Assembly (NCBI RefSeq): GCF_028826105.1
Contig: NZ_JAQGPL010000001.1
Span: forward strand, 4,490,501 to 4,554,500
Reading direction: 5' to 3'
Length of the DNA stretch: 64,000 nt
From: Paenibacillus humicola
Lineage (GTDB): Bacteria; Bacillota; Bacilli; Paenibacillales; Paenibacillaceae
Every line of letters begins with the position of its first letter. Position 1 is the first letter of the stretch. The translations under genes were made by a program, and so were the position numbers. This document shows, in pieces, positions 1-64,000 of this stretch. A model generated the notes under the pieces. The model worked only from the letters and a program-made list of their open reading frames with translations, ran no database searches and was not told the DNA's origin.

Positions 1-116
1 ATAGACAAACAGCGTCCCTTCGGCAACGCCGGCGTTTCTTGCGATCCGGACGGTCGATGCCGCAACGCCAGCCGACGCCACCTCCCCGGTTGCGGCGTGC
101 TAAGCGGCCGAGCCAT
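1..116 (-). pseudogene. TetR-family regulator, N-terminal part, frameshifted; runs off the left edge
   Basis: Reading leftward, an ATG at 116 sits six bases after a strong AAAAGGAGG site and encodes MARPLS, a common TetR opening. The frame then loses its sense, while another frame from about position 75 onward encodes GVAASTVRIARNAGVAEGTL, the usual TetR helix-turn-helix with the AEGTLF signature. A deletion of roughly 25 to 28 bases just after codon 6 would explain the break, because the residues normally between the two pieces are missing. The gene is divergent from the oxidoreductase at 465, the usual layout for a repressor and its target. Only the 5' end is in the window, so the rest cannot be judged. 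Confidence 0.6.
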
Positions 117-228
117 ACGGATCCTCCTTTTGACCATGGTTTTATCGGAATGCGTGCAGAATTATAGGCCAAAATCGTATTCTTCATCCGGTTCACGGTC
201 AAGAAATAAAGTTCAGTAAAAAACAGTA

Positions 229-257
229 TTGACTTCAACGCGGGTATGCATTATATT
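229..257 (+). promoter_or_regulatory. Sigma-A promoter for the oxidoreductase transcript
   Basis: TTGACT at 229-234 and TATATT at 252-257 are separated by 17 bases, close to the housekeeping consensus. The first operator-like palindrome begins four bases after the -10 box, so a bound repressor would cover the transcription start. Confidence 0.65.
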
Positions 258-260
258 TTT

Positions 261-410
261 GTTGTACATACAAAATATAAAGGAAAACCAATGGATGACG
301 GCTTCCTGTACAATGGTTTATGGTTCGCTTCGGCAGATTCGATCCCGGAAAGCAGCCAGGATGGAGTTGAAGGCGGTACTTTCTTTTATTATTTATTTTG
401 TATGTACAAC
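261..410. promoter_or_regulatory. Two 17-bp inverted operator-like sites
   Basis: GTTGTACATACAAAATA at 261-277 recurs as its exact reverse complement at 394-410. Each copy contains the small palindrome TTGTA-NN-TACAA. The first follows the promoter and the second lies about 55 bases before the oxidoreductase start. Their position between a divergent TetR gene and an NAD(P)H oxidoreductase suggests TetR binding sites; looping between them is possible but inferred. Confidence 0.55.
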
Positions 411-413
411 TAA
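291..413 (+). CDS. Possible 40-residue leader ORF
   Basis: An ATG at 291 follows an AAAGGA site and opens 40 codons, beginning MDDGFLYNGLWF. The last codons lie on the second operator copy. I recognise no family. It could be a leader peptide, the remnant of a deleted gene, or chance; its only support is its place between a good promoter plus ribosome site and the next gene. Confidence 0.25.
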   Translation: MDDGFLYNGLWFASADSIPESSQDGVEGGTFFYYLFCMYN

Positions 414-464
414 AATTAGAATCGAACGATAGATTACCACTTCACGCCCAGGAGGAGATTTCTA

Positions 465-1016
465 ATGTCCGACAACTATCAAAACGACGTATTGGTTATC
501 GTGGCGCACCCGGATTTGCAGACATCCCGAATTAACAAAAGATTGACGGAGGAGCTGGAGAGGCGCGGGGCCGTTACCGTGCACCGGTTATATGACGTTT
601 ACCCGGACGAAAAGATCGACGTTGTGCAAGAACAAGCCTTGTTGGACGCGCACAAAAGAATCGTGCTTCAATTTCCGTTCTATTGGTACAGCTCGCCTTC
701 CCTGCTGAAAAAATATTTCGATGCGGTACTCCAGCGCGGATGGGCATACAACGGCGGCAATCATTTGAAAGGCAAAGAGCTTGTCCTCGCGATCTCTTCC
801 GGCGGCTCCGAGAGCATGTATCAGGCGGGAGGGTTCCATCATTTCACGTACAGCGAGCTGCTGCGGCCGTTCCAGGCGACCGCCAATCGCGTGGGTATGA
901 TTTACCGTCCTCCGTATATCGTCAGCGGAATCCGCGAAGTTACCGACGAGCAGCTTGAACGGCATGCCGCCGCTTATGCCGACTACGTGCAGAACCTGCC
1001 TTATGCGACCGTATGA
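465..1016 (+). CDS. NAD(P)H-dependent flavodoxin-fold oxidoreductase (KefF/YwrO/MdaB type)
   Basis: This 183-residue protein belongs to the family of cytoplasmic FMN enzymes that reduce quinones and other electrophiles with NAD(P)H. The N-terminus has the family pattern VLVIVAHPDLQTSRINK (flavodoxin-like strand and phosphate loop). FPFYWYSSPSLLKKYFDAVL, about residues 69-88, and the later SSGGSE loop match flavin and dimer contacts. AGGAGG lies close before the ATG. It is divergent from a broken TetR gene and preceded by paired operator-like palindromes, so it was probably repressed until a toxic quinone or aldehyde appeared. With the repressor damaged it may be constitutive. The family is certain enough; the substrate is unknown. 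Confidence 0.88.
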   Translation: MSDNYQNDVLVIVAHPDLQTSRINKRLTEELERRGAVTVHRLYDVYPDEKIDVVQEQALLDAHKRIVLQFPFYWYSSPSLLKKYFDAVLQRGWAYNGGNHLKGKELVLAISSGGSESMYQAGGFHHFTYSELLRPFQATANRVGMIYRPPYIVSGIREVTDEQLERHAAAYADYVQNLPYATV

Positions 1017-1052
1017 AGCCTGTATGCCCGTAATGTTAAGTCAAATCGTTGT

Positions 1053-1080
1053 TTAAAGGCAGCCATATGGCTGCCTTTAA
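1053..1080. terminator. Bidirectional hairpin terminator
   Basis: A perfect 28-base palindrome, with arms TTAAAGGCAGCCAT, lies between the convergent oxidoreductase and acetyltransferase genes. Its A/T-rich ends would give a short U-run in either direction. Confidence 0.7.
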
Positions 1081-1123
1081 TTACGTTTATGCCAAACGGA
1101 CGAGACGCTGCTGCCGCGCCGCA

Positions 1124-1633
1124 TTAAAGTTTTTTTACCATATGAATGTCATAAGGCTCTTTTTCAAACAATTCCTCATCGATTTCCGGGGTAAGCGAAG
1201 CGCCGCAGCTGAAATAAAACTTGACTGCAGATTCCGTTTCGGTTGAAGAGATGTATAAGTATTTCGCCCCTTTTTCAATCGCTTCTTGACGCAGCGCATC
1301 TAAGATCCGGCTGCCGATTCCTTGTCTTCGATAGGCCCGTGTCACATGCATGAGGTCGACTTGAAGCCGATTGTTTTCTTTGCCTCTCAACCGATGAGCC
1401 AAAACGCCAAACCCGACCAATTTGCCTTTGTCATACGCGCCGATAGCCGTCCCGCCGTTAGTAAGCTCATATTCGTATCGTGCGATTATGGCTTCATAAT
1501 CGTCTTCTTGCCAATTCGGGCATTGATGTCCGGCCTGAATTTCTTCAAGCACTCCGTCTTTGCATTTGTAGACGAGGTCAATCGTTTCCGAACGGTCAAT
1601 TTCCCGTATTCTGCAAGCGTCTTCAAACTTCAT
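1124..1633 (-). CDS. GNAT-family N-acetyltransferase
   Basis: This 169-residue protein has the GNAT layout: a central strand with VDLMHVTRAYRRQGIGSRIL, in which RRQGIG is the acetyl-CoA pyrophosphate-binding Q/RxxGxG/A motif, followed by the alpha-helix and a C-terminal segment SAVKFYFSCGA. It would transfer an acetyl group from acetyl-CoA to an amine; the acceptor cannot be read from sequence. No good ribosome site lies directly before the ATG at 1633; a GGGAGGGG tract is about 25 bases upstream, so translation could be weak or the start misplaced. It is a single gene ending at the shared terminator at 1053. Confidence 0.82.
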   Translation of the reverse strand: MKFEDACRIREIDRSETIDLVYKCKDGVLEEIQAGHQCPNWQEDDYEAIIARYEYELTNGGTAIGAYDKGKLVGFGVLAHRLRGKENNRLQVDLMHVTRAYRRQGIGSRILDALRQEAIEKGAKYLYISSTETESAVKFYFSCGASLTPEIDEELFEKEPYDIHMVKKL

Positions 1634-1721
1634 TTGAACGATTGAAACGATCGTACTCCCCTCCCGTCAACTGTGAACATCGTTCAAACCTCCTCTAGAC
1701 TGCGTCTGCATGTTCCGTCGA

Positions 1722-2969
1722 TCAAACCGTCAGTTCCTCAATGCTGGAGACATTGGGATTATAAAAGAAAATTTTGCTGCCCAAGACGTGGAGGTAGAAG
1801 GTTTTATCGTCGCTCAGCTTTTGATTCGTGTGATCGTTCAGATGGATTCGATACAGCGGCTTGCCGTAGGTTGAATAATTGCTGTAATAAAGCCACTCGC
1901 CTTGCACGTTAATATTGCGGGAGTCAATATCCGAAATTTTGGTTAACTGCGTTCCGTCGGTCCCGATTGAATAAAGCTTCTGATTGTAATTCAAAAACAA
2001 GGATCGGTCCTTCACGTCGACCCAGCCGATATAGTTCCCTTCCAACAGCTTCTTCTTATGGCTGCCATCCGTATCCATGACGAATAATTTGCGGCCATCG
2101 ATCGTATAAAATATTTTTCCGTCTGCAATGGAGATGGAGGATACCGCGTACTTTTCAAGCAATTGTTTCGATGTTCCGTCTACCTTCATGCGATAAAGCG
2201 GTTTGAACATATAGGTGCCTTCCGTGTAATAAATCCAGTCGCCCGCTACAGCCATCAAATTCGGCCCCATTCCAAAATTCTTGAGCAGAACTCGATTCGA
2301 TCCGTCCAAATCACACTTGTAAAGCTTGCTGCCGCTAACATAATACAGCTTCTGATTCACGACGTTGAGGTCACCTACATTTTCATCGTCGCTTATTTTT
2401 TGTCTTTCCGAACCATCGGGCTTTTCCTTATACAGTTTGCCGCTATCATCATAATTTCCGAAATAAATCCATTCTTGATCCGACGCATACCAGCCTCCGT
2501 TGTTCAGGTTGCCAATGGTATTCCCGCTGACGGAAACCGTGTGAGCGGGTTTGCCGGTTTGGATCGAAATCCGGCGGTCTGTATAATTGACGGATGCTCC
2601 TAATGCCTCGGAAAAAAAACGGACCGGCACAAAGGTCGTGCCATTCATCAATTTTGGAACGGCGTTCAGCGCGAATGGCTCCTGATTTTTATAGACTGTC
2701 GTGGATCCGATGCGGAATGAAATCGTCACGGAATCTTTCATTAGGGTAACGACGTTGTTCTTCCAGGAGACGATTTGTCCCCCCAGTTCATTAACAATCG
2801 ATCGGACCGGAACATATACGGTTCCTTGAAAATTGACAGGTTCAGCATTAAAATTCGCCGTATGGTCGTTCACCTCCACACGAATCGGTGGATGAGACGG
2901 ATTTGCGAAGCTTGTCCCCGAGCTGAACAAAGCGATGGACAAGGGAAAAAAGACAGTCCACTTTTTCAT
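1722..2969 (-). CDS. Secreted protein: copper-amine-oxidase-like N-terminal domain plus DUF5050-type beta-propeller
   Basis: The start at 2969 (MKKWTVFFPLS) follows GAGGTG and gives 415 residues with a signal peptide ending near SFANP. About residues 30-135 form the copper-amine-oxidase N-terminal-like domain common on Gram-positive surfaces, recognised by VPVRSIVNELGG and the repeated FVPVRFFSEALGA. The rest consists of repeats with a DG..KL..I pattern (for example ADGKIFYTIDG and DWIYYTEG), matching the DUF5050 propeller. It probably sits in the cell envelope; the domain is not catalytic. An upstream in-frame ATG at 3056 would add 29 residues but has no better ribosome site and would spoil the signal peptide. 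Role unknown. Confidence 0.8.
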   Translation of the reverse strand: MKKWTVFFPLSIALFSSGTSFANPSHPPIRVEVNDHTANFNAEPVNFQGTVYVPVRSIVNELGGQIVSWKNNVVTLMKDSVTISFRIGSTTVYKNQEPFALNAVPKLMNGTTFVPVRFFSEALGASVNYTDRRISIQTGKPAHTVSVSGNTIGNLNNGGWYASDQEWIYFGNYDDSGKLYKEKPDGSERQKISDDENVGDLNVVNQKLYYVSGSKLYKCDLDGSNRVLLKNFGMGPNLMAVAGDWIYYTEGTYMFKPLYRMKVDGTSKQLLEKYAVSSISIADGKIFYTIDGRKLFVMDTDGSHKKKLLEGNYIGWVDVKDRSLFLNYNQKLYSIGTDGTQLTKISDIDSRNINVQGEWLYYSNYSTYGKPLYRIHLNDHTNQKLSDDKTFYLHVLGSKIFFYNPNVSSIEELTV

Positions 2970-3071
2970 GAACGACACCTCATTGGAATAGATAGGAACG
3001 CACAGATTAAGACGCGATCGAACAGCCAAAGGTTCCACTCGCGCGGCAGCAATCATTCCATTTCCATTCGC

Positions 3072-4007
3072 TCAGAGCGCCGATTGCCGGTTGTACCCAC
3101 TGTACCATGCCGGGATAACGCTTTCGAAATTCCGGTGATCCTCCAGCACCGTCCGAATGCGGGACATCATGGAATCGAGCTGAGCGGGCACGACCTGGAG
3201 CGTCCAGGTGATGGTGCCGTATAGATTGATCGCTGTATAAAGGGCATACAGGTGCCAGAAATCGCCGGGGATGCTGCCGTTAAAATACCCGTCCACTTGA
3301 CCGGCCGAGAACGGAACGCTGACCTCGCGGCTGAAATACGCCACTTTAAGAAAATCATGATACGGGTCCCCCCAGTCGAAGCGATTGAAATCGATCGCGG
3401 CCGCATAAGCGCCATCCTTCACAAGCAGATTGCCGGGATGAAAATCGTCGTGCTGAAAACGGTTCGGCCGGCCTTCCATCAGCGGCAAATGACGGTCGAT
3501 AAAAGCGGCAATCGCATCCTCCTCGGGCAGTTTAACTCCGCAGCGGCGGTATTCCGCCAGCTGGCGGTTGTATTTCGCAAGCTTTCGCTCCGCCCATGGT
3601 TCCATGTCTCCGCAAGCTTCCGCTTCATGCATCAGCCGCAGCTCCCGTCCGGCTTCCATACCGATCCGGTATTGAGCGTCCTCCGTCATCAGCGGCAGCT
3701 CTTCGGACGCGTCTTCGCCCTCGACATAACGCAAAATGATGCAGCACAAATCAAGAGCTTCAACCGTACCGAAAGCTACCGGTTCCGAGGTTCGAACGCC
3801 GAGACTGTGTATGCGGCTCACCGCCTCGAATTCAAGCTGCTTGCGTTCGCACTGATCAAGCGCTGCGGTGCGGAGCACGTATGCCGGGTGGGCGCCTCCC
3901 TCGTAAACGAGATATTTTCCGTCAAACGAAAATCCTTTCGAGATTTTGGATATGGCGGTCGCATTTTGCAGCTGCGGAATCGATAGCTGCAGTATGGTCA
4001 GGTTCAT
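3072..4007 (-). CDS. Aminoglycoside phosphotransferase/choline-kinase-fold kinase
   Basis: This 311-residue protein has the small-molecule kinase fold. FQHDDFHPGNLLV is the catalytic loop (HxDxxxxN with Asp as base), and AAIDFNRFDWGDPYHDF supplies the metal-binding Asp. An N-terminal lobe with FDGKYLVYEGG precedes these. Members phosphorylate aminoglycosides, macrolides, choline or other alcohols. Resistance cannot be assumed from the fold. I prefer the start at 4007, which has GAGG nine bases upstream, over the ATG at 4028. It is followed at short distance by the surface-protein gene on the same strand. Confidence 0.8.
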   Translation of the reverse strand: MNLTILQLSIPQLQNATAISKISKGFSFDGKYLVYEGGAHPAYVLRTAALDQCERKQLEFEAVSRIHSLGVRTSEPVAFGTVEALDLCCIILRYVEGEDASEELPLMTEDAQYRIGMEAGRELRLMHEAEACGDMEPWAERKLAKYNRQLAEYRRCGVKLPEEDAIAAFIDRHLPLMEGRPNRFQHDDFHPGNLLVKDGAYAAAIDFNRFDWGDPYHDFLKVAYFSREVSVPFSAGQVDGYFNGSIPGDFWHLYALYTAINLYGTITWTLQVVPAQLDSMMSRIRTVLEDHRNFESVIPAWYSGYNRQSAL

Positions 4008-4177
4008 CGTCACGTTCCTCCCGGGCATCTACTGTTATTGCATCGTACCATAACTTGTTTTCCACGAGAACCCGGTAAGAAACGCCGATGCTGTCTTTTG
4101 GCGGCGGCACAAGCTTCCCCCTCCCTCGCTGCAGCGAAAAGAAGGCGATAAGCTAACCTTCCTTAAGACGAACGAAA

Positions 4178-4197
4178 GGACTGCCGCCCGGCAGTCC
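4178..4197 (-). terminator. Hairpin terminator after the DoxX gene
   Basis: A GC-rich stem of GGACTGCC arms with a four-base loop, followed on the minus strand by TTTCGTTCG. The weak U-run lowers confidence, but position after the DoxX stop fits. Confidence 0.5.
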
Positions 4198-4257
4198 CTT
4201 CGATATAATAAATGTTAATACTCATCCATCTTGACTCGTTTCCAAACTATCTATTCA

Positions 4258-4722
4258 TCAGTAAGCAGCGGATTTGGAACCAGCCGATTTCCTGAGACGA
4301 AGATGCTTCAACGCCCGATCAAGGCTAAAGTACAGCGCTTCTTTTCGGAAGAGCAGAAGCAGCATGCCAATGACCAGCTGCGTCGGATAGATATAAATCA
4401 TATCGGATAAAACATAGTTGATATCCATAAAAAATCCAGCCAGAAGCGCCGGCAGCGTGAGCAGCCCGAGCACAAGACCGATGCCGACCAGCAGTTCGCC
4501 CCAAGGAATCAGAACGTTAAACAGCTGCGGATAAGGGGCTGCTGCCACTTCAATAAAAGATTTGTACCAGTGGGGAGAATCCGTATTGCTCGCAATGGAT
4601 GGAAAAAGTCCGATAATATTGAAGTGCGCCGTAATTTTAAACCATCCTTGCATAATCCACTGAATACCGAAGGCGATGCGGGCAATCGAACAGACGATGG
4701 AAAAAACCGTTTTAACGTTCAT
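4258..4722 (-). CDS. DoxX-family membrane protein
   Basis: This 154-residue protein has four predicted membrane helices and the DoxX pattern: IARIAFGIQWIMQGWFKI in helix 1, then LIPWGELLVGIGLVLGLLT in helix 2. DoxX proteins are linked to thiol and quinone redox at the membrane, often with a partner oxidoreductase or lipoprotein. The ATG at 4722 is eight bases after AGAGGT and is preferred over the ATG at 4728. It lies 22 bases after the DM13 lipoprotein gene on the same strand, so the two are probably one transcript acting at the same membrane face. Exact reaction unknown. Confidence 0.78.
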   Translation of the reverse strand: MNVKTVFSIVCSIARIAFGIQWIMQGWFKITAHFNIIGLFPSIASNTDSPHWYKSFIEVAAAPYPQLFNVLIPWGELLVGIGLVLGLLTLPALLAGFFMDINYVLSDMIYIYPTQLVIGMLLLLFRKEALYFSLDRALKHLRLRKSAGSKSAAY

Positions 4723-4744
4723 CCTCATTCACCTCTTCGCGGCG

Positions 4745-5617
4745 TTAAGCCTGAAGAGCCGCTTTTCCGAAAATGACGTGCGCTTTCTGGCAATAAATCA
4801 GTACCGTATCGTATTTGGACAGGTCCGCCTTGGAGACATCAAACGTTTGATCCGCGCTTTTCAGGTTGATTTTACCGAATTCCATTCCGTTCGCCGCATC
4901 GTCGCCTTTGGCAAGGTAGACATGCAGGTCCGGGCCTTCGGATACGCTAAATCCGCTCAGCTTCAGTTGACCGTTCTCGATCGTTGCGGTGCCGGCAGCT
5001 TTCATTTCGTTCTGACCTTCAAACGAGCCCGTCAATTTGGCGCTGTCCGCAGCCATGTTGTCCATATGATCCGCCATTTTGCTATCGAGAGCCGCTTTAC
5101 CGAAAATAACATGCGCTTTCTGGCAGTAAATCAGAACCGAATCGTATTTCGACAGGTCCGCTTTGGAGACGTCGAACGTTTGATCCGCGCTTTTCAGGTC
5201 GATTTTGCCGAACTCCATGCCGTCTGCGACATCGTCGCCCTTCGCAAGGTAGATATGCAGGTCCGGACCTTCGGATACACTAAAGCCGCTAAGCTTCAAT
5301 TGACCGTTCTCGATCGCTGCGGTGCCGGCAGCTTTCATATCGTTCTGGCCTTCAAAGGTGCCCGTCAGAACCGCGTCGGCCATGTTGTCTCCCGATGCCG
5401 CATCCGCCATCATGTCGTCGCTCGACGAAGCATTGCTCGCTCCTGCATTATCGCCGGATGAAGCGTTATCGGATCCGGTACTGTTGGATGCGGTCGTGGC
5501 GGAAGCGGAATTGCCCGATGCGGCATTGCTTGCGGGTGTTTCCGATTGCCCGCAGGCGGCTAGAACTATCGACAAAACGACAATCAGGCCCGTTAAAGAA
5601 AACAGCATTTTTTTCAT
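4745..5617 (-). CDS. Lipoprotein with two tandem DM13 domains
   Basis: This 290-residue protein starts with a lipoprotein signal (VVLSIVLAAC, lipid Cys22), then a low-complexity Ser/Ala/Asn linker to about residue 80. Two DM13 domains follow, about residues 83-177 and 192-290, each with EGPDLH(I/V)YLAKGDD, a DLSKYD(S/T)VLIYCQ strand carrying one cysteine, and a FGKAAL ending. The copies differ at only about nine of 95 positions, so the duplication is recent. DM13 domains are proposed electron-transfer or redox-cofactor domains. The gene is upstream of DoxX in a likely operon, suggesting an extracellular redox pair. GGAGAGG precedes the ATG. Confidence 0.8.
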   Translation of the reverse strand: MKKMLFSLTGLIVVLSIVLAACGQSETPASNAASGNSASATTASNSTGSDNASSGDNAGASNASSSDDMMADAASGDNMADAVLTGTFEGQNDMKAAGTAAIENGQLKLSGFSVSEGPDLHIYLAKGDDVADGMEFGKIDLKSADQTFDVSKADLSKYDSVLIYCQKAHVIFGKAALDSKMADHMDNMAADSAKLTGSFEGQNEMKAAGTATIENGQLKLSGFSVSEGPDLHVYLAKGDDAANGMEFGKINLKSADQTFDVSKADLSKYDTVLIYCQKAHVIFGKAALQA

Positions 5618-5801
5618 TTAAATCCTCTCCATTCGCTTTTGTTTTTGGAATGGATTCAGTATAGCATGGGCATTATTGAGAACGGCTTAACGAACCATCA
5701 ACAATTTCTTAATTTTAAATGATTGATTCACGACATCGGGCTCGCCCGGTACATATTTTCGTAACCGATTTGTAATAGGATCCGGGCAAGAGCGATCAAA
5801 C

Positions 5802-5825
5802 AAAAAACCAGCCCCTCAGGGCTGG
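5802..5825 (-). terminator. Rho-independent terminator after the TetR gene
   Basis: The minus strand reads a CCAGCCC...GGGCTGG stem followed by TTTTTT, directly after the TetR stop. Similar CCAGCCC-stem terminators occur at 11508 and 47444. Confidence 0.8.
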
Positions 5826-5847
5826 CTCAGTTAAGGTGAAGAAAAGG

Positions 5848-6456
5848 CTAGGGACGGGCGATCATCCTTAATAACATTTCGATCTCCGGAATCCTGTAGC
5901 CTCCCGCCTCCTGACCGTTCAGGATCATAAGTCCGGACAGAACCGACAAATAGGAAGCGATCATGACCTGCGGGTCTCCATCGACAATTTGCCCCGCCTG
6001 CTGTCCCTCCTGAAATAATGGCAGGAGATGCCGGACGAACCGCTCCATGGAATGGTGCTCCAGGAGCTGTTTCACCTTGTCGGGGACGCCGTCCGACGTT
6101 CGCGCCTGATGAATCAGCAGAAAAAATTCCGCCCCGCCTTCATCGAGCATTTCCCGGGAAAACGCCTTGATCCTGTCGATCGGCGAACCGGGCAGCTCAT
6201 GAATCTGCCGCATGGCGTCTTCCGCTTCGGTCATGGCGATTTCGACCAGCGTCGTGAACAGCTCTTCCTTGGATTTGAAGTAATGGTACAGCAGGCCGTG
6301 GCTGATATCCGCTTCGGCGGCGATCATGCTCATCTTCGTGTTGATAATGCCCCGCCGGGCAAAAACCTTGAGTGCAGCTTTCATAATCTGTTCCTTGCGT
6401 TCATCTCGAATCTGGTGCAGCTGCTCCTCGTTTAATGGCGCCACTCGATCCTTCAC
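5848..6456 (-). CDS. TetR/AcrR-family transcriptional regulator
   Basis: This 202-residue protein has a TetR DNA-binding region at about residues 22-68: IMKAALKVFARRG, then MSMIAAEADISHGLLYHYFKSKEELF, whose recognition helix and YHYF signature are typical. The C-terminal ligand and dimer region includes a TetR_C-like end. The start codon is four bases after the stop of the FAD enzyme gene, so the two form one operon and the regulator is probably controlled along with its target. The TTGACTG palindromes upstream of the operon are the likely binding sites. Ligand unknown. Confidence 0.86.
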   Translation of the reverse strand: MKDRVAPLNEEQLHQIRDERKEQIMKAALKVFARRGIINTKMSMIAAEADISHGLLYHYFKSKEELFTTLVEIAMTEAEDAMRQIHELPGSPIDRIKAFSREMLDEGGAEFFLLIHQARTSDGVPDKVKQLLEHHSMERFVRHLLPLFQEGQQAGQIVDGDPQVMIASYLSVLSGLMILNGQEAGGYRIPEIEMLLRMIARP

Positions 6457-6460
6457 TCCT

Positions 6461-7906
6461 TCAACCGGGTATGATGTGATTTAATACGTCTTCAAGCGGC
6501 AATTGATGTTCATCCAGCAGCTCCTCGAGCAGCTGCCGTCCTTCCTCCGACGCCTCAAGAACCGTCCTGACCGTTTGAGGATTAAACAGCTGCTGCAGGG
6601 GGGCCGATAGCGAATTCACAGCCCAGTACAGGCCGAAGAGCTCGCCGTTCGAATTCGCTGTTCCCTCTTTAAGCACCAGATCCATGAATCTCCGGGCAAA
6701 ATCGACCCCTTTAAGCGGCTCGGCCGCCGCCTCGTATTCGACGTTTTTCCACTGCAGGTCCGCTGCGCAATTGAGCCACCAGGCAGGCGTGATCACCTCG
6801 TCCTGCATTTTTCGGAGCAGCCGCTGCTCGAATTGCGGCTGGGGATTGTTCCGATGCTCTTGCAGGCAGGCATTTAATATATCCGCTTCGGCCGCCGCGA
6901 CGGTCATCCCTTGGCCGAAGATCGGATCGTAGATGCAGAAGGCATCGCCTAACACCAGCAATCCGGATGGCCATTTTTCCATTTGCTCATAATGATGGCG
7001 GTATAATTCAGGCACGCGGAAGCCTCGCGGAGACGTGATCGGCTCCAGGTCCCGCACAATTTCTGCGATCATCGGGGTGGGAAGCCCGCCGACCGCCTGT
7101 TCGAACCCTTCCGCATCCGTCGGCGGAAAATGGCCGCCGGGACGGTAAAGCAGCAGCTCCGCGACTTGATTCTCGATGAAGGAAAAAACGCCTGTGAACG
7201 TATTGTTTTGCGGTTGGCCCATAATATTGATGACATCCCATTTTTCGATGATATGGTTCAAATGGGCAGGCACCTGATAACGGCGGGTGCTGTACCCAAT
7301 CGCGGCTTTCAAGCGGTCGGGACTCGGCACCTCATATCCCGCATCTTTCAGCCATTGCGGCAGCTTGGAGCCGCGTCCGCTTGTATCCGCCACAAAATCC
7401 GCCTTGATCTCGACATGCGATTTCGTCATCCGATTGCGGATTTGAACCCCCGTTACGGCGGTTCGATCCGCGTTCATCATCAGATGAAGCACATCGTGTG
7501 CCGGAAGAATCCGCACATGAGGAATGGCCTTTACCCGTTCGCGAATGACGTATTCCAGCGCCGCGCGGCTGAACTTGATGTCGTTCCTTTCGTAGGTTCC
7601 CGACACGACTCCGTGCTGATTCATCATATAAACGGATTTATTAAACGACGATGGTGAACCGAGTGCCTTTAACGCTTCCTCGTAACCGGGGAACAGCTGT
7701 TCCGTGATCATCTTGCCTCGAAACGTAAACCGGTGGGGATGAAAACCATGCGGCAAGCCGGGCCTGTCGGCCGGATGAAGCGGAAATTCATCCTTGTCGA
7801 CGATAAGCACCTCTTCAAAGAAAACCGAAAACACCCTTGCCGTCATTAAGCCTGCTATCCCGCCGCCGATAACGATCGCTTTTCCCAAATCGCGTAATTG
7901 CTCCAC
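6461..7906 (-). CDS. FAD-dependent monooxygenase/hydroxylase-like oxidoreductase
   Basis: This 481-residue flavoprotein starts with AIVIGGGIAGLMTARVF (dinucleotide-binding GxGxxG). Near two thirds of its length LLVLGDAFCIYDPIFGQGMT is the second FAD motif (GD...P..GQG) of aromatic hydroxylases and squalene-epoxidase-like enzymes. ADFVADTSGRGS is the intermediate DG-like region. It probably oxidises a hydrophobic substrate with NAD(P)H and oxygen. GTG codons occur at 7915 and 7906; the latter is eight bases from GAGGAG and is chosen. It is first in an operon with a TetR regulator, and palindromic operators lie upstream. Substrate unknown. Confidence 0.83.
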   Translation of the reverse strand: MEQLRDLGKAIVIGGGIAGLMTARVFSVFFEEVLIVDKDEFPLHPADRPGLPHGFHPHRFTFRGKMITEQLFPGYEEALKALGSPSSFNKSVYMMNQHGVVSGTYERNDIKFSRAALEYVIRERVKAIPHVRILPAHDVLHLMMNADRTAVTGVQIRNRMTKSHVEIKADFVADTSGRGSKLPQWLKDAGYEVPSPDRLKAAIGYSTRRYQVPAHLNHIIEKWDVINIMGQPQNNTFTGVFSFIENQVAELLLYRPGGHFPPTDAEGFEQAVGGLPTPMIAEIVRDLEPITSPRGFRVPELYRHHYEQMEKWPSGLLVLGDAFCIYDPIFGQGMTVAAAEADILNACLQEHRNNPQPQFEQRLLRKMQDEVITPAWWLNCAADLQWKNVEYEAAAEPLKGVDFARRFMDLVLKEGTANSNGELFGLYWAVNSLSAPLQQLFNPQTVRTVLEASEEGRQLLEELLDEHQLPLEDVLNHIIPG

Positions 7907-7927
7907 ATTGAACACTCCTCATTTTAT

Positions 7928-8018
7928 ATTGATTGAATAATCCAGTCAATATTGTGTCAAACGAAGCTGTCTTTTCGTCATCATCAAAGCTAATTTTTAG
8001 ATTGACTGGTTCAGTCAA
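7928..8018. promoter_or_regulatory. Two TTGACTG palindromes, probable TetR operators
   Basis: TTGACTG-GTT-CAGTCAA at 8002-8018 is a perfect palindrome. At 7928-7950, ATTGATTG and CAGTCAAT form arms around seven bases with one mismatch. Both lie just upstream of the FAD/TetR operon and contain TTGACT elements that could serve as -35 boxes; I could not assign a -10 with confidence. The rest of the gap from 7951 to 8340 shows no gene. Confidence 0.6.
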
Positions 8019-8379
8019 CATAAGAATAGTCAATTTTCCAGGTGATGTCAATCCCTATTTTTCAATTTTATGCCATTCGTTCGCCATTAGAATCGCTCCC
8101 TGTTTCGGCTTCCTCTGTTGTTTTGCTTTCTCCCTATCGGTCGGCATCAAGATGATAAACGCCGGCCTGCGCGTTGAACCGTGCAAGGATCCGCCGGTTT
8201 AACTTTATGGATGCGTTGACCAAATCTATAGCGAATCTCCCGATGTGCATGATAGACTAGACGTTAGAAGTTATCCGTATTCTTGGCTCCTCGCGCTTTT
8301 TACGGAAAAGCTGGCGGGAGACTGTAAGCGATTACATCCGCCCGACGCACGATGTGACGGGCAAAAGGAGCGATCAATC

Positions 8380-8436
8380 ATGAGGATGAGTAAGAACGAA
8401 AAAAATCGGCGGTTACAGGGCGGTGGCTGCAGATGA
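8380..8436 (+). CDS. Possible 18-residue leader peptide coupled to the GMC gene
   Basis: ATG at 8380 follows a strong AAAAGGAG site that itself comes after a GCCCG...CGGGC hairpin at 8340-8362. It encodes MRMSKNEKNRRLQGGGCR and ends in TGA that overlaps the GMC start in an ATGA junction. The GMC start has only a weak ribosome site of its own, so coupling would explain its translation. An early frameshift separating a former N-terminus from the gene is the alternative. Confidence 0.4.
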   Translation: MRMSKNEKNRRLQGGGCR

Positions 8437-10565
8437 ATTCCGGTGAGGGAACGTATGATTGGAGCGGGATACGGCCGATCCTGGCGGCGGCAGCCGACCG
8501 GATGATTCCGGGTGATGCATGGCCGTCGGCAGTTGACGGAGGGGTTATGGGCTACCTGGAACGCCGCGCCGCCGAGGAAGCCGCCGTCTGGGCGGATTTG
8601 ATCGAACCCGGACTCCGCGCATTGGATGTGACGGCGACCGCTTTGCATAGCCGTCCATTTGCGGAGCTGGCGGCTGGCGAGCAGGACGGTTTGTTGAACG
8701 ATCTTGAACATGACCGCTTTCGGGACTGGCCCGTTTCGCCAAAAGGATTTTTTGCCGCCCTCTTGAGCCTGGTGATCGAAGGCTATTATGGAAGTCCCGA
8801 GGCGGGCGGGAATCGGGAAGCCAAGTCGTGGGACATGCTCGGGTTTCGCGCGGGTCCCATTGCGGGAACCCGCGCTCCGGTCCAAGAAACCGATCTGCCG
8901 CAGCGGGCTTTCGATCAGCTCCGCGACCGGTACGATGCGGTCGTCATAGGTGCGGGAGCCGGCGGTTCCGCAGCGGCGGCGGTTTTGGCCGAAGCGGGTC
9001 TTCGGGTTCTCGTCGTCGAGCGCGGAAGCTGGCTTCGGTACGATCAGGTCGGCCGCGATCACGTTCGCAATCATCGTTTCAGCAAATACGGACACAACAC
9101 GGGACCTGATCCGGAAGGAAATCCTCGCACGATCCTGCTGCCCGGCGGCGCGGAACGGATTACGGCCCCTTTTGAAGGCGACTATCACAATAACGCCATG
9201 ACAGCTGGCGGCGGCACCCGGGTATACGGGGCACAGGCATGGCGGTTTCATTCGGACGACTTCCGCATGGCGACTCGCTACGGGATTCCGGACGGAAGCT
9301 CGCTCGTCGATTGGCCGATCAGCTATAAAGACCTCGAACCGTATTATGAACGGGCGGAATGGGAGGTCGGCGTGTCCGGCAACGGTGATGCGCACCCAGG
9401 GCGCGGGGAGCGGCGGCTCCCTTATCCGATGCCGCCGCTGCCGAACACGCTGGAAGCGGAACGATTGGCTCGGGCTGCGGCGAAGCTGGGATGGGATGCA
9501 GGTCCGGTTCCGCTCCTCATCAACTCCGTCGAACGCGGCGGCCGGCCGGCCTGCGGGCGGTGCGGCCAATGCGTCGGTTTTGCCTGCCCGACCGACAGCA
9601 AGAACGGGGGGCACAACACGATGCTGGTGCGGGCTCTCGCGACCGGGAACTGCGATCTGATTTGCGATACCCAAGTGGAACGTATCGACACCGAGGCGGG
9701 CAATCGCGCCACCGGTGTTCGCCTGGTACAGGAGACAGCCGGTTCGATCCGGCGCCGGCAGGTGCAGGCAGGGCATGTGGTGGTTGCGGCCGGAGCCATC
9801 GAAAGCGCGCGACTGCTCCTCCTATCGGCAAGCGATGCGGAACCGCACGGGATAGGCAACCGGAACGGGCAGGTCGGCCGAAATCTTCAAGGTCATGTCT
9901 ATGTTGGCGCATATGCCCTCTATGACGAGCCGGTTCAAGACGGTCTCGGACCCGGGGTGAGCATTGCCACCTGTCAATTTGCCCATGGCAACGGCAGCGG
10001 AATTATAGGGGGCGGGATGCTGGCCAACGAGTTTACCCGGCTGCCGCTCATTCACTGGTACCGGGCGCTTGCGCCGGATGCGCCGCGCTGGGGGAGCGCG
10101 GGCAAAGAAACGATGCGCGAGAGCTACTTGCGCACCGGTCATGTGCAGGGGCCGATTCAAGAGATCCCGACGCCGGATTCAAGAGTGCGGCTCTCTCCGA
10201 CGGTCAATGACCGGTTCGGCATTCCCGTTGTCCAGCTCTCCGGAAGCGTACATCCCGAATCGATTCGCGCCGCCGAAATGCTGGCCGAGCAGGCGGAGAC
10301 ATGGCTTTGGGCGGCCGGAGCGAGCAGGGTTTGGCGAACCCGGCCCGGCGGAGGTCTCAGCGCCGGCCAGCATCAGGCGGGAACGCTGCGCATGGGCGAC
10401 GACCCTGCGACATCCGTCACCGATCCCTTGGGCCGCGTGCACGGGTACAGCAATTTGTGGGTAAGCGACGGGTCCCTGCATGTGACCAACGGCGGCGTCA
10501 ACCCTGTGCTGACGATTTTGGCTTTAGCTTTGCGCACGGCTGATCATGTGGTGAAGCAGGCGTAA
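8433..10565 (+). CDS. GMC oxidoreductase fused to a gluconate-2-dehydrogenase subunit-3-like domain
   Basis: At 710 residues this joins two polypeptides that are usually separate. Residues about 10-135 resemble the small subunit (Gluconate_2-dh3: DWSGIRPILAAAADRMIPGD). From about 165 the GMC flavoprotein begins with YDAVVIGAGAGGSAAAAVLA and ends with QHQAGTLRMG (646 on) and TNGGVNPVLTI, the family's catalytic region. CGRCGQCVGFAC gives cysteines 374, 377, 380 and 385, a candidate iron-sulfur ligand set as in FAD-dependent sugar dehydrogenases. It would oxidise a sugar or alcohol and pass electrons onward. No cytochrome subunit lies nearby, and no Tat signal is visible. Start shared with the leader ORF in ATGA. 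Confidence 0.85.
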   Translation: MNSGEGTYDWSGIRPILAAAADRMIPGDAWPSAVDGGVMGYLERRAAEEAAVWADLIEPGLRALDVTATALHSRPFAELAAGEQDGLLNDLEHDRFRDWPVSPKGFFAALLSLVIEGYYGSPEAGGNREAKSWDMLGFRAGPIAGTRAPVQETDLPQRAFDQLRDRYDAVVIGAGAGGSAAAAVLAEAGLRVLVVERGSWLRYDQVGRDHVRNHRFSKYGHNTGPDPEGNPRTILLPGGAERITAPFEGDYHNNAMTAGGGTRVYGAQAWRFHSDDFRMATRYGIPDGSSLVDWPISYKDLEPYYERAEWEVGVSGNGDAHPGRGERRLPYPMPPLPNTLEAERLARAAAKLGWDAGPVPLLINSVERGGRPACGRCGQCVGFACPTDSKNGGHNTMLVRALATGNCDLICDTQVERIDTEAGNRATGVRLVQETAGSIRRRQVQAGHVVVAAGAIESARLLLLSASDAEPHGIGNRNGQVGRNLQGHVYVGAYALYDEPVQDGLGPGVSIATCQFAHGNGSGIIGGGMLANEFTRLPLIHWYRALAPDAPRWGSAGKETMRESYLRTGHVQGPIQEIPTPDSRVRLSPTVNDRFGIPVVQLSGSVHPESIRAAEMLAEQAETWLWAAGASRVWRTRPGGGLSAGQHQAGTLRMGDDPATSVTDPLGRVHGYSNLWVSDGSLHVTNGGVNPVLTILALALRTADHVVKQA

Positions 10566-10608
10566 CGAAATACCCGGAATCGGGAATTTGCAATCGATGC
10601 AACGCATT

Positions 10609-10642
10609 AAAGCCTCATGACCAGACGAGTCATGAGGCTTTT
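10609..10642 (+). terminator. Rho-independent terminator after the GMC gene
   Basis: AAAGCCTCATGA and TCATGAGGCTTT form a 12-bp stem with a nine-base loop and end in a T-run. Confidence 0.8.
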
Positions 10643-10737
10643 GTTCCGTTGTCGTTGAACGTCTCGAAACGGCCTCCCAGCATACCCGCCCGCGCCATTA
10701 ATTCACCGTTTGCTGCGCGGTAAAGTCGTTTGCGTTT

Positions 10738-11409
10738 TTATGAAGTGCCGATGAATGATTTCCCATTCCATACGAAGGATTGTTTCACGTGTTTTTCGAT
10801 GCGATTATCATAATAGGTACTCGAAAATCCGGTTTTGGTTTTGGTTAACTTCACGGAGTAACGCTCCGCAGCGCTGACGAGTAATTCCTGATGTCCCTTT
10901 ATGGGCAGCTCTTCGATCTTTCCCGATTTCTCCAGCGTAAACAGCTTAAATAGATTACCGTTGCTCGATGCATATTGGCCGATTGTAAAATCGACATTCC
11001 CGTCCCCGTTATAATCATCGAAATCGATGTCGAAAAAGGAATTAAACACTAACCCTTCTTTAAAAAAACGGTTTAAATCGGCGGAGCTTATCACTTTACC
11101 GTCCTCGTCCGTAAGCTGAAGCTGGAATTCCCCTTCCCAATTTCGGCCCATTAATGGACCTGGATTCCAATCCTCGGAATACTTCCCGCTCATCAGGACC
11201 ACACTCAAGTATTCCTGCTTGTTTGTAAACGGGAATAGATCGTTTCGGGACAATGTGAATGGCCCCGTGATACGGATCGTGTTCGGTGCAGACGAAGAAG
11301 CTGCGAATGCGGCGGCTAAAGGAGCCGGAGTCTCCGTGTTCATCGCCGGCGTTCCGGTACACGAAATGAGCAGCAGCAAGAATACCACGGCATAACAAAC
11401 CCTTTTCAT
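10738..11409 (-). CDS. Lipoprotein, function unknown
   Basis: The start at 11409 (MKRVCYAVVFLLLLISC) has AAAGGAG upstream and gives 223 residues with a lipoprotein signal whose lipid cysteine is near residue 17. An extended ORF to 11550 has no such support. The mature part contains DIDFDDYNGDGNVDFTIGQY, a calcium-binding DxDxDG-like loop seen in FG-GAP and dockerin-like repeats, followed by strand-rich sequence. It resembles Paenibacillus envelope proteins of unknown role. It stands alone, on the opposite strand to the GMC gene. Confidence 0.65.
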   Translation of the reverse strand: MKRVCYAVVFLLLLISCTGTPAMNTETPAPLAAAFAASSSAPNTIRITGPFTLSRNDLFPFTNKQEYLSVVLMSGKYSEDWNPGPLMGRNWEGEFQLQLTDEDGKVISSADLNRFFKEGLVFNSFFDIDFDDYNGDGNVDFTIGQYASSNGNLFKLFTLEKSGKIEELPIKGHQELLVSAAERYSVKLTKTKTGFSSTYYDNRIEKHVKQSFVWNGKSFIGTS

Positions 11410-11507
11410 CCTAAAATGCTCCTTTCCCGAATTTGACCGATAAATAAACCCTGTATCCTCCATCAGAGCCGCCTTTGCATGAACCCGGGCCGCCGCATGG
11501 AGCATGG

Positions 11508-11533
11508 AAAAAACCAGCCCTTGCAGGGACTGG
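11508..11533 (-). terminator. Rho-independent terminator after the Nudix gene
   Basis: The minus strand reads CCAGTCCCTGCAAGGGCTGG followed by six T. It lies about 65 bases after the Nudix stop. Confidence 0.75.
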
Positions 11534-11598
11534 CTCGTTTCGATCAACATGACCTTATGTGCGTGCCATCATCATGAAACGTTTGGAAGCCCTCCCGA

Positions 11599-12009
11599 TC
11601 AGCCGGCCGATTGCCGAGAGGAGAGCATGCTGCTTAGAAACGGCAGGTCTTCCGGAAAGGTCAGCGGCAATGCGTGCAATTCGTCGGCCGATTTCCACGC
11701 AATGTCGTAGATTAACCCGTCCGGGTCCTGGAGGACCGGTTCACCGCCGATGACGTCGCATCGAAAATAACGAACGATGAACCCGCTACCGAAAACCTCG
11801 CCGTTTTTCTCGTGAAGCTGCTGCCGTACGTTAACCCGATAGCCGGTTTCTTCCCAGACTTCCCGATAGCAGCACTGTTCGAACGTTTCCCCCTTTTCCA
11901 TGCCGCCCGATGGAACCGACCACGTTTTCTCCTCTTCCGGCTTCCCCTGCAAAACCATGAGCAGCTTGAATTCCGAATTGATGCATACCGCCGCCGCGCC
12001 TTTCCACAT
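11599..12009 (-). CDS. Nudix hydrolase
   Basis: This 136-residue protein has a complete Nudix box at residues 35-57: GGMEKGETFEQCCYRE followed by VWEETGY, which fits GX5EX7REUXEEXGU and supplies the metal-binding glutamates. Members hydrolyse nucleoside diphosphates linked to another group. The substrate is not evident. The N-terminal strand AAAVCINSEFKLLMVLQG and the WSVPSGGMEKGE turn are typical. It is the only clearly intact Nudix gene of four seen in the window; the others (21127, 40767, 48310) are broken. Confidence 0.85.
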   Translation of the reverse strand: MWKGAAAVCINSEFKLLMVLQGKPEEEKTWSVPSGGMEKGETFEQCCYREVWEETGYRVNVRQQLHEKNGEVFGSGFIVRYFRCDVIGGEPVLQDPDGLIYDIAWKSADELHALPLTFPEDLPFLSSMLSSRQSAG

Positions 12010-12206
12010 TTATGATCCAGCCCCTTTTACCAGATAACTTGAAATCAAATCGACGTGCTCCTTTACGTTCCGTTATCGTACCGAAATTAGACGCGCGCTT
12101 CATCCAGACATTAAAAGGTATCCCTCTCATCCTAGCACAATTCCACCGACGCGGCTGCCGGACGAAGACTCATCTTTAATGCGATGGACGTCTGAATTCG
12201 CGATTG

Positions 12207-12596
12207 CTATGCATCCCGTTCAAAGCCGACGATCCAATCGCCCTGAACGGCGGCATAGCCTGCGTCTCCCTCCACAACAAGACCGTACAGCCTCTTCACG
12301 TCGAGGTACTCTTTCCGCTCCCTGCTATCGAATTCAAGCGTGATATAATAATAGGTTCTGGAGGATCGCGACGTGTCGCCGAAATTGCTCGATTGGCTCG
12401 TATGGCTGCGCACCTCCATCCGCTTGGCGACGACGTGGGCGAACACGGTCTGGCGCGGAGAACGCGCATTTTTCAAATGGCGCGCTCCGTTGACAACAAT
12501 ACCGCCGATTACAATAGCGAAAACGATTATAATGATAATGGGGACGATCGTAAACAGAATACCGGGGCCGCCGAACGGAGAGCCGAATGATAACAT
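12207..12596 (-). CDS. DUF2500 membrane-anchored protein
   Basis: This 129-residue protein has one N-terminal helix (ILFTIVPIIIIIVFAIVIGG) and a soluble domain with the DUF2500 pattern QTVFAHVVAKRMEV, then YYYITLEFDSRERKEYLDV and GDAGYAAVQGDWIVGFE. The ATG at 12596 lies seven bases after GGAGG and is preferred over the TTG before it. Function is not known for the family. It is a single gene, divergent from the kinase gene at 12699. Confidence 0.8.
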   Translation of the reverse strand: MLSFGSPFGGPGILFTIVPIIIIIVFAIVIGGIVVNGARHLKNARSPRQTVFAHVVAKRMEVRSHTSQSSNFGDTSRSSRTYYYITLEFDSRERKEYLDVKRLYGLVVEGDAGYAAVQGDWIVGFERDA

Positions 12597-12698
12597 CAAT
12601 AAACCTCCCGATTTTACTCCATCTGGAAATTTATACGCCTCTTTCCTTGTTTTGTTTCGTTACTTTTCATCGAGATCGGTTATGAGAGGAGAAAAAAG

Positions 12699-13214
12699 AT
12701 GACAGGAGCTTCGCAAGCGGTATCGAATAAAAGGTCGATCGTCTTTGTGACCGGAATGTCGGGTACGGGCAAATCAACGGTTTTGGCCGAGCTTGGCCGC
12801 AGAGGGCATCGCGTCATCGACACGGATTATGGCGGGTGGAGCGAGAACCCGGATGGCTCCGGGTGGTTGTGGCGCGAGGACCGGATCGATTCGCTGCTCC
12901 ATGAACATACCGAAGGCGCTTTATTCCTTTCGGGTACGGTATCCAATCAAGGTGAATTTTACCCGAGGTTTGATGCAATCGTGCTGTTAAGCGCTCCTCT
13001 GGACGTCATCCTTGAGCGTATAGCCGCCCGCACAACGAACGATTATGGGAAATCGGCCGAAGAACGTGAAGAGATTATACATTATGTTGAAACGGTCGAA
13101 CCTCTCCTGCGTGCCGGCGCGATGTTTGAAATTGACACCCGGAAGCCTCTTGATGAAGTGGCGGACGAGCTGGAGCGTATAGCGATGCAAAGCAGCCGGC
13201 GGTCTCATGCTTAA
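12699..13214 (+). CDS. P-loop kinase (AAA_33/shikimate-kinase-like)
   Basis: This 171-residue protein carries the Walker A motif GMSGTGKST at residues 19-27, followed by VIDTDYGGWSENPDGSGWLW and IVLLSAPLDVILERIAARTTNDYG, the LID-like arginine region of small nucleotide and shikimate kinases. It would phosphorylate a small molecule with ATP; many Firmicutes have a copy annotated only as ATP-binding protein. GAGAGGAG precedes the ATG. Its target is unknown and no pathway gene is adjacent. Confidence 0.75.
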   Translation: MTGASQAVSNKRSIVFVTGMSGTGKSTVLAELGRRGHRVIDTDYGGWSENPDGSGWLWREDRIDSLLHEHTEGALFLSGTVSNQGEFYPRFDAIVLLSAPLDVILERIAARTTNDYGKSAEEREEIIHYVETVEPLLRAGAMFEIDTRKPLDEVADELERIAMQSSRRSHA

Positions 13215-13264
13215 TTTCAACCTGGTATCTGCATCTAAATCAAGGGTCTATTTAACGTTGAATT

Positions 13265-13294
13265 AAAAAACCACTCCCTGACTGGAGAGAGTGG
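13265..13294 (-). terminator. Rho-independent terminator after the esterase-like gene
   Basis: A CCACTC...GAGTGG stem is followed on the minus strand by TTTTTTAATT, 27 bases after the stop at 13321. Confidence 0.75.
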
Positions 13295-13320
13295 TCGCAC
13301 AAAAAAAAGATGATTTCGAA

Positions 13321-14406
13321 TTACAGCCACCGGGCGATAAAAGCCGGTACCGGCTCTCCGTTCCATTGGTGTCCGCCTTCGAATACGTGATGAACCAGCC
13401 GATCTTCCTCCCCGAGCAGACGGTAAGCGGCGCGGGCCGATTCAACCTGCGGGTACACGTTCGACAGCCCGTTCTCCCCGTTTAGCGGGTCGCTCGTACC
13501 GCTTTCGATCAGCAGCGGCCGAGGCGCGATCAGGGCGGCGAAATCGGCGGCGTCGAAGTGGCGCCACAGGTTCGGCACGAAGTTGCAGCCGCAATTATGC
13601 GGCAGCTTCAGCAGCGAATCGTGAAAGCCGTAAAAGTAACCGCTTACGACGGCGCAGCGGATCCGATCGTCGAGCGCGGCCAGCCAAAGCGTCTGCATGC
13701 CTCCGCCGGACATGCCGCCGCAGCCGATGCGAGCCGGATCGCAGTCGTCTCGCGTCCCGATATAATCCGTCAGCCGCATCAGATCCCAGGCCATCATACC
13801 GGCCAGCGAACGGCCGAGCGAGATGGCCATATGATTGATCTCCCTGCACGTATTGCCGGTAAAATCTTCGTCGCTCTCCGACTGCCGCATCCATTCCCGG
13901 CGTTCGCCGGCTCCGCGCGCATCCGGGCAAAAGACGATATATCCCTCGCGGACGAGCTGAACGGCAAACGGCGTCCGTCCGCCGAATCTGGCCAGCCGCT
14001 CGCGAATCGGGGGAATCTCATCCGCCCCGGCGGTGCCGTATTTGCCGCCCGACCCATGGCCGTGCGGCACGATAAAGGCGGGACGGCGGTCGGAACCGGG
14101 AACCGTTCCGTCCGGAACAAGGATAAACATCGGCATCCAGACGTCCGGCTCGGTTTGGATGATCACCTTGTCCCGCCGATAGCCGTCCAGCTGCTCGGAT
14201 TCAAGCAGCTCCGGCAGCAGCTCGCACGCCTCCAGCTTATCGATCCCCGCCACCTGACGGAGCGTGCTGCGCGCCTCCCTCCTCCACGCTTCGAATTGCT
14301 CCGGATTGTCGGCGCGCCAGCCCGATTGCCTCTTCTCCCGTGCAAACACCTCGGACATGCGAGGCGTTATCGTATAAAACTTTTTTACCGGGTAAGCGGT
14401 GCTCAT
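13321..14406 (-). CDS. Alpha/beta hydrolase, acetyl-xylan-esterase-like (Abhydrolase_7 type)
   Basis: This 361-residue protein has an alpha/beta hydrolase core with GCGGMSGGGMQTLWLAALDD, where the serine of GMSGGG is the nucleophile. ESGTSDPLNG supplies the acid and FEGGHQWNG the histidine. VPHGHGSGGKYG is the oxyanion-side loop and YIVFCPDARGAGERREW a conserved strand. Related proteins act on acetylated or feruloylated polysaccharides, but many are uncharacterised. No signal peptide is seen, so it is probably cytoplasmic and acts on imported oligosaccharides. It stands alone with its own terminator. Confidence 0.8.
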   Translation of the reverse strand: MSTAYPVKKFYTITPRMSEVFAREKRQSGWRADNPEQFEAWRREARSTLRQVAGIDKLEACELLPELLESEQLDGYRRDKVIIQTEPDVWMPMFILVPDGTVPGSDRRPAFIVPHGHGSGGKYGTAGADEIPPIRERLARFGGRTPFAVQLVREGYIVFCPDARGAGERREWMRQSESDEDFTGNTCREINHMAISLGRSLAGMMAWDLMRLTDYIGTRDDCDPARIGCGGMSGGGMQTLWLAALDDRIRCAVVSGYFYGFHDSLLKLPHNCGCNFVPNLWRHFDAADFAALIAPRPLLIESGTSDPLNGENGLSNVYPQVESARAAYRLLGEEDRLVHHVFEGGHQWNGEPVPAFIARWL

Positions 14407-14704
14407 GGTTCGTTTCTCTCCTTTCGCTTAAGCGTTTTCATTTTATGCTGCCACATTCCGCCAAAGGTCCTTCCATCCCGTCAGCAGCCAGCCTTCTTCC
14501 ATTTTAATGTTCTTTTGCATCCGTTTACAAGAAAAATCAGTCTGCTTCAGTTTGCCGGAAACTATCCCGGTCAAATGTTCACTGTGTGTAAACCATTCGT
14601 CAGTAGCGATTATACGTTTTTCCCAAAATAAAAGGCGATTGGGAGCAGCTGCCGCGGCCTCCGCTCCATTTGATTGTACCGCTCTCTCGGTTCTGCGGCT
14701 TCCT
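14407..14704. other. Gene-free stretch
   Basis: I see no convincing gene, repeat or hairpin here. It holds the upstream region of the esterase-like gene (SD GGAGAG near its ATG). A minus-strand open frame in the interval has no recognisable protein features. Confidence 0.4.
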
Positions 14705-15052
14705 TTAGGCGCCAAATGCAATGCGGTAACCGTTATTGTCGAGAATGGTCATTTCGCTCCAGGTATCGGACCAATGAGGACCTTTCACGATTGTTATGCC
14801 GCTGGACCGGACCAGCTCATATAATTGTTTCAGTCCCTCGGGGGTCATGTAGCAAAAGGCATCAAAATATAGCCCGCCTCCAACGGATGAATAGGGGCGT
14901 ACATCGTGTGGTTGTTTTGCCGGATGCAGAATGAATGTCGCGGCCCCTAGAGACATGTGGACATGCCCGCCGATTTCCTCCGATGCGAAACCTAATGTTT
15001 CATAAAACGCTACGGATTCCTGTACATCGGCAGCCAGCAGAACCACCGACAT
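14705..15052 (-). CDS. VOC-superfamily protein (glyoxalase/bleomycin-resistance fold)
   Basis: This 115-residue single-domain VOC protein begins SVVLLAADVQESVAFYETLGF and ends with EMTILDNNGYRIAFGA, the two characteristic halves. VOC proteins bind a metal or small ligand and cover dioxygenases, isomerases and resistance proteins. The ATG at 15052 has no ribosome site at normal distance. An ATG at 15087 with GAGGGG before it opens 11 sensible codons in another frame, so a one-base frameshift near the start is possible and the gene may be damaged. Confidence 0.7.
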   Translation of the reverse strand: MSVVLLAADVQESVAFYETLGFASEEIGGHVHMSLGAATFILHPAKQPHDVRPYSSVGGGLYFDAFCYMTPEGLKQLYELVRSSGITIVKGPHWSDTWSEMTILDNNGYRIAFGA

Positions 15053-15149
15053 TCCTTTACATTCCGTTCTGCGGTTTGTTCTCTCATTGGAAATGCCCCT
15101 CTCAAAAGTTAACTTTTTTTCATCACTGACGCGCTCGCCGCAATTCCGC

Positions 15150-17612
15150 CTATTCCAAACGATTCAACAGCGCGCGGTAAGACTCGATGGCGGCGATTTC
15201 ATGCTTCCGCGCTAGGCGCAGCAGATCGGCTCCTGCATAACGCCTTTCCGTATCGGGAATCGGGCCAAACGGCTGCATCCAAGGGAACATCTCATACAGC
15301 TTCGCATAAACGCTTTGCAGCCGTTCCGCTTCGCGGATGGCCGTATCGAACGTTTCGTTCAGCCGCGCGTTTCCGATTTTGCGTTTTCCTTCGCGAAGAA
15401 ATTCCAGCGCCAGCTTGCGGCACTCCTGCCAGCCGTTTGCATACAATCCCAAATACCAGCCGTCCACCGTACCCTTTTCAAGGGCGCGGATGAAGTGGTC
15501 GTAAGCCTGAATTCCCGTGTATAAACCGGGCTGCGCCCACGGACCCTCCGGGTCGGCAAACGCGACGGCAAACTGCAGCGTGTCGCGGATAATCGTCCGG
15601 TCATCGGCCGGGGCGGCAGGTTTGGCCCAATACAACCGGACCTCGCCTTCCCGCTGGGGCTCCATTGCCGGTCCGTTCGCAGCCGTTCTTTGACAGGCAT
15701 CGCAAAGGCATACCGACTTGACGGGACTTTCCAATCTGTCTTCACGACGCGTCGTACATAGATAACACATGCACTGCCCCAAACCGTACATATTCCATGG
15801 GATGGCTTTCCGGGAAGGGCCATGCCAGCCATGCGTGTAATACCCGTCCTGATCATACCCAATAATCAATGCGTATTCGCCGCGGTCGAAGTCGATCGAG
15901 CGGCCAAAGCACGCCCAGCCTTCGTTTATCGCCTTTCGCGCTTCATTCCAGGCCGTTTGCAGCAGATTTCGATATTCGTTTTCTGTTCCGCTCCCTTCCA
16001 CGCTGCCAATATCCAGGCCGACATTCGCGAACAACTGAACAAACCGATCGTCCGGAATCGGCAAACAAATATCGTGGACGTTGATTCGTTCATGAACCGC
16101 GAAGGCGAACGGACGGCCGCTCGCCCCAAGCAGCCACGCCTCCGAACCTGGAATCCGGTAATAATCGGCTACACCTTTCAACGTATTGTGCTGCGAAATA
16201 CAGCTGGTTCCCCAGTATCGAAGCCCTTCCAGCCGCTTCGCACCGGCAAGCGCTTCTGCGATTTCGCCCAATACCCGCGATCCTTCCGTTTCCGCCGCAA
16301 TCGCTTTTGCCGCAAAAGAACCCGCTTCGCTATCGTGACGGTCAAAACGTTCGGCAGCTTGTTCCCACAAGGCTCCGGCCTCATCATAGGAAGACACAGC
16401 CGCTTCAAGCTTTGCGGAAAGCGCGAATCCGGCGGCATCCCGGCAGTCCCGCACATATCGGGCGGCCCTCTTCCTGCGTTCCGCCAGCTCTCCTGCCCGC
16501 CGGTAAAACGCTGCCGCTTCCGATTCCCGAGGCTCAGACAGCCATTCGGAATGAAAGGTTGGACCGTGCATCCTTCCGCTCTCCGCAGCGAATTGAAACG
16601 ACTGCATCGTTCTCGTTCGCAAAGACTCCTCGGCTCCCGGGCTGACGGCAAATACACGATCCGCCTCGCCGGGGACTGTCGCTCGTACGGTCCCGTCCGC
16701 GAACGAAAGCTGCAGCCGGTCTTCATCCATGCCGATTACGGCCGCGTAACCGTCTTCCCCGCCGAACCGGCCGAACACGGCATCCTGCGCGTCAAGCGCT
16801 TCCCCGATCAAGCCGAATATATCCCTTCCGCCGCCTTCTGCGGGCACCAACCGCCGGCATTCCAAACCGAAAGCCTTGATCCGTCCCCAAATCTCTCCTC
16901 CTGCTTCGCCATGTTCAGCCTCGCGGGGGGAAAGGGACTGGAACCAATAGCCGATGCCTCCCAAGAATCCTATTTCGTCTGCATACCGGTTGCAATATCG
17001 CATTGCGCCCAGTAAACACCCGATAAGAGCGTCCGGATGTGAAATCGCGCGATAACCCGTTCCCGGGGCTTCATCCGTCCCGCGATGTTCCGCGATGTGG
17101 AGCGATCCGACCGAAAGATTGGCGCGCCAGCCGGTCCGAACGCCTATTTTTCCCTGCAGCCCGCGATAATTGCCATCCAGCGAAAACCGCTCCTCCCCAT
17201 TAACCAGCAGGCGCATCCGATCTTCCGCAATCATCCATTCGAGGCGGTGCCAGCGGCCGGCAGGAACGTCGCCTTTTCCGGTCAATTCGAAGGCTTGCCC
17301 CGTCGCGGGGTGACGCACATGAAGCAGATCTTCCCTGCGGTCCCAGTTAAGTATAACTTCCCCCTTGGCATACTCCAGTACAATATTGGTGCTGTCGGTC
17401 ATGACGATTGCTTCCACGGACAGCGGCGTCCGGTATTCGCCTTCCGTTCTTGCCGGGTGGATGCCGAATGAATCCGTGAACTGCATTCCTTCCGGTATTT
17501 GCACGGGCCTGCTTCCGGGAATGGCAACCAATCGATCGACGATTCTCCCATGGCTGTAAACCGGGATCGAGATCACCTGTTCCGTATGGTTTGAGAGCTC
17601 CGAGAGGCTCAT
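15150..17612 (-). CDS. 820-residue protein: LamG-like domain, two C39/BtrH-like modules and a six-cysteine cluster
   Basis: I know no named family for the whole protein. About residues 115-175 resemble a LamG/glucanase-like sandwich (AGRWHRLEWMIAEDRMRLLV, GLQGKIGVRT). Two modules resemble the cysteine-peptidase-like BtrH N-terminal domain: one near 195-330 (IGCLLGAMRYC, then YAAVIGMDEDRLQLSF), one near 462-600 (YWGTSCISQHNTLKG, then EYALIIGYDQDGYYTHG). Between 614 and 640 lie CMCYLC and CLCDAC, six cysteines as two CxCxxC groups, a likely metal site. Near 696-740 GLYTGIQAYDHF matches GYVTGLTAYEAW of the upstream sigma protein. The start has AAGGAG and lies 14 bases after the sigma stop, so they are one operon. 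No signal peptide; cytoplasmic. Confidence 0.65.
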   Translation of the reverse strand: MSLSELSNHTEQVISIPVYSHGRIVDRLVAIPGSRPVQIPEGMQFTDSFGIHPARTEGEYRTPLSVEAIVMTDSTNIVLEYAKGEVILNWDRREDLLHVRHPATGQAFELTGKGDVPAGRWHRLEWMIAEDRMRLLVNGEERFSLDGNYRGLQGKIGVRTGWRANLSVGSLHIAEHRGTDEAPGTGYRAISHPDALIGCLLGAMRYCNRYADEIGFLGGIGYWFQSLSPREAEHGEAGGEIWGRIKAFGLECRRLVPAEGGGRDIFGLIGEALDAQDAVFGRFGGEDGYAAVIGMDEDRLQLSFADGTVRATVPGEADRVFAVSPGAEESLRTRTMQSFQFAAESGRMHGPTFHSEWLSEPRESEAAAFYRRAGELAERRKRAARYVRDCRDAAGFALSAKLEAAVSSYDEAGALWEQAAERFDRHDSEAGSFAAKAIAAETEGSRVLGEIAEALAGAKRLEGLRYWGTSCISQHNTLKGVADYYRIPGSEAWLLGASGRPFAFAVHERINVHDICLPIPDDRFVQLFANVGLDIGSVEGSGTENEYRNLLQTAWNEARKAINEGWACFGRSIDFDRGEYALIIGYDQDGYYTHGWHGPSRKAIPWNMYGLGQCMCYLCTTRREDRLESPVKSVCLCDACQRTAANGPAMEPQREGEVRLYWAKPAAPADDRTIIRDTLQFAVAFADPEGPWAQPGLYTGIQAYDHFIRALEKGTVDGWYLGLYANGWQECRKLALEFLREGKRKIGNARLNETFDTAIREAERLQSVYAKLYEMFPWMQPFGPIPDTERRYAGADLLRLARKHEIAAIESYRALLNRLE

Positions 17613-17626
17613 TTCCGATTTCTCCT

Positions 17627-19300
17627 TCAGGACCGGCGGGCCAGACGTTCCAGCGTTTCGAGACCCGCCTCCTCACAATTTTTGATTTCCAGGAGCAGCG
17701 TTTCGGCCTCCAGCCGGTTCTTGCGGTTCAACGGGTCTCCTCCGGAAGGAAAAGGAAACTTTACGGCAAGCTTGGCCAGTGCATGTACCGCGGCATAGTA
17801 GTGCCCTTCCGCTTCGAAAGCGAGCCTTGCTCGTTCGACCTCCAGCTTCCTGCTCAAGCCCCTTAAAAATCGGACCGCATGCTCCCGCGCATGCAGGACG
17901 ACGCGAAGGGAGTATGCCTGGCCGATCGGGTCGACGGCCCCGTTTCGGATGGAATCGCGCCACGCCTCATAAGCGGTCAGCCCCGTCACGTATCCCGGAA
18001 AAGTCCGCTCGCCATAAGCCGCGGCCAACACGCCGGCGAATAAATCCGGCACCGCATCCTGAGGCGACTTTGCGTTTTGTGCGAGAGGGTTCACAGCCAT
18101 TACGAACAGTCCCCCGTCCTTACCGCGGCCAAGCTTGTCGTACGCCAGCTTTATGGCACCCGCGTTCGGCGCGTCAGCGGAAAACGAAAGCTGCTCGTCG
18201 TCATAGCCGTACAGCAACCCGAATTCCGGTCCGTTCAAATCCCAGGCTGCGACCGGTGTACCTGCAGCGATCGACCTCCTGGCGAGCATGACGGCCTCGC
18301 CCAAAGCATGGGCGGAAGGTTCGATGCCCCCATCGCCGGCATGCGTCATTTGCAAGCCCAGGCGCTTCAGTCCCGCTTCCAGAACAGGCTCCCAGAAATA
18401 CATGGAAGGCCCGGATACATCGATTCGTTCACGCTCCAGGCTGATCCGGAAAGCATATCCGGTCCAGCCCATCACATCCGAAAGGCTGCAGGCGGCATGC
18501 CCCTTGAACTGTAAAATCCGGTGGATGCAGGTCGCGATCGAACAAGCCGTTGACTGCCGGGCGTCCGCCCCGGTACGCAGCGGCAGCATCACCTTTGCCC
18601 GGCGTTCGCCACCGCCGCCCGCGTCGTCCAGCCGATCCCGCAAATCGCTGCGCACCCGCTCCCTTTTCATTTTTGTTTTCAATCTGGATAACGATTTGTA
18701 CACATTTCCTTCGGTCATGCCGAGCAGTCCCGCGATTTCGTGCGGTGTCAGCTGGCTTAGAAAGTGAGCCTCGAACAGGTCCCTCTCCCGCTGCGAGAGG
18801 GTGTGGAGCATGCTCCGCAGCGCTTCATAAAATTCTTTTTTCATCAGCTCGGCTTCCGGCGCGGCCTTTTCATTACGGTTCCGCGCAGGAGTCAAACGAA
18901 ATAAGAGGTCATCGAGACCGCTCCAATCGAGCCCCGTATCCCCGTAAGCTCCTGTTTGGCCGGCGATGGCGGTAAACGTCGATTCTCGCGACAACCGCAC
19001 GTCTTTCCTGCGTTTCATCAGCGCCTGATTTCGAACGATCCGGTTTAACCAAGGGAGGAACCGGCCGGGATCCGACAGCCTGTTCATATACAGGAACGCC
19101 TGAACCAGCGCTTCCTGCACGACATCCTCGGCATCAGACCGGTCATGGACGATACGCTTGGCCACGCCGAGCATTCTTGCCCGATGCAGGGTCACCAGCT
19201 CGCCGAACGCTTCCGAATCGCCAAGGCGTGCGCGATCCGCCAGCGATTTCAGCGCAGCCGAGTCGTCGTAATTGCCGAAGAACGGCTCCTGCTCCTGCAC
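17627..19300 (-). CDS. ECF sigma factor with a C-terminal C39/BtrH-like domain
   Basis: At 557 residues this is three times the normal length. Region 2 spans about 33-100 (RIVHDRSDAEDVVQEALVQA, then WLNRIVRNQALMKRRK) and region 4 about 155-212 (SQRERDLFEAHFLSQLTPHE, EGNVYKSLSRLKTKMKRER). From about 245 to 405 a domain like the neighbour's modules follows: TACSIATCIHRILQFKGHAA, ending PEFGLLYGYDDEQLSF. Then GYVTGLTAYEAWRDSIRNG (436-454) has a counterpart in the 820-residue protein. The extension may sense a ligand and control the sigma domains, as SnoaL does in ECF41. No anti-sigma gene is adjacent. Start is GTG with AAGGAGGG. Its target promoters are unknown. Confidence 0.78.
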   Translation of the reverse strand: MQEQEPFFGNYDDSAALKSLADRARLGDSEAFGELVTLHRARMLGVAKRIVHDRSDAEDVVQEALVQAFLYMNRLSDPGRFLPWLNRIVRNQALMKRRKDVRLSRESTFTAIAGQTGAYGDTGLDWSGLDDLLFRLTPARNRNEKAAPEAELMKKEFYEALRSMLHTLSQRERDLFEAHFLSQLTPHEIAGLLGMTEGNVYKSLSRLKTKMKRERVRSDLRDRLDDAGGGGERRAKVMLPLRTGADARQSTACSIATCIHRILQFKGHAACSLSDVMGWTGYAFRISLERERIDVSGPSMYFWEPVLEAGLKRLGLQMTHAGDGGIEPSAHALGEAVMLARRSIAAGTPVAAWDLNGPEFGLLYGYDDEQLSFSADAPNAGAIKLAYDKLGRGKDGGLFVMAVNPLAQNAKSPQDAVPDLFAGVLAAAYGERTFPGYVTGLTAYEAWRDSIRNGAVDPIGQAYSLRVVLHAREHAVRFLRGLSRKLEVERARLAFEAEGHYYAAVHALAKLAVKFPFPSGGDPLNRKNRLEAETLLLEIKNCEEAGLETLERLARRS

Positions 19301-19452
19301 GAAACAACCCTCCTTATCATCCGCCTATCCGGTTTGATGCTCTTGATCTTCATTTTTGGACATCGGACGGCGGATTTCAAGAAAAATCATTTCCCAACCG
19401 CCTCAACGCCGAAAAGTAGTATGTCCCGAAACGCGAAAGCGGCCATTAAAAT

Positions 19453-19487
19453 GGGCGTGCCCATCCCCAAACGAATGAAGCACGCCC
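19453..19487 (-). terminator. Hairpin terminator after the membrane protein gene
   Basis: GGGCGTG and CACGCCC arms enclose a 21-base loop; the minus strand continues ATTTTAATGG. It lies between the 251-residue membrane protein and the sigma gene, so the two are separate transcripts. Confidence 0.55.
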
Positions 19488-19523
19488 CTTATTCCAACTT
19501 TTATGCTAAACATTCCTGCCTCC

Positions 19524-20279
19524 TCAATTGTTTATTTCCCATGCAATCGTCAACGCCCCCTGCGCATGGTCGCCGGTAACGACGATTCGTACGGCGGACG
19601 GTTTCTTCACCCGGTAGGTGATGCTGCCTTGTTCGGCATCCGTATACGTTCCGTCTTTGGCGTCCAGGTACGTGCCGTAGCCGCCGCTGCTGATCTGCCA
19701 GTCGATCCGATAGGATAACGTCTGACCCGCTTCGAGCTCGACCGGTATCTCTTTCTTCCCGTTAAAATAACCGAATTCCGCGTGATAGCCCTCAGCGGTT
19801 CTGTTCTCTTTCCACTGTTTCGTGACGGTGAAATCGACGGTGGAAACGCAGACGGCCCCGGCAAACAGCAGTATGGCTGCGGCAGCGCTGTAAGGCCACC
19901 TGAAGTGGAACAGACGGTCCACGGCGAGAAAAACAAGTGCGCAGACCGCGCCGCAGCCGCCGGCAATCATGCTTAACGCCCATTGGCCCGGAAACCAGAT
20001 CAGAAAAGGGACATAACCGCCGAGCATATAAAGCAGGACGATAAGCGCAATTTTGGAGGCTCCGGCCTTAAGCTTGCAGAGCGCCGCGTCCACTGAGGCA
20101 GAGAATAGGACGGCGTAACCATAGATATACTCCCACAGCGGGAGCTCCCGTGTCAGCTCGGACATCCGGTAGCCGTCAAAATCGGCTGCTATAACCAGGA
20201 ACCCCATAAATACGAGCCCTGCAGCCATCAGTTTTGATGCTGCATAAGCGGTAATCCGAACCCGTTTGGACGCGGCCAC
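19524..20279 (-). CDS. Membrane protein of unknown function
   Basis: This 251-residue protein has about five hydrophobic helices in its first 150 residues (for example LMAAGLVFMGFLVIAADF and IALIVLLYMLGGYVPFLIWF) and a C-terminal soluble domain of short strands ending AVRIVVTGDHAQGALTIAWE, probably outside the cell. I recognise no family. It starts at GTG with a GGGGAG ribosome site. Although it precedes the fused sigma gene on the same strand, a terminator lies between. It may be a Paenibacillus-restricted protein. Confidence 0.6.
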   Translation of the reverse strand: MAASKRVRITAYAASKLMAAGLVFMGFLVIAADFDGYRMSELTRELPLWEYIYGYAVLFSASVDAALCKLKAGASKIALIVLLYMLGGYVPFLIWFPGQWALSMIAGGCGAVCALVFLAVDRLFHFRWPYSAAAAILLFAGAVCVSTVDFTVTKQWKENRTAEGYHAEFGYFNGKKEIPVELEAGQTLSYRIDWQISSGGYGTYLDAKDGTYTDAEQGSITYRVKKPSAVRIVVTGDHAQGALTIAWEINN

Positions 20280-20488
20280 GATGCCTCACTCCCCGACGAC
20301 TTCTTTCTTTCATAGGTAATAGATACAGTAAAAAGGATGCGCCGAGAGGATTGTCTTTCTGCTCGCCGCTGCACTGCACGCGATTCTCGTTTTATTTTTC
20401 CAAATGGCCCCATTTGGACAAACATACAAAGCGAATAAAATTTGATTTCATACTCTATTATGAGCGATCCGAAAGGAGGTGAGAGAAC

Positions 20489-20985
20489 ATGTCGATCAAT
20501 CTGATCCAAAATCCTAGTTTCGAATCCGGCGTCTTGGATCCACCTTGGCAGACGGCAGGATCCGGAGCACCCGTTTTTGATGGGACTTTCTATGCTGCAA
20601 TGGCCCTCTTCCTGGAAGTGAAGGGGTACCGGCACCCAATGCCGTTCTGAGCCAAGCCTTCCCGGTCGCTTTGGATAGCGTAGGACTGCAGGTAAGCTTC
20701 GCAGCAAGAGCTTTGGTCGGACTTAACGAAGCTCCCCTGCAGGCGAGAATCCGGTGGCAAAGAGGAGTTGCAGACGGTTATTCCACGATTTCAGAGGAAA
20801 CACTGATCATTGTCAACACCAGTCAATTGACGGATGACAACTGGAATACGTATATTACCACTACCGCCCCGAAGCCGGCGGAAGCGCTGCAGGCCCGGAT
20901 CCGCTTCGTCCTGCTGGGCGGAGATGAAGCTACTCTTCAAGGTGTTGGGATTGACCTCGTCGTGGTTACCACCATCGTAGATTAA
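20489..20985 (+). pseudogene. Surface/coat-type protein with NTTRR-F1-like start, frameshifted
   Basis: ATG at 20489, after the excellent site AAAGGAGGT, opens SINLIQNPSFESGVLDPPW, the start of NTTRR-F1-type or carbohydrate-binding-like domains found on Bacillus and Paenibacillus spore surfaces. The frame stops at 20650. From about 20599 the next frame continues the same kind of protein (NGPLPGSEGVPAPNAVLSQ, then LQARIRWQRGVADG) to 20985. One missing base in the GCAATGG run near 20599 would join both parts into about 165 residues. This is either a real frameshift, phase variation, or a sequencing error. A clean terminator follows at 21076, and the ribosome site is intact. Confidence 0.6.
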
Positions 20986-21075
20986 TCGCCGGTTGCTTAG
21001 CGATAGAAGGCCCAAGCTAAAGGAAACTTTTTTTGGGGGACAAGTTCCCGCCCGCTAAATACATGATCGCTCAGC

Positions 21076-21106
21076 AGGCTGCCGAATGATATCGGCGGCC
21101 TTTTTT
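21076..21106 (+). terminator. Rho-independent terminator
   Basis: AGGCTGCCGA and TCGGCGGCCT pair across a six-base loop and are followed by TTTTTT. It ends the frameshifted surface-protein gene. Confidence 0.8.
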
Positions 21107-21126
21107 AACTTTCCCCCCTCCATTTT

Positions 21127-21573
21127 TCATCGATGGCCTTCTTTACATATTTCTTCAAGAACAACAGGAAGGAAATCGAGTTTACTCCGCAGGTCGTTTT
21201 TCAGGAAATCGGACATTTGACTTGTGTGAACCAAAATAAGGGATGCAAATTCCGGCGTGATGCCCTTATGGAGGAGCGTGCTTTCGAAAAGACCGTAATG
21301 TAATTTCAGCTCGTGCGATTCAATCGCCAACTCAATCAAATAAACAAGGGCTATGGATCCCCATTGCACCATATATTTCGGCATTACCCTGGACACCAGC
21401 TTCGAGTCGGTCAAATCAATTCCAATTTCCTCCTTAGCTTCCCTTGACAAGCTTCCCAACAGATTCACAGCATTCCCCTGGAAATCGCTTCTCTCAATGC
21501 CTCCTGTGACAAACTGCAGCATACCGGGAGCGCCGTATATGTATTCATCTCTCCAATTACAATATACCGGTCC
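21127..21573 (-). pseudogene. Nudix hydrolase lacking its N-terminus
   Basis: The frame contains FVTGGIERSDFQ and SREAKEEIGIDL, the Nudix box with glycine and REAKEEIG, and a longer insertion between them. Family-like sequence continues upstream of the first ATG (21522) as PVYCNWRDEYIYGAPG until a TAA at 21574, with no start codon in between. The N-terminal strand that normally precedes the box is therefore lost or unable to start. The C-terminal half, ending FLPVVLEEICKEG, looks intact. I read it as a decayed gene; translation from 21522 would lack the first strands. Confidence 0.6.
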
Positions 21574-21696
21574 TTAGTAAAAATTACGCCACGACTTGCA
21601 CCCGCCGGGGGATGGGTTTCACGATCATTTGATCATTTGTCCGGTTCAAAACTTGTCCTTCTTTCATTTACTAGAATAAGAGGAGGTGAAGAAGCC

Positions 21697-21936
21697 ATGT
21701 CCTGTGTATCAACGGCGACACGTCAAGTATGTCTTGAGCTTGTTCTGGACGTCATAACCGGAGCAGCCGTAAGACAATCCGTCAGCTGCGATTACTGCGC
21801 TTCAACGACTCCGATTGTCGACGAAGAGGGATACCACGTCTTTATATCTCTGGATGTCAACTATACGGTGGAAATATCGGATACATTCGAAGTTTCTTGT
21901 CAATTGGAATCCATTACGATACCGGCAGTCGTTTAA
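21697..21936 (+). CDS. Small cysteine-containing protein, possible coat or surface protein
   Basis: This 79-residue protein starts at ATG 21697 after AGGAGGTGAAG. It begins MSCVSTATRQVCLELVLD, contains CDYC, and alternates hydrophobic residues in strands (YHVFISLDVNYTVEIS and QLESITIPAV). Four or five cysteines suggest cross-linking or metal binding. The pattern resembles small spore-coat and exosporium-associated proteins, and its neighbour at 20489 is also of surface type, but I recognise no named family. It has no signal peptide, which fits coat proteins deposited from the mother cell. Function inferred only from context. Confidence 0.55.
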   Translation: MSCVSTATRQVCLELVLDVITGAAVRQSVSCDYCASTTPIVDEEGYHVFISLDVNYTVEISDTFEVSCQLESITIPAVV

Positions 21937-22001
21937 CAGGTTTGGCATGGAAAGAGGAGCTGGGCGGCGCAGCTCCTTCTTTACTTTCTGTTAAAACGTT
22001 C

Positions 22002-24314
22002 TTACAGCGATGCGCGGTATTTGCCCGGGGTCGTTCCCTCGTACTTTTTAAAAACCCGAATAAATCCGATATCGTTGGCGTAGCCGACCTTTTTGGCGAT
22101 TTGCATGAACGTCATTTTTTTGTCCCGCATCAATTTCTTCGCTTCGTCAATCCGGACTCTCGTCATATAGTCGGTCAAATTCATCCCCGATTGCTTCTTG
22201 AAAAAGGCCGACAAATATTGCGGGGTTAATTCAAACTGATCGGCGATGCTGGTCAAGCTGAGCCTGTCGTCGCCGTAATGCTGTTCGATATACCGGATGA
22301 TTCGTTCGAACAGCTTCCTTCCGTGGCTGCTGAGCCCCGCGCCGCGATAATGGGTCATGGCGAGAAACCACTCGCGGATTTTGACCTTCATCTCCTCCGC
22401 CGTCGGACAATCGGTCAGCTCCTTAAGCGGATCGAACCCTTCGCCGAACAGCTCCTTATACAGCGGATCCATCGGGTTCATGATTTTCCATAACGTGCTG
22501 ACCATGTTCGTAAAAAAGCTGCGCCCCAAATCGGGCGTCATTACCCGCTGGCTGAAATGCGCGTGAAACAGATTGCCGATGAGCCTGCCGACGTTGTCCT
22601 CATCGCCGCTTTTGACGAAGTTGATCAGCTGAATTTCCGTTTCAATCGGGTAAAAGTAATATCGATCCGACAACGCGATTTCACTGTAACGAATGATGCT
22701 GCTGTGCCCTCTGTACATTTTGTAATCCAGCGCATGGAGCGCTTCGAAATACGATTCGCACGCCCGCTCCACCCCCTCGTACATCCCTCCGATCGCTAGC
22801 GTGACATACGTCTTGAACCGTTCCTCCACCATTTGTTTAAGCTGAACGACAATGGCGCCAAGCTCCTGATCCGCTTCAACGATTCGTTCTTCAGAGAAGT
22901 TGACGAGCAGGGCCACGCGCTGCCGGTCCAGCTCTACCGCATATCCCCAATGCCGCTCGCGAATCAATTCGCTGCCTATATTGGAAATGATGAACCGAAG
23001 CAAAGCCCACTGCCGTTCGGATTGATCGGCGCTAAACCGGCTGAAATCGGCGATGTCGATTAAAATGACGGCAAACCGGTCGGAGATCAGCCGGATATCC
23101 ATAAACTGAAGCGATTCCTCGGTCAGCCGGGATACATCCACATGTCCGCGGACGATACGCGACAGAAAGCTTGCCTGAATGACCGGGGCCTGCCGGGATA
23201 AAATATGGCGAAGCTCCCGTTCTTCATGCATCGTCATTTGAATCGCTCCCCGGATAAATTCGTATTCGTTGGACGGCCGCCCGGCGCGCGCCGGCCTCTT
23301 ATTCTGCAAAGCCCGCACCACGCCCTGAAGCGGAGCGTAATTGCGATGCACCCAGAAGGCGATCGCCGCGCCGCCGCCGGCCAGGCAAATCAATAGCAGC
23401 GTGATCATCCAGTTTTTCATCGTATATACCCGTTCCAAATAGACCTGCTTCGGCATGACGTGAATATACTTCCATCCGTTTTGATCGGATACGGTATAAG
23501 ACAGCATCATTTCCTTGCCGTGGTCCTTGTATTCGTAAGGGATTCCTTTCGTCTGAACGTCAGGCCCGATCTGATCCCAAGGGAGAGACAGCCGCCCATC
23601 GGAAGCCAGCAGACGGTCTTTCCGGTCGAGAATATAGACGGAGCTCCGGTAGGCGGAGTCGATCTTCGCCAGCATGCTTCGAATCTGGTTCATATCCAGC
23701 AAAATCACGAGCGCTCCGCGGATATCGCTCGTTTCCCCCAGGGGCAAGGTTTGGACGAAGGTTATCGTATCGAGCCTGCCGCCCGGCGTCTCATAGGTGA
23801 CGGGAAAATAGTCCTGATAATGCGGGCTGCTTAACAGCTGGCCCCGCCATGCTTCGAAGCCGGTTCCCGCCGGATGGTACAGACGCTGATAAAACATATC
23901 GGCCGTCGTTTTGGCTCTCGGCATCAGGACGGTATCGTTCGTGCCGAGATATACGTAATAGCCTTGAATGAGATCGCTTACATTTTGGTAGGGAGGCATA
24001 TGCTCCGTTACAAACTCCACGTACTTGTAAGCATTCGCGGCGTCTGACGCGTCCGTGCTGTTCATGAGCCACCGCAGCCTGGGATTCAAGGCGATCTGCT
24101 GCGACATCAGCGTAATATCCTTCAGCTTGCCGTCCATCACCTGGCGGAGCTGCTCGAGCATAGCCAGATTCGCCCGGTTCGCATTATCGGTCATAATCGT
24201 GTTCGTTTTCGTATATAGAATCGATCCGAGAACGATCGGAAGCAGGAAGACAGCCAAATAAGACAACACAAGCGTCGTGAATGCGCTTCCAAGAGAGCCG
24301 CTTTTCATTCGCAT
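22002..24314 (-). CDS. Membrane-bound AraC-family transcriptional regulator
   Basis: This 770-residue protein has an N-terminal membrane helix (TTLVLSYLAVFLLPIVLGSI), an extracellular sensor-like region to about residue 300 with dCache-like features, a second helix (MITLLLICLAGGGAAIAFWV), a cytoplasmic stretch and a C-terminal AraC domain in the last 100 residues (SLTSIADQFELTPQYLSAFF and MTFMQIAKKVGYANDIGFIR). It senses an outside ligand, probably the sugar handled by the transporter, and controls that operon. It is the last gene after the solute-binding protein and two permeases. GAGGTGAGAG precedes the ATG. Direct repeats at 28121-28176 are candidate binding sites. Confidence 0.85.
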   Translation of the reverse strand: MRMKSGSLGSAFTTLVLSYLAVFLLPIVLGSILYTKTNTIMTDNANRANLAMLEQLRQVMDGKLKDITLMSQQIALNPRLRWLMNSTDASDAANAYKYVEFVTEHMPPYQNVSDLIQGYYVYLGTNDTVLMPRAKTTADMFYQRLYHPAGTGFEAWRGQLLSSPHYQDYFPVTYETPGGRLDTITFVQTLPLGETSDIRGALVILLDMNQIRSMLAKIDSAYRSSVYILDRKDRLLASDGRLSLPWDQIGPDVQTKGIPYEYKDHGKEMMLSYTVSDQNGWKYIHVMPKQVYLERVYTMKNWMITLLLICLAGGGAAIAFWVHRNYAPLQGVVRALQNKRPARAGRPSNEYEFIRGAIQMTMHEERELRHILSRQAPVIQASFLSRIVRGHVDVSRLTEESLQFMDIRLISDRFAVILIDIADFSRFSADQSERQWALLRFIISNIGSELIRERHWGYAVELDRQRVALLVNFSEERIVEADQELGAIVVQLKQMVEERFKTYVTLAIGGMYEGVERACESYFEALHALDYKMYRGHSSIIRYSEIALSDRYYFYPIETEIQLINFVKSGDEDNVGRLIGNLFHAHFSQRVMTPDLGRSFFTNMVSTLWKIMNPMDPLYKELFGEGFDPLKELTDCPTAEEMKVKIREWFLAMTHYRGAGLSSHGRKLFERIIRYIEQHYGDDRLSLTSIADQFELTPQYLSAFFKKQSGMNLTDYMTRVRIDEAKKLMRDKKMTFMQIAKKVGYANDIGFIRVFKKYEGTTPGKYRASL

Positions 24315-24392
24315 GATCTCTCACCTCTTACGGGTTCGTTCTGCCTCACTACTAATTCTGGAAGCCCGGCCCGTCTTCCTGCTTCTCTTCAT

Positions 24393-25271
24393 TTATTCCT
24401 TCAGCGCGCCGATCATGATGCCTTTGACAAAATATTTTTGCAGGAACGGATACAGCACCAGTATCGGAACGGTTGCGACCATGATCGTCGCGTATTTGAT
24501 CGCTTCGCCGATCGGCATTTTATCTACGCCGGACGCGTCCGTCGTCATGTTGTCCGTGCTGTTCGTAATGAGAATTTCCCGCAAAATGAGCTGCAGCGGA
24601 TACAATTCCCGGTTGCGCAAATAAAGCATCGCATTAAACCATGCGTTCCAGTGGGCAACGGCGTAGAACAGCACCATCACGGCCATGACCGGCACCGACA
24701 GCGGCAGTATAATCCGCCACAACACGGTCCATTCGCTCGCTCCGTCTATTTTCGCCGATTCCTCCAGACTGACCGGGACGGCCTGGAACGCCGTGCGCAT
24801 AATGATCAAGTTCCACGTGTTGACGGCCCCGGGAATAATCATCGCCCACGGCGTATCGATAAGCCCGAGATTGCTGACGAGAAGGTACGACGGAATAAGC
24901 CCGCCCTGAAAAAACATCGTGACGACGATCATCAGCATCACCGCATTTTTAAACAATACGTTCCGCCTGGAAAGAAAATACGCGCCCAGCGCGGTCATGA
25001 TCAGATTAAACGCGGTTCCTACAATCACATAAAAGATCGTATTGCCATAGCCGGTTAAAATGTTCGGATTGGCAAATACGGCTTTGTACGCGCCAAGGCT
25101 GAAACCGTACGGCTTCCACAGCATTCCGCGATGCTGCGCCAGCAGACCGGGATCGCTCAGGGAAGAGAAGGCCACGAATAAAAACGGATACAGCGTGAAG
25201 AAGCACAGCACGATCATGGCGGCGGCGTTGAGCAGATCAAACGATTTTTCGCCCAAAGTCGATTTATTCAT
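24393..25271 (-). CDS. Carbohydrate ABC transporter permease (YtcP/LplC type)
   Basis: This 292-residue permease has six membrane helices. The MalG-type EAA loop reads ESAKIDGASEWTVLWRIILP, the contact to the ATPase. The long extracellular loop after helix 1 (YKAVFANPNILTGYGN) and the C-terminal KGIMIGALKE are typical of the LplC/YtcP group, which imports oligosaccharides. It pairs with the LplB-type permease upstream, 16 bases away, and with the solute-binding protein. No ATPase gene is present, so a shared MsmX-type ATPase is expected. GGGGGGAG precedes the ATG. Confidence 0.9.
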   Translation of the reverse strand: MNKSTLGEKSFDLLNAAAMIVLCFFTLYPFLFVAFSSLSDPGLLAQHRGMLWKPYGFSLGAYKAVFANPNILTGYGNTIFYVIVGTAFNLIMTALGAYFLSRRNVLFKNAVMLMIVVTMFFQGGLIPSYLLVSNLGLIDTPWAMIIPGAVNTWNLIIMRTAFQAVPVSLEESAKIDGASEWTVLWRIILPLSVPVMAVMVLFYAVAHWNAWFNAMLYLRNRELYPLQLILREILITNSTDNMTTDASGVDKMPIGEAIKYATIMVATVPILVLYPFLQKYFVKGIMIGALKE

Positions 25272-25287
25272 CCGGACACTCCCCCCG

Positions 25288-26214
25288 TCACCATAGTTTT
25301 GTCTCGCTTACCCGCTTGCTTACGCTGTTCGAGAGGATAAGCAGGGACAGAGCGATCACGGCGTTAAACAGACCTACGGCGGTCGTGTAGCTGTAGCTGG
25401 CTTCCAATATCCCTTTGCGATAGACGAAGGTGGAGATAACGTCGGCCGTATCGTAGGTCAGCGGATTGTACATGAGCAAAATTTTCTCGCTGCCCACGGA
25501 CATCATCGATCCCATCTTCAGGATCAGCAATATTATAACGGTGGGCATAATGCCTGGGACGGTAATGTGGATCATCTGCTTCCACCGGCCCGCCCCATCG
25601 ACCTTCGCCGCTTCGTACAAGGTCGGATCGATATTGGTCAGCGCGGCCAAATAAATAATGGAGCCCCACCCGACCTGCTGCCAGATGCCCGAGGAGACAT
25701 AAAGAAAACGAAACCATTCCGGCTCGGACAAGTAGGATCTTGGCGCAACGCCCAGCGACGAAAGCACCTGATTGACAACCCCGTCCCGGGCCAAAAAGTC
25801 GACCAGCATCCCGACAACGACGACAACCGATATAAAATGCGGCAAATACGTGATCGTCTGGACGATTCGCTTGAAAACCTGCCGGCGCAATTCATTCAGC
25901 AGCAGCGCCAGAATGATCGGCGCCGGGAAGCCGAAAATCAGCTCGTACACATTGATCAGCAGCGTATTGCGGATAAGTCTCCAAAAATAATAGCTGTTGA
26001 AAAACTCGATGAAATGATGGAAGCCCACCCACGGGCTGTTCCAGATGCCGTCGCCGGGACTATAATCTTTCACCGCGATTTGCAGCCCGTACATCGGTCC
26101 ATAATCGAAAATCAGATAATACGCGATCACGGGCAGCGCCATCAAATACAGGAGCTTGTTGCGCTTTAAATCGCGTCCGACCGTAATCCAACGGCTATTC
26201 GAGGAACGGCTCAT
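25288..26214 (-). CDS. Carbohydrate ABC transporter permease (LplB type)
   Basis: This 308-residue partner permease has six helices. The EAA loop reads YEAAKVDGAGRWKQMIHITV. The N-terminus is DLKRNKLLYLMALPVIAYYLIF with YGPMYGLQIAVKDY, a signature of the LplB branch. It forms the channel with the YtcP/LplC-type permease that follows. An intercistronic hairpin at 26287 separates it from the solute-binding gene, which would keep permease levels lower than binding-protein levels. The ribosome site (AAGGA) is at long distance and probably weak. Confidence 0.9.
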   Translation of the reverse strand: MSRSSNSRWITVGRDLKRNKLLYLMALPVIAYYLIFDYGPMYGLQIAVKDYSPGDGIWNSPWVGFHHFIEFFNSYYFWRLIRNTLLINVYELIFGFPAPIILALLLNELRRQVFKRIVQTITYLPHFISVVVVVGMLVDFLARDGVVNQVLSSLGVAPRSYLSEPEWFRFLYVSSGIWQQVGWGSIIYLAALTNIDPTLYEAAKVDGAGRWKQMIHITVPGIMPTVIILLILKMGSMMSVGSEKILLMYNPLTYDTADVISTFVYRKGILEASYSYTTAVGLFNAVIALSLLILSNSVSKRVSETKLW

Positions 26215-26286
26215 CTTGGCGATTGTTCCTTCGGCGGTTTTGATCGTCTCCGTACGAAATCCCTCCTTCGCTTGAAATCGGACACA

Positions 26287-26307
26287 GGGGATGAACGAGT
26301 CATCCCC
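26287..26307 (-). other. Intercistronic hairpin in the ABC transporter operon
   Basis: GGGGATGA and TCATCCCC form an eight-bp stem with a five-base loop directly after the solute-binding-protein stop. There is no U-run, so it more likely stabilises the upstream message or partly attenuates than fully terminates. Confidence 0.55.
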
Positions 26308-26340
26308 TTGCAGACAAGCTTGACGTCAGCGCATCAGCCG

Positions 26341-27951
26341 TTAGCGGTTGTTGTACCTTTCCAATGCGGCCTGTTCAATTTTGACGGCGTCCTCGATGCC
26401 CATGCTCTCAATCGTCTTGACATATTTATCGAAGTTATCCAGCGGCTCCGCCCCCATGATAAACTTGTTGAACATCTCGTCCTTGTACGTGTTCACATCG
26501 TTCATGATCGAAGCGAATTGACTGCTCTCATCCGAAGTCGGCGTGACGGGAGGGAGCTTTCTCTCATCGCTCGGCTCCGACCAGATCTTGATCGAATCCT
26601 TCTGCTCCGGCAGAGCGGCATACTGCTCCATATATCGTTTGTCCTCCACGAACGGACCGTTGAAATTGGCGCGCACATGGCGGGCCATCGCCTGGGCCAC
26701 CGACATATCCTTCGGATTCATAATGTCGTCGGTAAACGTCGGGTAGCCGTTCACCATGTTGTACGAGACGCCTTCCACCCCAAAGTTAAACAGCATTTTG
26801 CCCTCGTCGCTGTAGGCGTAGTCCAGCCATTTGGCCGTCGCTTCCGGGTTTTTGTTGGAGGTTGAGATCGCGGCGGCCACGCCGCCGGAGAAGTTGTAGG
26901 TTCTTGCGCTCCAAAGCTTCTTGTCGCCGGCGTTGACGACGGGAAAAGGCGCGGCCACGAGTTTAAACCCGGGAATATTGTTTTTCACGAGCGATGTATA
27001 GTTGCCGATCCCCGAGCCCGTGCTCATCACGGTCGCGAACAGTTGATTTCCCGTCACCTTCGCGTCCTTCAGCTTGCTGTCGGTCACCGCGAAATCCGGG
27101 TCCAGCAGCCCTTCCTTGTACCATTTGTTCATGACCGTCAGAAACTGCTTATACTCCGGTTGAATCGGTCCGTATTTGACTTTTCCGTCCACCTGGTAAA
27201 AATCGTAATTGACGCCGAACGAGCCCAGAAACGCCACAGGCCCTCCCATATCGCCCACATTGATCAGGAGAGGGATTTCATCCGGCTTTCCGTTGCCGTT
27301 CAGATCGCTGTTCTTGATCGCGGTCAGCGTTTTATTCCAGTCGTCGATCGTTTCGGGCATTTTCAAATGCAGCTTATCCAGCCAGTCTTTGCGAAGCGCG
27401 ATGCCTTTGCTGACCAGCAGGTAATCGTCACCGCGCAGAAAAGGGAACCCGTAAATGCTGCCTTCATCCGTCGTAACCTGCTTTTTCCAATCCGGGTTAG
27501 CATCCAAAATCTTTTTTAAATTGGGCGCGTCTTTATCGATGATATCGTTCAGCTTCATAATTTTTTTATCTTTAATCGCCTTTTCCGGGCCGCCGGGATA
27601 ACCCGTCCAGCCGTATTCGATGACATCGGGCAGGTCCTTCCCGGTAATCATGAGATTGAACTGATCCTTTTCCTGGCCCACGGGAGGATGCTGGAAGTTT
27701 ACATGGACCCCGGTCTGTTTCTCCAGCTCCTTATATACCGTCATATCTCCGAAGCTTTTTAAAGTAGCGGCGACATTGCTTGAGAGCGCCACCCAGTACG
27801 TAAGCGTTTGCAATTTTGCGGGCTCTTGCCCTTCCTTTTGGTTCGCCTCCTGTTTTGGCGGGCTCGAGCTGCTGCAGCCTGCAGCTACCGTTAGGGACAG
27901 CAAAACGGAAGCCCCTGCGGCCGACCATTTTTTCCAGCCAGCTTTCATCAT
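26341..27951 (-). CDS. Extracellular solute-binding lipoprotein of an oligosaccharide ABC transporter
   Basis: This 536-residue protein starts at 27951 (ATG nine bases after AAGGAGGT; the longer frame to 27990 lacks a site). A lipoprotein signal ends in LSLTVAAGC with the lipid cysteine near residue 26. The fold is the family-1 solute-binding protein: PDVIEYGWTGYPGGPEKAI, KDWLDKLHLKMPETIDDWN, and DLNGNGKPDEIPLLI, a calcium-binding-like loop common in this LipO-type branch. It captures a carbohydrate outside the membrane and delivers it to the two downstream permeases. Three direct repeats upstream probably mediate AraC control. Confidence 0.9.
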   Translation of the reverse strand: MMKAGWKKWSAAGASVLLSLTVAAGCSSSSPPKQEANQKEGQEPAKLQTLTYWVALSSNVAATLKSFGDMTVYKELEKQTGVHVNFQHPPVGQEKDQFNLMITGKDLPDVIEYGWTGYPGGPEKAIKDKKIMKLNDIIDKDAPNLKKILDANPDWKKQVTTDEGSIYGFPFLRGDDYLLVSKGIALRKDWLDKLHLKMPETIDDWNKTLTAIKNSDLNGNGKPDEIPLLINVGDMGGPVAFLGSFGVNYDFYQVDGKVKYGPIQPEYKQFLTVMNKWYKEGLLDPDFAVTDSKLKDAKVTGNQLFATVMSTGSGIGNYTSLVKNNIPGFKLVAAPFPVVNAGDKKLWSARTYNFSGGVAAAISTSNKNPEATAKWLDYAYSDEGKMLFNFGVEGVSYNMVNGYPTFTDDIMNPKDMSVAQAMARHVRANFNGPFVEDKRYMEQYAALPEQKDSIKIWSEPSDERKLPPVTPTSDESSQFASIMNDVNTYKDEMFNKFIMGAEPLDNFDKYVKTIESMGIEDAVKIEQAALERYNNR

Positions 27952-28120
27952 AACGCTGTTACCTCCTTCAATTAGACGGGGATTAGACAAAGCTGCCGGT
28001 GCTTCGGCGACTCAAAAAACGTCGGCCCGAGGCTGCCGGGTTAGGGATCCGTCGATTCCGCTCCTCCTCATTCTTGCAAATTATTCGATGGATGGAAATC
28101 GCTGAATTTACCCGTCCATA

Positions 28121-28176
28121 ATCCGATGTTAAGATCCGCCGCTATCCGAATTTAAGATTGGCTATCCGAAATTAAC
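28121..28176. promoter_or_regulatory. Three direct repeats, candidate AraC binding sites
   Basis: ATCCGA-NN-TTAA occurs at 28121, 28144 and 28164. The last two extend to GCTATCCGAA with A/T-rich flanks and are spaced 20 bases apart; the first is 23 bases away. Direct repeats at about two helical turns are what AraC dimers bind. They lie 170 to 225 bases upstream of the solute-binding gene. The remaining gap from 27952 to 28120 shows no gene. Confidence 0.5.
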
Positions 28177-28220
28177 ATGTTTAGAGGTATGGCCTGCCTT
28201 AAGGACGCGATCGGAATCCA

Positions 28221-28246
28221 AAAGAAAAAGCCGCAGTACGCGGCTT
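28221..28246 (-). terminator. Rho-independent terminator after the DUF817 gene
   Basis: AAGCCGC and GCGGCTT pair across GTACT and are followed on the minus strand by TTTCTTTT, just after the stop at 28259. Confidence 0.75.
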
Positions 28247-28258
28247 CGGCTTCGTCGT

Positions 28259-29029
28259 TTATCGGTCTTGCCGTTCCTTGACCAGCTTTAACGTCGCTAC
28301 AATCAAAAAGCTGACAATCACAAGCAGCAGCCAGGAGCTCACCTTGCCCACATGGACAAGCCGCCATGAACCGGCCTGATCCGGATATTCCCAGGCCCCA
28401 AAAAAAGTGGCCACGTTTTCCGCGATCCAGATAAAGAGTCCGATCAGCACGAAGGAAAGCGCAAGCGGCATCCGGTATCTTGTACCGCCGACCTCATACG
28501 TTACCCATGTCCGCCAAAATACGAGCAGCACAAGCGCCGACAGCCACCAGCGGACATCGATCCAAAAATGGTGCGTGAAAAAGTTCAAATAAATCATCGC
28601 GGCCATCGGCACCACGACCGGGAACGGCGGCCATTTGATAAGCTCGACCTTCAACCGCCGCCACGCCTGGCAAAGGTAACTCGCAACGCTGGCGTACATA
28701 AATCCGCTGTACAGCGGAACGCCGAACACCTTCGAATACCCCTCCTCGGGGTACGACCATGAACCCATGTGCACCTTGAAGATTTCAAGTGCCAGGCCGA
28801 TCAAGTGAAACATCGTAATAACCTTCAGCTCGTCGCGTGTTTCAAGACCGGAATGAACCATCCACCACTGCATGGCGAGGCAAATGAGAAGCAGCCAGTC
28901 GTACCTTGGAAGCCAAGGCAACGGAATAAGCTGCGTTAACGCCAGCGAAGCGAAAATCGTAACGGGAAACAGACAGGATAACGCCTGCTCCCAGCCAAAA
29001 CGAATAAGCTGCAGCAATGCCGCCTTCAT
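28259..29029 (-). CDS. DUF817-family membrane protein
   Basis: This 256-residue protein has about seven to eight membrane helices. HLIGLALEIFKVHMGSWSYP, then VPLYSGFMYASVASYLCQAW and ENVATFFGAWEYPDQAGSWR match the DUF817 pattern with repeated GSW/GAW-Y-P motifs. Function is unknown; members are widespread in bacteria. The ATG at 29029 lies nine bases after GAGGAG and is preferred over the codon at 29053. It lies seven codons or so after the XRE/DUF2975 pair on the same strand and may be read from that transcript. Confidence 0.82.
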   Translation of the reverse strand: MKAALLQLIRFGWEQALSCLFPVTIFASLALTQLIPLPWLPRYDWLLLICLAMQWWMVHSGLETRDELKVITMFHLIGLALEIFKVHMGSWSYPEEGYSKVFGVPLYSGFMYASVASYLCQAWRRLKVELIKWPPFPVVVPMAAMIYLNFFTHHFWIDVRWWLSALVLLVFWRTWVTYEVGGTRYRMPLALSFVLIGLFIWIAENVATFFGAWEYPDQAGSWRLVHVGKVSSWLLLVIVSFLIVATLKLVKERQDR

Positions 29030-29059
29030 CAATAATTTCTCCTCGTCACCCAAATCTAT

Positions 29060-29293
29060 TCAGACGGAAAAGCTTTCCCCGGCGTCATCGTCACGTTTGT
29101 ACTCTAAAATGTCTCCCGGCTGACAATCCAAAGCTTTGCAAATCGCCTCTAAAGTCGATAACCGAATCGCTTTCGCCTTTCCGTTTTTCAGAATGGAAAG
29201 GTTAGCCATCGTAATTCCGATACGCTCCGAAAGCTCTGTGACGCTCATTTTCCTCTTCGCCAGCATGACGTCAATATGGATAATCATGGCCAT
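29060..29293 (-). CDS. Small XRE-family helix-turn-helix regulator (YozG type)
   Basis: This 77-residue protein is nearly all one HTH_3 domain: RKMSVTELSERIGITMANLS is the DNA-binding helix pair, and LSTLEAICKALDCQPGDILE is the conserved end of the domain. GAGGTG six bases before the ATG at 29293 sets the start. It follows the DUF2975 gene by about ten bases, a pair seen in many Firmicutes (YoaS/YozG-like), where the membrane protein and regulator probably act together. The signal is unknown. Confidence 0.85.
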   Translation of the reverse strand: MAMIIHIDVMLAKRKMSVTELSERIGITMANLSILKNGKAKAIRLSTLEAICKALDCQPGDILEYKRDDDAGESFSV

Positions 29294-29303
29294 GATCTTC
29301 ACC

Positions 29304-29780
29304 TCAGACCGTCAGGTCATTTTCCGATTTTATATCCAAGGCATTTTGCAGCAGCTTCTGAAGAACGGCAGCAAAGACCGCAATCACTATCGAAGCGAAA
29401 GCAACGACCAGTCCGAGCACGATGAGCCCCGGGGCATCGTCCCCATCCGCGATGAAAATTAAGAACGGCAGACATGCCGTATACAAAGCACTGATAATGA
29501 CGGCGCAATATTTGATCCGTTTTAACGCTTTAACCGATAATTCGGAGAAGGCTTCGTTCTTGTCGATATAGCTGAGCAGTTTATAAGCCTGAACCAATGC
29601 CGTGAAAAACGGTATCGCGGATGCATAGATGCAAATTAAGACGGGATACAGCCAATGCGCCGGATAATGCTTTACCGCTTCAATGGCGATCCGGGGCAGT
29701 CCATAGACACACAAAGCAAGAATCGGAATTCCCATCAGAAAAACAGTGATTTTTAAAAACAGCGTTGTCCCCCGTTCCAT
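29304..29780 (-). CDS. DUF2975 membrane protein
   Basis: This 158-residue protein has four membrane helices (LFLKITVFLMGIPILALCVYG, YPVLICIYASAIPFFTALV, YCAVIISALYTACLPFLIF, GLVVAFASIVIAVFAAVLQ), written here only in part. The order and the AYKLLSYIDKNEAFSELSVKAL cytoplasmic segment match DUF2975. GAGGTG six bases before the ATG at 29780 sets the start. It is transcribed first, followed by the XRE regulator. The pair suggests a membrane sensor with its regulator, which is inference. Confidence 0.82.
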   Translation of the reverse strand: MERGTTLFLKITVFLMGIPILALCVYGLPRIAIEAVKHYPAHWLYPVLICIYASAIPFFTALVQAYKLLSYIDKNEAFSELSVKALKRIKYCAVIISALYTACLPFLIFIADGDDAPGLIVLGLVVAFASIVIAVFAAVLQKLLQNALDIKSENDLTV

Positions 29781-29872
29781 CACATTCACCTCGAGTCGAT
29801 ATTTTACTTATTGAATTTAGCATATTATTTATCGTTTTACAATATATTTTAATCGTTATACAATGTCCGGCC

Positions 29873-29908
29873 AAAATAAAAACAGGCAGCCGCTTGCGGC
29901 TGCCTGTT
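29873..29908 (-). terminator. Rho-independent terminator after the efflux gene
   Basis: AACAGGCAGCCGC and its complement pair around a two- to three-base loop; the minus strand continues TTTTATTTTGG. It ends the MarR/MFS operon. Confidence 0.8.
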
Positions 29909-29943
29909 TGCATATGACGATGAGTGCTTTTTACGAAACGTCC

Positions 29944-31518
29944 TTACATCATCTCGGGTTCGCTCTTGATGGGAACGGAGCCTTTGACGCTTTTGGGCAT
30001 TTTCAGCTTTCCGTAGAAGAAGCCGGATACGAGCGCGATGAGGATGACGATGACCCCGATGACGAAGACAGACGTGATTGAATCGTTCAAAATCGACTGC
30101 AGCGAATGAAGCAGATTCGCCGGAATGCTCGTTCTGACTTCCGGCTGCAGCAGCGCCTGCGGATTGGCGAGCTGCGCGAACTGGGCGTCCGGAATGGAGC
30201 TGTAGTCGCTCCGGATAGCACCGATGCCGCTTGTCAACTTGTTGGTCATGAATACGCCCATAATGGCGACGCCGACCGTTCCGCCGATCGAGCGGGTGAA
30301 CTGCGTCGTCGAGGTGGCGACGCCGCGCAATTCGTGTCCGACGGAGCTTTGCGATGCGATGGTCAGCACCGGCATAAGCGCGCCCATGCCCAGACCGACG
30401 ATGATCATATACAGAATCAGCTCTAAGCTGCTCGTATTGACGGTCATCTGCGACATGAACAGATACCCGACCGCCATGATCGCCAGCGAGCTGACGACGA
30501 TAACGCGGTAGCTCAGCCGGGTGATCAGCCGACCGCCGATGATGCTCGAAGCGATCAGCGACAGCATCAGCGGCGTCAGAATATAGCCCGAGTTCGATGC
30601 CGAGGTGCCGATAACGCCCTGCGAGAACAGCGGAATATACGTAATCGCGCCGAACATGCCCATCCCCATCAGGAAGCCGACGATGCTCGAGACCGAGATG
30701 GTCCGGATGCTGAACAGCTTCAGCGGAATGATCGGCTCCTTCACTTTGGATTCGATCCACAGGAAGATGAGCAGTAGCGCGGCGCTGGCCGCGAACAAAC
30801 CGAGAATTTGCGGCGAATCCCAGGCGTAATGCTTCATTCCGCCTCCATCGCCTTGGCTGCTGCCGCCCATTTCGATGGCCAGCAGGAAGGATACGATGGC
30901 GCCGGTCAGCGTCGCCGCGCCGCCCCAGTCGATTTTCTTTTTCTCCGTGCCTTTGGATTCCTTGAGCGCCATCGAGATGACCAGCGCCGCTAGAACGCCG
31001 AACGGCAGGTTAATGTAGAAAATCCACTGCCACGCCAAATGGTCGACGATAAAACCGCCGACAGCCGGCCCGATGACGCTGGAAAGACCGAATACGGCGC
31101 CGAACAAGCCCTGCATCTTGCCCCTGCGGTCGGGAGGAAAAATATCCCCGATGATGGTCATTGCGATCGGCATAAGCGCGCCCGCTCCGATCCCTTGAAT
31201 CGCGCGGAACACGATCAGCTGCGTCATGTCGTGCGACAGGCCGCACAGCGCCGATCCGACCAGAAACAGCCCCATTCCGATCAGGTACACGAGCCGTCTG
31301 CCGAACAAGTCGGCGAGCTTGCCGAAAATCGGCACTGCGGTCGTAGAGGTCAGCATATAAATGGTGAATACCCAGCTGTACAAATTAAAGCCTTTCAACT
31401 CCGCAATGACATGCGGCATGGCGGTGGATACGATCGTCTGGTCGAGGGCGCCGAGCAGCATACCCAGCATAAGCCCCGTGACGATCCATCGGATTTGCCT
31501 TGGACTGATGTTTGTCAT
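29944..31518 (-). CDS. DHA2-family (14-helix) MFS multidrug efflux pump
   Basis: This 524-residue protein has the EmrB/QacA layout. LGALDQTIVSTAMPHVIAEL is motif D1 in helix 1, GKLADLFGRRLVYLIGMGLF is motif A, and the antiporter motif C region reads GLSSVIGPAVGGFIVDHLAW. It would export cationic or amphipathic compounds using the proton gradient. AGGAG seven bases before the ATG at 31518 sets the start. It is 28 bases downstream of the MarR gene on one transcript. MarR is probably its repressor, released by the exported compound. Confidence 0.92.
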   Translation of the reverse strand: MTNISPRQIRWIVTGLMLGMLLGALDQTIVSTAMPHVIAELKGFNLYSWVFTIYMLTSTTAVPIFGKLADLFGRRLVYLIGMGLFLVGSALCGLSHDMTQLIVFRAIQGIGAGALMPIAMTIIGDIFPPDRRGKMQGLFGAVFGLSSVIGPAVGGFIVDHLAWQWIFYINLPFGVLAALVISMALKESKGTEKKKIDWGGAATLTGAIVSFLLAIEMGGSSQGDGGGMKHYAWDSPQILGLFAASAALLLIFLWIESKVKEPIIPLKLFSIRTISVSSIVGFLMGMGMFGAITYIPLFSQGVIGTSASNSGYILTPLMLSLIASSIIGGRLITRLSYRVIVVSSLAIMAVGYLFMSQMTVNTSSLELILYMIIVGLGMGALMPVLTIASQSSVGHELRGVATSTTQFTRSIGGTVGVAIMGVFMTNKLTSGIGAIRSDYSSIPDAQFAQLANPQALLQPEVRTSIPANLLHSLQSILNDSITSVFVIGVIVILIALVSGFFYGKLKMPKSVKGSVPIKSEPEMM

Positions 31519-31546
31519 AGTTCCACTCCTAAACAATTGTTAATCT

Positions 31547-31996
31547 TCATGCGTTCGTGTCCTGGTCGGTCAGACCGCTTGTAATTTTCTCCAGGGTACG
31601 AACCATGCTTTCTACCTCTTCGACGCTGCATGCGGCAAAGAAACCGCCGATAATTTCGTTGCTTCTCGCCTTCAGCAGGTTGACCATCCGCACGCCCTCC
31701 TTGGTAATGCTCAAAAGGACGACGCGCCGGTCGTTCTCCTGGTCCTTCCGCTCGACGAAGCCCATGCTGACGAGCTTGTCGATCATGACCGTGATGGCGC
31801 TCGGCTTAACGCCCATCAGCTCGGCAAGCGCCGTCACCTTGAACGGGCCCTTCTCGTGAATGATCATCAGAATATGAAATTGAGGCGGCGTCAACCCCTG
31901 CCCCGACAACTCGGTGAAATTGGAAAGGAGCCTTTTGCGGATCAGCTGCAGAGCATTCCCAAACCGTTCCGCATAATGCTTCATTTCGGAGCTCAA
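31547..31996 (-). CDS. MarR-family transcriptional regulator
   Basis: This 149-residue protein has the winged helix of MarR: LAELMGVKPSAITVMIDKLV is the recognition helix and GFVERKDQENDRRVVLLSIT the wing, with DxR-type basic residues. It begins at a TTG with GGAGGTG before it. It is the first gene of the efflux operon. A perfect palindrome at 32027-32051 overlaps the transcription start of the promoter, indicating autorepression and control of the pump. The inducer is unknown. Confidence 0.9.
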   Translation of the reverse strand: MSSEMKHYAERFGNALQLIRKRLLSNFTELSGQGLTPPQFHILMIIHEKGPFKVTALAELMGVKPSAITVMIDKLVSMGFVERKDQENDRRVVLLSITKEGVRMVNLLKARSNEIIGGFFAACSVEEVESMVRTLEKITSGLTDQDTNA

Positions 31997-32026
31997 TCAT
32001 ACACCTCCCAAATACGTGAAAACGTT

Positions 32027-32089
32027 TAATATTTAAAGCTTTTAAATATTATACTTGTTTATAATATCCCCCGCCGGCCTCGCTGTCAA
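32027..32089 (-). promoter_or_regulatory. MarR operon promoter and palindromic operator
   Basis: TTGACA (32089-32084) and TATTAT (32066-32061) are 17 bases apart. A perfect palindrome of TAATATTTAAA arms around three bases lies at 32027-32051, over the start of transcription. A second TATAAT-like box abuts the operator. Confidence 0.75.
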
Positions 32090-32137
32090 TAGTTTATTTT
32101 CAGTAAACGGGAAAATCGACTGATTCGCCGATAACGC

Positions 32138-32176
32138 AAAAAAGAGGCATCTCTAGAATAGGCCAAGATACCTCTT
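32138..32176 (-). terminator. Probable terminator after the ECF41 sigma gene
   Basis: AAGAGG and CCTCTT arms, with further imperfect pairing inside, are followed on the minus strand by TTTTTT. It lies about 87 bases after the sigma stop. Confidence 0.6.
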
Positions 32177-32262
32177 AAGACTGGATTGCAGCGGAAAAAA
32201 CGAGCGGCGTTTCGCCGATTCATGCCGCTGTCGCTCTGCAAGAGAACCGGCAGCCGGGAATG

Positions 32263-33126
32263 CTACAGATGCCTTAGCTTCTCCGGATTGGCGACGCTGT
32301 ATATCGTTTGAATTTTCTCTTCATAATAAGCAAAGGAGTACACGTATTGAATCCCCTCGTCCAACCGGATTCGGATTCCGGGAAATCCGTTTACCATAAG
32401 AAAAGAATACGTAAATTTGCCCGCATACATATCACGCAGTTTTTGGTGGAATTTCATGACTTGATCGAACCCGACAAGCGGAACCTGCGCCGCTCTCACT
32501 TTGCCGCCGCCGTCCGAGATGAACACAACACGATCGCTGACCAGCTCCAGAAGCTTCGATGAATTTCCTTGCAGCAATAAGCTCACAAAAGCTTTGATTT
32601 TCTCCTCCGCAACCGAAATCGACGGATACTGCTCCGGATCGAAGTGGATGCTTTTTTGGGCGCGGTGGAAGATTTGGCGGCAGTTTGTGCTGGTTTTCCC
32701 GACCATATCGGCGATTTCATCGAACGAATAGTTGAAAATTTCGCGAAGAAGAAAGACGGCCCTTTCGACCGCATTCAGCTGCTGAAGCAGCAGCAGATAA
32801 GCCGTCGAAATCGACTCCGACCGTAAATAAGCCTCGGACGGATCGCTGTCTGCCGCGCTGCTCGCAATCAAGGGCTCGGGGAGCCACGGCCCGACATACA
32901 TTTCTCGTTTTTTGGCGGACGACCGCAATAGGTCGAGACAGCGATTCGTGACGATTTTGTATAGATACGCTCTTTCATTCCGGATTGCACCGGAGTCCGT
33001 AAGCCGCTCATAGCTCAGGAAGGCATCGTGAACGATATCTTCCGCATCCATGACTCTTCCCAGCATCCGGTAAGCCAACGAAAAAAGCGGCGTTTTATAA
33101 GCGTTATACAATTCCTCTATGCTCAT
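32263..33126 (-). CDS. ECF41-group sigma factor with SnoaL-like C-terminal domain
   Basis: This 287-residue protein starts at 33126 (MSIEELYNAYKTPLFSLAYRM). Region 2 has GRVMDAEDIVHDAFLSYERL and region 4 has LREIFNYSFDEIADMVGKTS. Three motifs diagnostic of ECF41 are present: WLPEP in the linker, DGGGK in the SnoaL domain and NPEKL near the C-terminus (NPDKL in the family). In ECF41 the extension tunes sigma activity and no anti-sigma is needed. The first codons overlap the end of the FAD oxidoreductase gene by 23 bases, so both are one operon, read from the ECF41-type promoter at 34438. AAGGAGAGG precedes the start. Confidence 0.9.
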   Translation of the reverse strand: MSIEELYNAYKTPLFSLAYRMLGRVMDAEDIVHDAFLSYERLTDSGAIRNERAYLYKIVTNRCLDLLRSSAKKREMYVGPWLPEPLIASSAADSDPSEAYLRSESISTAYLLLLQQLNAVERAVFLLREIFNYSFDEIADMVGKTSTNCRQIFHRAQKSIHFDPEQYPSISVAEEKIKAFVSLLLQGNSSKLLELVSDRVVFISDGGGKVRAAQVPLVGFDQVMKFHQKLRDMYAGKFTYSFLMVNGFPGIRIRLDEGIQYVYSFAYYEEKIQTIYSVANPEKLRHL

Positions 33127-34405
33127 ATCGGGCGTTCCTCTCCTTGCCCTCAAGCGAGAGCATGTGCTGTACGGCTCTTTTGGCGCTTGCCGTCGCGGCG
33201 TCGGCCAATAGCTCGCCATGCGCCGCCCAGTCCCCGGCCACATATAAGCCTTGTATTTCCGGTACGGCAGGCCCCGGCTGCTCACGGCGGTTCATATGCA
33301 TGAAATCGTGGGAAACGGTAATATCAGGCAGGTATTGTTTGGCAGCCAGTTCATTCCGCCATCCCGGCTGGGCCAAATCCAGCAAGCCTTCAAGTTCGCG
33401 CAAATCCCGGTCCGGATCGTTCTCTTTTCCCCGGTACTTGATCAGGGATACGACCTGCGCGCCATCGTCGCTTAAATAAGCCGCACGCGATTGATTGGAT
33501 AAGAAGACGGTTTGGTCGATCCCATAGATCAATTGATGTTTCGGTTTCGACAGACGCCGCAGGGCAACGTCCAGGCAGGCGGCCGTAATTTCGACCGCTT
33601 GTTCTTTCCAGGTATGAAGGGCGGTTCTTTCTGCAAAAGGGACCAGCTGGCAGGCAATCGAAGGCGATGTGGCAAGGATGACATTGCGAGCATCGATTTT
33701 CGTTCCATCCTCGCAAAGAACGTGCTGTACGTTCCCGCTCTGAACCCCGATGGACACGACTTTGCAATGGGTTACGAACCTCACGCCGTGATCGGAGGCC
33801 GTTTGGCGTAAGGTCTCCACCAATTGGCCCCAGCCGCGATCCAGATAGATGACGCCTTGAAGCGCGTTTTGAAGCTGTCCGAGCACGGGACCCGCGGCGG
33901 GCAAATCAGGCCCGGCCACATAGCTGGCGGTACGCGACAACGCATAAAAGATGTTGCGCACCATCGGATCGTGCAAGTTCCCTTCTATCCATTCGCGCAG
34001 ACTCATGCGGTCATATTCGCGGGTATCCATTTTGGCCAATTTCATCAGCCAGGAAGCAAGCTCCGTTTTCCCCTTCCAGGATAAAAGCGTCGTCGTAAGA
34101 AGCGTCTTCATATTTGCGGGCAGCGTGATCAATTTCCCTTTCCAAAGGCCGTATCCGTTCGTCGAGGGCTGATTTCCCTGCACGTTCACTCCCAATTCCA
34201 TGAACGTTGCGTACGCATCCCCTTTATACAGCGCATGCCCGCCCAAATTGAAGTAAGCTCCATGTTTCTTATTGGAAATGGCCCGGCCGCCCAAGCGATC
34301 CTGTTTTTCGATGACGATTGTTTGCTTCCCTGCCTTTGCCGCATAAATAGCCGCGGTCAACCCCGCAATCCCTCCGCCGACAACAACCACATCATACTTC
34401 TGCAT
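33104..34405 (-). CDS. FAD-dependent amine/phytoene-desaturase-like oxidoreductase, target of the ECF41 sigma factor
   Basis: This 433-residue flavoprotein opens with YDVVVVGGGIAGLTAAIYAA and RLGGRAISNK, the GxGxxG and GGRA motifs of the phytoene desaturase and protoporphyrinogen oxidase group. Near the end, EIQGLYVAGDWAAHGELLAD is the C-terminal FAD motif. It would oxidise a hydrophobic substrate or amine. Its start has AAAGGA. The promoter upstream has the exact ECF41 sequence, and the sigma gene follows in overlap, so enzyme and sigma factor form a self-sustaining unit. The substrate is unknown. Confidence 0.85.
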   Translation of the reverse strand: MQKYDVVVVGGGIAGLTAAIYAAKAGKQTIVIEKQDRLGGRAISNKKHGAYFNLGGHALYKGDAYATFMELGVNVQGNQPSTNGYGLWKGKLITLPANMKTLLTTTLLSWKGKTELASWLMKLAKMDTREYDRMSLREWIEGNLHDPMVRNIFYALSRTASYVAGPDLPAAGPVLGQLQNALQGVIYLDRGWGQLVETLRQTASDHGVRFVTHCKVVSIGVQSGNVQHVLCEDGTKIDARNVILATSPSIACQLVPFAERTALHTWKEQAVEITAACLDVALRRLSKPKHQLIYGIDQTVFLSNQSRAAYLSDDGAQVVSLIKYRGKENDPDRDLRELEGLLDLAQPGWRNELAAKQYLPDITVSHDFMHMNRREQPGPAVPEIQGLYVAGDWAAHGELLADAATASAKRAVQHMLSLEGKERNARYEHRGIV

Positions 34406-34437
34406 CGTTCATCATCCTTTCGGAATTTTACCTGTAT

Positions 34438-34464
34438 GACGGGGAAGGGAGGCGAGATGTGACA
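34438..34464 (-). promoter_or_regulatory. ECF41-type promoter
   Basis: On the minus strand TGTCACA (34464-34458) and CGTC (34441-34438) are separated by exactly 16 bases, the published ECF41 motif. The -10 end lies 33 bases before the FAD oxidoreductase ATG. Confidence 0.85.
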
Positions 34465-34601
34465 CATTCGCAGGAAAAGTTTTCACTCGATTTTTCATGA
34501 AGGTTTTGACCGGAGACAACGGCGAATCGCGGCCGACGAAAAACGAAGCAGGAATCGTAGTTTTGCACGATGTTAATCGTGCTCTCTCGTCTTCACTATT
34601 T

Positions 34602-34740
34602 TCAATTTTGTCCGATAGAAGGGCGCATGCCATCGAATACAATCGCGAGTATCCGTTCCAATATAGACCGGTCTCAGCAGGCATGCTCCGCGGCTGGCGC
34701 AAAATGGATGACAAAATAGGTGCTTCATGATCAGCTTTTA
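34602..34740 (-). pseudogene. Possible TetR C-terminal fragment, frameshifted
   Basis: The minus strand encodes DHEAPILSSILRQPRSMPAE in one frame and then SILERILAIVFDGMRPSIGQ, ending in TGA at 34602, in another. The second piece resembles the final helix of TetR proteins. Neither frame alone spans both. It lies directly upstream of the ECF41 promoter region. The reading is a visual guess and the fragment is short. Confidence 0.3.
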
Positions 34741-34746
34741 TAATCT

Positions 34747-34947
34747 TTAACCAGTTAATAAGAGAAAAGTGCGGTTCATCATACGATTTAGTTTAATCAT
34801 CATTTCATGTTCGCCGTAAATCAGGGTTAGATGCTGCCCGTCAGCAGCGTAGTAATAATGTCTGGTACCCCCGCTTGAATCAGCCAATTTGCCTAGCTTT
34901 CGCAGCAGTTCGAAGTCCAGCCAATCATCGTCGAAGGTAAGCCTCAA
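34747..34947 (-). CDS. Small protein of unknown function
   Basis: A 66-residue frame begins at a TTG (34947) about 12 bases after AAGGA and reads RLTFDDDWLDFELLRKLGKL, later DGQHLTLIYGEHEMMIKL. The composition is protein-like (acidic N-terminus, alternating strands) and there are no close relatives I recognise. The TTG start and weak site leave real doubt that it is expressed. Confidence 0.4.
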   Translation of the reverse strand: MRLTFDDDWLDFELLRKLGKLADSSGGTRHYYYAADGQHLTLIYGEHEMMIKLNRMMNRTFLLLTG

Positions 34948-35034
34948 TCATAATTTGATCCTTCATGCTTAAAAGCGATCCTTGCATTCTCTTTTTCGAT
35001 CAACGAAGCTCTCAACTTGGAAAAATCGGCCGGT

Positions 35035-36999
35035 TTACCAGCCGATCTCCAAAGTATCGCCTTCATGGCTGATGTGCAGTTTCGTCTCCCCGAATGCCGC
35101 CTTGCAGTACGGATTATCGAACCGGGGATAGTCCTTCAGCGATATTTCCTTCCCGTTTAGCTCGAACGGCTCGTTCCAGCCGAAGCGGATCAGCCCTTGC
35201 GTCGGCGATTCATACGTCATGCCGAGCGCATCGCCGCTTGTGGCCGAGCGCGAGATTCGTTCGACGAACGCTTCGAAGCTGCCGTGCGAGGTGGCATCGC
35301 CCAGTTCGCAAATCCATACGTTGTTATGCCCATTCGCCGCCAGATCGTACTGCCCGGCCAGCTCCGGACGGAGACAGTCGGCAAAATAGCTCGCCGGCAG
35401 ACTGCGTTCCGGCGTCAGCTCGAGCCAGCGCGTGGGACGGAACGAGCATAATGCGACATACGCATCGACTTTTCGGCCAAAAATCCAACGCCCCTGCTCG
35501 ACGACCTCGTGGAAGTGAGCGACAGGAAAGTACGCATGCGTGTAGAGCGCCGGATACTGAGGGAAATAGGCCCGATCGGGACGGATGTGGTACAGCGACA
35601 CCAGTACATTCTTATACGCCATCGCCTTCGGCAGCACGCCGTCGCCGATCCAGTAGTTCGGACGCCCGATCAGATGCCCGGCCCCGGGATGCGTCGTGTA
35701 CACGACCGCTTGTCCGCCGAGCGACGCTTTCCAAATCTGCTGCTGGTAAGCGTGCTGGCCCTGCCGATACTGCTGAGCGCAGCCCAGCATATACGAGCGC
35801 GTGCGGTACGAATAAATGTCGACGCGGGACATGGCGGGCGGGTCCGGACTCGGATCGTAAGCTACCTTTGCCTGGTCGTACAGCTTGTAATGATCGTAAT
35901 ACGCCTTGCACATCGCATACATGCCGTAATTCTCGGGGCAATATTTTACGGAAGACGCGACCACATCGCGGTGGTTAAACAGCTGCGCGCCCCAGAAAAA
36001 CATCAGATCGTCGAGGTCGTCGGGATCGACGCCGTACAGACGCGCTTCCTCCGCGTTCAAGCTGTGCCGCTCGCGGTTTTCCATCTCGTCCCGGTCGTCC
36101 CAAGCGATGCGCTGCAGCAGCAAGGGCATATCGTAATCGGTTGTCGTCAGAAAAGATTGAAAATAATGATAGTATTCCGGCAGCTCCCCCTTGCCCCAAA
36201 GCACGTAAAATACGGCATGGACGTACTGCACGTCGGGATTGACGGAGATGTTGTACGTGACGCGGCCCTGCGTGCCGCCGAAGTCGGTGCCGAACGAATT
36301 GACGGCGATATGGAACAGCAGCAGCGTAATGAGATCGCCCGCTTTTTTCCGAATCGTCTCATCCCGGGCGAAATCGTGCAAATTCATCAGGGCCAGCATA
36401 TCCTCTGCATAATAGCAGGAGGAGTTCCATTCGCTGAAGTCAAGCTTGATCCGCCAGTCCATCCAGCGCAGCAGCATCCGCTCGCCATGCTGCCGGTGCT
36501 CCTCGCCGGTCTGTCCGTTGTTCGGGAAAATATCCTCTTCGAGCATCTGCCCGGCTAAATATTCGTTCGAATGAAACAAAATTTGATGATTTTCCGTGAA
36601 ATAACAGCCACCGGCTTCCCCCGGCTCGAGCATCCAGTATTTATCCTCCCGGACAAGCTTCACCAGCCGCTCGCGCAGCCCGGAAGGGAGCAGCTTCGAA
36701 TCGGGATACCGGTACAGGATGCGCAGGACGCAAGCCTGGGCGAAATCGCAGCAATCGTGCCGGGCGACGATAAAATCGATCGTATCCTCGAACGCCGCCA
36801 CATTCAGCGGCTCCGTCTCCTCGCCGAGCTTCTCCAGCTCGAATTTCACCAGCTCAAGCCCGACGCGGTGATACACCCGCAGCCCCTCCTGACTGCGCGC
36901 CGGATGCCCGCCGCTCGCGATACTCCGCAGCAGCTCCCGCTTGCGCGCCGGAATTCCCGCCTGAATCGACTCGACCTTCACGCTCTCCGTCAGTTTCAT
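35035..36999 (-). CDS. Large uncharacterised protein, possibly (alpha/alpha)6-barrel carbohydrate-related
   Basis: This 654-residue protein has no signal peptide or membrane helix. Its first 400 residues are helix-rich with many W, Y and H residues (for example CYFTENHQILFHSNEYLAGQ and EWNSSCYYAEDMLALMNLHD), a style typical of alpha/alpha-toroid polysaccharide lyases and hydrolases. The second half is strand-rich (VVYTTHPGAGHLIGRPNYWI, then WELTPERS-like segments). ENHQILFHS and the GHLIGRPNYW region may be active-site stretches. I cannot name the family. AAGGAGGC precedes the ATG. It stands alone; the nearby sugar transporter suggests sugar use but does not prove it. Confidence 0.6.
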   Translation of the reverse strand: MKLTESVKVESIQAGIPARKRELLRSIASGGHPARSQEGLRVYHRVGLELVKFELEKLGEETEPLNVAAFEDTIDFIVARHDCCDFAQACVLRILYRYPDSKLLPSGLRERLVKLVREDKYWMLEPGEAGGCYFTENHQILFHSNEYLAGQMLEEDIFPNNGQTGEEHRQHGERMLLRWMDWRIKLDFSEWNSSCYYAEDMLALMNLHDFARDETIRKKAGDLITLLLFHIAVNSFGTDFGGTQGRVTYNISVNPDVQYVHAVFYVLWGKGELPEYYHYFQSFLTTTDYDMPLLLQRIAWDDRDEMENRERHSLNAEEARLYGVDPDDLDDLMFFWGAQLFNHRDVVASSVKYCPENYGMYAMCKAYYDHYKLYDQAKVAYDPSPDPPAMSRVDIYSYRTRSYMLGCAQQYRQGQHAYQQQIWKASLGGQAVVYTTHPGAGHLIGRPNYWIGDGVLPKAMAYKNVLVSLYHIRPDRAYFPQYPALYTHAYFPVAHFHEVVEQGRWIFGRKVDAYVALCSFRPTRWLELTPERSLPASYFADCLRPELAGQYDLAANGHNNVWICELGDATSHGSFEAFVERISRSATSGDALGMTYESPTQGLIRFGWNEPFELNGKEISLKDYPRFDNPYCKAAFGETKLHISHEGDTLEIGW

Positions 37000-37148
37000 C
37001 GGATCCTTGCCTCCTTCGTATGTTTCGCCCGCTCCTGTTCGTACGGGCGGACGCTTCCTTCATCTGCGCAGACCTCGGCCCCGGCCAATCGCGCGGCGGT
37101 CTGATCCCTGGAGCTTTGAACTCCCGTTCCGCGTCAACCGAATGGCGT

Positions 37149-37772
37149 TCATGTGCACGACTTACTGAAGAACCGGCTGGATTTTTCGACTAAGTCGTTC
37201 AATATCTCTAAGGACCGGTTTACATTGCTTACCTCTAATAAGTGGTCGGCATCTTGTATTCGAAGGACTTCTGTATTTCGAAATCCCTCGACTTGCTTCA
37301 TATCTTCCTCCTGAAAAACCGGATCTTCGGTACCGCTTACAACGAAGCCGCCAAATTTCTCAATGAACGGAATTGTTGATCGAATAGGTGTTAAGAACAT
37401 GTGCCGGATCGATTTTTCTTTAAACAATTCAGCCGTTTTACCGGCGATGTAAGTTCCAAGACTTTTGCTGACAAATACGACCTCATTATACTGATGAATG
37501 ATCTGGCTGATCGAGGTGTAGCATTCTTGGATCAACTGGTCGACTTTCGTTTTGTCAAAAGCGGTTCTTGCAGATTGGTAGCCATACTCTAGCATCAATA
37601 GATCATGCCCCGCTTCATAGGCGGATTTACTCGTATAGTATAAAAGAGGTAATTCACACGAATAATTTTGCCCAGGGAAAAACACAGCCACTGAGGGGTT
37701 GCCATTTTGCACATATTTGTGAACAATATCCCTGCCCCAAGCGGAGGGTAAAATAATTTTATCCACTTGCAT
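37149..37772 (-). CDS. Small alpha/beta hydrolase
   Basis: This 207-residue protein starts at 37772 after GAGGTGG. NEVVFVSKSLGTYIAGKTAE holds the nucleophile elbow in the form SKSLG, DLLMLEYGYQS is an earlier strand, VSGTEDPVF supplies the acid, and IQDADHLLEV the histidine. Similar short Firmicutes proteins are called alpha/beta family hydrolases. The substrate is unknown. It stands between the large uncharacterised gene and the TetR gene, all on the minus strand, but with no shared function evident. Confidence 0.7.
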   Translation of the reverse strand: MQVDKIILPSAWGRDIVHKYVQNGNPSVAVFFPGQNYSCELPLLYYTSKSAYEAGHDLLMLEYGYQSARTAFDKTKVDQLIQECYTSISQIIHQYNEVVFVSKSLGTYIAGKTAELFKEKSIRHMFLTPIRSTIPFIEKFGGFVVSGTEDPVFQEEDMKQVEGFRNTEVLRIQDADHLLEVSNVNRSLEILNDLVEKSSRFFSKSCT

Positions 37773-37927
37773 CCAGGCCACCTCTTTGAATTCGAAATGA
37801 CAAATCTCGTTCCTCGTGTTGTTCCCTTTTACAGCCGTGCCTGATCCGGCTCCGGCACCCGCTTTATTCAGCAACTTGAAAGGGACTGCATGCAGCAGCC
37901 CCTTCCGTTAACTCCCTTGTTGTCGGA

Positions 37928-38581
37928 TTAAGAAATATCGGTTGACATGTGCTTGATGTCCTTCGGCCACAAATACGAATGAAGCATGTCGACCGCTTCT
38001 TCGATCAAGCGCTCCCGAGGGATGTCCGTTTCGCCAAAAGCTGCGGCTTCAACTATTCGGTGCACAGCCAAGATGATGACTGTCGCCGCTGCATCCGGGT
38101 CCTTGATCCGAATTTCCTGCTTCCAGGAACGAAGCAGCCGGGCTGTAATCTTATAGAAAAACCGCAATTTTTTATTCCCCATGTTTTTAATTTCAGGATA
38201 AGACATCTTCATGATGTCCATCTCCCGATGGAAACCGATATCAATCTCATGGACCTTGATCAAGATCTCGATTACGTCCCGGATGAGCTCCCGTTTGTTC
38301 TGGCTGGTGTTCAGTTGAAGGGCGCCGTGACCCCGAAGAGCCGTTGTGAAGCGTTCATGGAAAAGAGCCAACGCGTCCTTAAAAATCTCCATTTTATCCG
38401 TGTAATAGGAATAGACACTGCCAACGGCCACCTTCGCTTCCTTCGCAATTTCCTTCGTATTTGTGGCGTGAAAGCCCTTCTCCGAGAACAGCTTCATGGC
38501 CGCCGCAACGATTTTCCTCTTGGTCTCCATACTTCGCTGCTGCCGGGGGATTCGGGTCTTGTCCTGGTCATTTTCTTCCAA
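37928..38581 (-). CDS. TetR/AcrR-family transcriptional regulator
   Basis: This 217-residue protein has the TetR domain at about residues 18-65 (RKIVAAAMKLFSEKGFHATN, then EIAKEAKVAVGSVYSYYTDK, with YSYY in place of YHYF). The C-terminal ligand domain is typical in length. It starts at TTG 38581 with AGGTGA before it. Two TGAAC...GTTCA palindromes lie in the divergent promoter region at 38640-38687, one inside the spacer of a promoter reading away from it. The gene it controlled appears to have been lost; only a short ORF and a beta-lactamase-family gene follow on the plus strand. Confidence 0.88.
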   Translation of the reverse strand: MEENDQDKTRIPRQQRSMETKRKIVAAAMKLFSEKGFHATNTKEIAKEAKVAVGSVYSYYTDKMEIFKDALALFHERFTTALRGHGALQLNTSQNKRELIRDVIEILIKVHEIDIGFHREMDIMKMSYPEIKNMGNKKLRFFYKITARLLRSWKQEIRIKDPDAAATVIILAVHRIVEAAAFGETDIPRERLIEEAVDMLHSYLWPKDIKHMSTDIS

Positions 38582-38639
38582 ATTTCATCACCTATACCTC
38601 ATTTTATTATCTCCCCCCATTCCAAGTCAACGAATGAAA

Positions 38640-38693
38640 TGAACTATAGTTCACAATTTTATATTGACAAAAATGAACCTTAGTTCATATAAT
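38640..38693 (+). promoter_or_regulatory. TetR operators and divergent promoter
   Basis: TGAACTATAGTTCA at 38640-38653 is a perfect palindrome; TGAACCTTAGTTCA at 38674-38687 is nearly so. TTGACA at 38664-38669 and TATAAT at 38688-38693, 18 bases apart, form a consensus plus-strand promoter with the second operator in its spacer. Confidence 0.75.
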
Positions 38694-38730
38694 TCACATA
38701 GAATATGTTTCCATTGTATCCGGATATTAC

Positions 38731-38883
38731 ATGGCGCTCTTGAATACCTCCATCGTCTTGCGGGGCATCCTCTTCGCGCTGATCTCCGACCGTTGGTACG
38801 GCAAGAAGCTGGCGCTTGGTTCGTGGGCTGCCGCGCCGACCTCGCCGAGGACGAATGCCAGAAGAGAAAAATCGGATGAGTAG
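38731..38883 (+). CDS. Short ORF, probable remnant of the regulator's target gene
   Basis: ATG at 38731 opens 50 codons (MALLNTSIVLRGILFALISD) directly after the repressed promoter, ending TAG at 38883, eight bases before the next gene. The hydrophobic N-terminus and RWYGKKLALG stretch resemble a membrane-transporter piece, but it is too short for any family call. It may be a leftover of a deleted target gene. The ribosome site is poor. Confidence 0.3.
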   Translation: MALLNTSIVLRGILFALISDRWYGKKLALGSWAAAPTSPRTNARREKSDE

Positions 38884-38890
38884 GGATGGG

Positions 38891-40456
38891 ATGAATATGA
38901 GAATGAGAAAGATAGCACTCATCATATGCGGTCTGTTTATCTTCCCCCTATTGGTCATCTTTCCCCTATCCAGTTCAGCTCAAAGTGATGGAAGCATGCA
39001 AGCAGAGCGATCTGAAGCTTCAGTCTTCACCAAAGTGGATGCGTATATTGCTCGTGAAATGAAACGGCAGCGTCTTCCGGGGCTGGCTCTCGGGATTGTG
39101 CAGGGGGATCGCATACTTTACCTTAAGGGCTACGGTCATGCCGATTCATCGGGTCGTCCCGTCACACCTGAAACGCCTTTCGGAATCGGTTCGATCGGCA
39201 AATCGGTTACCGCTATAGCTGTTTTGCAGCTGGCCGAAGCAGGGAAAATAGACTTGGATGCGCCTATACAGCGCTATTTCCCCAAGTATAACGGAGCAAA
39301 GTTCATTACGGTACGTCAGTTACTTAACCAAACAAGCGGATTCACCCAAATATCAACTTTCAGCAACACGCTGTCAAGTATCAATGAAAACCAAGATGCA
39401 ATAGAGAAAAACACCATGTCTTATGCGGAAAAGTTTCTAAAGAAAGAAAAAAAAACCGTATCCTCATACAGGTATTCGAACGCAAATTATGTACTGCTCG
39501 GCTATATTGTGCAGCAAGTATCCGGCGAGTCCTATGGGGAATATGTGAAGGAACATATTTTCAGCCCTTTGTCCATGCATAACAGCTTCGTTACGATCGA
39601 TGAGGCGGCTGAACACGGACTGGCCGCGCCTTACCGCCGGATATTCGGATTCAACGTTGCCTACCAAGGCCCCTATGTTTATATTCCAGGGGATGTACCT
39701 GCAGGCTACCTTTATTCCAGTGTGGAGGACATGAGCCATTACTTGATCGCGCAAATAAACGGAGGGAGATATGATGATCATTCCGTACTCTCTTCGGAAG
39801 GCGTACGACTTATGCAGTCCGAACCGGTTCCGGGAACGTACGCCATGGGTTGGATGTCGGATAACATAAACGGTTTACCGGTTATCAGTTCTCCGGGCGG
39901 GTCGGCCGGCTTCCAAGCCCAAACCTTTATTATTCCGGAAAAACAACTGGGGGTTATTGTATTCGCCAACGTACTCGATGCGATCGACGCAGCTTTTCTC
40001 AAAACACATATCATTACGACTACCCACATCGCCTCCGGGGTCATAAACATACTGAACGGTCAACCGATTAAAGGGTCGGGTCCAAGCATGTCGCAAAAAT
40101 ACTTGCTTATCGATGGATTAATATTGCTGCTCAGCGTTTGGTTATTATACATGACCGTTCGAACTGCGAAGCGCTGCCTGGGTCCGTTGAGTCCTGAAAA
40201 TTCGAGCCTATCGATCAAAGTTATAACCAAAATTGTTCTCGAATTTACCGGTCTGATTATTATCCTGACATTGAGTATGACCCAAATTGTGCCGGTATGG
40301 CATATAGCAACAATCTTTCAGCCGGACGTCATGTTTTGGCTCAAGATGATGGCTGTACTTATGGCACTGAAGGGATGCATGGGAATCATCCGGTTGGTTC
40401 GGACGATGCGGGCATTGCGGTCTGACAGCCAGATGAAAGGCAATTTTCGGAGTTAA
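38891..40456 (+). CDS. Beta-lactamase-family serine hydrolase with C-terminal membrane helices
   Basis: This 521-residue protein starts near 38891 with a signal peptide (KIALIICGLFIFPLLVIFPL). The penicillin-binding fold has SIGKS (SxxK) near residue 95, YSNAN (YxN) near 190, and a later GGSAGF region in the KTG position. GLALGIVQGDRILYLKGYG is typical of class-C-like esterases and peptidases. The last 100 residues contain three or four helices, anchoring it in the membrane with the domain outside. Family members include D-aminopeptidases and esterases; resistance is not implied. It lies downstream of a TetR-controlled promoter and may be induced with it. Confidence 0.85.
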   Translation: MNMRMRKIALIICGLFIFPLLVIFPLSSSAQSDGSMQAERSEASVFTKVDAYIAREMKRQRLPGLALGIVQGDRILYLKGYGHADSSGRPVTPETPFGIGSIGKSVTAIAVLQLAEAGKIDLDAPIQRYFPKYNGAKFITVRQLLNQTSGFTQISTFSNTLSSINENQDAIEKNTMSYAEKFLKKEKKTVSSYRYSNANYVLLGYIVQQVSGESYGEYVKEHIFSPLSMHNSFVTIDEAAEHGLAAPYRRIFGFNVAYQGPYVYIPGDVPAGYLYSSVEDMSHYLIAQINGGRYDDHSVLSSEGVRLMQSEPVPGTYAMGWMSDNINGLPVISSPGGSAGFQAQTFIIPEKQLGVIVFANVLDAIDAAFLKTHIITTTHIASGVINILNGQPIKGSGPSMSQKYLLIDGLILLLSVWLLYMTVRTAKRCLGPLSPENSSLSIKVITKIVLEFTGLIIILTLSMTQIVPVWHIATIFQPDVMFWLKMMAVLMALKGCMGIIRLVRTMRALRSDSQMKGNFRS

Positions 40457-40632
40457 TGATGATGGCGTTCAAACCGTCAGCTTATTTCTTTATACATTTG
40501 ATAATGATTGTTGGAGGACTTAAACGTGCTTTTATTCCTGAGTACCACTTCGTTGGCGAACTGTCGTCTGTCTCAGGGACTCTAGATTTGTACCTGCTAC
40601 TTCAACCCGAGATCCTACCCGAATGGCTCTAG
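40456..40632 (+). CDS. Possible 58-residue ORF coupled to the hydrolase gene
   Basis: Its ATG overlaps the hydrolase stop in a TAATG junction. The product starts AFKPSAYFFIHLIMIVGG, one hydrophobic segment, and ends with LSSVSGTLDLYLLLQPEILP. No family is recognised. Coupling is the main support. From 40633 to 40766 I see no gene. Confidence 0.35.
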   Translation: MMMAFKPSAYFFIHLIMIVGGLKRAFIPEYHFVGELSSVSGTLDLYLLLQPEILPEWL

Positions 40633-40766
40633 AATATCCAACAACCGGCTCCCAAGGGGAACCGGTAAAAACCTTCATTCTTTCCGTCATATCAGATTCT
40701 CTCCTTCTCGTTATTCGTTAGATAAGCAAATTTAAAATTGTAATCTTGAATAATTTGACTTCATCA

Positions 40767-41197
40767 TCAGGTGAACTCAATCAATTTCTTGTCTATTTCT
40801 GCGACCGTTCCAATATCCGATACACCATCCCACAGAATAATTGACTTCGCTTCATCATTCTCAACGAAATCATTTAGCTCAGTCAATTGAGCCGCGTACA
40901 AACTGCCGTATTCCGTCCTTTCAGGGCCATGAAAACTTGGCTGCAGTCTAAATTTCATTAAACAAATAATTCCCTCCGAACACACTGCCTAGCAGTTTCT
41001 CCTTTTTCAATAACGCCACCAGGTAATTCCCAATAATTTCTCCATTTGTTATACATGAAAAGGTACTTTCCCTGGCACTTCACGACAATTAATGCATGCG
41101 TAAGTGGAGCATCGAGTTCCGAAGCAACGATTTGTTCTTCTTTGATTTTTAAGAATTTCAGGAAAATGTTCCCCTTTGCCTCTGTCATGATTGCCAT
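40767..41197 (-). pseudogene. Nudix hydrolase with an internal deletion
   Basis: One frame (41197 to 40958) encodes ALIVVKCQGKYLFMYNKWRN, then LPGGVIEKGETARQCVRREL, which is the Nudix box up to REL, and then stops. A second frame continues from about 40960 to 40767 as MKFRLQPSFHGPERTEYG and ends DIGTVAEIDKKLIEF. The EExG part of the box, needed for metal binding, is missing at the junction. The two halves look otherwise well preserved, so the deletion is probably recent. It is one of three broken Nudix genes in the window. Confidence 0.65.
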
Positions 41198-41221
41198 TTC
41201 TATATCCCTCCGTTCGGAAAC

Positions 41222-41254
41222 AAAAAACGCGCTGGACCCTTGGTCCTGCGCGTT
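41222..41254 (-). terminator. Strong hairpin, minus-strand terminator
   Basis: AACGCGC and GGACC arms pair with GGTCC and GCGCGTT around a three-base loop; the minus strand ends in TTTTT. No intact gene reads into it from the right, so it may be the relic of a lost gene. Confidence 0.55.
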
Positions 41255-41444
41255 GTATCTCGCAGGATGGGCAGCGCGAAAAGCGTTAACCCATCCCTTT
41301 TTTAGGAATGTGCTAACGCTTTGTGTGACAATGGGATTGTTTTAAGAGCAGACTGAACATTTGATCTCCCCGTTAATCAACATTATGGTAATAATAACCG
41401 TATCCTTGCAGATGAGTCAAGGATTCATTATCCTTTATCGCTTT

Positions 41445-41500
41445 TCGCGGTCCCCTTCAAGGTTGTTAGCAGCTGATTGTTTTAAAGGCTTGGTATTAAG
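41445..41500 (-). pseudogene. Fragment of an FN3-domain gene
   Basis: Positions 41451-41486 match 44221-44256 inside the FN3 gene with about three differences. In the matching frame it reads NNQLLTTLKGTAKSDKG against NNQLLTTLKGTASS in the gene. The frame upstream is broken by a stop. It is a remnant of a second copy of that gene. Confidence 0.55.
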
Positions 41501-41547
41501 TACCGATGATCCGCCTCAGTCCATCAATCGGCAGTCGGCATTTTAGG

Positions 41548-41591
41548 GGAGTAGAACTTTCCTGCACCGAAAAGTTCTACTCCTTTTTTTT
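41548..41591 (+). terminator. Strong terminator without an upstream gene
   Basis: GGAGTAGAACTTT and AAAGTTCTACTCC form a 13-bp stem followed by eight T. No intact plus-strand gene precedes it. Confidence 0.7.
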
Positions 41592-41918
41592 ACGTTTAGC
41601 TTAAACGGATTCGGCTTTGCAAGGATTACGTTTCGTTTCCGTTAGGATTATCAAGCCTGCAGCCGGTTGAATTACCGATATTTTGCAGCGCCCTTTTTAG
41701 GTTCGCTGCGGATTGTATCCGGTTTCGGCATGCAGCGGTATACTCCGGATAGCTCCAATCCCCTGGCATCCGACGATGGAATGAAGACGATGGGATGAAG
41801 AAGAATAAAGGAAGGAGGCCCTAACCCTAATTTTGAAAACGCTGTCTTCAAGTCAGTCGTTTTCACCTGTAATACCCTTGACGGTCAGTCTCGGGCCTGA
41901 AGAGCAAGGAGGAATAGC

Positions 41919-43445
41919 ATGTATCGATGGCTTAGAAAACCGCTTGCCGCCGCAGTCCTTGCGACGGCGCTTGCGACCGCGGCAGCAGGCTGCAGCGGCG
42001 GCAAGGGGGAGGAATCGGGCGGGACTTCGGTTCAATCGAAGAACGAACCGTTTCCGATCACAATGATGAACCAAAGCATTGTCGCAGAAGTTCCCGCCGC
42101 GGACAATCCGATGGTCAAAGCGCTGGAAGACTATACGAACACCAAGCTGAATATCCAATGGGTGCCCAGCTCGAACTACAACGAGAAGCTCAACTCCGTC
42201 ATCGCCTCAGGCTCTCTTCCCATGGTCCTGCTCGTTACGGAAAGGCAGCAGTCGATCATTCAGGCACTGCGGGGCGGCTTTTTCTGGGATATTACGCCGT
42301 ATCTCCAGGATTACCCGAACCTGGCGAAGGCGCAAAGCAAGGCGGTCAGGAATTCGCTCTCCGTCGACGGCAAAACCTATTCGCTGTTCATCTCGTTGTC
42401 TCCCGTACTCGACAGCTTCATTTACCGGAAAGACTGGCTGGATCATCTCGGCCTGAAGCCGCCTGAAACGCTGGACGACATCTATGCCGTGCTGAAAGCG
42501 TTCACGCAGGACGACCCCGACGGGGACGAAAAAAACGATACGGTTGCCTTCGCCGAAGAAAGCGGCTTGCGCGGGTTCAACTTTCTGCTGGCCGCGCACG
42601 GCGGAGGGAACGAATGGGATGTCGTCGACGGAAAGCTTGTTCCGACCATTTTCAGTCAGGCTTATCTCGATACCTTGAATTTTTACAAAAAGCTTTATGA
42701 CGAGAAGCTGATGAATCAGGATTTCGCTATCTCAACGAGGCAGACGAACATTGACAAGATGAACCAGGGGCAGATTGGCGTCCGAATGGGAGCGCCGGAT
42801 CAAATTACTCGCCAAAATCAATTGTACAAGTCGAACCCGAAAGCGGTGCTGGATTTGACCGCTTCCGTAAACGGCGTCAAAGGCCGCAGAGTTCTGATGA
42901 GCGCCGGTTATTTCGGGGAATTCATGTTTCCCAAATCAAGCGTCAAAACCGAAGCCGATCTTCGACGGATACTGGAGTTTTTCGATAAAAGCTCCGATCC
43001 GGGCGGACAAACGATTTTCCAGTGGGGCGTGGAGGGCACTCACTATACGGTGCAGGACGGCAAGGCCAAGCGGACTCCGGCGCAGGCGGATCTTTACAAT
43101 TCGCTCATTCCGGTCAGAACGATGCTTCGGATATCGGACGGGAAGGGAGCGATGGAAGGCGCCGTCGATCCGATTATCGCGAAGTATACCGCAGCGCAGG
43201 ACGCGGTGATGGACGATCTGGTGCTCAATCCGGCTTCCAAATATATCTCGGATACGATGCTGAAGAAAGGCTCCGATCTGGATCAATTGATCAACGATGC
43301 GCGCATTAAATACATTATGGGCGAACTGAATGCGGATGGCTGGAAGGATGCTTTGGAAGCGTGGCGCAAAGCCGGCGGGGATCAGGTAATCCAGGAAATG
43401 AACGAGCAGTATGCCAAAGATCCCGATAAAATCAAAGTCGATTGA
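41919..43445 (+). CDS. Orphan extracellular solute-binding lipoprotein
   Basis: This 508-residue protein has a lipoprotein signal (LATALATAAAGC, lipid Cys near 25) and the family-1 solute-binding fold: LNIQWVPSSNYNEKLNSVIA, then YRKDWLDHLGLKPPETLDDI and DDPDGDEKNDTVAF, the calcium-loop region. It resembles the LipO branch at 26341. No permease gene is near, so it either pairs with a transporter elsewhere or is the remnant of a lost operon; decayed DNA on its 5' side fits the latter. AAGGAGGA precedes the ATG and its own terminator follows. Confidence 0.85.
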   Translation: MYRWLRKPLAAAVLATALATAAAGCSGGKGEESGGTSVQSKNEPFPITMMNQSIVAEVPAADNPMVKALEDYTNTKLNIQWVPSSNYNEKLNSVIASGSLPMVLLVTERQQSIIQALRGGFFWDITPYLQDYPNLAKAQSKAVRNSLSVDGKTYSLFISLSPVLDSFIYRKDWLDHLGLKPPETLDDIYAVLKAFTQDDPDGDEKNDTVAFAEESGLRGFNFLLAAHGGGNEWDVVDGKLVPTIFSQAYLDTLNFYKKLYDEKLMNQDFAISTRQTNIDKMNQGQIGVRMGAPDQITRQNQLYKSNPKAVLDLTASVNGVKGRRVLMSAGYFGEFMFPKSSVKTEADLRRILEFFDKSSDPGGQTIFQWGVEGTHYTVQDGKAKRTPAQADLYNSLIPVRTMLRISDGKGAMEGAVDPIIAKYTAAQDAVMDDLVLNPASKYISDTMLKKGSDLDQLINDARIKYIMGELNADGWKDALEAWRKAGGDQVIQEMNEQYAKDPDKIKVD

Positions 43446-43452
43446 AAAGGGA

Positions 43453-43476
43453 AAGGGGCGAGTTTTCGCCCCTTCT
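43453..43476 (+). terminator. Terminator after the orphan solute-binding gene
   Basis: AAGGGGCGA and TCGCCCCTT pair around GTTT and are followed by a short T/C-rich run. Confidence 0.65.
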
Positions 43477-43588
43477 GTTCTTGCAAACACAGTTGCCGAA
43501 TTAGAAGTTACATCTCCTCTTCTATCCGGATAACAATTGGAGGGATCCTGCGAATTAGCGAGCATTCTGGCCTTCCAGTGATGCTTTC

Positions 43589-46033
43589 TTAAATTCGAAG
43601 GCCATACAAGGAGCCGCCGTCAACCCGGTACCATGCATCATACCGGTATTGCTTCTCTCCCGGACCGCTGTAGACATGCTGCCGGTAATACAGCTCTCCC
43701 GGACCGTTGAAGGAATACAACAGCTTCCCTTCTTGGGTGGAGTACAGGTACGTGGTGTCATTAAGCGTATACACGACGCTGCCGTCCGGTATCCCTCTTG
43801 TATCGTACTGCGTTTCCCCCTCCCAATGCTGCAGAACCGCACCGTTCTTCCAATAGTACGTCATGGGTAATCCATTGAGCTCCAGGGTATAAACAATGCC
43901 ATCGGCGGATAACATGGCTTTGCCGATCGTATAATCCGACCCGGCGGCGTCGTACACCTTGACCTGGGTTTTATCCGTGCGGTTGTACAGCCAGAGTACG
44001 GTATCGCCGGTTGCTTTCCAAACGATATGATTTTGGTCAAAGTCAAGGATCGTTCCGTCAAAATGGTTAAGCAGCGTTTCCGGTGTTGGGTCAGGATTAT
44101 AGGCAGCAGTCGTGATTGTCACGTTCTTCTTCACGCTTTGATTGCCCGCGGCATCGACAGCGACCAGTGTGAAGACGTAAGACGACTTTTGTGACAACCC
44201 TTTCACTTCATAGCTGCTCGCGGTCCCCTTCAACGTCGTAAGCAGCTGATTGTTTTGAAAGAGCAAGTAGTTGGCTACTCCCGTATCGTCGGTGGCCGGC
44301 TGCCAATGCAGCTGTACGCTGTTGTGGGTCACATCGGAAAACGTCAGCACGTTGCCCTGAGGCCACACGGGCGCCTCCGTATCGCTTGGCGCTTGAGATT
44401 TCACGCCGAAGATTGTATCGCTGAGCAAATAAAAGAGCTGGCCGTTTATCGATTTCAACTTGCCTTGGTTTCTGGCAATAAGTGTCGGTTTGACCATACC
44501 CTGGTGGTATTGGTACAACTTGCTTTCGTTTTCAATGACCAGGGTACCCAAGTTATCTAAAGAATGAATTTTAGATGCTTTGTTAAAGTAAGTGGCCTGC
44601 GTTACCGTGCCTTCAGGGGACTGTAAATACACTTGCTGCACATTGCTTGCGCTCGGCTTCTGGAAGGCTACCCAGCCCTCGTTTACCGTATAGTCGCCAA
44701 TTCGTCCCGCAGTCGTTCCGTGATCGACTTCCGTCACCGTTCCATCCTGGTATTTCATTAGGCTGCTGCCGTCGTTTACGGTGAACAGAATCGCCTTGCC
44801 GTCGGTCACCGGTCTGCTCGGTGCCCCTGGATACTCAAATGCAGTTGTCATGCCTCCTGTTACCGGGTCATAGCGGAACATTTGATCACTTTTCTTGCCG
44901 CTCAAATCCGAGTCCAGCAGAAAGGTGCCGCTCGGTTCCAATGCAGCGTGTAGTTCATTATGATAATCAATTGGAATCGTGCGGGCTGTCCCGGTTTTGG
45001 TATCAACCCACTGAAGCCGGAAAGAATCCGAACCTAATACATAATTCCCGCTAAACTGCCAATTCAGTTCAGGCGCCACCTCAGTGGACGTGAGCTTCTC
45101 TCCATTCCAGGAATGCAGCATCATTCTTGTATAACCATCCTGACCTTCGTCGACGAGGAAGGCGGCTCCAGCGGGCGTAAGTTCAAACCAAGATTGATAG
45201 TTATAATATCCACTAATTGGTACTTTTGTCTCGGTACCGTCATTACGGTTCTTGATAATCAATTCACTGTTCCCGGCAAGCAACAGACGAGACTCATCCG
45301 CATCCAAGACCGAACCCGATTCACGCTCCATCTCCACCAATTCAGGGCTGGATTCAACATAAACGGTACGAAACAAGTCTACCCGATGGTTGTCATCGCC
45401 GCCTGGCGATTCGGGTCCATCCGAAATGGTATATTCGATGCTCAGCGATCTGCCGTTATACTTTGTAACATCAAATACACGGTCAAACTTGCCTGTGCCC
45501 TGATCACTCGCAATGAAATCGGGATAATAGGGGGATAGTCCGATTTTTACCAAAAAAGAAGGCTGCGCGAGGTCATCCTCGGCTTCAGCGATGACATGCA
45601 AGCTATTATTGCGAATGATGGATAGATTTTCAGGTTCCATTCGCGTGATGACAGGAGGTTCATCATAGGTAAAGGTTCCCGTCCCCGTTCCAATGCTGCC
45701 ATATATATCTACCGCGGTTACAATTAAGGTATGTTCACCTTTCGCCAGACCGCTCAGCGGCATTTCTCCCTTCCAATTGCAGCTTGGGCAGGAGCGTGTC
45801 AAGGTTACTTCTCGGCCGCTGGTAGAAGCAGTAACGCTTTTCAGTTCATACAAGGATGTCACGGCTGCTAAAATTTGTACCTTCGTGGCTGCATCATCGG
45901 TCGTCAGCTTTGTACTCGTAATTCGGACGTCATCTTGTGCCGCTGCCGCGGAAACGCTTTCAGCGGCGGCTGCCTGGAAGGGCAGAAGCAGCGTCAGCAA
46001 TCCGCAAATCAAAAGCATAAATCGTCGGTTCAA
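43589..46033 (-). CDS. Secreted protein with propeller-like repeats and a fibronectin type III domain
   Basis: This 814-residue protein has a signal peptide (FMLLICGLLTLLLPFQAAAAE). Ig-like sequence (DVRITSTKLTTDDAATKVQI, SCPSC) lies in the first 200 residues. WD/DUF5050-like short repeats follow to about 550. An FN3 domain at about 560-650 reads SVQLHWQPATDDTGVANYLL and SSYVFTLVAVDAAGNQ. More propeller-like repeats end the protein. It is probably displayed outside the cell. No cell-wall anchor or enzyme motif is visible. A fragment of a second copy lies at 41445. No ribosome site is obvious beyond a weak one at the ATG. Confidence 0.75.
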   Translation of the reverse strand: MNRRFMLLICGLLTLLLPFQAAAAESVSAAAAQDDVRITSTKLTTDDAATKVQILAAVTSLYELKSVTASTSGREVTLTRSCPSCNWKGEMPLSGLAKGEHTLIVTAVDIYGSIGTGTGTFTYDEPPVITRMEPENLSIIRNNSLHVIAEAEDDLAQPSFLVKIGLSPYYPDFIASDQGTGKFDRVFDVTKYNGRSLSIEYTISDGPESPGGDDNHRVDLFRTVYVESSPELVEMERESGSVLDADESRLLLAGNSELIIKNRNDGTETKVPISGYYNYQSWFELTPAGAAFLVDEGQDGYTRMMLHSWNGEKLTSTEVAPELNWQFSGNYVLGSDSFRLQWVDTKTGTARTIPIDYHNELHAALEPSGTFLLDSDLSGKKSDQMFRYDPVTGGMTTAFEYPGAPSRPVTDGKAILFTVNDGSSLMKYQDGTVTEVDHGTTAGRIGDYTVNEGWVAFQKPSASNVQQVYLQSPEGTVTQATYFNKASKIHSLDNLGTLVIENESKLYQYHQGMVKPTLIARNQGKLKSINGQLFYLLSDTIFGVKSQAPSDTEAPVWPQGNVLTFSDVTHNSVQLHWQPATDDTGVANYLLFQNNQLLTTLKGTASSYEVKGLSQKSSYVFTLVAVDAAGNQSVKKNVTITTAAYNPDPTPETLLNHFDGTILDFDQNHIVWKATGDTVLWLYNRTDKTQVKVYDAAGSDYTIGKAMLSADGIVYTLELNGLPMTYYWKNGAVLQHWEGETQYDTRGIPDGSVVYTLNDTTYLYSTQEGKLLYSFNGPGELYYRQHVYSGPGEKQYRYDAWYRVDGGSLYGLRI

Positions 46034-46189
46034 TTCATATCACTCCCCATGGATGTTATCTATTAAACATACCATGTTCAGGAAAATATGAAATTCCTCT
46101 AAAGAGCCATTTACATTACGAGCTGTCAGTTGTTAGTACTGTTATTCACGACAGACCATCCAATAATTCTTTTTTTTGCATATTTTCCA

Positions 46190-46794
46190 CTATCTATAAA
46201 AATAATCCCCCACAAGACTTAGCGTTGCTATTGTAATTTCTGTTCTGGTTACGAAGTTTTCTGCAAGCTTGTACAGTTCGGCTAAATCGGGTCTTCCGGT
46301 GTCGTAAAATTTAGCAGCAGCTTCTTCGATGGACATTTTTTCAACTGCAATAACTCTTTCGCCGCATTCCCGTCCGGTCCGTAAAGCTGCAATGCCATTA
46401 CAACACGAGTAGGATCCGCAACAGCTTCGTTAATTTGAACCGTATAACCTTTATCTTTCACCTTAATGTTCGGGTATTGCACGAATCCTAGTTCTTGTGC
46501 CCGTAACAAGCCGATGTCTGCATTATTATGGGTAAATAATGAACGTAACATTTCCGCAAATGATGGCACGGAAAATAAAGCGGTTATTCCTAAAAGGATG
46601 AATAACGAAGCCGTTCCTATTGCAAGCCGCCATCCTTTACTTCTCCTTTTGGGCTTGTATAGTCCGTTTTTATCAGGAAAAATCGTGGGCAAAGACGCTA
46701 AAGTTTGATCGATCCGCTTTCTAACGACTTCCGGAAGCTCTGCAGACTGATCTTCAAAAAACTCCTTCATCTTTTTATCAAAGTATGCACTCAT
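46190..46794 (-). pseudogene. DUF4179-type anti-sigma factor, truncated
   Basis: The main frame (46794-46282) overlaps the sigma gene stop in ATGA. It has a cytoplasmic N-terminus (KKMKEFFEDQSAELP), a membrane helix (WRLAIGTASLFILLGITALF) and the start of an outer DUF4179-like domain (KGYTVQINEAVADPTRVVMA), then ends after 170 residues, less than half of the family's length. A one-base shift in an A-run near 46338 would continue as MSIEEAAAKFYDTGRPDLAE and then YKLAENFVTRTEITIATLSL to a stop at 46190. That tail is unlike the family, so a deletion plus frameshift is likely. Confidence 0.6.
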
Positions 46795-47315
46795 GACCGT
46801 ATATTCCTTTCTTCGGGAATTCTTAACCATTTGGCTAGGTTTAAACGGGCACGATGCAGACGAGATTTAATGGTACCTTCCGAGGTTTCCAATACATCCG
46901 CTATCTGTTTAAGAGGCATATCCTCAAAATAATAAAGTGTAATGACAATTCTAAGCGATTCCTCCAACCGATCGACCGCATCCCTCAAATCAATTCTTTC
47001 AGCTTCACAGTCGGAAAAGACATAAAAATCCTTTGCTTCTGCAAGTACAGTTCTTTTTTGTTTTCTTATAATCTGGTTGCATTCATTGATGAGAATACGT
47101 AATATCCATGACTTGAAGAAACCCGGTTCTCGCAGCGTGTGGAGAGAACGGTAACTTTTCAATATCGTTTCTTGGATCGCATCTGCACAATCTTCATCCC
47201 GTTTGACAATGGATCGAGCCACACCGTATAAATTCTTTTCAATGTGTTTTATAAGATAAAAAAAGGCTTCCCTATCCCCTTTTTGGGCAATTTTTACGTA
47301 TGGCTCTAAGTCCAC
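46791..47315 (-). CDS. ECF RNA polymerase sigma factor
   Basis: This 174-residue protein has region 2 (SIVKRDEDCADAIQETILKS, then GFFKSWILRILINECNQIIR) and region 4 (RIVITLYYFEDMPLKQIADV, EGTIKSRLHRARLNLAKWL). It resembles SigV/SigW-like ECFs that respond to envelope stress. GTG is the start, with GAGGAGG nine bases before it. The next gene, overlapping by four bases, is its anti-sigma partner, which is truncated. If the remnant cannot bind, the sigma factor may be always active or controlled some other way. Confidence 0.9.
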   Translation of the reverse strand: MDLEPYVKIAQKGDREAFFYLIKHIEKNLYGVARSIVKRDEDCADAIQETILKSYRSLHTLREPGFFKSWILRILINECNQIIRKQKRTVLAEAKDFYVFSDCEAERIDLRDAVDRLEESLRIVITLYYFEDMPLKQIADVLETSEGTIKSRLHRARLNLAKWLRIPEERNIRS

Positions 47316-47443
47316 ATTATTTAGCCTCCTCTGGTACCGACCATTTTACACTATGGATTAGAGGCAGCATCTACGAATTTGGTTCACGAAACTCTTTTTT
47401 TCGGATTAACAAAATTCCCAGCGCAAAACTGATCTTATATACC

Positions 47444-47471
47444 AAAAAAACCAGCCCTTTAAAAGGACTGG
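47444..47471 (-). terminator. Rho-independent terminator
   Basis: CCAG plus CCTTT arms form a stem followed on the minus strand by seven T. It ends the GyrI-like gene and the short ORFs after it. Confidence 0.7.
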
Positions 47472-47528
47472 TTTGCCGCGCTGCTCATCTCCCGTTTGTT
47501 GAGCGGTTCACCGCCTTGTACGGCACGG

Positions 47529-47645
47529 CTATTTCTCCAACTCATAGCGGGCTGCGATAATGCCCGACTTGAACGTTCGGCTGGACAGCAGCTTGAGCCT
47601 GATTTTCTCATCGCCGCCGTGGAATACCGATTTTCCGATGCCCAT
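47529..47645 (-). CDS. Possible 38-residue ORF
   Basis: ATG at 47645 follows AAAGGGG and encodes GIGKSVFHGGDEKIRLKLLS and TFKSGIIAARYELEK. It is basic and looks like the end of a protein; I recognise no family. It lies just before a terminator. It may be the C-terminal piece of a gene whose start is at 47769, with the middle deleted. Confidence 0.3.
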   Translation of the reverse strand: MGIGKSVFHGGDEKIRLKLLSSRTFKSGIIAARYELEK

Positions 47646-47700
47646 TTAAACCCCTTTGCAGCTCAATTATCAGGCACTTTAGCGTGGAAAAGCAGCCGAT

Positions 47701-47769
47701 CTAGCCGATCTTTCTGTCGTCTGCCATCGTCTCGATTAAGCTATCGTAATCCGTTAGGTTAACGCTCAT
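47701..47769 (-). CDS. Possible 22-residue ORF coupled to the GyrI-like gene
   Basis: Its ATG overlaps the stop of the GyrI-like gene in ATGA. It encodes SVNLTDYDSLIETMADDRKI and stops at 47701. It may be the N-terminal piece of a deleted gene whose C-terminus is the ORF at 47529. Confidence 0.3.
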   Translation of the reverse strand: MSVNLTDYDSLIETMADDRKIG

Positions 47770-48248
47770 TTCTTCTTTACAGGACAAAATATTTTTATTT
47801 CATTTCGTTCATCATCCGATTCTATTATTGTCATCTCATCGTATCTTTCAAAATAATAAGAAACATCATCGTTGGTATAGCCATTTTCATTTATCCACTT
47901 AGTCGTGTAATCATAAGCGGTTACCGTTTTGCTAGCTGGTCCCCTATACTGAGTCATTGAATAAGTACGTGGCAATAGATGGATATGAATCATTCCATGT
48001 GGTAAGTTTTCGAGTGGATCTACTTCAAAACAGCAATAAAAGTCTACTGTGCCAGTATTTCCTTTGTAGTTTGGAGGAGATATACCATAGGTCACATTTG
48101 GGTTTTTTATATTTTTAATTTCATTACGTCTTCTTATCAATTCTTCAAATGCACGTCCAATGCTTTCCCCTAGATTTGACATATGAGCACTCGCCCTTAC
48201 GCCAACATATGCAGAGATACTGCTAGTTTGAACGATTTCAACTTCCAT
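47766..48248 (-). CDS. GyrI-like/AraC effector-binding-domain protein
   Basis: This 160-residue protein starts at 48248 with GGGAGTGG before it. VEIVQTSSISAYVGVRAS opens the SOUL/GyrI-like small-molecule-binding domain, then SNLGESIGRAFEELIRRRNE and HGMIHIHLLPRTYSMTQYRG, with YDYTTKWINENGYTNDD near the C-terminus. Such stand-alone domains bind small aromatic or cationic compounds; a link to DNA gyrase inhibition is not shown. The open frame upstream to 48335 is the tail of the decayed Nudix gene. An ATGA overlap couples a short ORF downstream. Confidence 0.75.
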   Translation of the reverse strand: MEVEIVQTSSISAYVGVRASAHMSNLGESIGRAFEELIRRRNEIKNIKNPNVTYGISPPNYKGNTGTVDFYCCFEVDPLENLPHGMIHIHLLPRTYSMTQYRGPASKTVTAYDYTTKWINENGYTNDDVSYYFERYDEMTIIESDDERNEIKIFCPVKKK

Positions 48249-48309
48249 TGGATCCACTCCCAATTTTGTTATCCCTTGATATTTGACTCTTACATTTGAG
48301 AAGCATTTT

Positions 48310-48568
48310 TCACGCTCCAAACGGCTCAAAGGCATGTAAAATTGCTCCCGTTTCTTCTAGCAGTTCCCGTTTTATTGCAGAGGGATAATCTTCACCCTTT
48401 TCTAAAGTCCCGCCCGGTAATTTTCTAAACGGATGACCATACATTGATGACTAATAATCGGTACAACATTAACATTTGAAATAAGGCTCTCCTTTGGTAA
48501 CTCCATTACAAATTCAGCTTCGATTTTGCCCCATGTCGTTTTTTTGAAATAGGTTTGCAAACCGTTCA
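48310..48568 (-). pseudogene. Nudix hydrolase, frameshifted and truncated
   Basis: ATG at 48568 opens MNGLQTYFKKTTWGKIEAEF and CMVIRLEN, the opening strand of a Nudix protein, then stops. One base shift near 48415 continues KLPGGTLEKGEDYPSAIKRE and LLEETGAILHAFEPFGA, a full Nudix box, to a stop at 48310. The domain is cut after about 85 residues, where the family has about 150. So there is both a frameshift and a lost C-terminus. The GyrI-like gene begins 62 bases further. Confidence 0.65.
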
Positions 48569-48630
48569 TATCTGTTCATGGAATTTCCCCTAATCTTAAA
48601 GAAATGGGTTTAAGCCCTTTACCTGGTTTG

Positions 48631-48678
48631 CTCCCCTCTAAGTAGACGAGTTTGAAAAAATATCTACTTGGAGGGGAG
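48631..48678. repeat. Inverted repeat, 16-bp arms
   Basis: CTCCCCTCTAAGTAGA at 48631-48646 pairs with 48663-48678 with one mismatch around a 16-base loop containing an A-run. It lies after the RCC1 gene stop. It may terminate that gene or be a mobile-element trace; no insertion sequence is adjacent. Confidence 0.45.
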
Positions 48679-48748
48679 CGTCCGATTAATGTCGATTCCG
48701 CCCTATATCCCGCTGCGCGTCCGGGTAATCGACGCTGATCCCATAGGT

Positions 48749-50317
48749 TTAGTTATCGTTATACTGAGCATTAACATAGACGAAAACCTTTTCCTGACTA
48801 TAATCTTCGTCTGTATGTCCCTTCACCTTCCACTCGGCTGTATAACCTTCGGGAACCTCCGTTTTACTGAACTCGGTTCCATCCTGGTTTTCCTTCGTTT
48901 CTTCATTCGATTGGCTGCCATCCCCTAGGATATCCAGATTAAGGTCATAATTTTTCCCTTTCGGGGAAATCATGGAGACCGTAATGGTTCCGTGGAAGCC
49001 TTTTGGAGGACTCCAAGATCCGCTCAGCTCTTGTCCCGGGGACGAAATGTACCCATAATATAACGAATACTCATTATGGGACCCGCCGTTAACATTAGAT
49101 TTGGAATCGGAAAGCTGGAACGAGTCCGTATGGTTCAGATGAACCTGAACAGGCACATCGACAAGCACATCACGTTCTGACGTTGTTCCGTTACCCAGTT
49201 GACCATACTCATTCTCTCCCCATGCCCACAGGGTCCCATCGCTTTTGAGAGCAAGAGTATGGTCATATCCGGTAGCGATGGAGACGATCGAACCGAGACC
49301 CTGTACCTGAACCGGAGGGGCTGCGTTTTCGTCGCCTAATTGTTGGTGATATCCCCATTCCCAGACGGTTCCGTCTTCTTTGAGGGCTACGTTATGATTA
49401 TATGCAGTAGCGATGGCGGCTACTGAATTGAGATTATGCACCTGAAACGGCGGATCTGCTACGTATCCCATTGATCCGTCCGATTCTTGTGCTCCCCCCC
49501 ATTCCCAGACGGTCCCGTCGTTCTCGAGTGCCAGACATTGATCTATCCCAGCAACGACGGCGCTCACCGATTTGAGGTTAGGTACTTGAGTAAGACTCAT
49601 CGGTTCATATAAATTACCAGTGCCAATCTGTCCTGAACCATTGAGTCCCCACGCCCAGACGGTTCCGTCCTTTTTAAGTGCCAAACTAAATTGATCGCCC
49701 GCAGCGACCGCGACTACCGAATCGAGATAATGGCCTACCGAATCTTGCTCGATCATTTTAACGGGGGTATGACGGTCGATATCAGTCCAGTCGCCAAGTT
49801 GGCTTCCGTCGTTGCTGCCCCATGCCCAAACGGTTCCATCGCTTTTGAGAGCCAAATTAAAAAAACTGCCCGCAGCGATGGCGACTACCGAATCGAGACC
49901 CTGTACTTGTACGGGTGTATCCCGGTCTATCGTACTCCCATCACCGAGTTGGCCATAGTAATTGTACCCCCATGCCCAGACAGTCCCATCGCTCTTGAGG
50001 GCCAAACTATGCCAATTACCTGCAGCTACATCGACCACATCTGTAAGATTCTTGACCTGAACGGGAGTGACACGGTTTTCCTTCGTTCCATCGCCAAGCT
50101 GGCCGTACCAATTATTTCCCCAAGTCCATACGGTACCGTCACTTTGAAGAGCGATAGAATGAAATTCTCCTCCATCAACCTTTTTTATTGATTTTCCTGC
50201 CGCTCCTCCATCAACCTGTGGGACCGATTTATCCGCTGCAGCCGCTATATTCGATACAAAAACAAGACAAAAAAACAGACAGAAGATGACCGTAATCCGT
50301 AATCGTCGTAATCTCAC
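48749..50317 (-). CDS. Secreted RCC1-repeat beta-propeller protein
   Basis: This 522-residue protein has a signal peptide (RITVIFCLFFCLVFVSNIAA) and seven RCC1 repeats from about residue 50 to 390, each with a form of ALKSDGTVWAWG and a QLGDG turn, giving a seven-bladed propeller. The last 110 residues form a jelly-roll-like domain (GSWSPPKGFHGTITVSMISP). It starts at GTG with GGGAGGGA and has a sigma-A promoter about 90 bases upstream. Bacterial RCC1 proteins are mostly uncharacterised and could bind sugars or proteins. No anchor motif, so it is probably released or wall-associated. Confidence 0.85.
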   Translation of the reverse strand: MRLRRLRITVIFCLFFCLVFVSNIAAAADKSVPQVDGGAAGKSIKKVDGGEFHSIALQSDGTVWTWGNNWYGQLGDGTKENRVTPVQVKNLTDVVDVAAGNWHSLALKSDGTVWAWGYNYYGQLGDGSTIDRDTPVQVQGLDSVVAIAAGSFFNLALKSDGTVWAWGSNDGSQLGDWTDIDRHTPVKMIEQDSVGHYLDSVVAVAAGDQFSLALKKDGTVWAWGLNGSGQIGTGNLYEPMSLTQVPNLKSVSAVVAGIDQCLALENDGTVWEWGGAQESDGSMGYVADPPFQVHNLNSVAAIATAYNHNVALKEDGTVWEWGYHQQLGDENAAPPVQVQGLGSIVSIATGYDHTLALKSDGTLWAWGENEYGQLGNGTTSERDVLVDVPVQVHLNHTDSFQLSDSKSNVNGGSHNEYSLYYGYISSPGQELSGSWSPPKGFHGTITVSMISPKGKNYDLNLDILGDGSQSNEETKENQDGTEFSKTEVPEGYTAEWKVKGHTDEDYSQEKVFVYVNAQYNDN

Positions 50318-50667
50318 AATCAGTTCCCTCCCTAAACCTATTTTTGTGCTAAAGAATGATAATACCGACTGACACCAAATTTCCTTAACCCTAAATCTGA
50401 ATATTCCATTTAAATTATACTATTGGAGTTTAATTCCAATCAATAACCATTAAGAATAGTTTCATGGTAGCCATTGGTAGTATGTGATTTTTTTCGCAGT
50501 GACTGATAAGTTGAATGATTTAAAATGAACCGTGTGCATTTGAGTTTCCCTTCTTTGCACAAGTTCTTTATTTCATTTTGGACAACCGGCAGCGTGCGCT
50601 ATATCGGTATCGTCATCCGCTAACAGAGTGAAATAGCCGCGTGAAACCCGTGGCGGCAGCATCGACT
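50318..50667. other. Intergenic region between RCC1 and SUKH-fragment genes
   Basis: It holds the RCC1 promoter (50414-50443) and an A/T-rich leader. The right part (about 50560-50660) is more GC-rich but shows no gene or repeat. Confidence 0.5.
50414..50443 (-). promoter_or_regulatory. Sigma-A promoter for the RCC1 gene
   Basis: On the minus strand TTGATT (50443-50438) and TATAAT (50419-50414) are 18 bases apart. The predicted start gives a leader of about 90 bases. Confidence 0.7.
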
Positions 50668-51039
50668 TTAGCTCAAAGTTTCATTGGAATCGGTTGTATC
50701 ATAAGCATCCCCAAGAGATTCAAAATCTTCCTCCAGCCAATACCACCGTTTGCCGTTATTTTTGACCAATCGTATTAGCAGCTCAGTAAAAGATTTGGCT
50801 ATTACAGGGCATTCCCCAACGACACCATGCCGATCCCAGTAGCTGTCGTAGCATTTCCCTAATCGCTCTGGATATAAATCAATGGAAATATAGTCGCCAT
50901 TTCCATCATTCCCGATTATAAACCAATGTGAAGTTATATCATTCTCAATTTGTTCTCCGACGATGACTGGATTGGATAAAACAAACTCACACGGAGAGAC
51001 AATATGACAGTCCATCACGCCACACTTCCCCTGTCGCAT
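50668..51039 (-). pseudogene. SMI1/KNR4 (SUKH) protein, N-terminally truncated
   Basis: The 123-residue frame has SUKH-like features: HWFIIGNDGNGDYISIDLYP and, near the end, SFTELLIRLVKNNGKRWYWL. Complete members have about 40 more residues before this, including the conserved W and (L/P)-x-x-(Y/F) start region. Those are absent, and the DNA upstream gives no continuation in any frame I checked. No ribosome site precedes the ATG at 51039. SUKH proteins are often immunity proteins against polymorphic toxins. No toxin gene is adjacent. Confidence 0.5.
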
Positions 51040-51137
51040 CGATTTAATTAATGAATAAGTTCCTCAAAGTCTTGAGCTAAACCCTTTGCACGATTGAGTT
51101 CTTGTCTCTTTTAGCTTAGAAAATCGCAAGCTATCGC

Positions 51138-51584
51138 TTAAAGACTTTCCATTGCATTGCTGAATTGCTTCATAAGAAGCGGATTGTTTTTGTCGTTGGA
51201 CCAGTAAATTACAATGACGTTTTTCTTTTTGCTCACGTTAGGATGCAAGTTACGAAATATGATCGGAGTGGACGACCCATCGGATTCGTCAAAATGTATC
51301 CGTTCTTGTTCCGAACGGAACACATATACAAATACAAACTCGCAATACGCCATATCAGCGGTTGGAAGTGTTAATTCAAACGGCTCTGGATTTACACCAT
51401 TCATGACGAGCTGAGAAGAAGCAAGTTGTTCTGCTGCGGCTAAGGTTATTTGCGCGACCTCCAAACCTTGTTTTTCGAGAGATTTCCATACGTCATCAGC
51501 AGTAATGGTACTACTGTGTCCGCAAGCCACTAAAAAAATGAAAACGGTTATAAATGTACCCAAACAAAAAATACGGCTCTTCAT
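51138..51584 (-). CDS. Lipoprotein of unknown function
   Basis: This 148-residue protein has a lipoprotein signal (FITVFIFLVAC, lipid Cys near 21) followed by TADDVWKSLEKQGLEV and DSSTPIIF-type strands. A pattern of alternating strands and the C-terminal VIVIYWSNDKNNPLLMKQF are protein-like. I recognise no family. The ribosome site is weak (GGGAGAA). Expected location is the outer face of the membrane. Confidence 0.65.
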   Translation of the reverse strand: MKSRIFCLGTFITVFIFLVACGHSSTITADDVWKSLEKQGLEVAQITLAAAEQLASSQLVMNGVNPEPFELTLPTADMAYCEFVFVYVFRSEQERIHFDESDGSSTPIIFRNLHPNVSKKKNVIVIYWSNDKNNPLLMKQFSNAMESL

Positions 51585-52143
51585 TGCTTTGTTCTCCCTT
51601 AAGGCAAATTGTTTAGGACACCGATACCCTTCTTAAGTTCAAACGCAATTCAGACCACATTTGTTACGTTGACCAGCTCTACAGTTAAGCGAAAAATGGA
51701 GCAGACTGCTCCGAGGCGGATTGCCCCTCTATTATCTTCGTCAGCGTTATCCGAAAAGTTCAGGAGACGTGTCTCCGCCTTGTTCAAGGAATTTTACCTG
51801 GGTTGGCGGGGCGGAAAGGGATTAGCGGTGGGAATACTTTGTCAACCTACCGGATGCGTCGGACAGAGGGCAAGTAGAGAAATTGGCCAGGTTGACCGAT
51901 GCAAACGGATACGGTAAGTTCGTACTAGACGGAAAGCACACGTATTCGTCGTAGCCCGATGTATGCCGAACAGGATATCTTCTGCCGATACCTTAGGGAG
52001 GTTGCTAATTTCGAAAGCGGATATTGATCATCCAGGATAGACTTTCACCTATATTTTTTTCTCATGAAACCTTTGAGTCCTGAAGGAAATTGCTTGTTTT
52101 TCTAGAAAATTAAGCTTAGTACTTAATGAAGGGAACCATATAA
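51585..52143. other. Gene-poor stretch with a C-terminal gene fragment
   Basis: No intact gene. A plus-strand fragment at 51826-51954 is described separately. The right end holds the start region of the kinase gene, A/T-rich, with GAAGGGA before the ATG. Confidence 0.4.
51826..51954 (+). pseudogene. C-terminal fragment of an unidentified gene
   Basis: Between a stop at 51823 and a TAG at 51952 the plus strand reads RWEYFVNLPDASDRGQVEKL and LTDANGYGKFVLDGKHTYSS. It looks like the end of a folded protein, but no start codon or longer frame exists. The parent gene cannot be named. GC-richer than the flanks. Confidence 0.35.
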
Positions 52144-53385
52144 ATGCACTTTCATTCAGACTTAATCCTCAATGCATTTATTATTTTGCTGCCATTGATT
52201 TTTTATCGCCTCGTATATAAATATAAGAATCCTGTCTTCGTTTTTTTATTATTTCTTGTCCCTTTAATCATCACGATGACCTTTCCGGTAGAAGTGTTTA
52301 ATTCCGTTTTAGATTTGAGGGGAATTCCGCTTATTATTGGCTCCCTGTATGGCGGCATTTATAGCTCCTTTCTTTTATTTGGAAGCCTTCTCGCATATCG
52401 ACAAATTTTGGGCGGAATAGATCTAATCCATTACATGATTGCTCTACTACCAACGCTTGTACTGATTTTATTCATTATAAAGAAATTTGCGAAGGCCAAT
52501 TCCAAAAAGAAGATGCTTACTGTCTTTGGTATATGCCTTTTTTTACGAACTACTGTCGTAAATCTTTATTATCTGTTGGAGGGGGATGCAAATTACTTTA
52601 CTGATTCCTTCGTTGCCAGTCTTCCCATAATTTTAGTTCAATGTATTATGGCGACTATATTAGTTTTTATGATCGAAACAATTCGTAATAATATTCAGAT
52701 CCAAGAAGAGATTATAAAAACAGAAAAAATGAAAGTTGTGAGCGAGATCGCTGCATCCGTCGCGCATGAAGTTCGAAACCCATTGACTACAGTCAGAGGC
52801 TTTATCCAATTGCTGTCTGACCCAACCTTAACTGATCGTAAACGCAAAGAATTCTCCTGCATTACCTTGGAAGAGCTAGATCGGGCCGAGTCCATTATTT
52901 CCGACTATTTATCGTTAGCCAAACCCCAAAATGAAAAGCTTGAACCTATTTTATTGGGGAAGGCATTAGTAAAGGCGTCTCAAATTTTGAGTTCCTATGC
53001 AAATTTGCATAACGTCGAGATTATAATCAACTATGATTTGCCTGCTACGGTAATCGGCAACAAGTCAAAATTCAGGCAAGCTATTATTAATATAGGGAAG
53101 AATGCAATTGAGGCTATGCCTGATGGGGGGAAACTATCCCTGAAATATGTGACGGATGATCATTCCCGTAGTGTAACATTAACTATTTGCGATACTGGAG
53201 TAGGAATGAATTCGGAACAAATTAACCGACTGGGGTCACCTTATTATTCAACGAAAGATAAAGGTACTGGTTTAGGGACAATGGTTATTTTCAACATAAT
53301 ACGCGGAATGAATGGGCATATAGAGGTTCAAAGCAAGAAGGGGGAAGGTACAACATATTTAATCAGATTGCCATTACATAATTAA
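52144..53385 (+). CDS. Orphan membrane sensor histidine kinase (KinB-like)
   Basis: This 413-residue protein has five to six membrane helices in the first 185 residues, in the 5TM-5TMR (LYT) pattern of sporulation kinase KinB: IGSLYGGIYSSFLLFGSLLA. The H-box reads SVAHEVRNPLTTVRGFIQLL with His208. N-box NIGKNAIEAMPDGG, then DTGVGMNSEQINRLGSPYYS and GTGLGTMVIFNII form the ATP domain. No response regulator is adjacent, as usual for kinases that feed the Spo0F phosphorelay. The ATG has GAAGGGA at normal distance. Role in sporulation is inference from family resemblance. Confidence 0.88.
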   Translation: MHFHSDLILNAFIILLPLIFYRLVYKYKNPVFVFLLFLVPLIITMTFPVEVFNSVLDLRGIPLIIGSLYGGIYSSFLLFGSLLAYRQILGGIDLIHYMIALLPTLVLILFIIKKFAKANSKKKMLTVFGICLFLRTTVVNLYYLLEGDANYFTDSFVASLPIILVQCIMATILVFMIETIRNNIQIQEEIIKTEKMKVVSEIAASVAHEVRNPLTTVRGFIQLLSDPTLTDRKRKEFSCITLEELDRAESIISDYLSLAKPQNEKLEPILLGKALVKASQILSSYANLHNVEIIINYDLPATVIGNKSKFRQAIINIGKNAIEAMPDGGKLSLKYVTDDHSRSVTLTICDTGVGMNSEQINRLGSPYYSTKDKGTGLGTMVIFNIIRGMNGHIEVQSKKGEGTTYLIRLPLHN

Positions 53386-53576
53386 TTGAAAATAATTTAC
53401 AGGGGGACTCCTGATTTTCGGCCAATTCCAGCTGATTCCGCACCACATAAAGAACTTAAAGAATTTAATGTAACACTGCCGTTAATCAAGGAGCTGCCGC
53501 ACCCGCGGCACCCCCAATTCTTAAACTCTAGCACCAGCGAAACATGTCTTCTGATGCTGAGAATATCATCTTAAGT

Positions 53577-54248
53577 TTATCGCCACTCAACGATGTCATC
53601 GAGAAGCTGTCTTGTTTGCGGACGTTTGGGACCCTTTTGACGATATCCGAAAGCGACCATACAGGCTACACCGAAATCGTCGCCGTTAATGATACCCTCT
53701 TTTTGTAAAATAGCGGTCACCTGCTTTTTATCAAAACCTTCGATCGGAGAGGAATCAATACCGATTTGAGCCGCGGCTGTCATCATGTTACCCAATGCGA
53801 TATAGGTTTGTCGGATTGACCATTCAAATATGAGACGGTCATTATTTTCGAGCTCTGTTTCGACGAAGGATTTGTAGAAATCGTACCAATCTTGCACAAC
53901 TTCTTCAGGCATATGATGAATGTCTTTCCACATTTTTTTCACGTGAACCGAGTCTGGGCGTAAGCCTTCTTCTCTTCTGGCTAATAGAACTACAAAATGG
54001 CTGGCAGTGGGCAATTGTCCCTCGGCACCGCCGGATACAGGTTTTAATTTTTCGCGAAGAGCTGCGTCCTGGATCACGACGAATTTCCAAGGCTCGAAGC
54101 CAAATGAACTGGGAGACAATCGTCCGATCTCCAAAATAAAGTGAAAATCTTCATCCGAAATCTTTTTGTCGGTATCAAACGTCTTGCAAGCATGTCTAAA
54201 CTGGAAAGCTTTTAAAATCTCTTGTTTTTTATTGTCCGTTCCTACCAT
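53577..54248 (-). CDS. NAD(P)H-dependent nitroreductase (NfsB/YdgI-like)
   Basis: This 223-residue flavoprotein has the nitroreductase pattern: FRHACKTFDTDKKISDEDF, then GRLSPSSFGFEPWKFVVIQD for FMN phosphate binding, and IRQTYIALGNMMTAAAQIGI with SSPIEGFDKKQVTAIL. It reduces nitroaromatics or quinones with NAD(P)H; the natural substrate is unknown. It is closely related to the protein at 61710. It lies on the minus strand next to the azoreductase and peroxiredoxin genes, suggesting joint response to electrophiles. The AGGAA ribosome site is moderate. Confidence 0.88.
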   Translation of the reverse strand: MVGTDNKKQEILKAFQFRHACKTFDTDKKISDEDFHFILEIGRLSPSSFGFEPWKFVVIQDAALREKLKPVSGGAEGQLPTASHFVVLLARREEGLRPDSVHVKKMWKDIHHMPEEVVQDWYDFYKSFVETELENNDRLIFEWSIRQTYIALGNMMTAAAQIGIDSSPIEGFDKKQVTAILQKEGIINGDDFGVACMVAFGYRQKGPKRPQTRQLLDDIVEWR

Positions 54249-54320
54249 GTGGAATCAACCTTCCTTTTATTTTGCTCTCTTTGTTAACCGATCAGGCAAG
54301 CTTGCCCCGCGTCCGGTGCA

Positions 54321-54959
54321 TTACCAGGTCGAGGCAAGCTTGACGGCCTGGTCCATTGCTGTCCGGACGATCTCTTTCGCGTGCTCCGGTTGAAAATCAT
54401 GGCCTTCCACGTACAGCGCTTGTACGTCGCGAATCCCGACGATGCCGAGCACCTGGCGCAGATAGGGATGGCTGTGATCCATGGCCGCTGTCGGCCCTGA
54501 AGAGTAAATCCCGCCGCTCGACTGGATGTGCAGCGCTTTTTTGTCGTGCAGCAGGCCGACTGGCCCGCGTTCCGAGTAATAGAACGTCTTGCCGACAACG
54601 ACAAAGGCGTCGATGAACTCCTTGAGCCGAGGGGGAATGCCCCAATTCCACATGGGGGAGACGAACACGTATTTATCGGCGCGCATCACCATTTCGGTAA
54701 TGTCGTTGAGGGCTTTAATTTTCTGCCGTTCAATGGGACTCAGCTCGGAGAAGTCCAGGCGTTCTTTTCTCAATTTCTCCCATGCCCGTACGACATCGCC
54801 GTCAACCGTCTGGAACGATTCTTGGTACAAATCGAATACGCGTACGTCGTCATCCGGATGAGCTTCCTGATAGGTATGAAGAAAGGCCTGTCCGACCTGC
54901 AGGCCGACCGAATGGTCCGGCGGCTTGGGGGTAGCGGTAATATACAATAATTGCGTCAT
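54321..54959 (-). CDS. azoR: FMN-dependent NADH-azoreductase
   Basis: This 212-residue flavodoxin-fold protein starts at 54959 after AGGAGG. TQLLYITATPKPPDHSVGLQ is the FMN phosphate loop and VSPMWNWGIPPRLKEFIDAF the flavin/dimer motif; RGPVGLLHDKKALHIQSSGG is the next. Family members reduce azo dyes and quinones by two electrons with NADH and protect from thiol stress. It is transcribed in the same direction as the nitroreductase at 53577. The longer frame to 55061 has no support. Regulation is not obvious; no operator palindrome found. Confidence 0.9.
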   Translation of the reverse strand: MTQLLYITATPKPPDHSVGLQVGQAFLHTYQEAHPDDDVRVFDLYQESFQTVDGDVVRAWEKLRKERLDFSELSPIERQKIKALNDITEMVMRADKYVFVSPMWNWGIPPRLKEFIDAFVVVGKTFYYSERGPVGLLHDKKALHIQSSGGIYSSGPTAAMDHSHPYLRQVLGIVGIRDVQALYVEGHDFQPEHAKEIVRTAMDQAVKLASTW

Positions 54960-55115
54960 GCTGCTGCCTCCTGGGTTTGTAATGGGACGAGCGGTAATGG
55001 CCGAGTGCGTCATCGAGAAGAAGAAAGAAAAAATTTCTCGTGAGCACCACGCGAAAGCCATTTTCGGCCTCTTACGGGTTTTGGATTCAAGCCGTACTCG
55101 CGCTGCTCACAATTG

Positions 55116-55862
55116 AATGACGCCAAAATCGTTACAGCTTTTTGAGCTCCCGCAAAATTTCCTCCGGGCTTTGACGCTGCATGAAATTCGGATTGACATA
55201 GGAGGAGCGAATAATGGCGTTCTCATCGATCATGAATGTAGCCGGAACCGGCAATATCCATTTCGACGTATTGTTGTACTCCGCAAGATCAACTCCGCTG
55301 CCTTCCATGAGTTCCCTTACTGCCGGCGGAACATCGAAGAGCAGATTGTACTTGGCCGTTACCAAGCCGTTCGGATCGCTAAGGACTTGAAATTCCAATC
55401 CTTCTTTTTCCTGAAGAGATAAGGTATTGTCCGGCTTTTGCGGGCTAATCGCGATAAGCTGCGCTCCGATCGCCTGGATTTCCGGCAATATCTGCTGGTA
55501 CGCCCTTAATTGCATATTGCAAAAAGGACACCATCCGCCGCGATAGAAGACCAGCACAACCGGTCCTTTCGCGAGCTCTTCATATAAAATGACATCCCGG
55601 CCCAGTGCGTTTGTTAATTGAAAGTCCACCGCTTTCTCGCCTGGCTGCTTCCCGGAAGCGATTCCCGATTTCTGAAGCTCCTCAATCATCTGACCGATCT
55701 TGGCCTGCGCTTCAATCGGTGCATTAGCCTTAAACTGCTGCGTGGCTGCTTCCAGCTGTTCGGTTAAATTTGGGTTGCTCATCTTTTTGAAACCTCCAAT
55801 ATCGATTTGATAGCTTGAGTATAATTCGAAAAAAATCGAAGTTATGTAATGTAGTTTACAGC
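55116..55862. repeat. Direct repeat copy 1 (peroxiredoxin unit)
   Basis: This 747-base segment recurs at 62416-63162 with a constant offset of exactly 7300 and no gaps. It covers the peroxiredoxin gene and its upstream region. Homology stops abruptly at both ends. Confidence 0.9.
55132..55782 (-). CDS. Peroxiredoxin (AhpC/TSA-like), copy 1
   Basis: This 216-residue protein has a thioredoxin-fold peroxiredoxin core with YRGGWCPFCNMQLRAYQQIL, a CxxC (Cys85 and Cys88). QKPDNTLSLQEKEGLEFQVL and WILPVPATFMIDENAIIRSS are the other conserved stretches. It reduces peroxides, probably with thioredoxin or another thiol. GGAGGT precedes the ATG at 55782; the longer frame to 55869 has no support. It is nearly identical to the second copy at 62432, differing at eight residues. 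Being in two copies may raise dosage or let the copies be regulated separately. Confidence 0.88.
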   Translation of the reverse strand: MSNPNLTEQLEAATQQFKANAPIEAQAKIGQMIEELQKSGIASGKQPGEKAVDFQLTNALGRDVILYEELAKGPVVLVFYRGGWCPFCNMQLRAYQQILPEIQAIGAQLIAISPQKPDNTLSLQEKEGLEFQVLSDPNGLVTAKYNLLFDVPPAVRELMEGSGVDLAEYNNTSKWILPVPATFMIDENAIIRSSYVNPNFMQRQSPEEILRELKKL

Positions 55863-56000
55863 TCTCCACTTTTTATTTTTGAAAATGTGTGAAACGGCAG
55901 AACGATTTTAAATGGGAATAAATGGTTGGTTTCTTGATTACAAACAAATGATCGGGAGTGGCAGGCATGGCGCAGCAAGAAATAATGGCGCTTTCACCTA

Positions 56001-57407
56001 TCATAAGACACTCGCAATCGCCTTGATCCCCTCTAAAATGTTGTTTTCTTCCACATTGCCAAATCCCATAATAAGTCGATCTTCGTACCTTCCTTTAACA
56101 ATGGTGTATCTCTCTGCTGGATATACTTTTATATGAAGCTCCTCAAGTTGATCGACTGCTCGGGTGTCGCATATGCTTCCGGCCATTTCTGCAACCAAAT
56201 GCAGGCCTGCGGCATCCCCGGATATTTTCACTCTGCTGCCGAAAATGTTAGACAAACCGGCGATAAGGCATTTTCGTCTTTTGCTGTAAATACGCTTCAT
56301 ACGGGCGATGTGGTGTTCCAGATGGCGTTCGGTCATAAATCTCGCCAAAGTGATTTGCGGCAGGATCGGACTGTTCATATCTGTCAGCTTCTTTAAACGA
56401 AGAAGCGGAGTAAGCAGCTCATGCGGAACGACCATATAACCAATACGCAACGCAGGAAACAAGTTTTTACTGAACGTCCCGACATAGACGATACGTTCCG
56501 AGTCGAGCTCTCGTAAGGCAGGTACCGGCATTCCTGTATAACGGAATTCGCTGTCGTAATCATCTTCGATAATATAACATCCGGTTTGTCGGGCGTAATC
56601 GATAAGCTGAATGCGCCGGCCAATGGAAAGAATACTGCCTAAAGGAAATTGATGTGAAGGAGTGACGAACACGCATTTGGGGTGACGATGAGCCGATATA
56701 TCGTCAACGCGCAGGCCATGCTCATCTACGGGAACCGGTATAAGATCGGCACCTGTCGATTCAAAAATATGTTGAATGAAGGTGGCGCTAGGATCTTCAA
56801 TGACTGCTGGATCCCCCGGTTTCAATAAAAGCCGGGCCAACAAGGCTATGGCTTGAGTCGCTCCGGCGGTTATGATCACCTGTGAAGGCAAACACCGTAT
56901 CCCTTTAGCATGCAGCAAAAGCCGACAAATATTCTCGCGAAGCTGCCAATGGCCTGCTGGATCGTCGTCATAGCCAAATTCTGCCGAATGAGTATTTGCA
57001 TATGCGGCAATGGCGGTTTCTTTCCATTTCTTGAAAGGGATGTGCTCCAAAGACGGAAAACTTGGACGAAAATCAATGCCTTGGAAGCGAGCCGGCGGTT
57101 CCGCAGCGTTCCCTTCACCGGAAAAATCGATTTCTTGGAGCTGAGAAGAGAATTGACTTTTACTTATGCCCAAATCAACGACAAAGCTGCCAGAGCCTTG
57201 ACGGCCCTCCAGGTACCCTTCGGCGATTAGCTGTTGAAACACGTCCACGATGAGTGCCCGCGATACTCCAAATTCGTTTGCCAAATCCCGCGTCGATGGG
57301 AGCTTAGCACCGGGTGCATAGACACCTTGAAAGATCTGTTCGCGCAGCAAGGAATAGATTTGTTTGGTTTTCGATTCCATTTCAGCAGGCAACGTGTGTC
57401 GGGGCAT
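56001..57407 (-). CDS. MocR/PdxR-type GntR regulator with aminotransferase-like domain
   Basis: This 468-residue protein has a GntR winged helix at about residues 15-75 (IFQGVYAPGAKLPSTRDLAN, then FGVSRALIVDVFQQLIAEGY) joined to a PLP aminotransferase fold: FVTPSHQFPLGSILSIGRRI, IIEDDYDSEFRYTG and GTFSKNLFPALRIGY with the PLP lysine. MocR proteins use PLP or amino-compound binding to control genes, often for vitamin B6 or efflux. GAGGAGG at 57414-57420 precedes the ATG at 57407. It is divergent from the Crp-like gene at 57678 and may control that or the detoxification genes on its own strand. Confidence 0.9.
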   Translation of the reverse strand: MPRHTLPAEMESKTKQIYSLLREQIFQGVYAPGAKLPSTRDLANEFGVSRALIVDVFQQLIAEGYLEGRQGSGSFVVDLGISKSQFSSQLQEIDFSGEGNAAEPPARFQGIDFRPSFPSLEHIPFKKWKETAIAAYANTHSAEFGYDDDPAGHWQLRENICRLLLHAKGIRCLPSQVIITAGATQAIALLARLLLKPGDPAVIEDPSATFIQHIFESTGADLIPVPVDEHGLRVDDISAHRHPKCVFVTPSHQFPLGSILSIGRRIQLIDYARQTGCYIIEDDYDSEFRYTGMPVPALRELDSERIVYVGTFSKNLFPALRIGYMVVPHELLTPLLRLKKLTDMNSPILPQITLARFMTERHLEHHIARMKRIYSKRRKCLIAGLSNIFGSRVKISGDAAGLHLVAEMAGSICDTRAVDQLEELHIKVYPAERYTIVKGRYEDRLIMGFGNVEENNILEGIKAIASVL

Positions 57408-57677
57408 AAAGCAAGCCTCCTCTTTTTCAAACAAGTGGTATGCTTAATTCTTATTAAAAGTGGACCTTATTGAATCCAATTTTACATGTTAAAATGGATA
57501 ATTGCCAATAAAGTTTCAGATGGCAGATGAAACCGATGAACCTTCGAGCCTTATTTATTATGGACCTGTGAACGGAAGCTCTAAACCATGAAGCAGCTCA
57601 CAGCCTCAGCGAATACAGTCGTAGGCGGCTCAACTTGCATCCGATTGCCGCCTCTTTATTTGGAGGGCCAATATTCT

Positions 57678-58367
57678 ATGAACAAGCTATGGTATTTATC
57701 GCAAATCAGCATTTTTGAAGAAATGTCACCGGAAGAGATGAGAGAGATCGATCAGCTCGATACCATCCATCACTTCAATCGGATCACAAAAAACACATTG
57801 GTCCAAACTCCGGAGTCCGCGCGCGAGGGACTTTATTTCGTCAAAGAGGGCAAGCTGAGACTCTATAAACTGAATGACAGCGGAAAACAATTCACGCTTG
57901 GCATTCTCACGAGAGGTAATATATTCGGAGAGTTGGATTCATTCTCGTTCGGCACCAAAGAGGTTTATATTGAAACGCTGGAACCGACATTTCTTTGCAC
58001 CATGTTCGAGCCTCAGTTCGAACGGCTGATGCTCAATCAGCCCCGGCTTGCACTCAAATTTCTAAAAGCACTTAGCGACCGGTTAAATGAGCGGGAGGAA
58101 CAATTGGAGCAGCTTGCGCTGCATGGTCTTAGGAAACGCTTGCTCCATCTCCTTTCCACACTGAGCGAAAAATTCGGCGTCATTCAAGATGGATATGCGC
58201 TGATCGATCTGCCACTTTCGCATCAAGAGATTGCCAATATGCTCGGTGCCAGCCGTGAAGCGGTTAGCGGCGTGATGAGCGAGCTTGCCAAGGAAGGCGT
58301 CGTGAAGACATCACGCCTGTCTGTTCAACTTGCTGTTACCGTACTTGAAAAAAATATTTCTCGATAA
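57678..58367 (+). CDS. Crp/Fnr-family transcriptional regulator
   Basis: This 229-residue protein has an N-terminal cNMP-like beta-roll (GLYFVKEGKLRLYKLNDSGK, then GILTRGNIFGELDSFSFGT) and a C-terminal winged helix (PLSHQEIANMLGASREAVSG). The start at 57678 (MNKLWYLSQISIFEEM) follows GGAGGG; a longer frame from 57588 lacks such support. No cysteine cluster of the FNR type is visible, so oxygen sensing by an iron-sulfur centre is unlikely. It could bind a small molecule or respond to redox. It is divergent from the MocR gene. A GGCGGC hairpin lies in its leader. Confidence 0.88.
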   Translation: MNKLWYLSQISIFEEMSPEEMREIDQLDTIHHFNRITKNTLVQTPESAREGLYFVKEGKLRLYKLNDSGKQFTLGILTRGNIFGELDSFSFGTKEVYIETLEPTFLCTMFEPQFERLMLNQPRLALKFLKALSDRLNEREEQLEQLALHGLRKRLLHLLSTLSEKFGVIQDGYALIDLPLSHQEIANMLGASREAVSGVMSELAKEGVVKTSRLSVQLAVTVLEKNISR

Positions 58368-58452
58368 TCTGCACCTCGATACTGAAGATGCTTCCGACGG
58401 TTAGACTAACGGCATGGACGATACGAGTCAATTACGAAGGAGATGAGCCCGT

Positions 58453-58797
58453 TTGCAAAATCATTTGATCGAATACTGTCTAAGCAAAAATGGAGCGATT
58501 AAGGATTATCCCTTGGGACCCCTTCAAGATCCGCTCGCGATAAAAATTGCAGGCAAAATATTCGCTCTTATTTATGAGGAAAAAGGGTACTTAGTCCTAA
58601 AATGCGACCCCGTGATTGCGGAAAATTTGCGAGAGCAGCATGAGGACGTTCGACCGGGGTATCATATGAACAAACAGCACTGGAATACGATTATGCTCGA
58701 GGGTTCTTTGCCGGAGTCGGCTATCTTTGAAATGATCGACCACTCTTACGATTTGATTGTTAAAAGCCTTCCTAAGAGCACTCGGGAGTCTGTTTAG
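58453..58797 (+). CDS. MmcQ/YjbR-family protein
   Basis: This 114-residue protein starts at a TTG (58453) after AAGGAG and has the MmcQ/YjbR pattern: LIEYCLSKNGAIKDYPLG, then FALIYEEKGYLVLKCDPVIA and GYHMNKQHWNTIMLEGSLP, with DHSYDLIVKSLPKS at the end. These small proteins have a double-wing fold and are proposed to bind DNA; direct evidence is limited. It follows the Crp-like gene by about 85 bases on the same strand and may share its transcript. A terminator follows. Confidence 0.85.
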   Translation: MQNHLIEYCLSKNGAIKDYPLGPLQDPLAIKIAGKIFALIYEEKGYLVLKCDPVIAENLREQHEDVRPGYHMNKQHWNTIMLEGSLPESAIFEMIDHSYDLIVKSLPKSTRESV

Positions 58798-58819
58798 TTT
58801 TACAATTTTCCCACGAATA

Positions 58820-58851
58820 AAGCGATCGTTTCCGAAAGGAAATGATCGCTT
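58820..58851 (+). terminator. Hairpin terminator after the MmcQ-like gene
   Basis: AAGCGATCGTTTCC and GGAAATGATCGCTT form a 14-bp stem with a GAAA loop; a short C/T-rich run follows. Confidence 0.6.
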
Positions 58852-58957
58852 CCTCTTCAGCGTCAGATGAAATCCGAAAACCGATAATGACAGCTCCCTT
58901 GGCTCATTCTTCAGAAAAATAATCGACTTTCCCGTACGTTGAAGATGGTCACGGATT

Positions 58958-59890
58958 TTATATTGTTTCCTTTAAGCCCTGCTGTTGAGCGACGGGAGCG
59001 CTAATCAGTGATAGCCGTTTCCGTTTTATTGCAATCAATAACATACTCGCAATTGTCATGAGTCCCCCGAGTATCTGCGACATCTCTAAAGCATGCCCCA
59101 AAATAACCGAGATAATTGCTGTGAAGACAGGAATCAGATTCATCGTTATACCGGACTTGCCCGCACCCAGTATCTTAACTCCTTGATTCCAAAAGATAAA
59201 CGAACCGACCGAAGGGAACACCCCCATGTAAACAACCCCTGCGATCCCCAAAGAAGTGATTTTATCGGGGTGAATCGGCTGGAAAAATAAAAAAGGAATC
59301 ATCAGAACAGCACCGACCAGAGCAATCATCGCAACCAACGTCACAGACGGAATGCCTTTTGCTTTTTTTAAAAGCAATGAATAAGCAGCCCAACATAAGA
59401 CGGCCAATAGCATAATCGCATCGCCCTCGTTATACTGAGTACGAAACAACTGCAGCAGATTGCCTTTCGTCAACACGGTCAGAACACCAATAAAAGAGAT
59501 GATTAATCCAACGAACTGAACGGCACTTACTTTTTCTCTCAGGAAAATCAACGAAAAGAGCATAATCAAGCCAGGCGCAAGGGTTGTAAAAAGAGCGTTG
59601 TTCGTCGCAGATGTAAACTTCAATGAAGCATACGAGAGATAGGTGTAGAGCACAATGGATAAAGCAGCTAACAGAATGATTAACATCCAGTTCTTCTTCC
59701 ATATTTGATTCCATGAAGGCTTTTCAATAAATTGGGCAATGGGAATAAGAAGAATCAGTCCGACGACCCACCTTAGAAAGACAGTCCATTCAGCAGGCAA
59801 TTCTGCTACAATCAATTTTCCAAAAATAATATTACCGGCCCAAAATAGATTAGCTCCGATCAGAAATGTCCATGCCTTATATTTCACCAT
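58958..59890 (-). CDS. DMT-superfamily EamA transporter
   Basis: This 310-residue protein has ten membrane helices in two EamA repeats: LIGANLFWAGNIIFGKLIVA opens repeat 1, and ALFTTLAPGLIMLFSLIFLR and LLAVLCWAAYSLLLKKAKGI are typical segments, with the second repeat ending PVFTAIISVILGHALEMSQI. It probably exports a metabolite or drug across the membrane. AAGGTGA precedes the ATG. It is a single gene convergent with the MmcQ-like gene. The substrate is unknown. Confidence 0.88.
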   Translation of the reverse strand: MVKYKAWTFLIGANLFWAGNIIFGKLIVAELPAEWTVFLRWVVGLILLIPIAQFIEKPSWNQIWKKNWMLIILLAALSIVLYTYLSYASLKFTSATNNALFTTLAPGLIMLFSLIFLREKVSAVQFVGLIISFIGVLTVLTKGNLLQLFRTQYNEGDAIMLLAVLCWAAYSLLLKKAKGIPSVTLVAMIALVGAVLMIPFLFFQPIHPDKITSLGIAGVVYMGVFPSVGSFIFWNQGVKILGAGKSGITMNLIPVFTAIISVILGHALEMSQILGGLMTIASMLLIAIKRKRLSLISAPVAQQQGLKETI

Positions 59891-60073
59891 ATTTTCACCT
59901 TCACTTCCGTCTTTTGCAGATTGACTTGTCGGTATTACACGTCGAATCGATTCGGGTTAGCTTCATCACATATTTCCGGGATTCGGCCGAAGTCTGCGCA
60001 ATCTCCTTATAAAATGGGGTATAATGGCATTAAAGAATGAGACTGTCGTTAGACAGCCTCGAGGTTCAGCTTA

Positions 60074-60682
60074 TTATTTAAAAACTTTTATACGTTCTTG
60101 TAACGGATTAAATTTCTTTTCACCTGCTGCGGCAGATGGTTTGCCGAACGGCATTTGCGCAATCAGTTTCCAGCTTTCCGGCAGCTTCCATTCTGCTTTC
60201 ACCCGTTCATCAATTAACGGATTATAATGCTGCAGGTTTACACCCAGCCCCTCAGCCTCCAGCGCCATCCAGATCACCAATTGGTGCATGCCATTTGTTT
60301 GCTGCGACCAGATCGGGAAGTGCTCTTGGTAGGATGGGAATTTTTTCATAAAATCCTCCACAATTGACTGATCTTCAAAGAAAAGCACTGTACCGTATCC
60401 GTTCCGAAATCCATTCATTTTTTCCTGAGTAGAAGAAAATTGTTCGGCAGGAACGACTGCTTTGAGAACCTCGGTCGTAATATCCCATAACTTGTTATGT
60501 TGTTTACCTAAGAGCAGAACAACGCGGGTAGTTTGATTGTTAAACGCCGATGGTGTATGTTTAACGGTTTCCTCGATGATTTCTTGGATACGTTGATCTG
60601 AAATCGGTGATTCTTTGCTAATTCCATAAATGGAGCGTCGATCGCGAAGTGCGGTGAATAAATCTTTTTTTAAGGTTTCCAT
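60074..60682 (-). CDS. Nitroreductase-family protein (HBN1-like)
   Basis: This 202-residue flavoprotein starts at 60682 after AAGGAGAGG. It has the nitroreductase opening LRDRRSIYGISKESPISDQ and HTPSAFNNQTTRVVLLLG, a flavin contact, then IWMALEAEGLGVNLQHYNP, the LGVNLQ stretch seen in the yeast HBN1-like branch, and GKPSAAAGEKKFNPL at the end. It belongs to a different branch than the proteins at 53577 and 61710. It reduces an unknown oxidised substrate with NAD(P)H. It follows the GC-rich oxidoreductase gene on the same strand. Confidence 0.86.
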   Translation of the reverse strand: METLKKDLFTALRDRRSIYGISKESPISDQRIQEIIEETVKHTPSAFNNQTTRVVLLLGKQHNKLWDITTEVLKAVVPAEQFSSTQEKMNGFRNGYGTVLFFEDQSIVEDFMKKFPSYQEHFPIWSQQTNGMHQLVIWMALEAEGLGVNLQHYNPLIDERVKAEWKLPESWKLIAQMPFGKPSAAAGEKKFNPLQERIKVFK

Positions 60683-60750
60683 GGTACCTCTCCTTATCAT
60701 TTTTTTTGATTTCATCGACTGAATCCTGATTGACGTAAATCCCTTATGCC

Positions 60751-61695
60751 TTACGGGCGAACACGGATGATCGTCTTTCCCTTGACCCGCTCGGTCGAGT
60801 TGAAGGCGGCGACGGCATCGTCGAAGGTGGCGATTTTACCGATATTCGTCCGCAGCCGTCCGTCACGAACCCGCTGAGCGATCTCACTCAGTTGGGCGCG
60901 ATCGGACACGACGAGGAAGTCGACCGCCAGGCCATCGACCGGCCGCGCCTCGGGCGGTCCGGCGATGGTCACCAGCATTCCTCCGGGTCGAACCAGACCT
61001 GCGGATCGCTTCCCTATGTCACCACCGAAGACATCGAAAACGAGATCGACGCCGCTGACGTCTTCCAGCGTGTCATTCTCAAGGTCGACGAACTCCTGCG
61101 CGCCGAAGTCAAGCGCCGTCTGACGGTGAGAAGCGCGCCCGGTGCCGATGACGTATGCGCCGGCCTGACGTGCGAGCTGTGCCGCCATCGACCCGACTGC
61201 TCCAGCCGCACCGTGCACGAGGACGCTCTGCCCCGCCCGGAGGCGGCCGTGCTCGAACAGACCTTGCCAGGCGGTCAGCCCCGACATTGCGACGCCAGCG
61301 CCAACCGTGAAATCGACATCGCTCGGTAGCGGCGCGAGGTTGCGTGCCTCGACGACTACATACTCCGCGAGGGTGCCGTCGCGAGTCCAGTCCGTGAGAC
61401 CGAACACCCGCTGTCCCACCGACAGGCCGGTTGTGCCATAGCTGAGGGCGGTGACCACTCCGGCCACCTCGTGACCGGGGATCGACGGTGTCCTGTCACG
61501 CCCAAAGCGATCGGTCCAGGTCGAGGGCCACGTCAGCTCATCCCAGGTGAATCCCGACGCATGAACCTGAACAATCACATCGCCGTAGCTCGCGCCCGGG
61601 AGGCTGGCGAGCCTCGCCGCGTCCGGCTCCGGCCGCTCCACCAGCTTCATCCCGGCCTTTCCGGCTGCCTTGTCCGTTACGACAATTGCTTTCAT
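60751..61695 (-). CDS. Zinc-independent quinone-oxidoreductase-like NADP dehydrogenase, GC-rich, probable import
   Basis: This 314-residue MDR enzyme has an N-terminal GroES-like domain (YGDVIVQVHASGFTWDELTW, then TPSIPGHEVAGVVT) and a Rossmann domain with SVLVHGAAGAVGSMAAQLAR, the NADP motif. It lacks the four-cysteine zinc lobe, as in quinone reductases. AAAGGAGGT precedes the ATG at 61695, which is 14 bases after the nitroreductase stop. The coding DNA is visibly richer in G and C than its neighbours and has actinobacterial-style codon choice, suggesting horizontal transfer into this operon. Its ribosome site is local in style. Confidence 0.85.
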   Translation of the reverse strand: MKAIVVTDKAAGKAGMKLVERPEPDAARLASLPGASYGDVIVQVHASGFTWDELTWPSTWTDRFGRDRTPSIPGHEVAGVVTALSYGTTGLSVGQRVFGLTDWTRDGTLAEYVVVEARNLAPLPSDVDFTVGAGVAMSGLTAWQGLFEHGRLRAGQSVLVHGAAGAVGSMAAQLARQAGAYVIGTGRASHRQTALDFGAQEFVDLENDTLEDVSGVDLVFDVFGGDIGKRSAGLVRPGGMLVTIAGPPEARPVDGLAVDFLVVSDRAQLSEIAQRVRDGRLRTNIGKIATFDDAVAAFNSTERVKGKTIIRVRP

Positions 61696-61709
61696 TTGGA
61701 CACCTCCTT

Positions 61710-62372
61710 TTATTTGACCCACTTCACAACATCATCAAACGGAAGGCGTATTCTCGGTCCCGGCTCTTTTTTGCGATAACCGAAAGCAATCATGACCGAG
61801 ATCGTAAAATGTCCGTCCTCCAGCAGCCCTTCCTCGTCCAACAACCGGTTCATTTTCTCAATATCAAAGCCTTCGACCGGACAGGAGTCAATGCCCATTA
61901 GCGCCGCAGACGTCATCATGTTCGCAAGCGCAATATACGTCTGCTTGATGCCCCAGTCGGTAAGAAAGCGTTCATGCTCCAGGAGCTTGAAATCATTTCT
62001 CTGGAACTCTTCATAGATTTCAAGATGCCTTGCCAAACGTTCCCTCGGAACGGCTTTGGACTGCTGTTCTATCTGGTAGGCGGAGTCGTATCGCATATCC
62101 TGCGAGGTCCGGGACAGAATAATAACGAAATGACTGGCTTCCGGCAGTTTGCTGGCCGCTCCATACGAAATTTTTTTGATTTTGCTTAGAAGCTGTTCGT
62201 TTTGAATAACTAAAAATCTCCACGGCTCCGAGCTAAACGAGCTGGGCGAGAGCCGGCCCGTTTCCAAAATAAAATCAAAGTCGTCGTCGGAGATGGTTTT
62301 GCTTGGATCAAATTCTTTCGTTGCATGCCGAAAATGATGAGCTTTCAAAATTTCTTCCTTGGTTATGGTCAT
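61710..62372 (-). CDS. NAD(P)H-dependent nitroreductase (NfsB-like)
   Basis: This 220-residue protein parallels the one at 53577: HFRHATKEFDPSKTISDDDF, GRLSPSSFSSEPWRFLVIQN and IKQTYIALANMMTSAALMGI, with SCPVEGFDIEKMNRLL. The two are clearly paralogues but diverged, unlike the peroxiredoxins beside them. It reduces nitro or quinone compounds. It lies between the second peroxiredoxin and the quinone-reductase-like gene on one strand and is probably transcribed with them. The ribosome site AAGGAGAGA is good. Confidence 0.88.
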   Translation of the reverse strand: MTITKEEILKAHHFRHATKEFDPSKTISDDDFDFILETGRLSPSSFSSEPWRFLVIQNEQLLSKIKKISYGAASKLPEASHFVIILSRTSQDMRYDSAYQIEQQSKAVPRERLARHLEIYEEFQRNDFKLLEHERFLTDWGIKQTYIALANMMTSAALMGIDSCPVEGFDIEKMNRLLDEEGLLEDGHFTISVMIAFGYRKKEPGPRIRLPFDDVVKWVK

Positions 62373-62415
62373 GATCTATTCTCTCCTTCTTAACTAACGA
62401 TTAGTCTGCTTATCA

Positions 62416-63162
62416 AATGACGCCAAAATCGTTACAGCTTTTTGAGCTCCCGCAAAATTTCCTCCGTGCTTTGACGCTGCATGAAATTCGGATTGACATA
62501 AGAGGAGCGAATAATGGCGCTCTCATCGATCATGAATGTAGCCGGAACCGGCAATATCCATTTCGACGTATTGTTGTACTCCGCAAGATCAACTCCGCTG
62601 CCTTCCATGAGTTTCCTTACTGCCGGCGGAACATCGAAGAGCAGATTGTACTTGGCCGTTACCAAACCGTTCGGATCGCTAAGGACTTGAAATTCCAGTC
62701 CTTCCTTTTCCTGAAGAGATAAGGTATTGTCCGGCTTTTGCGGGCTAATCGCGATAAGCTGCGCTCCGATCGCCCGGATTTCCGGCAATATCTGCTGGTA
62801 AGCCCTTAATTGCATATTGCAAAAAGGGCACCATCCGCCGCGATAGAAGACCAGCACAACCGGTCCTTTCGCGAGCTCTTCAAATAAAATAACATCCCGG
62901 CCCAGAGCGTTTGTTAATTGAAAGTCCACCGCCTTCTCGCCTGGCTGCTTCCCGGAAGCGATCCCCGATTTCTGAAGTTCCTCAATCATCTGACCGATCT
63001 TGATCTGCGCTTCAATCGGTGCATTGGCCTTAAACTGCTGTGCGGCCGCTTCCAGCTGTTCGGTTAAATTTGGGCTGCTCATGGTTATGAAACCTCCAAT
63101 ATCGATTTGATAGCTTGAGTATAATTCGAAAAAAATTGGAGTTCTGTAATGTAGATGACAGA
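62416..63162. repeat. Direct repeat copy 2 (peroxiredoxin unit)
   Basis: Copy 2 of the 747-base unit at 55116-55862, in the same orientation. The two bracket about 6.5 kb containing MocR, Crp, MmcQ-like, EamA and redox genes. Confidence 0.9.
62432..63082 (-). CDS. Peroxiredoxin (AhpC/TSA-like), copy 2
   Basis: This 216-residue protein has the same YRGGWCPFCNMQLRAYQ motif (Cys85, Cys88) and length as the copy at 55132. Differences at residues 3, 14 and 27 and five others are scattered, and the catalytic parts are unchanged. GGAGGT precedes the ATG. It is upstream of the nitroreductase at 61710 on the same strand, whereas copy 1 is upstream of the azoreductase at 54321. Each copy therefore heads a different set of redox genes, which may be why both persist. 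Confidence 0.88.
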   Translation of the reverse strand: MSSPNLTEQLEAAAQQFKANAPIEAQIKIGQMIEELQKSGIASGKQPGEKAVDFQLTNALGRDVILFEELAKGPVVLVFYRGGWCPFCNMQLRAYQQILPEIRAIGAQLIAISPQKPDNTLSLQEKEGLEFQVLSDPNGLVTAKYNLLFDVPPAVRKLMEGSGVDLAEYNNTSKWILPVPATFMIDESAIIRSSYVNPNFMQRQSTEEILRELKKL

Positions 63163-63302
63163 TGCCGATTCGACCGGCGCGTTAATCTGTAGACTAACCC
63201 GTCAAGAACCATTAAGTGATCAGTTTTTACTTTGACCTGGATGACAGGGGAATATTCGCTCAATAAATAAAAGTAAGAATTCAAACGTGAAGGAGAATAG
63301 GA

Positions 63303-64000
63303 ATGAAGATACTCGTTTTAGGAGGAACAGCGTTTTTCGGTCGCCGCTTAGTCCATTTATTGCTCGCGGAAGGTCATGATGTGACCATTGCAACAAGAGG
63401 GCAGACACCGGATGATTTTGGCGACGCCGTGACCCGAATAAAGGTGGATCGGACGAATCGGGATGCCATGAAGGAAGCGTTCGGCAATTGTTATTATGAT
63501 GTCATCTACGATCAAATTTGCTTTAATCCTCAAGACGCCAAAACCGCCGTGGAGGCGTTTGGCGATCGCGTTAAGCGATATATTTTAACCTCAAGCATGG
63601 CGGTTTATTATAGTAAAGATACCGAAATCACCGAAGACGATTTCATGCCGGAACAATACGGTTATGATTTAAACGCTCAGAAATATGACTATGGCGAGGG
63701 AAAACGCCAAGCCGAAGCCTTTTTCTTCCGGAATGCGGCATTTCCCGTCGTTGCGGTTCGCGCAGCCATGGTCGTATCGGGAACCGACGATTATACAGGC
63801 CGTTTTGATTACTATGTGAGTCATGTTGCTGAGCATAAATCTATCGGCGTGTTGGAATCCGAACACCCGATTTCTTATGTGACAGCGTGGGATGCGGCCG
63901 AATTCCTTCATTTTTTTGGAGCCAAATCCGATTTTGTTGGACCAATCAATGCGGCGAACAGCGGTTACTTAAGCATCCAAGAGCTCTGTTATGAGATAGG
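63303..64000 (+). CDS. NAD-dependent epimerase/dehydratase-family protein, runs off the right edge
   Basis: ATG at 63303 follows AAGGAG and opens MKILVLGGTAFFGRRLVHLL, the extended-SDR opening with the GGTxFxG nucleotide-binding loop. Later VKRYILTSSMAVYYSKD places the serine/tyrosine region of the family, and YDYGEGKRQAEAFFF carries the YxxxK catalytic pair in the form Y..GKR. The frame continues to the end of the window without a stop (232 codons), so the C-terminus is not seen. Family members include sugar epimerases and isoflavone-reductase-like enzymes; the substrate is unknown. It is divergent from the peroxiredoxin copy 2. Confidence 0.85.
   Translation, partial: MKILVLGGTAFFGRRLVHLLLAEGHDVTIATRGQTPDDFGDAVTRIKVDRTNRDAMKEAFGNCYYDVIYDQICFNPQDAKTAVEAFGDRVKRYILTSSMAVYYSKDTEITEDDFMPEQYGYDLNAQKYDYGEGKRQAEAFFFRNAAFPVVAVRAAMVVSGTDDYTGRFDYYVSHVAEHKSIGVLESEHPISYVTAWDAAEFLHFFGAKSDFVGPINAANSGYLSIQELCYEI

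Follow-up and report, generated by a model that had tools for sequence, protein, structure and literature searches.

ECF sigma factors of Bacilli fused to, or encoded beside, an apparently inactive BtrH-type domain that may serve as an intracellular sensor

ECF sigma factors are for the most part kept in check by anti-sigma factors. The account of extensions in PMC8999054 names several groups that are anti-sigma-free and carry regulatory extensions, namely ECF42 (TPR), ECF56, ECF205, ECF294 and ECF295 (SnoaL) and ECF238 (Cys-rich), all of folds other than the one described here. For ECF41 (Ecf41Bli, SigJ), PMC3426412 gives the promoter TGTCACA-n16-CGTC and essentially a single target operon. 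Neither the account of extensions nor the tables of PMC8999054 mention an ECF sigma factor bearing a domain like BtrH or C39, and we found no sigma factor of this make-up in literature titles and abstract openings, a comparison that stops short of the 2021 ECF classification (Casas-Pastor).

We analyzed a 64,000-nt stretch of the Paenibacillus humicola genome (hereafter the window), in which the gene P0001 (17627..19300, minus strand) reads from 19300 down to 17627 as a single 557-aa open reading frame with a GTG start, AAGGAGGG lying 7 nt 5' of it. The N-terminal part contains sigma regions 2 and 4, as the original prediction had stated: residues 35–100 (19001..19198, minus) match Pfam PF04542 (Sigma70_r2, E 3.6e-13) and residues 159–211 (18668..18826, minus) match PF08281 (Sigma70_r4_2, E 4.4e-10), both above the cut-off. 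Regions 1 and 3 are absent among the matches, the composition expected of an ECF (group IV) sigma factor; NCBIfam places the protein in the general ECF family (TIGR02937, 92.6 bits), and in the structure search its region 2 resembles sigma-E, AlgU and SigW. Residues 216–557 have no Pfam family over the cut-off. Neither SnoaL (the mark of ECF41) nor TPR (the mark of ECF42) gave a Pfam match in P0001; the entire extension aligns instead with another fold, that of AziU3, CtaG and CcbD. No internal stop separates the sigma part from the extension, a separation that the original prediction had named as fatal to itself, and an isolated or artefactual fusion is ruled out by its recurrence in other genomes, in 36 of the best 80 named loci (see below). 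Paenibacillus allorhizosphaerae has the same fusion, with an extension 67% identical to that of P0001. Anti-sigma families had no match in the two window neighbors that were scanned (P0002, described below, and the gene at 19524-20279), and no anti-sigma factor is found among the families listed for the next genes of the family loci (25 of 54; single unlisted cases are possible).

The extension domain (EXT) comprises residues 252–553, about 300 aa (17642..18547, minus). In the AlphaFold model it aligns by structure search over its whole length, the C-terminal helical part included, with AziU3, CtaG and CcbD, which we take to be BtrH-type amide-forming enzymes of antibiotic assembly, and the profile comparison agrees, identifying a fold homologous to BtrH_N (PF14399). 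A BtrH/C39-like fold after the sigma part had been predicted, with a structure search against C39 and BtrH as its check; that search and the profile comparison, either of which could have contradicted the assignment, both bear it out. The domain is longer than the originally proposed residues 245-480, running from about 252 to 553. Structure and profile-profile comparison carry this assignment, as direct sequence matches are nearly lacking: BtrH_N (PF14399) is absent from the Pfam matches of 42 EXT domains, which gave one C39_2 match (6e-4) and one weak C70 match; it has no match in the P. humicola genome, though four EXT genes are present there; and a profile search of PDB sequences returned no BtrH-type relative (best E 0.11). 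At locus L062 there is a C39_2 match at 0.0023.

We aligned the EXT domains (182 rows, some genes having been fetched twice; 164 distinct sequences) together with 22 BtrH_N proteins. The column of the BtrH catalytic Cys is occupied in P0001 by Ser254 (codon 18539..18541, minus) and that of the catalytic His by Glu359 (codon 18224..18226, minus). Among the 164 distinct EXT sequences the former column contains Ser in 110 and Thr in 36, and the latter Glu in 146, with all 182 rows similar; Cys at the one and His at the other are absent from 164/164, on which ground we rejected a working C39 peptidase or BtrH-type enzyme as the main reading. Of the BtrH_N proteins in the same alignment, 14/22 have Cys at the first column and 12/22 have His at one of the adjacent columns 359 and 360. 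These two columns together hold three His among EXT, a further seven being found one column earlier, and any Cys within columns 252–257 occurs in 19/182 EXT rows, none of them at 254 (in P0001 it is Cys253). An Asp stands near the expected third triad position in 122/182 rows. EXT is thus probably not a working cysteine peptidase; the Cys of TACSIATC, cited in the original prediction, lies off the conserved column. Judged by these residues, EXT looks like a dead enzyme (pseudo-enzyme). It is most likely a sensor, although a dead active site is no proof of this and would also suit a module for docking or with a structural role.

EXT was detected in 30 of the 59 genomes searched as relatives (P. 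humicola included), with up to ten matches per genome, where one gene may give more than one match, and in 15 of the 299 genomes of the phylum sample, P. humicola and one genome of the same family included. Besides P0001, P. humicola possesses a second fusion (C1:155888) and a split pair (C1:246012 and 246775); L032 of the same genome was considered as another family sigma factor and rejected, no EXT being found there. In GTDB genomes 231 stretches encode EXT relatives, of which we kept the best 80, ranked by likeness to the EXT of P0001. By record title, all come from genera of Bacilli, among them Paenibacillus, Cohnella, Brevibacillus and Evansella. These best 80 of 231 comprise 36 sigma-EXT fusions, 16 of which have another EXT gene as neighbor, 43 cases of EXT beside a separate sigma gene (42 directly upstream, L143 among them, and one directly downstream) and one EXT neither fused to nor adjoining a sigma factor, proportions that exaggerate the sigma linkage for the EXT domain family as a whole. 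Among the nearest relatives, fused and separate arrangements occur at similar frequency; any gating would therefore not be confined to a single chain. Farther away, no sigma factor was found near the EXT proteins of L072, L076, L077 and L079-L083, nor within the 1.5-kb flanks of any of the eight EXT loci from 13 distant genomes of the phylum sample. EXT is not confined to sigma factors: it is joined to a WYL regulator in L220:858-2786 (minus) and adjoins WYL regulators in L079, L081 and L083 (all confirmed by Pfam), while in L072 and L082 it is preceded by a lectin-like domain. Mobile-element cargo was considered and rejected, as two viral-contig scans were without relatives and the matches in five phage records are confined to the sigma half; relatives do occur in one Paenibacillus plasmid record of 2.7 Mb. 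Two genes are disrupted, either as decayed copies or by sequencing error: the sigma gene of L143:7298-7911 is in two pieces and lacks the promoter motif described below, and the fusion of L065:9513-11251 is split into two frames.

In a quick tree with several long branches, the 79 family sigma factors form one clade against seven other ECFs (SH-aLRT 97). The fused or split state changes seven times on the best sigma tree and three times on the EXT tree, well-supported branches forcing one change only. Sigma and EXT distances are correlated (r 0.64 for all 79, 0.80 for the 42 split pairs; 0/999 permutations gave a value as high), an agreement of distances and trees that is partly due to shared species history.

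Upstream of the 79 sigma genes from the best 80 of 231 loci, the commonest spaced word pair is present in 21, against at most six in ten shuffled sets, and its refinement yielded a putative family promoter, TGTcAGAaaT ... GGCATCtAT, with the spacing TGTCAGA-n16-CATC. This motif scores above 12 in 75/79 of the regions, the same ones on which it was trained, 99% of shuffles remaining below 10.4; when a tenth was left out in turn, the same site was recovered in 73/76. In another locus set taken with the window, sharing part of its genomes with the training set, the score exceeded 12 for 26/51 family sigma genes vs 12/907 other genes. The predicted -35 element of P0001 is TGTCCAAAA (19354..19362, minus) and the predicted -10 element GCATCAAA (19333..19340, minus); the complete site, TGTCCAAAA-N13-GCATCAAA (19333-19362, spacing TGTCCAA-n16-CATC), lies 32 bp 5' of the start codon. 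It is the sole perfect match in the P. humicola genome, in which 19 sites have up to three mismatches, vs 10 for the reversed pattern. The site of the split paralogue has 28 matches with up to two mismatches (27 of them with exactly two) vs three for the reversed pattern, and neither of the two other family sigma factors of this genome has a second copy of its site with 0 or 1 mismatch genome-wide. As these patterns were written from the sites themselves, only the absence of further copies is informative. A wide regulon was accordingly rejected for the window gene, whose sigma factor probably acts mainly on its own operon, to judge from the site count; that of the split paralogue may have weak extra targets. 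If the spacer is allowed to vary by one, the motif is also found before the divergent VOC or solute-binding genes of L061, L062, L064 and L070. Elsewhere, strong matches precede the gene for a 321-aa polymerase-beta-type nucleotidyltransferase (L043:15220, minus) and, in the two related loci L087:6217 (minus) and L088:13492, a GMC-oxidoreductase gene, which are possible targets beyond the operon.

P0001 is followed after 14 bp by P0002 (15150..17612, minus), an 820-aa protein with a lectin-like domain, a degenerate EXT and a second EXT, according to a model built on 10 sequences (pTM 0.49). Its second EXT carries a Cys-rich loop, CxCxxC...CxCxxC (15693..15773, minus), of which the first motif is present in 10/10 and the second in 8/10 aligned proteins (window included), making it a possible metal site. 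A gene for a 115-aa protein of the VOC (glyoxalase/bleomycin-resistance) fold (14705..15052, minus; Pfam PF00903, E 2.1e-5) begins 97 bp after P0002; all three genes share one strand, and the VOC gene is likely the third of the operon. VOC is also the commonest next gene across the family, in which the next gene often encodes a small-molecule binder: VOC, GyrI-like or a solute-binding protein without a leader. Solute-binding folds devoid of a hydrophobic leader, apparently cytosolic sensors or ligand traps, come straight after sigma-EXT genes in L055:14022-15134, L073:7493-8644, L074:136-1254, L075:8047-9180, L078:7736-8986 and L084:9887-11002. In L061, L062, L064 and L070 we found sigma-EXT-VOC triple fusions of 835-853 aa (confirmed by Pfam), each with the divergent VOC or solute-binding gene alongside.

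Computation supports the architecture, the fold, the loss of the catalytic pair, the family linkage, the conserved promoter-like motif and the types of partner genes; from these we infer a mechanism that we consider rather probable as a whole. P0001 would be a self-contained cytosolic ECF sigma factor with no anti-sigma factor, and a small molecule would bind its dead BtrH-type EXT in the former active-site cleft. Ligand-bound EXT would free or block the sigma domains in cis and, at other loci, do so as a separate protein; the sequence fits both an inhibitor until bound and an activator when bound. The active sigma factor would bind TGTCCAAAA-N13-GCATCAAA just 5' of its own gene and so raise its own operon, yielding more sensor-sigma protein, more P0002 with its lectin-like domain and two EXT modules, and more VOC protein, the latter two probably binding or clearing the same ligand. 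The relatives of the fold, together with the VOC and GyrI-like partners, lead us to guess that the ligands are antibiotic-like or sugar-containing natural products.

EXT might instead be a built-in anti-sigma factor, its release depending on proteolysis or on a partner protein (P0002, for example) rather than on a ligand in its own cleft. Inhibitory or cleaved extensions have precedents in ECF41, ECF52 and IutY (PMC8999054), and P0002, with its further EXT modules and lectin-like domain, could compete for the sigma factor. The separate EXT genes beside sigma genes in 43 of the best 80 of 231 loci speak against such an inhibitor, however, and the EXT-WYL fusion of L220 better fits a transferable sensor than a sigma-specific inhibitor, so that we regard this alternative as unlikely.

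Still less likely, in our opinion, is a live enzyme in which Ser/Thr and Glu do the work of Cys and His, the sigma half coupling its production to need. The Asp near the third triad position and the retention of Ser/Thr and of Glu, each in 146/164 distinct EXT, would agree with catalysis, as would the fold, which is that of amide-forming enzymes; however, neither Ser/Thr nor Glu is known as a usual substitute for the catalytic Cys or His in the BtrH/C39 superfamily, and an enzyme would be an odd fusion partner for sigma factors or WYL regulators. A simple pattern for a carrier-protein-like motif matched only 6/2537 neighboring genes, which leaves the neighborhoods without obvious carrier-protein substrates. 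The same count weighs against EXT as a docking module for acyl or peptidyl carrier proteins that would report the status of an NRPS or PKS assembly line, an idea suggested by the structural relative CcbD, which was solved with a carrier-protein domain (9dkr, entry title); the next genes often encode small-molecule binders instead, and we find this proposal very improbable.

The family offers a handle on the switching of ECFs that carry extensions and have no anti-sigma factor, as its fold has relatives of solved structure and it provides a predicted promoter for a reporter, and natural fused and split versions. Genomes contain several EXT copies, presumably with different ligands; should these be antibiotics or other natural products, the family would also yield biosensors and hint at the way Bacilli sense neighboring organisms. 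We see an even chance that it represents a widespread unrecognized class of one-component sigma factors in Bacilli, in which an emptied antibiotic-assembly fold serves as a transferable intracellular small-molecule sensor that works in cis or in trans alongside sigma factors and WYL regulators, and with interchangeable ligand-binding partners (VOC, GyrI-like, leaderless solute-binding, lectin-EXT).

Compared with BtrH_N/BtrH, CcbD, CtaG and AziU3, EXT is alike in whole-length fold but differs in lacking a Pfam BtrH_N match and the catalytic Cys and His, and in being linked to transcription factors. With ECF41 (PMC3426412), P0001 shares a C-terminal fused domain, an apparent absence of an anti-sigma gene (among the neighbors scanned) and, by prediction, essentially one target operon. 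The ECF41 promoter TGTCACA-n16-CGTC has the same spacing and TGTC start as the predicted site of P0001 (TGTCCAA-n16-CATC) and the family motif (TGTcAGA-n16-CATC). The extension of ECF41, however, is SnoaL-like, whereas that of P0001 is a dead BtrH-type domain of about 300 aa, in the family often used in trans; and the described ECF41 target is a neighboring COE gene (e.g. carboxymuconolactone decarboxylase-type), whereas the partners here are VOC, GyrI-like, solute-binding and lectin-EXT proteins. The P0001 family may already be a numbered ECF group, one candidate being ECF264, with its type member from Saccharibacillus sacchari (PMC8999054, Table 2). Set against the groups described in these sources, an ECF sigma factor that has a regulatory extension but lacks an anti-sigma factor is of a known kind; what is new is the proposed dead-enzyme sensor of BtrH type, its use both in cis and in trans, and its set of partners.
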